Shown here: one piece after another, positions 1 to 42,078 of the stretch
Position numbering within the stretch: position 1 is the first letter of the stretch
Layout: every line of letters begins with the position of its first letter
Assembly: GCA_000156295.1 (NCBI GenBank)
Contig: DS999222.1
Span: 399,441 to 441,518, forward strand
Origin: a marine gamma proteobacterium HTCC2148
GTDB taxonomy: Bacteria; Pseudomonadota; Gammaproteobacteria; Pseudomonadales; Halieaceae
DNA length: 42,078 bases
Reading direction: 5' to 3'
Made by a program: the position numbers and the translations under genes
Notes under the pieces: generated by a model
Database searches by the model: none
What the model was told of the DNA's origin: nothing
What the model saw: only the letters and a program-made list of their open reading frames with translations

Positions 1-171
1 TAAGATTTTAAAAGTTATTTCCCCAGATGTGACACTGCGGTAAAGGACTAAGCTTGAGACAAGCCTACAAAATCCGCAGGGTCTATAAATTAAGCCTCCT
101 GAGGCAATTATAAAAAGCCTAATAGTGGTAATATTGCCATATTAATTATTGAGGTGTTTGCGCGGGAGAGT

Positions 172-858
172 ATGGCGATAGCAAAAATTATCTTATCTAC
201 ATCTACATCTACATCTACATCTACATCTACATCTACATCTACCTGCGCGATAGTTCTACTTGTATTGGGGCTTTATCTGTCATGGGGCTCTCTTAAGCCA
301 TTGATCTACGAGCAGATTACCAGTGATATGTTTGTCAGTGTCGATAGCGACGTCTTTGACCCAGGCCCTGCGCTGGGTTCTGACTTTCCAGGGGTTATAG
401 CGACCTATAAAGGCAGGGAGCTGCGGCTAATTGCCGAGTTTGCCGGATCTAACGGTACTGTTTTTGTGGCCACTCGCTCTGCCCAATGGTGCCCCTACTG
501 TATGAAGCAGATGATCCAGTTGCAGGAGTATAAGGCCGCCTATGACAAAGCTGGCATTGCCATTGTCGCAATGACCTATGACGACCCCGAGTTGCAGCAG
601 GCTTTTGTCGATCAGTGGGGTATCAGCTACCCCATTATTCATGATGTCGATACGCTCAGTTTCAAAACTCTAGGTATTCTCAATCGATCGTATAACCCAG
701 GTGATGAGGCCTACGGCATACCCCATCCCGGTACCATCATTGTTAACCCCAACGGCAAGGTCGTAGGCAAGCTATTTCTCGAAGCTTACAGCGTGCGTGT
801 GGATGCACTGTCGACATTGATTTTTGCTAAACAAGCGCTGGGTTTAAGCGCAGAGTAA
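172..858 (+). CDS. Membrane-anchored thioredoxin/peroxiredoxin-like protein
   Basis: The product (about 228 residues) has a short N-terminal cytoplasmic segment, one hydrophobic helix (about residues 25-45, CAIVLLVLGLYLSW) and a C-terminal AhpC/TSA-Redoxin-like domain. The domain carries a WCPYC motif (a CxxC redox pair) followed by a peroxiredoxin-like beta-alpha pattern ending in HPGTIIVNPNGKVV. This fits a thiol-disulfide or peroxide-handling protein facing the periplasm; the substrate is unknown. I prefer the ATG at 172, which has GGGAGAG directly upstream, over the in-frame GTG at 154. The segment just before the membrane helix is an eight-fold Ser-Thr repeat encoded by a perfect hexamer array. 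The protein is convergent with the next gene and stands alone. Confidence 0.8.
   Translation: MAIAKIILSTSTSTSTSTSTSTSTCAIVLLVLGLYLSWGSLKPLIYEQITSDMFVSVDSDVFDPGPALGSDFPGVIATYKGRELRLIAEFAGSNGTVFVATRSAQWCPYCMKQMIQLQEYKAAYDKAGIAIVAMTYDDPELQQAFVDQWGISYPIIHDVDTLSFKTLGILNRSYNPGDEAYGIPHPGTIIVNPNGKVVGKLFLEAYSVRVDALSTLIFAKQALGLSAE
195..242 (+). repeat. Perfect 8-copy hexanucleotide tandem repeat (ATCTAC) inside a coding region
   Basis: Eight uninterrupted copies of ATCTAC run from 195 to 242, within codons 8-24 of the thioredoxin-like gene. They encode alternating Ser and Thr. Because the unit is six bases, slippage would add or remove Ser-Thr pairs without breaking the frame. The repeat lies immediately before the membrane helix. 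Confidence 0.95.
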
Positions 859-915
859 TCCTGTCGGCTTGTTGTCCCGCACCGCGGCTCATCGGCACCA
901 ATGGTGGGCAGCACT

Positions 916-1851
916 TCAGGCAACATCAAAGACAACTTTTATTGCCCCTGCTGCCCTGTCCGCGGCGGTTGCGAAAGCCTCTGTCACGCCATCGAGGGGA
1001 AAGCGGTGGGTTACCAGTGCATCTGCAATGCTTGGATGACGATGCAGAATAGCACCCGCCTCCTCAAAATTTCGCTGAGGGCTCTTACAGTTATACCCCA
1101 GAGATGGAATGAGCTCCGCTTCCTTGGCGGTGAACTGGGGTTGCAGGTCAACAGCTTCCCAGGATACGCCCAGTAGGCCAACGCGCCCCAAAGGTTTAAC
1201 CATTTGTGCAGATTGCAGGAGTGACTCAGAGCTCCCCACCGCATCTATAACCACATCGTAGTGCCCGTTGGGGTTTAATCCGGCTCCCAGTTGGTCTGCG
1301 GCAATCCTCTGGTGATCATGCCGTGCCGCAATATCATAAGCGATACCGCGGTGACGTAACGCCGCGCCGGTCGCCAGACCAATAGGTCCCGCGCCAATAA
1401 CGAGTATGCGGTCCCCCTCTCGCACCCGTGCGCGATCCAGTCCATGCACCGCCACCGCCAGCGGTTCTACCAGGCTCGCGATGTGAATATCCAGTCCAGT
1501 GGGCAGTTCCACGAGATTGGCAGCGGGAACGGTGGCGTATTCAGCCATGCCGCCATCGCCCAATACCCCCATCACGTAAATGCCTGCATCGCAATGCACT
1601 CTGTTTCCTTCATCACAGCTGGCACAGTGGCCGCAGCCCGTGATCGGTTCGATCGCAACAGCGCGGCCGTCACCGGTAACCCCGGCAAATTCGTGACCAA
1701 TAACATGATCACCAAATGCACCGGACGCCATCATGAGTAGGTCTGATCCGCAGATAGAGGATGAAACAACCTTAACCCTAACGCCATCGCCGCCGGGTTC
1801 TGGAACGTTCACCAATTCAGGTTTCTTATCGACCGCTTTAATTGCTTTCAT
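916..1851 (-). CDS. Zinc-dependent alcohol dehydrogenase (MDR superfamily)
   Basis: A medium-chain dehydrogenase/reductase of 311 residues, slightly short for the family (usually 330-360). Visible features are the catalytic-zinc region (SSICGSD, then GHE in HVIGHEFAGV), the structural-zinc loop with its cysteines in CGHCASCDEGNRVHC, and a Rossmann dinucleotide-binding motif (VIGAGPIGLATG). It probably oxidises a polyol or secondary alcohol with NAD(P); the substrate cannot be read from the sequence. The ATG lies only 4 bp after the stop of the sugar-isomerase-like gene upstream, so the two are very likely co-transcribed and could act on the same carbohydrate-derived substrate (inference). The 3' end converges on the thioredoxin-like gene. 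Confidence 0.85.
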   Translation of the reverse strand: MKAIKAVDKKPELVNVPEPGGDGVRVKVVSSSICGSDLLMMASGAFGDHVIGHEFAGVTGDGRAVAIEPITGCGHCASCDEGNRVHCDAGIYVMGVLGDGGMAEYATVPAANLVELPTGLDIHIASLVEPLAVAVHGLDRARVREGDRILVIGAGPIGLATGAALRHRGIAYDIAARHDHQRIAADQLGAGLNPNGHYDVVIDAVGSSESLLQSAQMVKPLGRVGLLGVSWEAVDLQPQFTAKEAELIPSLGYNCKSPQRNFEEAGAILHRHPSIADALVTHRFPLDGVTEAFATAADRAAGAIKVVFDVA

Positions 1852-1855
1852 AGGG

Positions 1856-2698
1856 CTAACTCAATGTGCTGAGAAATTGTTGAGTGCGCTCAAAAACGGC
1901 GTTTGCACGGTCCTGAAGGTCTGGAAATTGCTCATTTAAAGCCCGAGAACGAATCTCCAGACTGATTGGCATATCCGGACCTATGGCTTGAAGCGTGTCT
2001 TTCAGTGGTAGTTCACCGTCTCCAGGAAGCTGCCTTAAATACAATGCGTCTTCCAGAATCCCCTCGGTGCTGCCTTCTTTGAGTGTCTTGCTTGCATCAC
2101 AGAGCTGTAGATAAGGTAGCAGCCTAGCTCGGGGTCGAAGTCGAGATGCAACGCTTTGCTGCGCGAGCTTTGCGACATCACCAACATCGGATCCTGTGCG
2201 TTGTAAGTGCAGTGAGTCGATCAGGATGCCACCGGCAGGATGGGCGACATCAGTAATGACCTCCAGGGCCTTGTCCAAAGTGTCGATCTCGGTAATGGCC
2301 AGAAACTCCAGCACAATGCGAATGTCGCTACCCTCAGTTAATGTGCACAGGCGTTTGAAGCGTTTTTTCGTGTCGCTGATATTGGGTTCTGAAGAAACGC
2401 ACAGAATATTTTTAGCATTGATGCTCTTCGCGATCTCTATAAAACGATCCTGGCTGTCTGCAGGTTCACACGGCTGCAACCATGCAACCTCAATATCGAG
2501 CACAGTAATCCCGGTTTCGGCGATTGCTTTGATGACGTTGTGAGTGCGTTCGTTGGTCCAGGTGGCTAAATCACACCAGATGCCGACCGCATTAAAGCCG
2601 GCTTGGGCCGCTGCCACGACGACGTCTTCGGGTGGGAATTCCTGAACAACGCCGGCGGCCAGGGATATCAGGCGCTGGTCTTGTGGCAAGGCGTCCAT
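1856..2698 (-). CDS. Sugar phosphate isomerase/epimerase-like TIM barrel protein
   Basis: About 280 residues with the xylose-isomerase-like TIM barrel pattern of AP-endonuclease family 2. It has an N-terminal strand (RLISLAAGVVQEFPPEDVV), a metal-site-like Glu in VLDIEVAWLQP, a GGILIDSLHLQRTG strand with Asp and His, and a C-terminal ISLEIRS strand that would supply the last metal-ligand Glu. Members isomerise or epimerise sugars, inosose or hydroxypyruvate; the exact reaction here is unknown. The open frame extends upstream to 2761, but the ATG at 2698 has AGGGG about 8 bp upstream and fits homologue length, so I use it. It is tightly linked to the following alcohol dehydrogenase. Confidence 0.75.
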   Translation of the reverse strand: MDALPQDQRLISLAAGVVQEFPPEDVVVAAAQAGFNAVGIWCDLATWTNERTHNVIKAIAETGITVLDIEVAWLQPCEPADSQDRFIEIAKSINAKNILCVSSEPNISDTKKRFKRLCTLTEGSDIRIVLEFLAITEIDTLDKALEVITDVAHPAGGILIDSLHLQRTGSDVGDVAKLAQQSVASRLRPRARLLPYLQLCDASKTLKEGSTEGILEDALYLRQLPGDGELPLKDTLQAIGPDMPISLEIRSRALNEQFPDLQDRANAVFERTQQFLSTLS

Positions 2699-2792
2699 TA
2701 TTTGACCCCTGTTATTGTGTGGTGGTTTTACTGCAGAACATTTGCCAGAAGGTCTCCCCATGCTCTACTGCGAAGGGAGCGGCGACTCAGGC

Positions 2793-3779
2793 CTATTTTC
2801 CGGACATTCTCGCGACAACGGGCGCGAAAGCCTCGACCATGTTATTGCTGCCATCATCCATGACAGCGACATAGGAAATACCATACTGCTCTCGACGGCG
2901 AACCAATTCATCGCAGATGAAGTCCACGCTTCCGATCAGGCAATGTGGGTGTTGCATTATGTCGTCTGCACTCATGCCCAGTGCTTCGCCAATAGCACCA
3001 GCGGTTGCTTCAGGCTGATCGGTTAAGATAGTAGTGTAAGCACCAATTTCAATTTCTATGTCGGTAAAGCGATCTCCCGCTCCATCTTTAATCCATTTGA
3101 TCTTCCGGGCAGTGGCCTCAGCCATGCCAGAACCCATGCCGTCCGCGCCTATGGTGCCGCTGCGGTTGTTAAAATTCAGGCTGACGATATCGGCGTGCTG
3201 TCCGGCATAAGTCAGGATCTTTTTACTGCCGCCACCAATCATTATCGGTGGGTGCGGTCGCTGTGCCGGAGAAGGAGTGCCGTGAAAACCAGACCACCTC
3301 AAGCTTTCGCCATCGATTTCCATTGGCTCACCGGACATAAATGCCTTGTAGGCTTCAACAGTTTCTGTAAAACGGCTAAAGCGTTCAGGAAACTCATCAA
3401 AGGCAAGGTCAACCGCCTTATATTCATTTTTGATCCAGCCTGCACCCAAACCAAACTCATAGCGCCCTTCGGATAGATAATCCAAAGTAGCGGCTTCTTT
3501 AATCAGGGTGATCGGGTGGCGATAGTCGTTGCAAAACACGCGACAGCCCACTCTCAAAGTGCTGGTTTGTTCCAGCGCCATGGCAATAGCAGGAGTTGCT
3601 CCCAGCATTTGAGGTGGGTGGCCAGTGCTGTCCAGCGCTGGCCCGGTACTCAGGAAATGATCGGCTAAAAAGAAGCTGGAGTAGCCGAGGTCTTCGGTTT
3701 TGGCGATCAGGTTGCGCCAGCTTTGCGGTGAGTCGGTGTTGAAGCTCTGCAGCGAAAATCGAAAGGGTTTGTGACTCAT
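2793..3779 (-). CDS. Luciferase-like (LLM class) flavin/F420-type oxidoreductase
   Basis: About 328 residues with the bacterial-luciferase-like TIM barrel. Visible are FSLQSFNTDSP at the start, LGYSSFFLADHF, a central region with TSTLRVGCRVFCNDYRHP, the family motif LSEGRYEFGLGAGW, and RPHPPIMIGGGSKKIL toward the C-terminus. It resembles the subgroup often named F420-dependent in databases. In proteobacteria without F420 such proteins may use FMN, and the window gives no cofactor evidence. Two in-frame ATGs lie 6 bp apart. AAAAGGA is too close to the first (3785) and sits 6 bp before the second (3779), so I choose 3779. It lies 94 bp upstream of the isomerase gene and probably leads that operon. 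Confidence 0.8.
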   Translation of the reverse strand: MSHKPFRFSLQSFNTDSPQSWRNLIAKTEDLGYSSFFLADHFLSTGPALDSTGHPPQMLGATPAIAMALEQTSTLRVGCRVFCNDYRHPITLIKEAATLDYLSEGRYEFGLGAGWIKNEYKAVDLAFDEFPERFSRFTETVEAYKAFMSGEPMEIDGESLRWSGFHGTPSPAQRPHPPIMIGGGSKKILTYAGQHADIVSLNFNNRSGTIGADGMGSGMAEATARKIKWIKDGAGDRFTDIEIEIGAYTTILTDQPEATAGAIGEALGMSADDIMQHPHCLIGSVDFICDELVRRREQYGISYVAVMDDGSNNMVEAFAPVVARMSGK

Positions 3780-3824
3780 AGCCATTCCTTTTGAAACGTT
3801 GGATTATCGGTATTATTTTACGCT

Positions 3825-3854
3825 AGGGGATAGGCATCGCGATGCTTCGCCCCT
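3825..3854. other. Stem-loop between gcvP and the luciferase-like gene
   Basis: AGGGG (3825-3829) pairs with CCCCT (3850-3854), and inside it lies a perfect 12-bp palindrome, GCATCGCGATGC (3834-3845). No T-run follows on either strand, so it is not a canonical intrinsic terminator. It sits in the 118-bp space downstream of gcvP and upstream of the next minus-strand gene, where it could help end gcvP transcription or stabilise the mRNA 3' end. Confidence 0.4.
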
Positions 3855-3897
3855 CCCCCAGTAGTCTAACCCACAACGCAGCTCATTGATAAAATCG

Positions 3898-6795
3898 CTA
3901 TTGCTCTGTCTCCCGATAGGATTCAACGGCGGGGCAGGCGCAAAACAGATTACGATCGCCATGAACATTGTCAACTCGATTCACCGGTGCCCAGTATTTA
4001 TAACGGCGTAGCGACGCCACTGGGTAGGCAGCCAACTCACGGGAGTAGCTGTGGTCCCACTCGGTTGCGACGACGTCCTCCAGAGTGTGAGGGGCATTAA
4101 TCAGAGGATTGTCCGCTGCGTCTAACTGGCCCGCTTGGACCGCTTCAATCTCTTGCTTAATGGAGATCAGCGCGTCGCAAAAACGATCCAGCTCAAACAT
4201 TGATTCTGACTCCGTGGGCTCTACCATTAATGTGCCCGCCACTGGAAAGCTCATGGTGGGCGCGTGGAAACCATAGTCAATCAGGCGCTTGGCAATATCC
4301 TCTTCGCTAATCCCTGACGCTTCCTTGAGTTGGCGTATGTCTATGATGCATTCGTGAGCCACATTGCCGGAGCGCCCGGTGTAAAGAATGGGGTAGTGGT
4401 CCCTCAGGCGATGGGCAATGTAGTTGGCGCTTAGAATCGCAACTTTGGTTGCCTGCACCAGGCCGTCGCAGCCCATCAGTGCAATATAACTCCAGGAAAT
4501 AGGCAGTATGGAGGCGCTGCCAAAAGGGGCTGCCGAAACCACATCATTACTGCTGTTTAATCCAGCCACCGGCGCCACGGGGTTGCTCGGCAGGAAGGGT
4601 TGCAAGTGGGCTCCAACCCCTATTGGGCCCATTCCCGGGCCACCGCCTCCATGGGGAATGCAGAATGTCTTGTGTAGATTTAGGTGGGAAACATCGGCAC
4701 CGAACTTACCAGGTGCAGCTATACCGACCAGCGCATTCAGGTTGGCTCCGTCCACGTAGACTTGCCCCCCGTGCTGGTGGATTACCTCGCAAAGTTCGAT
4801 GATCGATTCCTCGAATACGCCGTGCGTAGATGGATAAGTCACCATTATGCAGGCCAGATCTTCAGTGTGACGTTCAGCTTTCAACTTGAGATCGTCCATG
4901 TCGATGTTGCCCTGCTCATCGCATTCAACGATAACGACCTGCATGCCAGCCAGGGCTGCCGAGGCTGGGTTGGTGCCGTGTGCCGACGAAGGTATCAGGC
5001 ACACTTTGCGCTGATGGTCTTCGCGACTCTGGTGGTAGCGCATAATGGCGAGGAGACCGGCGTACTCACCCTGGGCGCCGGAGTTTGGTTGCATTGAAAT
5101 CGCATCGTAACCCGTCGCCTCCAGCAACATATGATCCAGCTCTGCGATCATGGCCTGGTAGCCCTTGGTTTGTTCTGCTGGGGCGAAGGGATGCAGGCCA
5201 GCGAACTCAGGCCAGGTGATGGGAAGCATTTCGGTGGTAGCGTTAAGTTTCATGGTGCAGCTGCCCAGCGGAATCATGGCGCGGTTGAGGGCGATGTCCT
5301 TGTCTTCCAGGTAGCGCATGTAGCGCAGCATTTCTGTTTCTGAGTGATAGTCGTTGAACAGTGGATGCTGCAGATAGCTCACTTCACGGAGCAGTTCATC
5401 AGGTACGCCGGGATGACCCTCAATCTTCATGTCCAAGGCGGCAACACTGGGAATTTCTTCCTGGCCACTAAAAATCCGCCACAGGTTTTCAACGTCAGCT
5501 GCGGAGGTGGTTTCGTCCAGTGAAACGCCCAGGCGGCCATCTTCCAAAACGCGAAGGTTTACCCCGGCGGCAAGTGCGCGCGCGTTAATATTTTGCTGTT
5601 CGCTGCCGACATCGAAGGTGACCGTGTCGAAGAACTGACGGTTTTCGATGCTGAAATTCAGGCCTTTCATCCCCTCAGCAAATATTGCAGTAAGTCTGTG
5701 GATGCGCTCGGCGATGCCTCGAAGTCCCTGCGGGCCATGATACATCGCGTAGAAGGCGGCCATGATGGCGAGCAAAGCCTGTGCAGTGCATATATTGCTG
5801 GTGGCCTTTTCCCTGCGGATATGTTGTTCGCGAGTTTGCATGGCCATACGCAAGGCCTGGTTGCCCCTGCGGTCTATCGAAACACCGATGATGCGCCCTG
5901 GTGTGGAACGCTTGTAGCTTTCGCGGGTTGCAAAATAAGCTGCATGCGGGCCACCGAAACCCATGGGCACGCCGAAGCGTTGAGTATTACCTACAACCAC
6001 ATCGGCGCCTAGCTCGCCCGGTGATTTGACCAGTAACAGCGCCATAATGTCGGCGGCGACGGTGACCAGTGTCTTGGCGGCGTGAGCTTTTTCGATAAGT
6101 GGGGCAGTATTGATCAGGTTCCCATGCGTCCCGGGGTATTGCAGCAGCATACCGAAGGCTTCAGTGCCGTCCAGGAGTGTTTCCGGGTTGCCGACCAGCA
6201 CTTCTATGTCCAATAACTGGGCGCGGGTCTTCACCACAGCGATGGTCTGGGGATGGCAGTCCTGGGCAACAATAAACACATTGCTGCGATTCTTCTTGTT
6301 CACCCTTTGCAGCAAAGTCATTGCTTCCGCCGCCGCGGTGCTTTCATCGAGCATGGACGCGTTAGCCAGTTCCATGCCGGTGAGGTCCATCACCATTTGC
6401 TGGAAGCTCAGCAGTGCTTCCAGCCGTCCCTGAGAGATCTCCGGCTGATAGGGGGTATATGCCGTATACCAACCCGGATTTTCCAGTACATTGCGCTGAA
6501 TGACCGCGGGGGTGAGAGTGTCATGGTAGCCAGTGCCAATGAAGGACTTGTTGACGATGTTCTGTTGCGCCAGGGATTTAAGCCTTTCAATAACCGCTTT
6601 TTCTGTCATCGCACCGGCCAGGTCCATGGGCTCCTGGCGACGGATGGCGGCTGGAACAGTGTCATCGATTAGCGCTTCGAGAGTGTCATAGCCCAGCACC
6701 TGCGCCATTTCCTGCTGTTGTTCGACGGTGGGTCCGATATGACGTTGGATGAAGTCCGAGTGGTTTTCCAGATCAGACAGGGACGGGCGACTCAT
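3898..6795 (-). CDS. gcvP: Glycine dehydrogenase (decarboxylating), P protein
   Basis: The P protein of the glycine cleavage system decarboxylates glycine with pyridoxal phosphate and passes the aminomethyl group to the lipoyl H protein in the cytosol. The 965-residue product is a full-length single-chain P protein. It starts [16 protein letters not shown], has the N-half motif [11 protein letters not shown], and in the C-half carries [20 protein letters not shown] and the PLP site [18 protein letters not shown] with Lys709. The reading frame is open for 100 more codons upstream, but the ATG at 6795 has GGAG 5 bp away and matches the conserved start. The usual partners gcvT and gcvH are not in this window. 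It follows the MFS gene on the same strand after a 300-bp leader. Confidence 0.97.
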
Positions 6796-7095
6796 AGGGG
6801 CTCCGGCAGAGAAAAATAAGGGTTTCAGGGGTGTTTCAGAAGACCGCGATATTACCAGCCGGGCCTCCTGTCGGCAATCACAGGAGTTGATAAATGATCG
6901 GTGCAAAAGGTGGTACAACAGAGGTTTGAGCATCTGCTGCTGACTGATTTGTGACTGGACCTCCGGTCTTGCCGTTATTGTGAGGTGCACCTTTGATTGG
7001 CACCAGAGCTGCTGCTCCGTGCCCGCGGTTTGGGAGCGAGTGAAGGGTCGGGCGTGGCCAGCGCGCAAGATGAGTGACTCAGTGAGTCTTTTCAA
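6796..7095 (-). other. 300-bp leader upstream of gcvP
   Basis: This non-coding stretch separates the MFS stop from the gcvP start. It is open in the gcvP frame, but the translation does not look like protein. It contains one imperfect hairpin (6999-7023: GGCAC...GTGCC enclosing GAGC...GCTC). I looked for the conserved core of a glycine riboswitch on the minus strand and did not find it. It may hold the gcvP promoter and regulator sites, but I cannot point to a convincing -35/-10 pair. Confidence 0.4.
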
Positions 7096-8406
7096 TTAGC
7101 GCTGCAGAGAACGCCTGTAATCTCTCATTCCCTGCCAGACCAGTGCGGCGGCCAGCGGGCAGACGATGACTGGCAGTAGTGCCAGCGCATATTTCAGCGC
7201 CATGTCATCTGCGAATACAAAATCAGTAATCAGCGCCACTGCACTTGGCCCGAAAGCCAGGCCGAAGAGGTTGGTAGAGAACAGCATCAGCGCCGAGATC
7301 TGGGCACGCATTTGTGGCGGGGTGATCAGTTGCACTCCAGCGATGCCCACCCCAAAGTAGGCATTAAGAAAAAATATGATGGGCGCCGCGGCAAACAGTG
7401 CCTGCGTGGGGGAGGGTGACAGCGGGCCAAGCGTCGCCGGAACAAGCCAAAGCAGAGCACAGGCCAATATGACGCGCATAGGGGCATCAGAGAATCCGCG
7501 TTCGGCCAATGGCTTTACGCTCCAGCCGCCAGCGAGTGTGCCGAGGCTACCGGCGACAATAAACAGCATGCCAAACTGCCCACCAATAACCGCCCTGTCG
7601 GCATTGAAAGTGCGCATCATGAACTCCGGAAACCAGGCCATGGTGCCATAGCCGAGGATCGCGAGCATGGACATGGAACCGATTAGGCCCAGATAAGCTC
7701 GCCAGTGATCTTTTAATTGCTGTGCTACGTCACCCAGTGAGGGATTCGCGTTATCAGCGGCAGCGCTCAGGGTATCCGCCGTCGGCCGGTCTGGTTCGTT
7801 CATTAGTGATAATAAGCCGGCGACCAAAAGTCCAGGTAAGCCAACGGCAATGAAAGTGATTTGCCATGCATGAACCTGTCCAATCAGGGGCAGGGTTGCG
7901 CCGCCAGCCGCTGCAAAATGCTGGTAGACCGCGCCACCAACAATGTATGCCAGCCCGCCCCCCAGGGTGATGCCTAGCGTGTAGATTGCCATCGCTCGGG
8001 GCAGTTTTTCAGAGGAGAATAAATCGGCCAGAAGTGAATAAGCTGGCGGTGACAAAGCCGCCTCACCCACGCCCACCCCAACTCTGGCAAAGAACAACCC
8101 GGCGAAACTTTTGGTCATACCACACAGACAGGTCATGATGCTCCAAAGCAGTATTCCTGCAGTGATGATCCACTTGCGACTGCGCTGGTCCGCCAGGCGT
8201 GCAATGGGTAACCCGAGGGCGATATAGAACATTGAGAAGGCAAAGCCGTGCAGCAGGCTGTACTGGAAGTCGCTGATGTCGAACTGAGCGCGAATGGGCC
8301 CGATCAGTACAGCCATGACGTTTCGATCGACAAAGGAGAGGATATAAGCCAGCAGTAATACGAACAGCGTATAGTTGGCCTGGCGCGGTTGGCTATTGAT
8401 ACTCAA
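7096..8406 (-). CDS. MFS transporter, Spinster-like
   Basis: A 436-residue major facilitator with about 12 hydrophobic helices. The first helix carries LSFVDRNVMAVLIGPI and the loop after helix 2 has the MFS signature form GLPIARLADQRSRKW. The motif RVGVGVGEAALSPPAYSLLADLF is typical of the Spinster-like branch, whose bacterial members have mostly unknown substrates. It is an inner-membrane protein. The only possible start before the first membrane helix is a TTG at 8406, which lies inside the 3' end of greB (14-bp overlap) because a stop precedes it in frame. Translation is therefore probably coupled to greB. It lies upstream of gcvP on the same strand, but a 300-bp leader separates them. 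Confidence 0.85.
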   Translation of the reverse strand: MSINSQPRQANYTLFVLLLAYILSFVDRNVMAVLIGPIRAQFDISDFQYSLLHGFAFSMFYIALGLPIARLADQRSRKWIITAGILLWSIMTCLCGMTKSFAGLFFARVGVGVGEAALSPPAYSLLADLFSSEKLPRAMAIYTLGITLGGGLAYIVGGAVYQHFAAAGGATLPLIGQVHAWQITFIAVGLPGLLVAGLLSLMNEPDRPTADTLSAAADNANPSLGDVAQQLKDHWRAYLGLIGSMSMLAILGYGTMAWFPEFMMRTFNADRAVIGGQFGMLFIVAGSLGTLAGGWSVKPLAERGFSDAPMRVILACALLWLVPATLGPLSPSPTQALFAAAPIIFFLNAYFGVGIAGVQLITPPQMRAQISALMLFSTNLFGLAFGPSAVALITDFVFADDMALKYALALLPVIVCPLAAALVWQGMRDYRRSLQR

Positions 8407-8890
8407 TGCCCACTACATAATAAACCTGCTCCCCAGAAGGGCTCTGCACGACTACCTCGTCGTCTAGTCCTTTGCCTAGCATAGATCGAGCCATGGGCGA
8501 GTCCATGCTGAGCTTGCCGGTTTTGAGCTCAAATTCGTCAGGTCCAACGATGCGCCAGCGATGCTCCTGTCCATCTTCCGTTTCGAGTGTCACCCATGCG
8601 CCAAAGCGAATCTTGCTGGTATCGTCAGGTGAGCGCTCCACAACCTCCAACTCGTCCAGTCGCTTGTTCAGAAAGCGTACCCGCGAATCGATCTCGCGCA
8701 ATCGGCGCTTGCCATAAATGTAGTCGCCATTTTCAGAGCGATCACCGTTCTTGGCGGCCTCGTGAACCGTGTTGGTAATCACAGGCCGTTCCACCTTCCA
8801 AAGCTGGTGCAGTTCATCGCGAAGGGCCTTTTCCCCTTCCGGTGTGATGTATTTGGAGCCGCGTCGGCGCGGCGGTTTGTATCTTCCCAT
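8393..8890 (-). CDS. greB: Transcription elongation factor GreB
   Basis: GreB binds in the secondary channel of RNA polymerase and stimulates cleavage of backtracked transcripts. The 165-residue product has the N-terminal coiled-coil domain (ITPEGEKALRDELHQLW...) with the tip motif NGDRSENGDYIYGKRRLREID, followed by the FKBP-like C-terminal domain (RIVGPDEFE, SPMARSMLGKGLDDEV). The Y-I-Y-G-K-R-R-L-R-E-I-D stretch favours GreB over GreA. It is the first gene of a minus-strand group, and its last 14 bp contain the start of the MFS gene. Confidence 0.95.
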   Translation of the reverse strand: MGRYKPPRRRGSKYITPEGEKALRDELHQLWKVERPVITNTVHEAAKNGDRSENGDYIYGKRRLREIDSRVRFLNKRLDELEVVERSPDDTSKIRFGAWVTLETEDGQEHRWRIVGPDEFELKTGKLSMDSPMARSMLGKGLDDEVVVQSPSGEQVYYVVGIEYQ

Positions 8891-9067
8891 GATGATAGTT
8901 TACCGAATTGCGGCACTAATTCGATCCCTATAGACGTCACCTCTGATATTGGCGTCAACTGCAATATCTCCGGGGTAATCATTGTGGCAGCCGCCACCAC
9001 AGGCGATAATCTCGGACATGGTTAATTTTACCTGCCCCCTGGGGTAGCAACGAGCAACTGGGAAGCT

Positions 9068-9910
9068 ATGAGCAAGTTAGCGGCGACATTATTTCTCACC
9101 ACTATTGCACAGGGTGCATTGGCCGAATGCCCTGTCCTCGAAGGGCATTTGATTCAGGGCGGATTGATCTGGGGAAATGTCCCGCCGGGGAGCACGGTGA
9201 ATCTGGATGGCTCTTCCCTCGATGTGTTAGAAGACGGCACTTTTTTTGCGGGATTTGGCCGCAATGCGGCATCCACGTCTGAGCTTGTTATCGATGGGCC
9301 GGTTTCTTGCCGCCAGACCCTCACGGTAAAATCCCGTGAATACCGTATCTCGCGGGTCGAGGGCGTTCCTCAGCAGACGGTAACGCCATCTGAGGAGCAC
9401 CTGGCGAGAATTAATCGTGAAAGAGCCATCGTCGGGGCCGCCAAGAGTCAGCGGCTGCAGCGGCCAGATCTGCTAAATAATGCCCTGGCCGGATTTGAGT
9501 GGCCTACTACAGGGCGCATCTCGGGCGTTTACGGCAGCCAGCGGATATACAATGGTACCCCCAAGAATCCTCACTATGGAGTAGACGTCGCGGTTCCGAC
9601 CGGCACCCCTGTTTACGCCCCCACGGCCGGCGTAATTACTCTGGTCGAGCCCGATTTGTTCTATTCAGGTGGCACGGTCATTCTTGATCATGGCTATGGT
9701 TTATCGTCGTCTTTCCTGCACATGAGCAAGGTTCACGTGGAAGTAGGGCAGGAAATTAGTACCGGTGACCTGATCGGCGAGGTCGGAGCGACCGGCAGAG
9801 CGACGGGTCCGCATTTAGACTGGAGGATGAGTTGGCGCAGCGAGCGCGTTGACCCTCAGTTGCTGGCGCCTCCTATGCCCAGGACGCCGCTGACCACAAG
9901 CGACGAATAG
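9068..9910 (+). CDS. Secreted M23 family metallopeptidase (LytM/peptidase M23)
   Basis: A 280-residue protein with a signal peptide (cleavage likely after QGALA) and a C-terminal M23 domain. Members cleave peptidoglycan cross-links in the periplasm or act as activators of other hydrolases. The zinc site is visible as HYGVDVAVPTGTPVYAP (His and Asp), SSSFLHMSKV and TGPHLDWRM. The last motif reads H-L-D, where the family consensus is H-x-H. This Asp-containing variant is, to my knowledge, a recurrent subfamily, so the protein may still bind metal. The N-terminal half (residues 20-140) is a small beta-rich region with no domain I recognise. GGGA precedes the ATG closely. Confidence 0.85.
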   Translation: MSKLAATLFLTTIAQGALAECPVLEGHLIQGGLIWGNVPPGSTVNLDGSSLDVLEDGTFFAGFGRNAASTSELVIDGPVSCRQTLTVKSREYRISRVEGVPQQTVTPSEEHLARINRERAIVGAAKSQRLQRPDLLNNALAGFEWPTTGRISGVYGSQRIYNGTPKNPHYGVDVAVPTGTPVYAPTAGVITLVEPDLFYSGGTVILDHGYGLSSSFLHMSKVHVEVGQEISTGDLIGEVGATGRATGPHLDWRMSWRSERVDPQLLAPPMPRTPLTTSDE

Positions 9911-9985
9911 ACTCTATCTGGCGGCTATGCCAAGGCCCCTAAAAGCCCCTATAATACTGCTCCGATTTTATCCCGCGAGAAAGCG

Positions 9986-10171
9986 ATGATCGACAAGAAG
10001 TTACTCAGCATACTGGTGTGTCCTGTCAGCAAGGCGCCACTGGAATATGATCAGGACAAAGATGAACTGGTTTGTAAGGCTTCCGGGCTAGCATATCCGG
10101 TTCGCGATGGCATTCCTGTAATGCTGGAGACGGAAGCGCGCCAGCTGACCGCCGACGAGAAGCTGGGTTAG
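9986..10171 (+). CDS. Trm112/YcaR family small zinc-ribbon-like protein
   Basis: A 61-residue protein that matches the UPF0434/Trm112 family from end to end. It starts [21 protein letters not shown], then shows a second half with [20 protein letters not shown]. The family usually has two CxxC-like pairs; here only single Cys residues remain (CPVSK and VCKAS), which is common in gammaproteobacterial YcaR. Its eukaryotic relatives activate methyltransferases; the bacterial role is unclear. The stop lies 4 bp before the HIT gene, so they form an operon. Confidence 0.88.
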
Positions 10172-10175
10172 GCCC

Positions 10176-10523
10176 ATGTCAGATACTATTTTTGGCAAGA
10201 TTGTCGCTGGCGAAATTCCCGCTGAGTTTATCTACGAGGATGATCATTGCGTTGCCATTAACGATATAGCGCCCCAGGCGCCCGTTCATGTGCTGGTAAT
10301 CCCGAAAAAAGCTATACCCCGGCTGGCCGATGCTGAGGCGCATGACCAGGACTTGTTGGGACACCTGCTGCTGGCGGCGGGTAACGTTGCCCGGCAATTG
10401 GGTGTTGAAGATGCTTTTCGCCTGATCATCAATAACGGTGAGGGCGCTGGCCAGACCGTTTTCCATTTGCACCTGCATATTATCGCCGGCAGGGAATTCG
10501 CCGAAGGGCACATGGCGGGCTGA
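10176..10523 (+). CDS. HIT family nucleotide-binding protein (HinT-like)
   Basis: A 115-residue histidine-triad protein. It starts MSDTIFGKIVAGEIPAEFIY and carries the HxHxH motif in QTVFHLHLHII near residue 100, which forms the phosphoramidate hydrolase site in HinT. HinT enzymes hydrolyse aminoacyl- and other AMP phosphoramidates in the cytosol. Length and motif order match E. coli HinT. It is 4 bp downstream of the Trm112-like gene and 33 bp upstream of alaS, so all three may be read together. Confidence 0.92.
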   Translation: MSDTIFGKIVAGEIPAEFIYEDDHCVAINDIAPQAPVHVLVIPKKAIPRLADAEAHDQDLLGHLLLAAGNVARQLGVEDAFRLIINNGEGAGQTVFHLHLHIIAGREFAEGHMAG

Positions 10524-10556
10524 GTCCCGTCTATCCGCATAACAACGAGACCGATT

Positions 10557-13157
10557 ATGAAGACCGTAGAGATACGCGAAGCGTTCCTGGATTATTTTGA
10601 GCAGCACGAGCACCAGCGTGTGGCTTCCAGTTCCCTGGTGCCCGGAGATGACCCGACCCTGCTATTCACCAATGCAGGTATGGTCCAGTTCAAGGACACC
10701 TTTCTGGGCAATGATCCCCGATCCTATGTCCGTGCCACCTCCAGTCAGCGCTGTGTTCGTGCAGGCGGCAAGCATAATGACCTGGAAAATGTGGGCTATA
10801 CCGCCCGCCACCACACATTTTTTGAGATGCTGGGGAATTTCAGCTTTGGCGATTACTTCAAGAAAGACGCTATAACATTTGCCTGGAACTTTCTCACCGG
10901 CACGCTGGGTCTTCCTCCAGAGCGCCTTTGGGTCACCTGCCATGTGTCTGATGACGAGGCAGAGGAGCTGTGGGTTAACGAAATTGGTTTTCCGCGAGAG
11001 CGGATTACTCGCCTGGATGAAGATAACTTCTGGCAGATGGGCGACACTGGCCCCTGCGGGCCATGTACCGAAATATTCTATGACCACGGCCCCGACGTGC
11101 CTGGTGGTCCTCCTGGTAGTCCCGAGGAGGACATGGATCGCTACATTGAGATCTGGAACCTGGTTTTCATGCAATTCAATCGCGACTCCTCCGGCAAAAT
11201 GCATCCCCTGCCAGCTCCTTCGGTGGATACCGGTATGGGCCTGGAGCGCATAGCGGCGGTTATGCAGCAAGTGCACAGTAACTACGAGATCGACTTGTTT
11301 CAGGCGCTGATCAAGTCGGCGGCATCCATTCTGGACGTGGATGACCTGGAGCATAACTCCCTGCGGGTCATTGCGGACCATATCCGTTCCTGTGCCTTTT
11401 TAATCGCAGATGGTGTGCTGCCAGGCAACGAGGGCAGAGGTTATGTACTGCGGCGTATTATTCGCAGGGCGGTTCGCCACGGTAATAAGCTGGGTGCCAC
11501 GCAGCCATTTTTCTTTCAGTTGACGGCGACACTGGCAAAGGAGATGGGCGGTGCCTATCCGGAATTGGTTAAGTTGCAGCCACAGATTGAAAAAGCACTT
11601 TTGACCGAAGAAGAACAGTTTGCCAAAACGCTGGACAATGGCATGCAGATCCTTGAAGAAGCCTTGGCGGGCCTGCAGGGCGATGAGATTCCCGGCGATG
11701 TGGTATTTAAGCTCTACGATACTTTTGGTTTTCCGGTGGACCTGACCAACGATATTGCCAGAGAGCGGGAACTGCGACTGGATATAGCGGGCTACGATGC
11801 GGCCATGGCCCAGCAGCGCACGCGCTCACAGGAAGGCGGAAGCTTCAAGCTTGACTATAACGATGCCCTCAAATTGGAAGGCAGCACCGAATTCACTGGC
11901 TATGACAGCCTGCGCGGTGAGGGAACGGTTACTGCATTGCTTAAAGACGGCGAGGAAGTGGATTTTCTGGGCACTGACGAAAGCGGTATTGTCGTGCTGT
12001 CTAGTACACCCTTCTACGGTGAGTCTGGGGGTCAGGTAGGCGACACCGGTTATATCACCGCCGAAGGGCTTAAGCTTGAAGTGACGAACACCACCAAGGC
12101 CTCCGATCAGCATCTTCACCATGTGAATACCCTTACCGGCACTATTCGTCAGGGCGATATTGTTCATTCCGTGGTCGATGATTCACTGCGCCAGCGAACT
12201 CGCCTTAACCACTCTGCTACGCACTTACTGCATTCGGCGTTGCGCTCTGTGCTGGGAGATCACGTTCAGCAAAAAGGTTCGCTGGTAGATTCTGAGCGTC
12301 TGCGTTTTGACTTCTCTCATTTTGAAGGTGTCACCGGCGAGGAACTCAAGCGAATCGAGAGCATAGTCAACGACCAGGTGCGCGCTAATACTGAAGTGTC
12401 TACACGCGTAATGTCCATGGACGAAGCGATAGAGGCGGGTGCGACAGCCCTGTTTGGTGAAAAATATGGTGACGAAGTGCGCGTTCTCTCTATGGGAGAG
12501 GCGGGCTTTTCCGTGGAGCTGTGCGGTGGTACCCACGTCGCGCGTACCGGCGATATAGGGCTAATGCGAATTACTTCGGAGTCAGGCGTGGCTGCAGGGG
12601 TGCGCCGAATCGAAGGTGTTACCGGAGCGGGCGCACTGGGGCAAATTGATGTGACTGAAAGGTATCTGGCTGCGGTTTGCGATGTGGTCAAGGGGAACAG
12701 CGTTAACGTGGCCGATAAAGTCGCGGGCCTGCGGCAGGAGAATCGTGAGTTAGAGAAGGAGGTCGCGCGCCTCAAGCAGAAGTTGGCCACGGGGGCAGGC
12801 ACTGACTTGACCGCCGCGGCGGTTGAGGTAGCAGGTATTAAAGTGTTGGCTGTCAACGTTGAGGGGGCCGATGCGAAGTCCCTCAGGGATGTGCTGGATC
12901 AGGTGAAGAACAAGTTGGGGTCTGGGGTGATATTGTTGTCTGCGGTCACTGATGACAAAGTGGCGCTGACTGCCGGCGTGACCAAAGACCTGACCGACAA
13001 GATCAAGGCAGGGGACCTGATGCGAGAATTTGCCACCCGGCTTGGCGGCAAGGGCGGTGGCAGGCCGGATATGGCGCAGGGCGGTGGTAGTGATGTGGCA
13101 GCCTTGACCGAGGTGTTGAAATCGGTGCCTGACTGGGTGCAGTCCCAGGTGTCCTGA
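10557..13157 (+). CDS. alaS: Alanyl-tRNA synthetase
   Basis: Charges tRNA-Ala with alanine and hydrolyses mischarged Ser- or Gly-tRNA-Ala. The 866-residue product is full length. It has the class II catalytic core ([43 protein letters not shown]), the editing domain with zinc ligands HSATH (His552 and His556) and CGGTH (Cys656 and His660), a coiled coil around residues 720-750, and the C-terminal C-Ala domain ending [12 protein letters not shown]. Its position before lysC, csrA and tRNA-Ser is the conserved gammaproteobacterial order, but no recX lies upstream. Confidence 0.98.
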
Positions 13158-13301
13158 TTTGCCTTGATGTATCATAAGACTGCGGAATCCTACCGCGCTT
13201 AGCAGTTTAAATGGTGCATAATCTGGTGTTTAATGGCGCCCGTTTTTTTTATCCAAGCCTCAAGCAGGCAGTCGCGCGAAAGCGAGTGGTCAATAGCGTA
13301 C

Positions 13302-14543
13302 ATGAGCCTAATCGTACAAAAATTTGGCGGTACTTCCGTAGGAAGCATCGAGCGCATCGAACAGGTAGCCGATAAGGTTGCAGGGTTCCGTGCGGGCGGC
13401 CATTCCATTGTGGTGGTCGTGTCCGCCATGAGTGGTGAGACCAATCGCTTAATTGAGCTTGCCAGTGAGATCCAGGAACATCCCACTCCTCGAGAGATGG
13501 ATGTGCTGGTCTCTACCGGTGAACAGGTGACCACCGCACTTTTGGCCATGGCGCTTAATAAACGCGGTGTAAAAGCCAAAAGCTATAACGGCAGCCAGGT
13601 ACGTATTCTCACTGATGACGCACACACCAAAGCCAGGATTAAAGAAATCGACGATGCTCGCTTGCATGCCGATCTCAAAGAGGGTTTTGTGATTGTCGTT
13701 GCGGGTTTCCAGGGAGTGGATGAGCACGGCAACATTACTACCCTGGGCCGCGGTGGCTCTGATACTACAGCCGTGGCCTTGGCTGCTGCGCTCAAAGCCA
13801 GCGAGTGTCAGATATATACTGACGTTGACGGTGTATATACCACCGATCCACGAGTGGTGGATGGTGCCCGACGTCTAGACAAAATTACCTTTGAGGAGAT
13901 GCTGGAAATGGCCAGCATGGGCTCCAAGGTATTACAGATTCGCGCTGTCGAGTTTGCAGGCAAGTACAATGTACCCCTGCGGGTATTGCACAGCTTCCAG
14001 GAAGGTCCTGGGACCTTAATCACACTTGAGGACGACGCAGAAATGGAAACGCCAACCATAGCTGGAATAGCATTCAACCGGGACGAGGCAAAACTCACTA
14101 TCCTCGGTGTCCCCGATATGCCTGGCGTTGCCCACCATATACTGGGCCCGATTGGCGAAGCCAATATCGAAGTCGATGTGATTGTGCAGAACGTGGCCGA
14201 CGATAACACCACTGACTTTACCTTCACCGTCGGCCGGAACGACCTTCCCCGGGCAGAAGAAGTCCTGAAAAAAGTGGCTGAAGAAATCAAAGCCCTGGAA
14301 GTAAGGTCAGACAATAAGATCGCCAAAGTTTCCGTGGTTGGTGTGGGCATGCGCTCCCATGCGGGCGTCGCAAGCCAGATGTTTGCGGCGTTGGCTGAGG
14401 TTGGTATTAACATCCAGATGATTACGACTTCCGAGATCAAAATATCGGTGATTATCGAAGAAAAGTTCCTCGAGCTGGCGGTCAGGGCTCTGCACTCCTC
14501 TTTTGAGCTGGAAGAGGAACCTAACGATGAAAATGCTAACTAA
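13302..14543 (+). CDS. lysC: Aspartate kinase, lysine/threonine-sensitive type
   Basis: Phosphorylates aspartate, the first step toward lysine, threonine and methionine. The 413-residue product has the N-terminal kinase motif VQKFGGTSVGS, the FTTLGRGGSDT-type motif (here TTLGRGGSDTTAVALA), and two C-terminal ACT domains (about 265-405) starting LTILGVPDMPGVAH and VSVVGVGMRSHAGVA. This single-polypeptide layout is the class found in Pseudomonas, feedback-inhibited by lysine and threonine together. The frame extends upstream to 13233, but the conserved protein begins at the ATG at 13302, which has no strong Shine-Dalgarno. It lies 144 bp after alaS; the gap holds an 8-T run (about 13243) near a possible promoter. 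Confidence 0.95.
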   Translation: MSLIVQKFGGTSVGSIERIEQVADKVAGFRAGGHSIVVVVSAMSGETNRLIELASEIQEHPTPREMDVLVSTGEQVTTALLAMALNKRGVKAKSYNGSQVRILTDDAHTKARIKEIDDARLHADLKEGFVIVVAGFQGVDEHGNITTLGRGGSDTTAVALAAALKASECQIYTDVDGVYTTDPRVVDGARRLDKITFEEMLEMASMGSKVLQIRAVEFAGKYNVPLRVLHSFQEGPGTLITLEDDAEMETPTIAGIAFNRDEAKLTILGVPDMPGVAHHILGPIGEANIEVDVIVQNVADDNTTDFTFTVGRNDLPRAEEVLKKVAEEIKALEVRSDNKIAKVSVVGVGMRSHAGVASQMFAALAEVGINIQMITTSEIKISVIIEEKFLELAVRALHSSFELEEEPNDENAN

Positions 14544-14721
14544 GTGATATAACTTAGCGGTAGCTATCGATTAGCCGAGCGCGATTAGGTAAGATGGCGA
14601 AAATCTTAGCAATAACTATACTTAGCGCACTCGAGAACATCGCATGGACCTGCACCGCGGCGGGAATGCGGACTGCCACTGGAGGCCAAAGCTCAGGGCA
14701 GACGAGAAACTGGAGAAAACA

Positions 14722-14913
14722 ATGTTGATACTCACCCGCAGAGTGGGAGAAACACTAATGGTCGGCGATGAGATTACCGTCACCGTACTCGGTGTGAAGG
14801 GAAACCAGGTACGCATTGGTGTAAATGCGCCACGAGATGTGGCTGTTCATCGGGAAGAAATTTACGAGCGCATCCAGAGCGGCGATAAACAACCCCGAAT
14901 GAAGGACGAATAA
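14722..14913 (+). CDS. csrA: Carbon storage regulator CsrA/RsmA
   Basis: A 63-residue RNA-binding regulator that recognises GGA motifs in mRNA leaders and controls translation of many mRNAs. The conserved start [16 protein letters not shown], the central [18 protein letters not shown] and the Arg-containing [14 protein letters not shown] helix are all present. The open frame runs upstream to 14644, but GGAG sits 6 bp before the ATG at 14722 and the protein start is invariant. The GGAG of its own ribosome-binding site could be a self-recognition site, as is known for CsrA (inference). Confidence 0.97.
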
Positions 14914-14939
14914 TCACCGATTAGGGCCTTCCTATGGCT

Positions 14940-14966
14940 TTGATTTTTCACTGATTGTGGTATTAT
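14940..14966 (+). promoter_or_regulatory. Probable sigma-70 promoter of tRNA-Ser
   Basis: An extended -10 (TGGTATTAT, hexamer 14961-14966) follows a TTGATT-like -35 (14940-14945) at the short spacing of 15 bp. The sequence after the -10 is GC-rich (CCCGCGCC), as in discriminators of stringently controlled stable-RNA promoters. It lies about 56 bp upstream of the mature tRNA. Confidence 0.5.
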
Positions 14967-15022
14967 CCCGCGCCTGTGTCGGGCCGCAATCGGCACAACT
15001 ACAAACGTGTTAAAACGTCTCC

Positions 15023-15113
15023 GGAGAGCTGGCCGAGTGGTCGAAGGCGCGCCCCTGCTAAGGGCGTATAGGCTTATACCCTATCGAGGGTTCGAATCCC
15101 TCGCTCTCCGCCA
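15023..15113 (+). tRNA. tRNA-Ser (anticodon GCU)
   Basis: A 91-nt class II tRNA with a 7-bp acceptor stem (GGAGAGC with GCTCTCC), a 5-bp anticodon stem (CGCCC with GGGCG) around the loop CTGCTAA, so the anticodon is GCT at 15057-15059, a long variable arm, a T arm GAGGG-TTCGAAT-CCCTC, discriminator G and an encoded CCA. It reads AGC/AGU serine codons. Its place after csrA is the conserved gammaproteobacterial order. Confidence 0.97.
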
Positions 15114-15317
15114 TAAATAAAAAAGGGCTACCCGCAGGGTGGCCCTTTTTTATTTATGGCGAATTGCGCGGACTTGGTTCAAACCCTCGTTCCATAAAAC
15201 GCGACCAAAGGAGCGTTTTAGACGCCGCAGCGCAGCGAAGGCGCCCGAAGGGGTCAAAACAGCGGAACGCCGCCCGACCCAAAGGGGGGTGTGATCAATC
15301 CCTCGCTCTCCGCCATA
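15095..15317 (+). repeat. Direct repeat of the tRNA-Ser 3' end flanking a structured spacer
   Basis: The last 19 nt of tRNA-Ser with CCA plus two more bases (15095-15115) recur exactly at 15297-15317, a 21-nt direct repeat 202 bp away. The space between them holds the terminator, then a T-arm-like GGTTCAAACC (15178-15187), a perfect 8-bp stem (TAAAACGC 15195-15202 with GCGTTTTA 15213-15220) and further GC-rich complementary stretches to about 15290. This is reminiscent of the E. coli tyrT downstream repeats, each of which begins with the tRNA 3' end. No integrase gene is seen nearby. Between the repeat and the next gene (15318-15480) I see nothing recognisable. Confidence 0.75.
15114..15157. 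terminator. Strong intrinsic terminator after tRNA-Ser
   Basis: A long hairpin begins directly after the CCA end: an A-rich arm plus AGGGCTACCC, a GCA loop, and GGGTGGCCCT followed by TTTTTTATTTAT. The arms pair over about 20 bp with one G-T wobble. It has a T-tract on the plus strand and, by symmetry, on the minus strand, so it may work in both directions. Confidence 0.9.
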
Positions 15318-15480
15318 TATCTACACGAGTTAGCAAGAGTTTATAAATCGGTAGAAATAGAAAATTCCTAGGGGTTCCTTGTGGGGTTCCTCTAGCTGAG
15401 TATTGCTGGTTGCTCAAGTTAAGTGCGCCAATGAGTGGTGTAGGCGGTAACGTTAGGCTCGCTAGTGTTTTGCGACAACC

Positions 15481-16350
15481 TCAGTGCGTTAGTTTGGTGG
15501 AACCAGACTCTGGCGCGGAAGAAAAGACAGGGGGTTCCAGGGTCGGGGAGGGCGCTTTATCTATCGTCATTTTTTCGGCAGTCAATGAAAAACCACTGCC
15601 GGGTGATTCTGTAGTTTGCTGATGTTCTGTGCGCACTGTCTCACAGAACATGTATCCGGCATTTCGCACTTTTTGGACGGGTTCATAGCTCGCAGGGATT
15701 GCCAGTTTTTTTCTCACTCGGTTGATAAGACCATCGATGGTTCTTTCATCATAAGGGCTGGATATGCTTTGTAAGTGATTTAAAAGCGAATGTCGGCTTA
15801 AAACTTGGTCACAGTTGTTCAGTAAAGCCAGAAGTATTTTGTATTCTGCGGAAGTGAGGCCGACCTCGTGGTTTATTTTATAGAAGAGCCGATGGCTGTC
15901 TAGATCCAAGTGCCAGTCGCCAAAGAATTTTTGTTCGTTGTTGTTTGGCTGCGCAATGCTTCTGGAATATCCATTGCCGCTCGTTCTTATCATCATGCGC
16001 CTAACCTTGGCGCGTAATTCCTTGATGCTAATTGGTTTTTTGATGTAGTCGTCTGCACCGAGCTCTATTGCGGCGACGACGTCAGACTCTGTCGTGTATC
16101 CGGAAACCACTATGATGCCCACTGAGGATTGCTCTCGCACTTCTCTGATTACGTCCAGACCGCTCCCATCAGGCAGCCCAATATCGACAATCAGCAGTTG
16201 GAATTCGTGTTGCTCAACTATTTTTTCAAAATGTTCTTTAGAGCGCGCTATGCTAGGGTGCAAGCCTTCTCTGGCCAGGCAGTCTTTTAACTCTGAGGCG
16301 GCTAAGGGGTCATCTTCAAGAATGAGTACTTTGGTTTCGCAGTTTCCCAC
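15481..16350 (-). CDS. Orphan OmpR/PhoB-type response regulator with C-terminal tail
   Basis: A two-component transcriptional regulator of 289 residues. The receiver domain (residues 5-120) has the acidic pocket ILEDD, the phospho-acceptor Asp56 in LLIVDIGLPDGSG and the conserved Lys105 in YIKKP. A winged-helix DNA-binding domain follows (about 145-235; LTSAEYKILLALLNN, ERTIDGLINRVRKKL, VRNAGYMF). The last 50 residues are an unusual Ser/Thr/Pro-rich tail of unknown role. An in-frame TTG lies at 16365, but GGAG sits 8 bp before the GTG at 16350, so I choose the GTG. No kinase gene is adjacent. A CRP-type palindrome lies 107 bp upstream of the start. Confidence 0.88.
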   Translation of the reverse strand: MGNCETKVLILEDDPLAASELKDCLAREGLHPSIARSKEHFEKIVEQHEFQLLIVDIGLPDGSGLDVIREVREQSSVGIIVVSGYTTESDVVAAIELGADDYIKKPISIKELRAKVRRMMIRTSGNGYSRSIAQPNNNEQKFFGDWHLDLDSHRLFYKINHEVGLTSAEYKILLALLNNCDQVLSRHSLLNHLQSISSPYDERTIDGLINRVRKKLAIPASYEPVQKVRNAGYMFCETVRTEHQQTTESPGSGFSLTAEKMTIDKAPSPTLEPPVFSSAPESGSTKLTH

Positions 16351-16456
16351 GGTAGACGCTCCCAACTGGTAATGACCGATGTTTGCGTTTTAAAAACTAA
16401 AACGGTGCACTGCCATAAGGCCTTAGTTTTGATGAGGGATCAAAATAGTTTGCTGA

Positions 16457-16478
16457 TTTTGTGAGCTAGCTCACAAAA
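16457..16478. promoter_or_regulatory. 22-bp perfect palindrome, CRP/Vfr-type operator
   Basis: A perfect 22-bp dyad centred on GAGCTAGCTC. Its core is TGTGA (16460-16464), six bases, then TCACA (16471-16475), exactly the CRP/Vfr consensus. The symmetry continues outward (GATTTT and AAAAATC) with one extra base. It could control the response regulator on the minus strand or a transcript leaving rightward. Confidence 0.65.
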
Positions 16479-16500
16479 ATCACAGACATAGGGTCCATAT

Positions 16501-16629
16501 ATGATGATTTTTGTCATTGAGTACGAAGCCGGCCTAAAAGTTGGGACAGCGGAGGTGTCGGTTATTTCGCGGGTGAGGTGGCAGTCGCTGCTAACTCATA
16601 GAGGAGCTGAAATGAGCTTTACAGGTTAA
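16501..16629 (+). CDS. Possible 42-residue small protein
   Basis: An ATG at 16501 opens 42 codons to a TAA. AGGG lies about 7 bp before the start, and the frame begins 22 bp after the CRP-type palindrome. The product has a hydrophobic, acidic start (MMIFVIEYEAG) and no recognisable domain. Nothing beyond position and the weak ribosome-binding site supports it, so it may be a chance frame. Confidence 0.2.
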   Translation: MMIFVIEYEAGLKVGTAEVSVISRVRWQSLLTHRGAEMSFTG

Positions 16630-16700
16630 CAGGGTATAACAATATGGAAATGCTAGCTAAAACTACGCAAGAGCCTACTCTGCTTATACGCCGTGTGCTG

Positions 16701-17081
16701 TTACCCTCTGCGTCGGGCTACTAAAACCTCATAGCGTCCCCTAGGCCCAATGAAACTGGAACACAGTCCGCTGGCGATGCTGATCACTATTGCACCGAAA
16801 ACCGCACTCCAGAAGCCCACAACCTCAAAGCCATCGACGAACCAGCTAGCCAGGTTGAGCATCCCCGCGTTGAGAATCAGCAGAAAAAGGCCAAGGGTGA
16901 GGAGGGTAAACGGAAGTGTGAGTAAAACCAGAAGCGGTCTCACAAAAGCATTGATCAATCCAAGTGCAATTGCTGCCCAGATCAATGCCTCGGTCGAATT
17001 GGCGCTGACACCCGGCACAAGGTATGCCGCAAGCCAGATACCGAACCCGATAATCACTGTTCTTAAAATCATACCCAACAT
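16701..17081 (-). CDS. Small membrane protein, phage-holin-4_2/YvlD-like family
   Basis: A 126-residue protein with four hydrophobic segments (for example TVIIGFGIWLAAYLVPGV, LLVLLTLPFTLLTLGLFLLI and VFGAIVISIASGLCSSFIG). The order, with NAFVRPLLVLLTLPFTLLTLG in the middle, is typical of the YvlD/phage_holin_4_2 (PF04020-like) membrane proteins. Despite the family name these are chromosomal and of unknown function, with no link to phage lysis. It ends in a basic tail (RYEVLVARRRG). It stands alone, with 158 bp to the next gene. Confidence 0.75.
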   Translation of the reverse strand: MLGMILRTVIIGFGIWLAAYLVPGVSANSTEALIWAAIALGLINAFVRPLLVLLTLPFTLLTLGLFLLILNAGMLNLASWFVDGFEVVGFWSAVFGAIVISIASGLCSSFIGPRGRYEVLVARRRG

Positions 17082-17239
17082 CGTTGCATACCACCTAAGG
17101 TATCCCGGGGCTTTCGGTCTTACTGACGTTTAGCCAGACGACCTATCGTCTATGGATGGTAACTGATGGTTTACACAGCAGAGGTTACGATTGTGCGACA
17201 AGGCACACTGTCCGTCGCCTCTTGCCGTGCGGTTACCCA

Positions 17240-19348
17240 TCAATTGCGCTCGTCGGCTGGCACAATATAGAAACCACCCAGCATGAGGAACATCTCGTCT
17301 TCGGTGGTAACGCCGCCTCGCACAACGCAGGCATCACAACTGCCGTTACTGCCGCACAGGCTATCATCGGAACCGCAAGCCTTACCGGGCGTGGGTCCAG
17401 CAACACAATAGGCGTTACCCTCACACGTTGTACCCACCGACGTTGAATTGCGCTTTAGCAGGTCGGGGAAATCCTTGCCGTTATCGTAAGTGACACAAAA
17501 CTTGAGCGTTCGATTTTCCAGTTTTGAGGAGTCATATTCTAACGGCGGTTCATAGTCGACTTGCAGCGGATCATTGTAAACACGGCTGAGGTAATCGGGC
17601 GCCTCAGCATTCGGCTTACAATCGCTGGATACCTTGCAGTTTGGATCCTGTGGCGGTAACCAGGTTTGCCAAAGTATGCCACGCTTGTGCGCATGAGAGC
17701 CCAACTGGGTCAGACGACTGCCCACCGGTAGTGTGGTCGTAGAACAATAGGTTCGCTGTTCGTAGGGCGGTACATTTGCCACAAAAATGTCCTTGGCATC
17801 GAATATTGCCCGACTCCGGTAACGCCTCTCGCTCTCGGGGGCAAACAAGATATTGTTGTACTGTTCCACTGTAGTTTCTTCAGTCGAAAGATTGAACGCA
17901 TGCGAGTTCCATACAATGATGCCGCGCGCCGGCAGTACACCATAAACACCTTCAGCCAAGATATTCTGCGACACCGGTGCCTGGGCTCCTCCCATGCTGA
18001 CCTGGTGTGTACGCAGATCTGTTGGGCCCCAGCCTCGACAGGCGATCGACTTGCGCGCCTGCGTGCCACAAACGAAGCGATCTCCGCCACAATCTGCTCC
18101 GCCAGAGGCAACTGGCTCACCGATCCTCGTTGGATCGCACTTCGAGCCCTTGTTCGGGCCATTCAGGCACTGCCAGTCGCCCCATGCAGGCTCGAAAGGC
18201 GAAGCCGAGCCGGTGTAAACATTGATAATACTATGATGTGATTGAGGGTCTTGCGTCAGCGTCCGGGTATTAGTCGCCATGCAGACACCGTCATAATCGT
18301 TGTAGACCGGGTCGCTGCAAGGAGTTAGAGCCCAGTCGGGCAGCAGCTCCGGAGTCTGCTCCAGGTCATAGTAGGTTGCAAAGCAAACCTCATTCTCACT
18401 TTCTGGCAATACCGCCCAGGGCCCGCTAATAAATTGCACGCCCTCGCCAGGAGCGGGTGGGGCAGGAGGATCTATCTTGTTTGATTGAGGCGCAGTTGCC
18501 TGATCACAGCCCAACAGGGTCGCCACACCATCCACGTTAGCGGACTCAGGTGCGCCGTTTCGAATCCACAACCGCATTGCCTCCAAATGGTCGGTCGTTA
18601 GCGGCGCACCACCTATAGGCATCGGCAAACCAGCTCCGTTGGGCAACAAAATGGCATTAGTGGCTGCTTCGAGCTTGGTATACAAGAAGCTTAATTTCTG
18701 TTCTCCGGGATACACTAACTGCTGGGACACAGGCAGATTGGCGGCGGCATCTACACGGTAAAGATTGTCGAATGATTTTCCTGCCGTTAAGTCGAGAGCT
18801 CCGGCTGGATTGTTGCCACTGTGACATGCGCTATTAGTGCAGTTATAGCCTTCAAAAATCAGGGATTGAATACGGTCAAAGCTACCACCGAGGTTGCTGC
18901 AGTCGGTGCCAGCGCCTGATGGTTCAACTTTTTCAAATACGGGTTCTAAGTAATAGACCTGATCTGACTGCAGGATAGTCATAAGGAGTTCGTTGGCGTC
19001 AAAGCCAATCGTCGTCAACCACACTTGGGCAGACTCAAATCCGCCGTAAAGATACTCGCCAGGTTTACGGTTTCGCCAACCGGCAAACTCCCATCCTGAT
19101 GAGGGTACTGCAGTAAAGGTCTCATTAAAGCTGGTATCTTCTATAACGAAGTCACAATGAAATCCTTCTTCCTCTTCGCCAACCGCATGCGCAGGGCGAA
19201 TGACCGCGTCTGCAGTAAGCAGCCTGCAGTCGTAGTCACCAGAAGAGGAAATTACCTGCCCACCCTCGGGGACCTCAATACGCACCTTGCACCCTATGCA
19301 GAGTAAAACCAGAGTCCCTGCAAGCGCTTGCTTAACTATTTTTTTCAT
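17240..19348 (-). CDS. Lipoprotein with cytochrome c-like domain and PHM/DBH-type copper monooxygenase fold
   Basis: A 702-residue secreted protein. The N-terminus is a lipoprotein-like signal with Cys20 (LLCIGCK). Residues 25-140 are beta-rich with SGWEFAGW, similar to repeat domains of surface proteins. Residues 150-268 look like a cytochrome c-type domain: Cys170-x4-Cys175-His176 replaces the usual CxxCH, followed by LPMPIGGAPLTTDHLEAMRLW with Met243 as a possible axial ligand. Residues 305-697 fit the copper type II ascorbate-dependent monooxygenase fold: His371-His372 (QSHHSIINVY), His483 (NSHAFN), His552 and His554 (GSHAHKRG) and Met686 in TTEDEMFLML, which matches the copper-Met region of PHM. 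Many Cys pairs suggest disulfides in the periplasm or outside. The substrate is unknown. Confidence 0.7.
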   Translation of the reverse strand: MKKIVKQALAGTLVLLCIGCKVRIEVPEGGQVISSSGDYDCRLLTADAVIRPAHAVGEEEEGFHCDFVIEDTSFNETFTAVPSSGWEFAGWRNRKPGEYLYGGFESAQVWLTTIGFDANELLMTILQSDQVYYLEPVFEKVEPSGAGTDCSNLGGSFDRIQSLIFEGYNCTNSACHSGNNPAGALDLTAGKSFDNLYRVDAAANLPVSQQLVYPGEQKLSFLYTKLEAATNAILLPNGAGLPMPIGGAPLTTDHLEAMRLWIRNGAPESANVDGVATLLGCDQATAPQSNKIDPPAPPAPGEGVQFISGPWAVLPESENEVCFATYYDLEQTPELLPDWALTPCSDPVYNDYDGVCMATNTRTLTQDPQSHHSIINVYTGSASPFEPAWGDWQCLNGPNKGSKCDPTRIGEPVASGGADCGGDRFVCGTQARKSIACRGWGPTDLRTHQVSMGGAQAPVSQNILAEGVYGVLPARGIIVWNSHAFNLSTEETTVEQYNNILFAPESERRYRSRAIFDAKDIFVANVPPYEQRTYCSTTTLPVGSRLTQLGSHAHKRGILWQTWLPPQDPNCKVSSDCKPNAEAPDYLSRVYNDPLQVDYEPPLEYDSSKLENRTLKFCVTYDNGKDFPDLLKRNSTSVGTTCEGNAYCVAGPTPGKACGSDDSLCGSNGSCDACVVRGGVTTEDEMFLMLGGFYIVPADERN

Positions 19349-19443
19349 TTCACAACCATCGCTTTACAATCCGCAAAGAATATAGCAGGTAAACCGTTTT
19401 GTAGCACCCCGGCGCCAGGACTTCAGTCGGCCAGGCTTTTCGC

Positions 19444-20655
19444 TTATGCAGGGGCGACACTCATGCGTTTTAGGATCCCCCTGCAATCATCCGTATCCAA
19501 AAAGCGTGGTGTTGGATAGCTGCTGCCCTCGATGAGAGCGAGATCTGCAAGCTCGTTTATGTCTATTTCTTGTATAGCTTCAATGGTCTCGGGAATGCCT
19601 ACGGTGCGATTGAGCTCCCTGACGCTGTCGATCAGTTTTTGCGCCAGCGCAGCTTTATTCTCTTCAGCCTTGCCAAGTTCACAGTGCACCGCCAACGCGG
19701 CCATCTTATCCTGGGCATCGTCTTTTAACAGGTCCAGTACATGGGGCAGGGCCACTGCATTGCCCAGGCCGTGGGCGACGCCGTAACGCGCACCGAGATT
19801 GTGGGAGATAGCGTGGGTATAGCCAACCAGTGCCTGGGTAATGGCAAGGCCACCATAATAAGACGCCAACGACATGCCCTCCCTGGCCTCCATGTTCTGG
19901 CCATCGCTGCAGGCAGTTGGCAGATATTTGAACACCAGTTTGGCAGAGGCAAGTCCGTAAAAATCGGTCTCGGTGTTACCAAATGTTCCAATATAGGACT
20001 CGATTGCGTGGGTGAGGGCGTCCATACCGGTGGCCGCAGTCATACTGGCGGGTAAACCCAGCATGACTTCCGGATCCAGTGCCGCAGCCTTCGGAATCAG
20101 GCTATTGTCAATAACAGCGCTCTTGCTGTGAGTCTCGTTGTCTGAGACCACTGCGATACAAGTGCCTTCAGAACCTGTGCCCGCTGTGGTCGGGATGGCA
20201 AAAAGCGGCAGCGCTCCCTGTTTGCACTTGTTGACCCCAAGACAGGATTCAGCACTACCTCCATTGGCACCGGCAAGAGCAACAACTTTGGCAGTATCAA
20301 TCGACGAGCCGCCACCAAAGGCAAGTACCGCATCGCAATGGTTGGCATTGAGTACAGCCAGGCCTGCGTCCACAACCTGCAGTGTGGGGTCGGGCAGCAC
20401 CCCGTCATAGATCTGATAGCTCACGTCGTGAGCAGCAAGATCTGCAAGTGTCTTGTCGAGTAAGCCAAGTTCACGCAGTGGTTTGTCAGTGACAATCAGC
20501 AGATTTTTTAGCCCAAACTGGCTGATCGCTTTACAGAGGTTTGCCGATGATCCGGGCCCAGAGAAGGCCATGGGTTTGGGTTGCGGTTTGAGCAGCATCT
20601 TCCCGATGATTGCCAGGCGAGCGCGGTAAAGCCAGGTTTTGTAGAGTGCCGGCAC
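19444..20655 (-). CDS. Iron-containing (group III) alcohol dehydrogenase
   Basis: A 403-residue enzyme of the Fe-ADH family, which reduces aldehydes or oxidises alcohols with NAD(P) in the cytosol. It has the nucleotide-binding motif AVLAFGGGSSIDTAK, the PTTAGTGSEGT motif and the metal ligands in GMDALTHAIESY (Asp and His), THAISHNLG (His) and YGVAHGLGNAVALPHV (His). An N-terminal extension of about 20 residues precedes the conserved domain. GAGG sits 7 bp before the GTG at 20655, so I keep it over the internal ATG at 20598. It lies 95 bp upstream of the copper-type lipoprotein gene on the same strand. Confidence 0.9.
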   Translation of the reverse strand: MPALYKTWLYRARLAIIGKMLLKPQPKPMAFSGPGSSANLCKAISQFGLKNLLIVTDKPLRELGLLDKTLADLAAHDVSYQIYDGVLPDPTLQVVDAGLAVLNANHCDAVLAFGGGSSIDTAKVVALAGANGGSAESCLGVNKCKQGALPLFAIPTTAGTGSEGTCIAVVSDNETHSKSAVIDNSLIPKAAALDPEVMLGLPASMTAATGMDALTHAIESYIGTFGNTETDFYGLASAKLVFKYLPTACSDGQNMEAREGMSLASYYGGLAITQALVGYTHAISHNLGARYGVAHGLGNAVALPHVLDLLKDDAQDKMAALAVHCELGKAEENKAALAQKLIDSVRELNRTVGIPETIEAIQEIDINELADLALIEGSSYPTPRFLDTDDCRGILKRMSVAPA

Positions 20656-21044
20656 GTGGTGACCTCATATTAGCTTGCGACAATGAAACGAAGGGTGAGT
20701 GTACCGGATATACGATGCAAGCGGCCAGCAATGCGGCTTGTGCCTGAACCAAGGCCATCTGGCCTCAGTATGGAGTCGGCTCTGCCGTCCCGAGAGGAGG
20801 TGTCAGCGGTTGTAGAGGTTGGTTTGGAATCCCTCGACCCCGTGAAGATTCATATTTGGCCATCGCAGCGGGGTGTTTCCTTTGGGCGGATCTGGCGCCA
20901 TTTTTTTGTCGTATGTACCGCAACGAGTAACAGCAGCAAAGCATATTCTTTGTATGCGTGGCATGATACTGCCTTGGCTGCGCACGGCTGTGGGAACTTC
21001 ATGGCGCGGCTGGGCTCGAACCTTATCGAGGTACTGTTCAAACG
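20656..21044. other. Divergent intergenic region
   Basis: About 390 bp between the Fe-ADH and subtilisin genes, which point apart, so both promoters should lie here. One plus-strand frame (20683-21048) is open, but its translation shows no domain and it overlaps the start of the protease gene, so I do not call it. I see no clear -35/-10 pair or repeat. Confidence 0.4.
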
Positions 21045-23687
21045 ATGATGAAGCACTGGCTTTTGATGACTCTTTTCCTGCTGCTGGCGAGCTGCGGTGG
21101 AGGCGGTAGTTCGGGGGGTAGTCAGCAGACTGAGCCGCCACCTGTCGCCGCACCTCCTGTCGATCCGCCCCCTGCGGCCCCCCCGGTCACAGAGGGGTTT
21201 GTCATAACGGGCACCGTGATCGCCAGTAGCAGTCAGTCTGTAGATGGCGACACTAACGATACGGTCAGCGAATACAATCCCAACGACACCTTGTTAAGTG
21301 CCCAGGCAATTAATAACCCGACCACTCTGGGAGGCTACGTTAACCAGCCCGGTAGTGGGGAGAGCGGTCGTTCATTTGCAGAGGGCGATGTGGATGACTT
21401 TTTCCGGCTAGAGCTGCTTGCGGGGCAATCTATCACTATGGTGATAGCCGACTTTGACATCGCCGATGCTGATTTGTACCTCTACAACCAAAACGGTGAC
21501 ATCATCGATTTCTCTATTGAGTCGGGCGAGGTCGAAAACCTGATAGTGCCTGACGACGGCACATTTTTGGTCAACGTGTCAGCATATTCTGGCGGTACCA
21601 ACTATTTATTGGCCATAGGCAACCAGGCGAATCAGGCTCGATCCAGCCTGCAGCACTATATCGAGCCTTGGCAGGCGATAGTGCGCTATCGCGATAGTGA
21701 CCATAGCAACCAGACTGCCATGGCGGCGGCTGACCTAGCGATGGAGCAGCGTGGCGGTGGACCGCAACGACCCTGGCTTATGCAATTAAAAACTACGGAT
21801 GACAGGCAGTACCTGGCAAGGCGCATGGGCACAGCCATGCCTAAGCGCGCTAGCATCGGCAGTGGTGATTTGCAGGCTCGCTTCGAAACACTGATGACCA
21901 TCAAACGTCTGCGCAGCACTGATGAAGTTGAATTGGCTGAGCCGAACTTTCGCGTACGCGGTTTTTTTACGCCCGATGACGAAGCCTTCGAGACGCAATG
22001 GCACCTGCCTCTCATTGATTTACCTGCCGCCTGGGATAGCGTCAGGGGAGATCCTGATGTGACAGTGGCAGTTGTGGATACTGGAATACTGTCGCAACAC
22101 CCGGACCTGGCTGGACAATGGGTTGCGGGCTATGACTTTGTGCGTGACATCGCACAATCGGGTGATGGCGATGGCATCGACCCCAACCCGGAAGACCCTG
22201 GTAATTTGCAAACTCCCGGCCCCAGTTCCTATCATGGGACACATGTGGCGGGTACCGTTGGCGCTGCTGGTAACAATGGCATCGGTGTTGCGGGTGTCGC
22301 CTATGGTGCACGCATCATGCCGTTGCGTGCTCTGGGGGAGGGCGGCGTAGGTACGAGCTATGATGTTAGCCAGGCAATACGCTACGCGGCAGGTTTGGCT
22401 AACGATTCAGGAACGGTGCCTGATGCGCCGGCCGACGTGATCAATTTAAGCTTGGGTGGCGGTCCCTTTAGTTCGGCTGAACAGCAGCTCTACAATCAGG
22501 TCATTGCTAACGGCACTATTGTTGTGGCCGCCGCCGGTAACGAGGCAAGCTCTGTCCCCCAATACCCAGCTTCTTACGACGGTGTGTTCTCGGTTAGTGC
22601 GGTAGACATCAACCGTCAGTTAGCGAGTTATTCAAGTCGAGGTGTGTATGTCGACGTTGCCGCCCCTGGCGGCGACAATGGCACTGACGTGAATGGTGAT
22701 GGCTATCCGGATGGTGTGCTGAGCACCGGTGGCGTCGACAATGGCAGTCTGGAGTTTGCCTATACCTTTCTTAATGGCACATCAATGGCCGCTCCGCACA
22801 TGGCAGGGGTTATGGCACTGATGCGAAGTGTAAATCCGGGCCTTTCGCCGGCCGATATCGAAACCTTATTAGTGAGCGGTCGCCTTACAGATGATCTGGG
22901 GCCTCCTGGTCGCGATGATAGTTATGGGCACGGCATGATCAATGCCTACAAATCGGTAATAGCGGCCTTGGATAGCCTGGGCGATACCACCGTAGATCTG
23001 CCCAGGCTGAGCCTTTCGGCAACTACCCTGAGCTTTGGGGATAGCGAGGCCCCGCTTGAATTAGAGTTGATAAATGCGGGTAGCGGTGAACTCACTATTG
23101 AATCGATAACAAGCAGTGAGCAATGGCTATCCGTCTCGTCACAAGACATTGACGAAGAGGGGCTGGGGTCCTACGACGTCAACATTAATCGTCAGGACTT
23201 GGCCGACGGGGTATATTCCGGTGATATTAAGGTGTTGTCCTCCGCTAATTTGGTGATCGCAAAAGTCTTTATGTCTGTGGGTCGCCCCGGTGGCGAAGCC
23301 AATGTTGGGGCCGTGTATATATTGCTGTACGACCGCGTCAACGAGGAGGCTGTAGCCGAATTTTCTGCCACCGCGGAAAATGGCCGCTACGCTTTCCAAT
23401 TTACGGATGTGCCTCCCGGGCAATACGAACTCGTCGCTGGCTCTGATTCTGACAACGACTTCTTTATTTGTGATGCTGGAGAGGCGTGCGGTTCATGGCT
23501 AACTCTGGACCAGCCTATCGTTCTGGAGCTCAACGAAGACCGAGCAGGCTTGGACTTTCCGGTGGAATATCAGGTTTTTCTACCCGACATTACTGCTGAG
23601 AATCAGGACGTGACATCGCCGGCGCGACAACGTCAGCCGATAGTGCGAAAGCGTGCGTTGGGCCCTGCGCGAGCGACTCAACGCTGA
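21045..23687 (+). CDS. Subtilisin-like (S8) serine protease lipoprotein with PPC and C-terminal beta domains
   Basis: An 880-residue secreted protease. The lipobox LLASC places Cys17 as the lipid anchor, followed by a Gly/Ser and Pro-rich linker (residues 18-50). A PPC-type domain covers about 78-192 (DVDDFFRLELLAGQ...). An S8 domain covers about 315-640 with the triad Asp345 (VAVVDTGI), His400 (YHGTHVAGTVG) and Ser580 (NGTSMAAPHMAG). A beta-sandwich follows (about 655-750, LSATTLSFGDSEAPL), then a carboxypeptidase-regulatory/prealbumin-like module (about 755-850) and a basic tail. It is likely cell-surface bound and degrades extracellular protein. Two ATGs sit side by side (21045 and 21048), and the ribosome-binding site is weak. 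Confidence 0.92.
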   Translation: MMKHWLLMTLFLLLASCGGGGSSGGSQQTEPPPVAAPPVDPPPAAPPVTEGFVITGTVIASSSQSVDGDTNDTVSEYNPNDTLLSAQAINNPTTLGGYVNQPGSGESGRSFAEGDVDDFFRLELLAGQSITMVIADFDIADADLYLYNQNGDIIDFSIESGEVENLIVPDDGTFLVNVSAYSGGTNYLLAIGNQANQARSSLQHYIEPWQAIVRYRDSDHSNQTAMAAADLAMEQRGGGPQRPWLMQLKTTDDRQYLARRMGTAMPKRASIGSGDLQARFETLMTIKRLRSTDEVELAEPNFRVRGFFTPDDEAFETQWHLPLIDLPAAWDSVRGDPDVTVAVVDTGILSQHPDLAGQWVAGYDFVRDIAQSGDGDGIDPNPEDPGNLQTPGPSSYHGTHVAGTVGAAGNNGIGVAGVAYGARIMPLRALGEGGVGTSYDVSQAIRYAAGLANDSGTVPDAPADVINLSLGGGPFSSAEQQLYNQVIANGTIVVAAAGNEASSVPQYPASYDGVFSVSAVDINRQLASYSSRGVYVDVAAPGGDNGTDVNGDGYPDGVLSTGGVDNGSLEFAYTFLNGTSMAAPHMAGVMALMRSVNPGLSPADIETLLVSGRLTDDLGPPGRDDSYGHGMINAYKSVIAALDSLGDTTVDLPRLSLSATTLSFGDSEAPLELELINAGSGELTIESITSSEQWLSVSSQDIDEEGLGSYDVNINRQDLADGVYSGDIKVLSSANLVIAKVFMSVGRPGGEANVGAVYILLYDRVNEEAVAEFSATAENGRYAFQFTDVPPGQYELVAGSDSDNDFFICDAGEACGSWLTLDQPIVLELNEDRAGLDFPVEYQVFLPDITAENQDVTSPARQRQPIVRKRALGPARATQR

Positions 23688-23959
23688 TCAATGTATCGGC
23701 TATAGGCCGCCACGAGTGACACTGCCGGTGCTGTGTAGAGGCGAGAGGTCATTAGAGATACTTTGGGCGAGGGCGTTTGCGGGTGTAGCTGAGCCGTATC
23801 ACTTTGTATCGTTTGTGGTATACCGAGTAATAATAAAAATAACAAAAGGTAATTTATAGCCACGAAGGTTGTTTTACATTCACTGTTTTTAAATATCTCT
23901 GCCTTTTCTGTTACGATAAAGATTAGATATCAACCTTAACATGACGTGTTGCGAGATTT

Positions 23960-25465
23960 ATGAAAGACACAGAGCTTTTAGCTGAGTTTGCATCGAGTTC
24001 AAATGAAGACGTATTGGAGGTTATTAATTCGCTCCCCTATGCCTATTACCGTGCCGATAAAGAGGGCAAGGTAGTTGCTGCCAGCCGAGCAATGCTTTCT
24101 ATTATGGGTTATGCAGAAGTGGACGAAATAATTGGTGTTCTTATTGCAGGTCAGTATGTTGACCCAACCGGTAGAGATATTTTCTTAAAGAAATTGGCTG
24201 AAAATGAAAATGGCGTCGAGGGCTTCGAAGCAGAGTTAAAGAACCATGAAGGCAAAGGGATTTGGGTCTCAACATCAGCGCATTACGTAAGAGATAAGAA
24301 TGGCAATATCATGGGCGTCGAGGGATTGGTGCGTGATATTTCTGATGAGAGAGCATTACTTCGAGAAATAGCGACCGAGAGAAACCTCTTTGAATTAGTC
24401 GCGCAAAAAATCAATTATGCAATTGGCATTCATGATGTCGACGGTCGCCATGTATATTCCAACGATCTAATGAAAGAAACGATTGGTTTAGACATGAATA
24501 CGTCCGAAATAGATAATGAAACTTCCATATACTCTATAATCGATTCGGCCTTTGTGGAAGAGGGGCAGCGACTTGATAGCATGCTTTTGAGCGGCGAGCC
24601 GGTTGATAATGTAGAACTTGTTATGGAGCGCGGTGGGGAAAAAAAATACTATATTGCCTCAAAGGTATTGCTAGAAAATTTCGGCAGCCAGTACATTTGC
24701 TCTATCATGAAAGACGATTCAGAAAACCGAAAGCAGAATGCACAAGTTATACAGAATTCCAAACTCGCGGCTCTTGGCGAATTATCAGCCGGAGTGGCCC
24801 ATGAACTCAATCAGCCTCTCAACGTAATTAAATTGGCCGTAGCAAATTTGAGAGAACGAGGCGATAGAGCTGATCAGACTTACATCCAAAAGAAACTCGC
24901 AATGATTGATAAGCAGGTTGATCGATCGAGCCAAATAATCAATCAACTGAGATCTTTCGGTAGAACTGTGGATGATAAAAATTGTGAGGGTGACCTTGTT
25001 GTGGCGGTGCAAAGCACCTTGCTGATGTTTGGTCAGTTGCTTCAAGACAACAATATCACCGTTAAAACAACCTATCAGACAACAAGCATACCTGTCAGTT
25101 GTGACGAGTTGAAACTGGAACAAATGTGTTTGAATCTTCTATCAAATTCGCGCGATGCTATCGAGGCAAGAAGGGCTCACTCTTCGCCCGATGAGGCGTC
25201 CGCAATGCGGATTGAAATAAGCGTCAGTACTGATTCTAAGCAGGCGGTTTTGACTGTTAAGGATACTGGCACGGGTGTCGAAAGCACTTTATTAGGCAAA
25301 GTATTGGAGCCATTTTTCACCACAAAAGAAGTTGGAAAAGGCACCGGCTTGGGTCTGTCAGTCAGTCAAGGCTTTGTTGCAAAGGCGGGTGGAACAATCG
25401 AGCTGACGAACTGGGCCGGTGGTGCGTTGGCAACGGTTAAGCTCCCAATACTAGAACAGAAATAG
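23960..25465 (+). CDS. Soluble PAS sensor histidine kinase (NtrB-like)
   Basis: A 501-residue kinase with no membrane segment, so it should sense an intracellular signal. One clear PAS domain (about 17-130: VINSLPYAYYRADKEGKVVAA...GLVRDISDE), a second PAS-like region (about 140-250) and then an HWE/HisKA-type dimerisation helix with His281 in GVAHELNQPLNVI. The ATPase domain has LLSNSRDAI (N box), VKDTGTGV and GTGLGLSVS. The ELNQPL form is typical of NtrB/FixL-like kinases. No response regulator gene is adjacent; the orphan OmpR-type regulator at 15481-16350 is about 7.6 kb away. The gene is visibly more AT-rich than its neighbours. Confidence 0.9.
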   Translation: MKDTELLAEFASSSNEDVLEVINSLPYAYYRADKEGKVVAASRAMLSIMGYAEVDEIIGVLIAGQYVDPTGRDIFLKKLAENENGVEGFEAELKNHEGKGIWVSTSAHYVRDKNGNIMGVEGLVRDISDERALLREIATERNLFELVAQKINYAIGIHDVDGRHVYSNDLMKETIGLDMNTSEIDNETSIYSIIDSAFVEEGQRLDSMLLSGEPVDNVELVMERGGEKKYYIASKVLLENFGSQYICSIMKDDSENRKQNAQVIQNSKLAALGELSAGVAHELNQPLNVIKLAVANLRERGDRADQTYIQKKLAMIDKQVDRSSQIINQLRSFGRTVDDKNCEGDLVVAVQSTLLMFGQLLQDNNITVKTTYQTTSIPVSCDELKLEQMCLNLLSNSRDAIEARRAHSSPDEASAMRIEISVSTDSKQAVLTVKDTGTGVESTLLGKVLEPFFTTKEVGKGTGLGLSVSQGFVAKAGGTIELTNWAGGALATVKLPILEQK

Positions 25466-25487
25466 TTCGAGGCAGCATTACCCGCTC

Positions 25488-25694
25488 CTACTGGGTTGCC
25501 GTGCCCGGAGCGCTAACGGGAACATTGCCGCTTTCGTAGAAAGCCGAATCGGCAAATAGCATGCTATCGACAATCCTTGTGCCAAGAACCCTGATGCGAG
25601 CGTACTCGGGAATGGTGCTTAGTATCGATTGTATTCCCGTTCCCTAAAAAGTCGCTAATGCCTCAAAGCCGTCAGAAAATTCGTCTTTGAAGGC
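25488..25694 (-). pseudogene. Decayed coding remnant downstream of fadH
   Basis: Directly after the fadH stop, and in the same frame, the minus strand reads as protein-like sequence without a start codon. It begins AFKDEFSDGFEALATF, has an in-frame TAG at 25644-25646, then continues GTGIQSILSTIPEYARIRV and on to SMLFADSAFYESG before the final stop at 25488-25490. The even hydrophobic and charged pattern is more protein-like than expected by chance. It may be the tail of a gene whose 5' part has been lost. I recognise no family. Confidence 0.35.
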
Positions 25695-27770
<2,076 letters not shown>

Positions 27771-27916
27771 TTAGTGAGGGATAGCGATATTAGTTGCCAT
27801 TGGGGGATTGGTGCAACCCCCGCGATGGCAAGCCCGTCGAGGCGGTCTGTGCACTGCTCAAAATTAAGTCATAATGTTCTGTCCAAGATGGCGTAATTGA
27901 AGATGGGATCAGAGAA

Positions 27917-29074
27917 ATGATGGCAGCAATGGATGCACAGAGCGAGGAAGCTAACTTGCTTCGCGACATGATTGGTAGATTTTGTGAGACCGAGGTCGAC
28001 CCATTCTACGACCAGTGGGAGCGAGACGAGGTGCTGCCGCGGGATATCTGGTTTAAGTTGGGGGCGGCCGGGTTTCTGTGCGTAGACATACCCGAGGCTT
28101 ATGGGGGTGCAGGTGGCACTTTTGATATGAGCATGGTGATCAATGCCGAATTCAGCCGCCGGGGCTATCCGTCGCTGGGCGGCAACATGACTGTCCACAG
28201 TGACATCGTGGCGCACTACCTGCTCAATCATGGCACCGAAGAACAGAAGCAGCATTACCTGCCCATCATGATAAGTGGCGAATGTATCGGTGCCGTGGCA
28301 ATGACCGAACCTGGTGCCGGTAGTGACTTGCAGGGAGTGCGCACCAGTGCGAGACGGGACGGTGACGACTGGATTATCAATGGCTCCAAAACATTTATCA
28401 CTAACGGTCAGCTCTGTGACATGGTTGTCACGGTTGCCCGAACCGACCCTGATGCACCGGGCTCCCGAGGCCTGTCGCTGTTTATGGTCGATACCAACAA
28501 AACCGGATTTAGCCGTGGTCGTAATCTGGAAAAGTTGGGACTGCACGCTGCAGACACCTCGGAGCTGTTTTACCAGGACGTGCGTTTGCCAGCCACGGCA
28601 TTGCTTGGTGAACTGCACCGGGGTTTCATTGCGTTAATGCAGGAACTGCCCCGCGAAAGGTTGGCGCTGGCTGTAGGTGCTGTCGCCGCGATGGAAGGCG
28701 CGTTATCAATGACGGTGGATTACGTAAAAGAGCGCGAGGCTTTTGGAGCGCCGCTATCAAAGTTGCAAAATACGCGCTTTAAGATGGCTGAGATGCAAAC
28801 GGAGTATCGGCTTAACAATGCTTTCGTTAACGAATGTATCGACAAATACAATGCTGGCGAACTGGATGCGGCGACAGCTTCAATGGCTAAATATGCCACT
28901 ACAGAAGCGCAGTGCCGGGTTGTGGACGGTTGTTTGCAAATGTTTGGGGGTTACGGCTACATGCGCGAATACCCAATTTCCCGTGCCTATGCTGATGCTC
29001 GTATTCAGCGCATTTACGGTGGCACGTCCGAAATTATGCAGGAGCTGGTAGCCCGCGACGTATTGGACGGTTAA
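27917..29074 (+). CDS. Acyl-CoA dehydrogenase, long-chain (LCAD)-like
   Basis: Flavoprotein that forms the 2,3 double bond of acyl-CoA at the first step of beta-oxidation. The 385-residue product has the family motifs AMTEPGAGSDLQGVRT, MFGGYGYMREYPISRAYADAR and IYGGTSEIMQELVAR. The catalytic-Glu position of medium-chain enzymes (IYEGT) is Gly here (IYGGT). In LCAD and its relatives the base instead lies in helix G, and this protein has the matching PRERL motif with Glu247, so I infer LCAD-type chemistry. The start is one of three close in-frame ATGs (27917, 27920, 27929). It is divergent from fadH with 161 bp between, which suggests shared control of fatty-acid degradation. Confidence 0.93.
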   Translation: MMAAMDAQSEEANLLRDMIGRFCETEVDPFYDQWERDEVLPRDIWFKLGAAGFLCVDIPEAYGGAGGTFDMSMVINAEFSRRGYPSLGGNMTVHSDIVAHYLLNHGTEEQKQHYLPIMISGECIGAVAMTEPGAGSDLQGVRTSARRDGDDWIINGSKTFITNGQLCDMVVTVARTDPDAPGSRGLSLFMVDTNKTGFSRGRNLEKLGLHAADTSELFYQDVRLPATALLGELHRGFIALMQELPRERLALAVGAVAAMEGALSMTVDYVKEREAFGAPLSKLQNTRFKMAEMQTEYRLNNAFVNECIDKYNAGELDAATASMAKYATTEAQCRVVDGCLQMFGGYGYMREYPISRAYADARIQRIYGGTSEIMQELVARDVLDG

Positions 29075-29299
29075 CCAAACCTCCGTTCAGTGAAACTGTG
29101 AATGAAGGAATTAGAGGGTCGCTCGGCGCACGTGACCAGGAATGCTGCTGGCAGAGGCGGGGCGATCATCAATCCCTTGCCCGGGCTGTCGTTTGGGCAG
29201 CAGTCTTTTGAGTTAGTGCCTAGCCCGTTGTATTTTCCTGCATGGCATTTATGCCGGTTGCGACGCGGGGTACCAGCCCCCGGCTCGGAAAGCTAAATT
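29075..29299. other. Intergenic stretch without recognisable genes
   Basis: Together with the remnant that follows, this makes about 530 bp between the acyl-CoA dehydrogenase and the lipoprotein gene. A short plus-strand frame (29102-29296) has no protein-like features. On the minus strand a second frame (about 29240-29440) also reads plausibly (NFCAEADASFTYPVDGEC) but is closed by a stop upstream. I see no terminator. Confidence 0.35.
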
Positions 29300-29641
29300 T
29301 CACCGGTGCGTTGAAGCAGTCCTGCTTCGCTGGATGCTTAGCACCGCTGCACTCACCATCAACAGGGTAAGTAAAAGAAGCATCGGCTTCGGCACAGAAG
29401 TTACTGGAATCGGGGGCAGGGCACGCAACGCAAGGCTATAGTGCGACTCACCGTAAAGCTTGACGACATAGCTGCGGAAACCTCCGCAACGTTGGTTATC
29501 GTGAGTGCAAAAGCGATAATTTTCGCTTCCAGCGAAAGTTCTGTGACAGCTGTGCCGGGCGCTATTATCCCCACTGTCTACATTGCCTGATTGGTGTTTT
29601 GGCTTTACTGGTTGCAGTAAGCCTGGAATTGCTCCTGCGAA
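29300..29641 (-). pseudogene. Remnant with PEP-CTERM-like C-terminal sorting tail
   Basis: The minus strand is open for 113 codons with no ATG, GTG or TTG near the beginning, so it is not called as a normal gene. The reading includes FCTHDNQRCGGFRSYVVKLYG and ends with SVPKP, a run of hydrophobic residues (MLLLLTLLMVSAAVLSI) and a basic end (QRSR...HR). That architecture, a Pro-containing turn, one membrane helix and a short Arg-rich end, is what PEP-CTERM/IPTL-CTERM exosortase-type tails look like. It begins inside the 3' end of the lipoprotein gene in another frame. I interpret it as the 3' part of a broken surface-protein gene; chance cannot be excluded. Confidence 0.3.
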
Positions 29642-29850
29642 TTATCAAAACCCTTGGCTTTCGCGAGCTGCCACGGCCTTTCGCATTGATTGGTCAGTGC
29701 GCACCACTGATAACCAGCCGAAGGAATGCAGCCATGCTGATCTCTATCTGCGCCAGTGAGGCCCTGCTTGGTTGAGACGGGTACGTCGCCTGCACTGCAT
29801 CCACCGAGGCAGACAGAGATCATCAGGACGGTGATGAGAGAGAATTTCAT
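29605..29850 (-). CDS. Small Cys-rich lipoprotein
   Basis: An 81-residue lipoprotein: signal peptide with lipobox-like CLGGC (Cys18). The mature part carries HGCIPSAGYQWCALTNQCERPWQLAKAKGF. The spacing C-x8-C-x5-C with SAGYxWC and RPWE/Q-L is a recurring small-lipoprotein motif; its function is unknown to me. The gene starts 6 bp after the dsbB stop, so it is co-translated with dsbB, and its cysteines could make it a disulfide-forming substrate or partner (inference). Confidence 0.75.
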   Translation of the reverse strand: MKFSLITVLMISVCLGGCSAGDVPVSTKQGLTGADRDQHGCIPSAGYQWCALTNQCERPWQLAKAKGFDNSQEQFQAYCNQ

Positions 29851-29856
29851 TGGGTA

Positions 29857-30402
29857 TCAGTCCTGAAACAGCCAGTATTGTTCGGGGTTATCCGGACAGG
29901 TTCCCGGGCCGCACTCAGAAAATGCAGCGAGGGCATTAAGGCTAATAATGATGGTAATTACCACTATTGCCAGTTTGCACAATAGCGGCTGCTGCCGCCA
30001 TTGAAGCCAGCCAAGATCATCATATTGTCGTGGCAGGCTGCTGATCATTGCGATTGCAGCAATCATGAAAGCAAACAATAGAAAAGCCCACGTGTAGAAG
30101 TGCAGCCCAAGAAACGGCGAACCATACCCGGGTGTTCCCGGGATGACATGCAAGCTAACCTGTCGCAATGCCATAGCCCCGCCTGCAACAGACGCCGCAA
30201 TAGCAAAGCCATAGTGGGAAGGACGCGGGCCGTGGGTAACGTTGAGCAGTAGACCGATGCTGACGGCCACAAACCCTAAACGCTGGAGGAGACACAGTGG
30301 ACAGGGTAATTCGTGATTTACAAACTGGTCTGCAAATGCGTAAGTTAACATGGCGCTGATAGCGATAATGCCTAATGCATTTAACTGACGGTAAGGGTGC
30401 AT
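29857..30402 (-). CDS. dsbB: Disulfide bond formation protein DsbB
   Basis: Inner-membrane quinone reductase that reoxidises DsbA. The protein (about 181 residues) has the first catalytic pair in PCPLCLLQRLGFV after the first membrane helix, several further helices, a periplasmic loop with HVIPGTPGYGSPFLGLHFYTW, and a C-terminal pair in SECGPGTCPDNPEQYW after an additional last helix. The latter pattern is typical of a DsbB branch that differs from E. coli DsbB, where the second pair lies in the second periplasmic loop. I use the ATG at 30402; a GTG at 30414 is also in frame and directly follows the stop of the small upstream gene. No DsbA is in the window. Confidence 0.88.
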   Translation of the reverse strand: MHPYRQLNALGIIAISAMLTYAFADQFVNHELPCPLCLLQRLGFVAVSIGLLLNVTHGPRPSHYGFAIAASVAGGAMALRQVSLHVIPGTPGYGSPFLGLHFYTWAFLLFAFMIAAIAMISSLPRQYDDLGWLQWRQQPLLCKLAIVVITIIISLNALAAFSECGPGTCPDNPEQYWLFQD

Positions 30403-30414
30403 AGTCTCTACCAC

Positions 30415-30570
30415 TTACAATAAAATTGGCAGTTCATCGCTGGCGTGATGGAAAAACCACAGCAGAGACAGAAAAAGCGAGAGATAAGCTCCCGCCAGTG
30501 CCAGGCTTTTTTTACCTCGCAATGCGAGTCCGGCAGTGACAAAAAACAATGAAAATAATAGTGCGATCAT
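30415..30570 (-). CDS. DUF5993-like small membrane protein
   Basis: A 51-residue protein starting MIALLFSLFFVTAGLALRGK, with a second hydrophobic helix ending LLWFFHHASDELPILL. The two-helix layout with a basic RGKK turn and a WFxHHAxD end fits DUF5993, a small family found next to dsbB-like genes. It has AAGGGGG about 8 bp before its ATG at 30570, and its stop touches the possible GTG of dsbB, so the two are translationally linked. It may assist the disulfide-bond system; this is inferred from position only. Confidence 0.75.
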   Translation of the reverse strand: MIALLFSLFFVTAGLALRGKKSLALAGAYLSLFLSLLWFFHHASDELPILL

Positions 30571-30766
30571 GTCGCAACCCCCTTCAATGTTGACCCATGC
30601 TTTACGACAATGGTGCCACCAGTATAGCCCATGCGATTAGCCTGCGATTTCCACCGCTATCGATTGATGGCGCGCGTTACTTATTCGATCACCGACCTCG
30701 GTGAGTCCAGTGTCGAAATGGTTATTGATAATGTGACCGCCGCTGCAATCACTGCTTCAACTCAAC

Positions 30767-31306
30767 TTAAAGCAACAGGGCCTCCAGGGCCTCGATATGA
30801 GGGTCTCTTTCCCCCAGCTCTCTGAGTGATTGCGCCAAACGCAGCACATACTCACGGTTGCTGCCGCTGGGTCCATGGGACTTCCGTATATGACCCGCTA
30901 ACTCCTCGATTGATGCTGGCCCGAGGAAAGCTGGGTTCTCTTGGCTGGCCACGTAAACAACACCGCTGACGTTCTCTTTCTGCTGATGCAACTCGATAGG
31001 GCAGTGGAAGCGTCGATAGCCATTTTTTTCCCTATGATCTAGATGTTTAAAAACTGTCGGCTCTACCAAGTAGGCAACGCCTTTGCACAGCGCTTCCTTT
31101 TTAGGGACTAGGGTGACTACTCTCCCTGGAGATTCAGGTGTGCCTCTGTGGTCGTGGGAGCCCTGCCAAAAACGACGTTGCCAGCCGATGATCGTGGCTA
31201 CTTCACGTTGTAAAAAAGGAAAGTCCACTTTGTAGATGAGCGATCCGTAGCCGAAGACCCAGGTGGGCTGGTAAAGGGGTTGTTCTTCGCTGGAGGTATA
31301 TGCCAA
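30767..31306 (-). CDS. Gamma-glutamylcyclotransferase, ChaC-like
   Basis: A 179-residue protein of the ChaC/GGCT fold. It has the substrate-loop motif WVFGYGSLIY near residue 20, GWQRRFWQGSHDHRGTP and the catalytic-type Glu in LDHREKNGYRR. ChaC proteins cleave glutathione to 5-oxoproline and Cys-Gly in the cytosol. The length and motif order match bacterial ChaC. The only start before the core is a TTG at 31306 with no visible ribosome-binding site, so translation may be weak or coupled to the upstream gene, whose stop lies 72 bp away. Confidence 0.85.
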   Translation of the reverse strand: MAYTSSEEQPLYQPTWVFGYGSLIYKVDFPFLQREVATIIGWQRRFWQGSHDHRGTPESPGRVVTLVPKKEALCKGVAYLVEPTVFKHLDHREKNGYRRFHCPIELHQQKENVSGVVYVASQENPAFLGPASIEELAGHIRKSHGPSGSNREYVLRLAQSLRELGERDPHIEALEALLL

Positions 31307-31378
31307 TGCGTTAGTTAGACAACGAGGGCTAAAAATGTAAAGAGCAGCATAGCAATCCAGATGACGTTCGAAGCAGTA

Positions 31379-32302
31379 CTACGCGTGTTCCAGCTCCAGG
31401 CCGGCTTTGTGCCTCAGTACTTTCGCTCTTCTGTCTTCACCATCGTGACTCCAGCCGGGTGCTTTCAGGATATAGCGTAACTTGTCAGCTGTTGTTTCGG
31501 CTCGTTTTACATCTGCCAGAATCGATGAATACTCGTGGGTTGCAACGTGTAACGGATGGTAAGACGTGATGTTGGTTGTCAGCCCATAAACGGGCGGCTC
31601 TCCTTCTGCTTCCGGAGAGAAAGTACCGAATAGCTTGTCCCAGATGATGAGTACACCTGCGTGATTGCAATCCAGGTAGCGGATGTTGGAGGCGTGGTGC
31701 ACGCGGTGATGAGATGGCGTGTTGAACACGTTCTCAAACCAGAGTGGTAGTTTGTCTATGAGCTCAGTATGCAGCCAGAACTGGTAAAACAGGTTGATGG
31801 ACATCATCAGGAAAATCATCATGGGATCGAACCCAAGTAAGGGCAGGGGCAGCCAGAAAGCATATTTGTGAACGCGTTCCGTGACGCCTTGTCGCAATGC
31901 GGTGGCGAAGTTCATTTTGACAGCGGAATGATGAGAGACATGGCCCGCCCATAATATACGTACCTCATGGTTGGCTCGATGCATACAGTAGTAGGTTATG
32001 TCATCAAGGAAGAACAACAACAGCCATGCCCACCATTGTCGTTGCACGATATCCGCCAAGGGACTGATGCTGTGCAGGAAGTAAAATGCGATCAGCGCCA
32101 GGAATTTCGGCAGGATATCCACAAAGACCACGAAGACAGTCATCCACAGCGAGGCAACAGTGTCTTGTTTCTCAAAGAGATGTCGCGACTGCTTGCGGTC
32201 AATGGCGACTTCGATCACCAGCGCCAACAGGAAAATTGGCAAGAAGACATACATCAGGTCATCTTTGGCGAACTCGTCTAGATAGAATTGCAGGTCATGC
32301 AT
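31379..32302 (-). CDS. Sterol desaturase / fatty acid hydroxylase superfamily protein
   Basis: A di-iron membrane oxygenase of about 307 residues. The histidine boxes are visible: CMHRANHEVR, HVSHHS and HHRVHHASN, separated by hydrophobic segments (for example YVFLPIFLLALVIEVAI and MMIFLMMSINLFY). Members hydroxylate or desaturate lipids at the membrane. The substrate here is unknown; the set of lipid-handling genes in the window suggests a fatty acid or steroid-like lipid. The longest frame begins with GTG at 32377, but homologue-like sequence begins at the ATG at 32302 (MHDLQFYLDEF), which I use. It is followed by the ChaC-like gene. Confidence 0.85.
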   Translation of the reverse strand: MHDLQFYLDEFAKDDLMYVFLPIFLLALVIEVAIDRKQSRHLFEKQDTVASLWMTVFVVFVDILPKFLALIAFYFLHSISPLADIVQRQWWAWLLLFFLDDITYYCMHRANHEVRILWAGHVSHHSAVKMNFATALRQGVTERVHKYAFWLPLPLLGFDPMMIFLMMSINLFYQFWLHTELIDKLPLWFENVFNTPSHHRVHHASNIRYLDCNHAGVLIIWDKLFGTFSPEAEGEPPVYGLTTNITSYHPLHVATHEYSSILADVKRAETTADKLRYILKAPGWSHDGEDRRAKVLRHKAGLELEHA

Positions 32303-32529
32303 GAAAGTGTCGCACTCGCAACAGAATCTCTCTTCTGTGGAGAGCACTGGATTAATTGATGGATCAGAAACTAGCACCCGGCGGGATGAAAAGTACAGCG
32401 AAAATATCGTGGTCGCTGGTCTCGCAAAGTCGTTGAGTGACTCGCGGCTTGGCGGGGTATCGGAAATTGGCTCGGTGGGTTAGCGGTTCTGGTCGAAAGT
32501 GATCTGCTTCTTTGGCAATAATCTGCGAT

Positions 32530-32552
32530 ATGAATTGCAAAATGCAATTCAT
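32530..32552. promoter_or_regulatory. Perfect inverted repeat, possible operator
   Basis: Ten-base arms (ATGAATTGCA at 32530-32539 and TGCAATTCAT at 32543-32552) flank AAA. It lies about 240 bp upstream of the sigma-54 regulator gene. Its length and symmetry suit a dimeric DNA-binding protein; the protein is unknown. Confidence 0.5.
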
Positions 32553-32642
32553 TATGCATATATGATCATGCCTTGAACGCTTTATCGCATTAGCGACCTA
32601 AAATAAATCTATATTTATCAGTAAATTATTTATTTTCGGGAG

Positions 32643-32667
32643 CATATTTCCTATTTTGGGAAATATG
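32643..32667. promoter_or_regulatory. Perfect inverted repeat, possible operator
   Basis: Nine-base arms (CATATTTCC at 32643-32651 and GGAAATATG at 32659-32667) flank a 7-base spacer. It lies about 125 bp upstream of the sigma-54 regulator start, between the first inverted repeat and the heptamer array. It differs in sequence from the first repeat, so it may be read by a different regulator. Confidence 0.5.
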
Positions 32668-32704
32668 GCATGAATTTTGAAACAATCATTTGGAGATTTA
32701 ATAC

Positions 32705-32767
32705 TTAAATATTAAATATTAAATATTAAATATTAAATGTTAAATGTTAAATGTTAAGCGTTAAATC
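32705..32767 (+). repeat. Nine tandem heptanucleotides (TTAAATR) in the 5' leader
   Basis: Four copies of TTAAATA are followed by three of TTAAATG and two diverged copies (TTAAGCG and TTAAATC), without gaps. The array ends 24 bp before the first gene of the H-NOX operon. Because a 7-base unit does not match the helical repeat, changes in copy number would shift spacing between upstream sites and the ribosome-binding region. Confidence 0.9.
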
Positions 32768-32791
32768 CAGCAGAAGCCCAGAGAGACAGTG

Positions 32792-34219
32792 ATGAACTCC
32801 AAGATAAAAGTACTGATGGTTGAGGATAGCGTCTCGCTTTCCGCGATTTATATGGCCTACCTCGAAGGCACGGACTACGACCTGGTCACAGCTGAAACTC
32901 TAGGCTCTGCTCACGCGGCCCTGGGTGCCTTCAAACCAGATATTGTTTTGCTAGACATAGAGTTGCCGGACGGCAATGGTTTGGATTTTCTTACGGCGAC
33001 AACAGCGTTGGAAAACTCGCCGAAAGTTATAGTAATGACGGCCTATGGCACATCGGATATGGCCGTAGATGCAATCCGTAAAGGTGCGTTTGATTTTTTG
33101 ACTAAGCCTTTCGACGCCGCCAGGTTAATAGTCACGCTGGATAATGCTGCTGCTCAGATGACGCTTGGCAAACAGGTGCAGGCGCTGGCAAAGCTGGAGA
33201 GGGATAGCTACTGCAACTTTATCGGGAAGTCGCTAGCAATGCAGTCAGTCTACAAAACAATAGACTCACTGGCGCCCAGTGATGCTACCGCCTTTATTGT
33301 AGGCGAGAGCGGAACCGGTAAGGAACTCGCAGCCGAAGCCATTCACCAGCAAAGCCCAAGACGAGGTGCCGAGTTTATTGCGATTAACTGTGGAGCTATC
33401 CCGGGCGAGCTAATGGAAAGCGAACTCTTTGGTCATGTAAAGGGAGCTTTCACCGGAGCCAGTGCCAATCGCGACGGGGCTGCCTGCATTGCTGACGGCG
33501 GTACACTTTTTTTGGACGAGATATGTGAGATGGGCCTGGAATTGCAAAAAAAGCTCTTGCGTTTCATCCAGACGGGCAGTTTTCGTAAGGTCGGCAGTAA
33601 CACGCTGGAACAGGTAGATGTGCGCTTTGTCTGCGCCACCAATCGCAACCCGATTGTTGAAGTCAGTGAGGGTCGGTTTCGAGAGGACCTTTTTTATCGG
33701 CTACATGTGGTTCCCGTCTCTATGCCACCACTGCGAGAGCGTGAAGACGATGTGCTAATGATTGCAAACCACTTCCTGCGGCAATTTAGTACAGCAGCCG
33801 GAAAGAGCTTCGAAGGTTTCTCCGAAGACGCAGCAGTAGCTATCCAGCGTTATCCTTGGCCGGGTAACATCCGGCAATTGCAGAACACAATGCAGCAGGT
33901 TGTAGTGCTCAATGACGGCCCTCTCGTAGATGTGCAGACCCTGCCTGGCTCGATAACGAGCGGTGCTCTGGGAATCAGCAAAACGCGAGCAGTTGAATCC
34001 CCTGCTCCATCGCCAGTAGCGGCAAGACTGGTTGCTCCAGAGGAATCTCATCTGGCTCGCCGAGAGCAGATTGAACCACTGTGGTTAACGGAAAAAAAGG
34101 CGATAGAAGCTGCGATAGCTGCCTGCGAAAGCAATATTAATCGCGCGGCTGGTTTGCTCGAAATAGCGCCGTCTACTCTATATCGCAAGCTGCAGTCCTG
34201 GAAAGCAGCCGAGGTCTGA
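32792..34219 (+). CDS. Sigma-54-dependent response regulator, LuxO/NtrC type
   Basis: A 475-residue enhancer-binding activator. The receiver (3-120) has the phospho-acceptor Asp55 in VLLDIELPDGNG and Lys105 in LTKPFD. The AAA+ domain has Walker A GESGTGKE (171-178), the sigma-54 contact loop GAFTGA (218-223), Walker B GGTLFLDE (236-243) and YPWPGNIRQL. The C-terminal HTH (about 445-467) has INRAAGLLEIAPSTLYRKL. This resembles LuxO and other NtrC-class regulators. It activates sigma-54 promoters after phosphorylation. GAGAG sits 6-7 bp before the ATG at 32792; the GTG at 32789 is less likely. It is the first gene of an operon with H-NOX and a hybrid kinase, so the kinase most likely phosphorylates it. 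Confidence 0.93.
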   Translation: MNSKIKVLMVEDSVSLSAIYMAYLEGTDYDLVTAETLGSAHAALGAFKPDIVLLDIELPDGNGLDFLTATTALENSPKVIVMTAYGTSDMAVDAIRKGAFDFLTKPFDAARLIVTLDNAAAQMTLGKQVQALAKLERDSYCNFIGKSLAMQSVYKTIDSLAPSDATAFIVGESGTGKELAAEAIHQQSPRRGAEFIAINCGAIPGELMESELFGHVKGAFTGASANRDGAACIADGGTLFLDEICEMGLELQKKLLRFIQTGSFRKVGSNTLEQVDVRFVCATNRNPIVEVSEGRFREDLFYRLHVVPVSMPPLREREDDVLMIANHFLRQFSTAAGKSFEGFSEDAAVAIQRYPWPGNIRQLQNTMQQVVVLNDGPLVDVQTLPGSITSGALGISKTRAVESPAPSPVAARLVAPEESHLARREQIEPLWLTEKKAIEAAIAACESNINRAAGLLEIAPSTLYRKLQSWKAAEV

Positions 34220-34255
34220 ATACCAAAATCCCAAGAACTGAGGAGAAATTTTCGC

Positions 34256-34807
34256 ATGTACGGGGTCATCAATAATTCCTTGAAAGAGATGATTTATGAA
34301 AAGTTTGGTGAAGACAAATGGCAGCAAGTATTAAGCGTGTCGGGAGTGCCCGACGATTCATTTCTTAGTATGCGCAGTTACGATGACGCCCTCACTTATC
34401 GTTTAGCCAATGCCGCTTCCGAAGTGCTGGGCGCGCCAGTGAACGCATGCCTAGAAATGTTCGGGGAATACTGGGTGCTTGAAACTGCTACGAAGTCCTA
34501 CGGGATGCTAATGGATGCAGCCGGGAACGATATGTTGGAATTTCTTTCGAATATGAACAACTTACACGATCGAATCACCAGTACATTCCTTAATTATGTG
34601 CCCCCAGAGTTTTTTGTGGAATCAACCAACAATACCCATAAAATTCACTACGTTAGTCAACGCAAAGGACTGATTTCATTCGTTGTAGGGCTTCTCAAGG
34701 GTTTAGCGACTCGCTTTGGGCATGACCTTATTATCCTTGATCAATGTGATTTGGATGTGGACAAGGGCACGCACACGGTTTTTCAGGTAGAGCTTGTTCC
34801 GAAGTGA
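34256..34807 (+). CDS. H-NOX heme nitric oxide/oxygen-binding protein
   Basis: A 183-residue stand-alone heme sensor. It starts MYGVINNSLKEMIYEKFGED, the typical H-NOX N-terminus, and carries the proximal heme ligand His104 (NNLHDRI) and the propionate-binding motif Y-x-S-x-R at Tyr132, Ser134 and Arg136. Bacterial H-NOX proteins of this size bind NO and control an associated kinase or cyclase. The lack of an obvious distal Tyr would favour NO over oxygen, but I cannot confirm this from sequence alone. GAGGAGA lies about 10 bp before the ATG. Its stop overlaps the kinase start by 4 bp. Confidence 0.95.
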   Translation: MYGVINNSLKEMIYEKFGEDKWQQVLSVSGVPDDSFLSMRSYDDALTYRLANAASEVLGAPVNACLEMFGEYWVLETATKSYGMLMDAAGNDMLEFLSNMNNLHDRITSTFLNYVPPEFFVESTNNTHKIHYVSQRKGLISFVVGLLKGLATRFGHDLIILDQCDLDVDKGTHTVFQVELVPK

Positions 34808-36834
34808 GCGACTTTGCACCTATAGCTTTTGGCGATCTGCAGCGACTGTTCTCGGTTGTTATTAGCTTTGATGAGTCTATGCGGATTGTTTATGCCAGTG
34901 ACACCGTCCACACTTACTTACCTGAAGTAAAAAAATGCCCACAATTGAACGAAATCTTCAGCGTACTTCGCCCGGGAAAGCTGGAAACGTTCGCTCATGC
35001 ATTAAATTCATTGGATTCCCTGTGTCTGATGACAGCTGTTAATGGTCGTTTCGCAGTTCGGGGCCAGTTTTTAGTCGATAGTTTTAATGATGAGAAGGTT
35101 ATTTGCCTGTGTGGGTCGCCTTGGCTTTTCTGGATGTCGAGCAATTGTCCAGATGTGCGCTTGAGTTTAAGTGACTTTTCGGCTCAGGATGTTCAGCTTG
35201 ATCAGCTTTTCTTTATGACAACAGAAAAACAGATGGTCGAAGATCTTGAAAACCTAACGGCAGAATTAACAGAGACAAAAAATACGCTGGTAAAGGCCCA
35301 TGATGCTCAGCGCCGATTTTTTGCTCAGATGAGCCATGAAATGCGCACACCTCTCAACGGTGTAGTAAGTGCCATCGGGTTGCTCGAGTCCCAATCTCTT
35401 GATCAGAAACAACGACAGCTTTTAGGACTGGCGAGTAGCTCTTCTGACAACCTGATGGAGGTGATCAATTACGTATTAGACTTATCCAAGATGGAACTGG
35501 CTGGTGAGGAACGAGACAGTATCTTTGACTTACCCCAACTGCTGCGCTCTATCCTGGACATTACCGGCGCCAAGGCAAAAGAAAAGTCGTTAGAGTTGGT
35601 GTTGAAGCTTGGCTCAGGCGTTCCACATTGCTGCAGTGGCAACGCTTCGCGTTTACGTCAAACACTGTTAAATCTCACGATGAATGCTATTAAATTCACG
35701 GATAAAGGCTCTGTGATTATTGAGGCGGTAAAATTGTCAGGTGAAGATCCAAATTGCCTGCTCAAATTCAGCGTCACTGACACCGGTGCTGGAATCGCTA
35801 GCGTGGAGAAAGAAAGAATCTTTGAGCCATTTTGGACGGCTCAACCAGAGGGGTTGGATCATCCCGATTCCGGGACGGGCCTTGGTCTGGATATAGTGCG
35901 TCGAAATGTTGAATATATGGGCGGAAAAATGGACCTGAAGTCAGAGCTGGGGTCAGGTTCGACGTTTTGGTTTGACTGGCCCACAACCGCTGAGTCAGCG
36001 CTTACTGTCGCAGATATGACAGTTGCTAAAACGCAGATTGCCGACCCGGGGACTAAGCTCTCCGGGAAAATTCTACTGGCAGATGATAACGAGACAAACC
36101 TGATACTTGGCGCGATGATTATTGAATCATTGGGCATAGAAGTTGCCACTGCGCATAATGGCACTGAGGCCGTAGCTGCTGCATTGAATGACCACTACGA
36201 TCTGGTATTGATGGACATCCACATGCCCGACTTTGATGGTTTGGAGGCGACACGACGCATACGCGAAATGAAAGCAATCGAGGTGCTTCCCATCGTTGCA
36301 TTGACCGCGCTCGCCTATGAAAAAGAAAAAGAGAGATGTATCGGGGGTGGCATGAATGGCTATCTGACGAAGCCTATTGTGAAGCAAGAGTTAATGAATG
36401 AGCTAGGCAAGTGGCTACCCTCGAGCAACCAACTTTTAGCGGGAAAAAATTCCATGAATTCTGATAGCGACAGTCGCGATAGTTATTTAGATGTCGACTT
36501 ATTTGATAGTGATGTGTTCGAAGAACTGAAACGACAGATTGGAGTCGACAATCTGGAAACCGTGCTGGCCAAAGTAGCCGCTGAGGCCTCGCAGCGTTGG
36601 ACGGATCTGGTCGCAGCTGATGCATGTGATGACGAGGCTGGTGTTCAGCGCAACGTCCACAGTCTTTCCAGTATTTTCCGGAGTGTCGGTTTAATGCACG
36701 TGGGTGACAAACTGGCTTCGATCGAGGGTAAATTGCGCACTGGAGAGAAAGTCGAAGATGGTTGGTTGGAATCACTAGCGATCATTAAAACCGAAAGTCT
36801 AAAGGCGCTCGAGCGGACACTAGCGAAGCATTAG
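34804..36834 (+). CDS. H-NOX-associated hybrid histidine kinase with receiver and HPt domains
   Basis: A 676-residue soluble kinase, the partner of the H-NOX. The N-terminal region (about 10-145) looks like the HNOBA domain (FSVVISFDESMRIVYAS...DVQLDQLFFMTTEKQM). A coiled coil follows (about 140-170), then HisKA with His178 (QMSHEMRTPLNG), the ATPase with Asn294 (LTMNAIKF), DTGAGI and GTGLGLDIV, a receiver (about 422-535) with Asp471 (LVLMDIHMPDFDG) and Lys523, and a C-terminal HPt domain with His619 (NVHSLSSIFRSVG). It therefore carries every phosphotransfer step up to an external receiver, presumably the sigma-54 regulator. It begins with a GTG overlapping the H-NOX stop (GTGA). Confidence 0.93.
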   Translation: MSDFAPIAFGDLQRLFSVVISFDESMRIVYASDTVHTYLPEVKKCPQLNEIFSVLRPGKLETFAHALNSLDSLCLMTAVNGRFAVRGQFLVDSFNDEKVICLCGSPWLFWMSSNCPDVRLSLSDFSAQDVQLDQLFFMTTEKQMVEDLENLTAELTETKNTLVKAHDAQRRFFAQMSHEMRTPLNGVVSAIGLLESQSLDQKQRQLLGLASSSSDNLMEVINYVLDLSKMELAGEERDSIFDLPQLLRSILDITGAKAKEKSLELVLKLGSGVPHCCSGNASRLRQTLLNLTMNAIKFTDKGSVIIEAVKLSGEDPNCLLKFSVTDTGAGIASVEKERIFEPFWTAQPEGLDHPDSGTGLGLDIVRRNVEYMGGKMDLKSELGSGSTFWFDWPTTAESALTVADMTVAKTQIADPGTKLSGKILLADDNETNLILGAMIIESLGIEVATAHNGTEAVAAALNDHYDLVLMDIHMPDFDGLEATRRIREMKAIEVLPIVALTALAYEKEKERCIGGGMNGYLTKPIVKQELMNELGKWLPSSNQLLAGKNSMNSDSDSRDSYLDVDLFDSDVFEELKRQIGVDNLETVLAKVAAEASQRWTDLVAADACDDEAGVQRNVHSLSSIFRSVGLMHVGDKLASIEGKLRTGEKVEDGWLESLAIIKTESLKALERTLAKH

Positions 36835-36967
36835 TGAGCATTTAACCAAGCGGGCTTGCATATTTCCCAATGCGCAATATTGCCGCCTCTGTTGATCGAC
36901 TTTCAGTCAGCAAATCTCTATAGTACCGACCCGTTTTAGCCTCACCCTCACATCAGGTACTTTAACC

Positions 36968-38578
36968 GTGATTTCCACTGCGAACATTACCATGCAGTTT
37001 GGCGCCAAGCCGCTGTTCGAAGACATTTCCGTCAAGTTTGGCGACGGCAACCGATATGGCCTTATCGGCGCTAACGGTTGCGGTAAATCTACTTTTATGA
37101 AGATTCTGGATGGCAGCCTAGCCCCCACTGCCGGTAATGTATCCGTCTCGCCTAATGAGCGCATAGGCAAACTGAGCCAGGACCAATTTGCATTTGAGGA
37201 GTATTCGGTAATTGATACCGTGATAATGGGCCATGAAGCACTTTGGCAAGTAAAGCGTGAGCGCGAACGTATTTACGGCCTGCCCGAAATGTCAGAGGAA
37301 GAGGGCATGACAGTGGCAGAGCTGGAAGTCCAATTTGCGGAAATGGACGGGTACAGTGCGGAGAGCCGCGCGGGTGAAATTCTGTCTGGAGCCGGGATCG
37401 CGGAAAGTCTCCACTTTGGTCGCATGAGCGAGGTTGCACCTGGTTGGAAATTGCGCGTACTGCTGGCGCAGGCTTTGTTCTCAGATCCTGACATCCTGCT
37501 GCTTGATGAGCCAACCAACAATCTGGATATCGACACTATTCGCTGGTTGGAAGCAATGCTCAACGAGCGTAAATGCACCATGGTAATTATTTCTCACGAC
37601 AGACATTTTCTTAACGCGGTTTGCACTCACATGGCCGATATTGACTACGGTGAGCTGCGAGTCTATCCAGGCAACTATGATGATTTCATGACCGCTTCCA
37701 CCCAGGCCCGGGAACGACAGCAATCACAGAACGCAAAGAAGAGTGCCCAAATTTCGGAGCTCCAGGCATTTGTGAGTCGTTTTTCGGCCAACGCGTCTAA
37801 AGCAAAGCAAGCCACTTCCCGGGCGAAGCAGATCGCTAAAATCACGCTGGAAGACATCAAGCCCTCCAGCCGAGTGAGTCCTTATATTCGCTTTGCGCAG
37901 GATAAAAAGCTGCATCGTCAGGCGCTGGTACTGGAGAATCTCGGTCATGGTTTTGACAGTGAAGAACTGTTTTCAAACGGTAGTATTATGCTTGAAGCAG
38001 GGGCACGATTAGCGGTTATTGGAGAGAACGGCGCAGGTAAAACCACGTTTTTGCGCTGTTTAATCAATGATTTGCGTGCTAATTCCGGTGTAGTCAAATG
38101 GGCGGAAAATGCGCGCGTGGGCTATTGCCCGCAAGACAGCACTTCTGACTTCGACTCGGAATTGAATCTGTTTGACTGGATGAGCCAATGGCGCAAGCCA
38201 AACCACGCTGACCAAATTGTGCGTGCCACTCTTGGTCGCCTGTTGTTTTCGTCCGAAGATTTTGAGAAGAAAGTGAAGGTGTGTTCCGGCGGCGAAAAGA
38301 ACCGCCTCCTTTTCGGCAAGTTAATGATGCAGGACTGTAATGTACTGGTCATGGACGAGCCCACCAACCATCTCGATATGGAGGCGATTGAGTCGCTGAA
38401 CCTGGCCCTTGAACATTACGAGGGTACGCTGATTTTTGTCAGCCATGACCGGGAATTCGTGTCCTCTCTGGCTAATCGGGTGATCGAGATTCGCGACACA
38501 GATTTAATAGATTTTCAGGGCAATTATGAGGAATATCTGGCGAGCCAACTTGCAACAGGCACTGCCATCAACTTTTAG
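36968..38578 (+). CDS. ybiT: ABC-F ATPase YbiT
   Basis: A 536-residue ABC-F protein, closely similar along its length to E. coli YbiT. Both ATPase halves are present: Walker [10 protein letters not shown] and GENGAGKTT, Walker [13 protein letters not shown] and [12 protein letters not shown], and signatures [15 protein letters not shown] (the first lacks the usual SGGQ, as in YbiT) and [15 protein letters not shown]. There are no membrane segments. ABC-F proteins act on ribosomes in translation. The start is a GTG at 36968, matching the conserved beginning ([18 protein letters not shown]). It stands alone after the H-NOX operon, with 133 bp between. Confidence 0.95.
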
Positions 38579-38609
38579 CAGCCGAGCATACAAGCGGTGC
38601 CCGGCCTGT

Positions 38610-38657
38610 TCACTTCACGGAAGTGACAATCTGTTTGGACTTTAGCGGCGGCTAAAG
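38610..38657. other. Two hairpins between convergent genes
   Basis: TCACTTC-ACG-GAAGTGA (38610-38626) and CTTTAGC-GGCG-GCTAAAG (38640-38657) are perfect 7-bp stems in the space between ybiT and the DUF1295 gene, which converge. Neither has a T-run, so they are not standard intrinsic terminators, but their position suggests a role in transcription ends or mRNA stability. Confidence 0.45.
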
Positions 38658-38718
38658 CTGTTCATCGATGAGTGCCCAACGATTTTCAAACTTTTCCCTT
38701 GGCCTGACCTCACTACCG

Positions 38719-39561
38719 TTACCAGAGTTTCGGCACTAGCTCGGGTGTGGTCGCTTTGTAAGCTTCGTATTCGGGGTGGCCGCCCCATTTACTATCAGAT
38801 TTTTTTTCCAGCAGCGGTACGCCACTAACCTTAGTGAGCAGCAGGTAAACAAACACGGGCGAGATGAGGGTAGCCATTTGCCATCCGGTCAACGCCGGCA
38901 AAGCTAGCAGGGCAATGCCTGTCCACAGTAGAATTTCGCCAAAATAATTTGGGTGTCTAGATCGCGCCCATAGTCCTGTCGAAATGAAAGCATCGGCTCC
39001 TGCGATTTTACGGAAGTTGCGCTTTTGTTGGTCGGCAATGACTTCAATGCTAAATCCCATCACCCATAACACGATGGCGAACAGGTCGATGTAAGACATC
39101 GATACCTTTTGTTCGGCGGTGATCGCCGCCAGAGCGCAGGCAGCAGTAATCAGCACCCAGAGGCCTTGCAGGCTCCAGGTAAAAAAGAAGCGAAGTGGGT
39201 CCGGCTTTATTTTGTCGAAGCGCGAATCGGACCCGTCCTTACGGATACGAGAAAACAAAAAACTCCCCAGTCTTATTGCCCATAGGGCGACGAGCGCGCC
39301 GAGTAGGATCGAGCGCGGGTCATTGTGCCCAGACAGTACTAGCGCCAGGGTGATGCAACTTACGTAAGTCACGCTACCCGTCAGATCATAAAATTTCTCG
39401 GTTTGCTGCAAATAGGCGGGTATATAGGCAAGCCACTGCAACGCAAATGCGAGCAGGGCGCACTCCGCGAATACTGGGAGCGTGCCCGCCAGGGTGCCAC
39501 CCTGACTACCGGCCCAGGCAATGCCAGCCCCGAGTAAATAAACGATAATGAGTTGGCGCAT
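38719..39561 (-). CDS. DUF1295 / steroid 5-alpha reductase-fold membrane protein
   Basis: A 280-residue polytopic membrane protein. The C-terminal half has the family signature WARSRHPNYFGEILLWTGI, preceded by VMGFSIEVIADQQK and FFFTWSLQGLWV, and ends SKWGGHPEYEAYKATTPELVPKLW. The fold is shared with steroid 5-alpha reductases and isoprenylcysteine methyltransferases, so NADPH-dependent lipid reduction is plausible, but the bacterial DUF1295 function is not established. It converges on ybiT and diverges from the small membrane protein at 39756. Confidence 0.85.
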   Translation of the reverse strand: MRQLIIVYLLGAGIAWAGSQGGTLAGTLPVFAECALLAFALQWLAYIPAYLQQTEKFYDLTGSVTYVSCITLALVLSGHNDPRSILLGALVALWAIRLGSFLFSRIRKDGSDSRFDKIKPDPLRFFFTWSLQGLWVLITAACALAAITAEQKVSMSYIDLFAIVLWVMGFSIEVIADQQKRNFRKIAGADAFISTGLWARSRHPNYFGEILLWTGIALLALPALTGWQMATLISPVFVYLLLTKVSGVPLLEKKSDSKWGGHPEYEAYKATTPELVPKLW

Positions 39562-39676
39562 ATAAGGTCACTTTTTTGGGCAGAGTTTGGTGCTGCGCGG
39601 GTGTTGCGGGCGGGCACGCGTTTGATTTTACGATGCCTGATATGAAGATTGCCAGAGTCGTGATAATGTCATTAAT

Positions 39677-39710
39677 AATTGTATACAATTAGATTGTGTA
39701 CAATTATAAT
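39677..39710 (+). promoter_or_regulatory. Paired TTGTRTACAA palindromes with overlapping -10 element
   Basis: A perfect 14-bp palindrome, AATTGTATACAATT (39677-39690), is followed by a near-identical one, ATTGTGTACAAT (39693-39704), with centres 15 bp apart. A consensus TATAAT follows directly (39705-39710). The arrangement, two operators over the -35 and spacer region, suggests a repressed promoter reading toward 39756. The form TNGT...ACNA is typical of GntR-family operators (inference). No regulator gene of that family is in the window. Confidence 0.6.
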
Positions 39711-39755
39711 TTACCGCATGCAGGAAGCTAACAATGCCGTTTGAGGAGGCACGCC

Positions 39756-40238
39756 ATGCCGTTAAGTCCCTTAGGAATATTCCATACCGTACTCGCGATG
39801 AGCGCGTTAATTTCTGTGGCGATGCTTTTGTGGCAGGACAAACGAATCAATTTTGAGCGGGCGCTAGCCAAGTTCTATTTAGCAGCGACATTACTAACAG
39901 CGGCCAGTGCATTGGCGATTTTCCGCCACGGTGCACCAAATGCGGCGCACGGGCTTGCCGTATTGACGATTGTTGCAATTGTTGTCGGTATACTCGCCAG
40001 TAAGGTGAGCTTTTTGGGAGGGGTACAAAAATATTTCGTCGAGCTGTGTTTTTCTTCGACGGTTTTATTTCACCTGTTGCCCACAGCAACCGAGATTCTC
40101 ACTCGATTTCCGTTAGACGCGCCGTTAGTTGATTCATTAGAGGCCCCCTTGCTGCTGAAGACGTTCGCCACAATTGTAACGGTTTTCCTTGTGATGCTGG
40201 GTTTACAAATGAATTGGCTGCGTAATCAGCAAAACTGA
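39756..40238 (+). CDS. Four-helix membrane protein of unknown function
   Basis: A 160-residue protein with four hydrophobic segments: an N-terminal one (GIFHTVLAMSALISVAMLLW), then FYLAATLLTAASALAIF, GLAVLTIVAIVVGILAS with a short loop, and a final TFATIVTVFLVMLGLQMNWL. I recognise no domain. The longest frame starts with a TTG at 39741, but the ATG at 39756 has GAGGAGG at good distance, so I use it. The paired palindromes and TATAAT just upstream suggest it is under tight regulation. It is divergent from the DUF1295 gene. Confidence 0.7.
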   Translation: MPLSPLGIFHTVLAMSALISVAMLLWQDKRINFERALAKFYLAATLLTAASALAIFRHGAPNAAHGLAVLTIVAIVVGILASKVSFLGGVQKYFVELCFSSTVLFHLLPTATEILTRFPLDAPLVDSLEAPLLLKTFATIVTVFLVMLGLQMNWLRNQQN

Positions 40239-40332
40239 TCAGCTGTGTTTGAAAAATACATGGATGAAAATTGGCTAGCCTCTGCGGTTTCATAACTGGG
40301 TGTGTTGCGCGCTATGAAATGCCATCAATGCA

Positions 40333-40614
40333 ATGGTTAAGGCTAAGCACTCGCCGCAATACAATCCAGATCTCAATGGCCTGCAATACGCTACATGGAC
40401 GTTGCGCCAAATGAGGCCGCTAACGACGTTTGAGCAATTGGGGGGTCGATTCGGTTTTGAGCCCTGGCAGCCTCAATCTCATGCTCAACCGCTTGGAAAA
40501 AAAGATGTTCGAGAAGTTAAAAAAATTACTGAACTACTGTTAGAGTTTCACGCAGAAGATCAAGCAGAACTCAATCAAAAGAAATTGGCCGCAACGTCGG
40601 CAACGGGAGAATAG
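40333..40614 (+). CDS. Hypothetical protein, 93 residues
   Basis: A basic, mostly hydrophilic protein with no signal, membrane segment or recognised domain. It begins MVKAKHSPQYNPDLNGLQYA and ends in a Glu/Lys/Ala-rich helix likely to be extended (about 55-93). The ribosome-binding site is not clear. Its stop lies 2 bp before the start of the saccharopine-dehydrogenase-like gene, which is good evidence that it is translated and belongs to the same operon. I do not know its function. Confidence 0.6.
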   Translation: MVKAKHSPQYNPDLNGLQYATWTLRQMRPLTTFEQLGGRFGFEPWQPQSHAQPLGKKDVREVKKITELLLEFHAEDQAELNQKKLAATSATGE

Positions 40615-40616
40615 CT

Positions 40617-41786
40617 ATGTCAAAAGAATGGGATATTATCGTATACGGTGCTACAGGGTTCACAGGTCGTCTGGTGTGTGAATACCTTTATGCCCAGTAT
40701 GGTTCAGACGGGGAGGTCAGCTGGGCTATGGCAGGGCGGAGCGAGCAGAAGCTAGAGGAAGTCCGCAGCGATCTGGGAATACCTGATTCAGTGCCCTTGG
40801 TCGTCGCAGATGCAACGAGCAAGGCCTCTATTGATACCATGGTGTCACGTGCCAAGGTGGTTCTTACGACGGTAGGGCCCTATCAGCTTTACGGTTCCGA
40901 TCTGGTGCAGGCTTGCGCTGCCGCCGGCACAGACTACGTTGATTTATGCGGTGAGCCAGCCTGGATGCATGAAATGATTGCTGCGCACGGAGCAGCCGCT
41001 AAGGCCAGTGGGGCGCGTATCGTATTTTCGTGTGGCTTTGACTCCATTCCCTTTGACCTGGGTGTTTTGTTTCTGCAGCAGCTTGCCGCTGAGGATCAAC
41101 AGGCACCGCTTACCCGGATAAAGGGACGTGTTCGTTCCATGCAAGGGACAATGTCTGGCGGTACTTTGGCCAGCTTCAAAGCCACCATGGCAGCCGCCGG
41201 TAAAAATCCGGAGCTGATTAAAGTATTGATGGACTCATTTGCCCTCACTGAAGGCGTTGTTGGTCCGGAGCAGCCTTCGGGGCTGGCGCCGATTTATGAG
41301 GAAGACCTGAACAGCTGGTCAGCTCCATTTATCATGGCCACCATCAACACCAAGAATATTCACCGTTCTAATTTTTTGCTCGGGCACCGTTACGGTGAGA
41401 ACTTTGTGTACGACGAGATGATGCTGACTGGACCAGGGGAACAAGGCGAGGCCATAGCTAAGGGCGTTGCGGCTGATAAGTCCATGGTCGAATCAACCAT
41501 TCAGCCCGGAGAAGGACCCAGCAAGGAAGAACGTGAAAATGGCTCTTATGACGTCATGTTCAGCGGGTCGAATGACAGTGGCTACACAGCCGTTGCCAGT
41601 GTGCAGGGTGACAAAGATCCCGGCTATGGCTCAACCAGTAAAATGATAGCGGAAGCTGCGGTATGTCTGGCATTGCATCCGGACGTGGCTAGCGGAGGCA
41701 TATGGACGCCGGCGGCTGCGCTAGGTTCATTGTTAATAGACAGGTTGCAAGATAACGCTGGACTTACCTTCAGCAAAGAGAGCTGA
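40617..41786 (+). CDS. Saccharopine dehydrogenase-like NAD(P)-binding oxidoreductase
   Basis: A 389-residue protein of the saccharopine dehydrogenase NADP-binding family, often annotated as trans-acting enoyl reductase-like. It begins with the dinucleotide motif IIVYGATGFTGRLVCEYL, then AGRSEQKLEEV, VVADATSKASID, VLTTVGPYQLYG and FSCGFDSIPFDLGVLFLQQ. Members are NAD(P)-dependent and include reductases acting on lipid intermediates; the substrate is unknown here. It is preceded by a small gene with only 2 bp between. It lies 111 bp upstream of the next gene on the same strand. Confidence 0.85.
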   Translation: MSKEWDIIVYGATGFTGRLVCEYLYAQYGSDGEVSWAMAGRSEQKLEEVRSDLGIPDSVPLVVADATSKASIDTMVSRAKVVLTTVGPYQLYGSDLVQACAAAGTDYVDLCGEPAWMHEMIAAHGAAAKASGARIVFSCGFDSIPFDLGVLFLQQLAAEDQQAPLTRIKGRVRSMQGTMSGGTLASFKATMAAAGKNPELIKVLMDSFALTEGVVGPEQPSGLAPIYEEDLNSWSAPFIMATINTKNIHRSNFLLGHRYGENFVYDEMMLTGPGEQGEAIAKGVAADKSMVESTIQPGEGPSKEERENGSYDVMFSGSNDSGYTAVASVQGDKDPGYGSTSKMIAEAAVCLALHPDVASGGIWTPAAALGSLLIDRLQDNAGLTFSKES

Positions 41787-41897
41787 TCGTCACTGCTTGT
41801 CTGACCTGGGTGATCTTTTGGAGCGCGAGACTCGTACTATTGTCACAGTCTGCAAAAGCGGGCAAAACTTGGTCAAAAGTAACGGGTAGAGGAATAA

Positions 41898-42078
41898 ATG
41901 AGCATTTCAATCTCTGGGTTCGAGCAAAAATTCTTTCGCAAGATAAATGATGTAGTAGAGCCTCTTGTGAGCAGTGGTGTTGGCTCACCCGCATGGACCC
42001 CTGCCAGCTTGATCGTGCTGGAGTCTACCGGATTCAAGAGTGGACAACCCAGGCGCACGCCGCTCTGGAGTGTGCGAT
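41898..42078 (+). CDS. Deazaflavin-dependent nitroreductase family protein (partial)
   Basis: The gene starts at the ATG at 41898 with AGAGGA 5 bp upstream and runs off the window, so only 60 codons are seen. The start (MSISISGFEQKFFRKINDVV) and TPASLIVLESTGFKSGQPRRTPLW match the Ddn/DUF385-type nitroreductase family, whose conserved GxKSGxxRxTPL motif is present. In actinobacteria these use F420; in proteobacteria the cofactor is uncertain. Confidence 0.7.
   Translation, partial: MSISISGFEQKFFRKINDVVEPLVSSGVGSPAWTPASLIVLESTGFKSGQPRRTPLWSVR

Follow-up and report, generated by a model that had tools for sequence, protein, structure and literature searches.

How far can a nitric oxide (NO) signal be followed through a single operon, from the heme sensor to the promoters that it may control? 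The question is raised by three adjacent genes in a stretch of 42,078 nucleotides (the window) from contig DS999222.1 of the marine gamma proteobacterium HTCC2148, whose genome comprises 4.33 Mb in 31 contigs. We propose, with a probability of roughly 70%, that they encode a self-contained NO-responsive phosphorelay whose activator acts on TTGCAWWWTGCAA enhancers and sigma-54 promoters, and whose targets are lowered by NO. According to excerpts of two papers, TTGCAWWWTGCAA is the upstream activating sequence (enhancer) of LuxO (PMC10162802, PMC11443567). The parts, their order and conservation, the boxes, the sigma-54-like sites and their linkage are observations made on sequence.

Components of the operon

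Three co-directed ORFs at 32789-36834 form the operon (Table 1). The sequence-only reading had described an H-NOX sensor, a kinase and a LuxO-like sigma-54 activator, with a 4-bp overlap of sensor and kinase, Asp55 as the phosphorylation site of the regulator and an HPt domain fused to the kinase. Order and domain make-up were borne out by the ORFs and Pfam, and the overlap is GTGA, at 34804-34807; an overlap of four bases was also found in 12 of the 21 relatives measured. The regulator start at ATG 32792 was right as to the reading frame, but the ORF opens at a GTG at 32789. Counted from that ATG, as are all residue numbers of the regulator, Asp55 indeed lies in the REC domain, followed by an AAA+ domain with GAFTGA at 218 and a Fis-type HTH (Response_reg 80.7 bits, Sigma54_activat 219.9 bits, HTH_8 37.2 bits). 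The likeness to LuxO also held: the top solved-structure match was LuxO (5ep0, 412.8 bits), and the NCBIfam LuxO model (NF041946) scored 585.3 bits, under its equivalog cut-off of 800 bits.

The HNOB domain of the sensor (PF07700) scored 154.3 bits against a cut-off of 25.5, with His104 as the predicted proximal heme ligand and YxSxR, a motif of H-NOX proteins, from Y132. In the kinase, HisKA (58.2 bits), HATPase_c (77.9 bits) and Response_reg (89.1 bits) all exceeded their cut-offs, and the N-terminal HNOBA domain just reached its own (24.0 against 23.4 bits), no single stretch passing alone. The predicted phosphorylation sites were His178 of HisKA, Asp471 of REC and His619 of HPt.

The fused HPt domain received a mixed verdict. 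His619 was conserved in all 21 relatives with the region covered (22 relatives minus L034, whose sequence stops short of the HPt), and an AlphaFold model of the kinase C-terminus, built from a four-row alignment, gave a helical bundle with a pLDDT of 84.8. Its best PDB match was HptB (7c1i, TM 0.86, Foldseek E 0.034), none being found at E 0.001. On the other side, the Hpt model (PF01627) scored 17.3 bits and did not reach the Pfam cut-off of 24.6. HPt domains usually have a lysine three residues after the histidine; this residue was Ser in the window kinase and Lys in 3 of 21 relatives. No free-standing HPt was found, as all five PF01627 matches in the genome, the operon's own kinase included, lay in ORFs of 694-1495 aa, a search that a divergent small HPt could escape.

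The operon is flanked upstream by a divergent fatty-acid hydroxylase gene (31379-32377) and downstream by an ABC-F gene. The heptamer repeat upstream of the regulator (Table 1) might be variable in length and modulate expression. Elsewhere in the window, a perfect ATCTAC x8 repeat occupies 195-242 inside ORF 154-858.

Table 1. Features of the operon, its upstream region and the predicted target loci
Feature	Position	Strand	Basis or context
Palindrome ATGAATTGCA-AAA-TGCAATTCAT enclosing the LuxO-type box	32530..32552	.	Sequence match
Heptamer tandem repeat ATTAAAT x8.7	32696..32757	+	Between LuxO-type box and regulator
LuxO-like sigma-54 response regulator	32789..34219	+	Pfam, NCBIfam, solved-structure match, key residues
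H-NOX heme NO sensor	34256..34807	+	Pfam, key residues
H-NOX-associated hybrid histidine kinase	34804..36834	+	Pfam, key residues
HPt domain, predicted to fold as a helical bundle, His619 within a helix	36517..36831	+	Residue conservation, structure model
Box 87 bp from sigma-54-like site	C26:34028		Before csrA (PF02599, 89 bits)
Box 190 bp from sigma-54-like site	C29:45411		Before CS1-type chaperone-usher pilus operon
Box 161 bp from sigma-54-like site	C27:26750		Before Phenol_MetA_deg outer-membrane protein and sulfatase

In the proposed mechanism, NO-free H-NOX would leave the kinase active, and phosphate would pass from His178 to Asp471, on to His619 and finally to the LuxO-like activator at Asp55. 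In its phosphorylated form, the activator would bind TTGCAWWWTGCAA enhancers and open sigma-54 promoters, and would tune its own operon via the upstream box. NO-bound H-NOX would turn the kinase down, so that target expression would fall with NO present. Vibrio serves as the model for the path of phosphotransfer, for the direction of the NO effect and for the autoregulation, and we also infer the NO response and the DNA binding by the regulator.

LuxO-type boxes and predicted targets

Considering that sigma-54-like sites were seen before exopolysaccharide genes, we searched for the LuxO box. Four of nine upstream stretches with such sites in relatives had an exact copy. In the window, an exact LuxO-type box, TTGCAAAATGCAA, lies at 32535-32547, its end 245 bp ahead of the regulator's ATG, and is the single exact match observed against 0.11 expected. 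The best box before the regulator was exact in six of 14 relatives, had one mismatch in two, two in another two and three in four; these 14 are part of the 23 cassette loci. No sigma-54-like site scoring at least 5.5 was found within 350 bp of the window's box on either strand, and the hydroxylase gene was thus rejected as a target. Because the regulator's box is without a following sigma-54-like site, and because luxO is autorepressed in V. harveyi according to an excerpt of PMC3482212, this box is probably autoregulatory.

The genome contained five exact copies of TTGCAWWWTGCAA, compared to none in a reversed control. Allowing any middle triplet gave seven places versus one in the control, and allowing up to one mismatch gave 12 versus seven. 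The sequence-only reading had regarded the target genes as unknown, whereas candidates are predictable from the box together with sigma-54-like sites. Three of the four other exact boxes sit before sigma-54-like sites of protein genes (Table 1), and the targets that we propose for this genome are a second copy of csrA, a pilus operon of the CS1 type, and a pair of genes for an outer-membrane protein and a sulfatase. The box-linked csrA is one of two in the genome, the other lying in the window near 14.7 kb. The pilus operon encodes a chaperone with PapD_N and an usher with TcfC/CooC_C domains; Pfam found no match for its three small genes. Second boxes with one mismatch lie 24 bp from the sulfatase box and 30 bp from the pilus box. 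The identity of the targets suggests that the operon controls surface-attachment genes, such as those for pili and, in relatives, for sticky polysaccharides.

Several other boxes were set aside. Those at C7:17585 and C23:55188 are within ORFs, and the only sigma-54-like match at C26:116081 scores 5.5 and overlaps the box. The one-mismatch boxes at C27:46275, 94889 and 144175 had no sigma-54-like site over 5.0.

For statistics, a sigma-54-like site was counted if it scored at least 6.5 on an ad hoc scale of our own, lay 50-250 bp from the box and pointed away from it. Such sites accompanied three of seven boxes in this genome (p 2.6e-4) and 14 of 38 in relatives (p 1e-14, four of the 14 coming from one G137 region), compared to a background rate of 2.0% in the same loci. 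Ten control palindromes occurred at 10 places with no sigma-54-like site, which is little informative with 0.2 expected. Of the 26 genomes with the regulator (called at E 1e-100), 20 had the box, as did 33 of the 119 without it (Fisher 4.5e-6); within family f1 the counts were 18/24 and 16/66 (p 1.8e-5). These p-values overstate the case since the genomes are related, and many loci were sampled because they held the box or the cassette. The six regulator-bearing genomes without an exact box were G003, G018, G019, G063, G082 and G086, and G107 had six boxes without a regulator at that threshold.

These counts bear on whether another activator binds the boxes, the cassette having itself as its only transcriptional target. 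The 33 box-bearing genomes without the regulator would fit this idea, as would the three other full-length NtrC-like regulators of this genome, which are 38-40% identical. However, the box tracks the regulator across genomes and stands before it with at most one mismatch in 8 of the 14 relatives examined, and the next best regulator in the genome scores 284.6 bits against 1045.8. We therefore consider another activator unlikely. The probabilities that we attach to the alternatives here and below are not mutually exclusive.

Boxes were also seen beside other regulators. A region of G137 (L175:3067-13001), a genome without an H-NOX match, carries a LuxO-like regulator and a kinase-like neighbour, divergent from short secreted-protein genes in a pilin-like order. 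This region also has sigma-54-like sites and four LuxO boxes, and no Pfam domain was found in the three of its proteins tried. The H-NOX loci L091 and L094 (G038 and G015) include a more remotely related sigma-54-type regulator (257-267 bits), with LuxO boxes nearby.

Distribution and neighbours of the cassette

H-NOX was present in 42 of the 145 genomes searched, and the order regulator, H-NOX, kinase in 22, the window's included. The recurrence of this order argues against a chance arrangement. The 22 comprise 20 of the classified H-NOX loci found by script, G064 assigned by position and the window; 47 other H-NOX loci were taken, of which 40 were classified and seven were left unclassified for lack of a hit when the window's H-NOX was the query. 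All 22 belong to family f1, identified as Halieaceae by two named members, G013 (Candidatus Litorirhabdus singularis) and G049 (Halieaceae bacterium MAG). In G082 the reading frame of the regulator is broken by a stop. The cassette was also found in a Pseudomaricurvus contig (L032; NCBI family Cellvibrionaceae). A MAG contig titled Polyangiaceae (L034) carries it too, with an H-NOX identical to that of G003, and is thus probably misbinned. In the wider class, an H-NOX match at E 1e-30 was obtained in two of 369 genomes, one being the window's own; the locus of the other (G455, 44% identity) showed no such regulator or kinase within 1.5-kb flanks (tblastn, 1e-10).

A tree built from H-NOX and kinase together placed the window with G013 (support 1.0), away from its congeners G002 and G003. 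The regulator was likewise closer to G013 (80% identity) than to G002 (70%), whereas the adjacent ABC-F protein was closer to G002 (84%) than to G013 (72%). This thin comparison of a tree and one flanking gene suggests that the cassette moved within the family. The gene order around the ABC-F gene differed among the three relatives read, and an empty-site comparison gave no result.

Neighbouring genes were counted in the 23 cassette loci outside the window, including L057, with Pfam domains taken from cluster examples rather than from every member. A gene of a WecG/TagA/CpsF-STAS cluster lay within four genes of H-NOX in 12 of them, often accompanied by glycosyltransferase, SLBB/Poly_export or DUF6492 genes, and in G026 additionally by sugar transferase, MatE and sulfotransferase genes. 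Several of these exopolysaccharide-adjacent loci carry both a LuxO box and a sigma-54-like site, and the exopolysaccharide genes beside the cassette may be its targets in many relatives. We do not claim such targets in the window's genome, where a query search for the WecG-STAS gene, run without a positive control, found none and the sole Poly_export locus had no exact box.

In 7 of the 23 loci, a response regulator of one HD-GYP cluster was found nearby instead. L062, which belongs to this cluster, carries an HD-GYP-type domain and shows a likeness to NosR (172 bits, under the cut-off of 400). These neighbours would suit a c-di-GMP output, in which cross-talk from the H-NOX kinase would act mainly on an HD-GYP or GGDEF regulator, leaving the LuxO-like gene as a side branch, and the second H-NOX of the genome adjoins a member of the same cluster. 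The only regulator adjoining in the window is nevertheless the LuxO-like one, and c-di-GMP plays no part in the evidence from boxes and sigma-54-like sites, which makes a mainly c-di-GMP output improbable for this operon.

The second H-NOX (L051:8704-9270, G000:C7) adjoins ORFs with weak kinase matches as well as the response regulator. This locus is perhaps a separate c-di-GMP arm.

Relation to known NO pathways

Vibrio is already known to use the route from H-NOX through a hybrid kinase and HPt to LuxO or SypG; the novelty lies in the packaging and in the proposed regulon. Excerpts of PMC12369376 and PMC10162802 describe in V. fischeri a route HnoX-HahK-SypF/LuxU-SypG-syp, in which, as proposed here, an NO sensor inhibits a hybrid kinase and an HPt leads to a LuxO-like sigma-54 activator and polysaccharide genes; the SypG sites in Pqrr1 overlap TTGCAWWWTGCAA. 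However, hnoX and hahK form an operon there, with the HPt proteins (SypF, LuxU) and SypG encoded by separate genes, whereas regulator, sensor and kinase-HPt share one operon here. The predicted targets in this genome (csrA-2, pilus and sulfatase pair) also differ.

In V. parahaemolyticus and V. harveyi, the available part of PMC6759604 gives the route H-NOX-HqsK-LuxU-LuxO, with NO-bound H-NOX inhibiting the kinase. An H-NOX-linked hybrid kinase likewise feeds LuxO, but the HPt is a separate LuxU common to the quorum-sensing kinases and the output is Qrr RNA. The earlier comparison with a Vibrio relay of separate HPt and LuxO thus agrees with these published excerpts. That the operon itself is a Vibrio-type quorum-sensing arm, with a true LuxO, several kinases converging on a LuxU-like HPt and a Qrr small RNA output, has in its favour the LuxO matches, the LuxO-type box and the position of that box, reminiscent of qrr1 adjoining luxO (PMC11443567, excerpt), but is improbable, given the lack of a free-standing HPt among the five genome matches, the absence of Rfam matches to Qrr in the window and the four box loci scanned, the three boxes with sigma-54-like sites before protein genes and the regulator score under the LuxO cut-off.

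The relay that we favour, from H-NOX to a dedicated sigma-54 activator, can also be set beside Shewanella oneidensis, where an H-NOX kinase works with response regulators and HnoC is a transcription factor (PMC8738867, available part). The HnoC/HnoD output is control of a c-di-GMP phosphodiesterase with HnoC feedback, as opposed to a sigma-54 activator encoded in the same operon as the sensor here. As far as that review was accessible, H-NOX in the characterised bacteria covered mostly acts on c-di-GMP or feeds a shared relay for quorum sensing with NO as one of several inputs, and its Table 1 names no partner of this kind. Furthermore, we found no published one-operon form of H-NOX, kinase and sigma-54 activator in the openly accessible literature.

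More tentatively, and with the odds somewhat against it, the cassette may be an NO switch that is both mobile and autonomous, with a regulon rewired via a short enhancer. It would act on neighbouring exopolysaccharide genes in many relatives and on the second CsrA and a chaperone-usher pilus here, so that NO would reset both translation control and attachment via a single sigma-54 activator. A sigma-54-driven csrA paralogue would tie NO sensing to post-transcriptional control. The LuxO-type box outside vibrios bears on the origin of LuxO and SypG. Since the route from NO to promoter is seemingly contained in a single operon whose DNA target can be read, the control of genes by NO could be reconstructed and quantified one component at a time.
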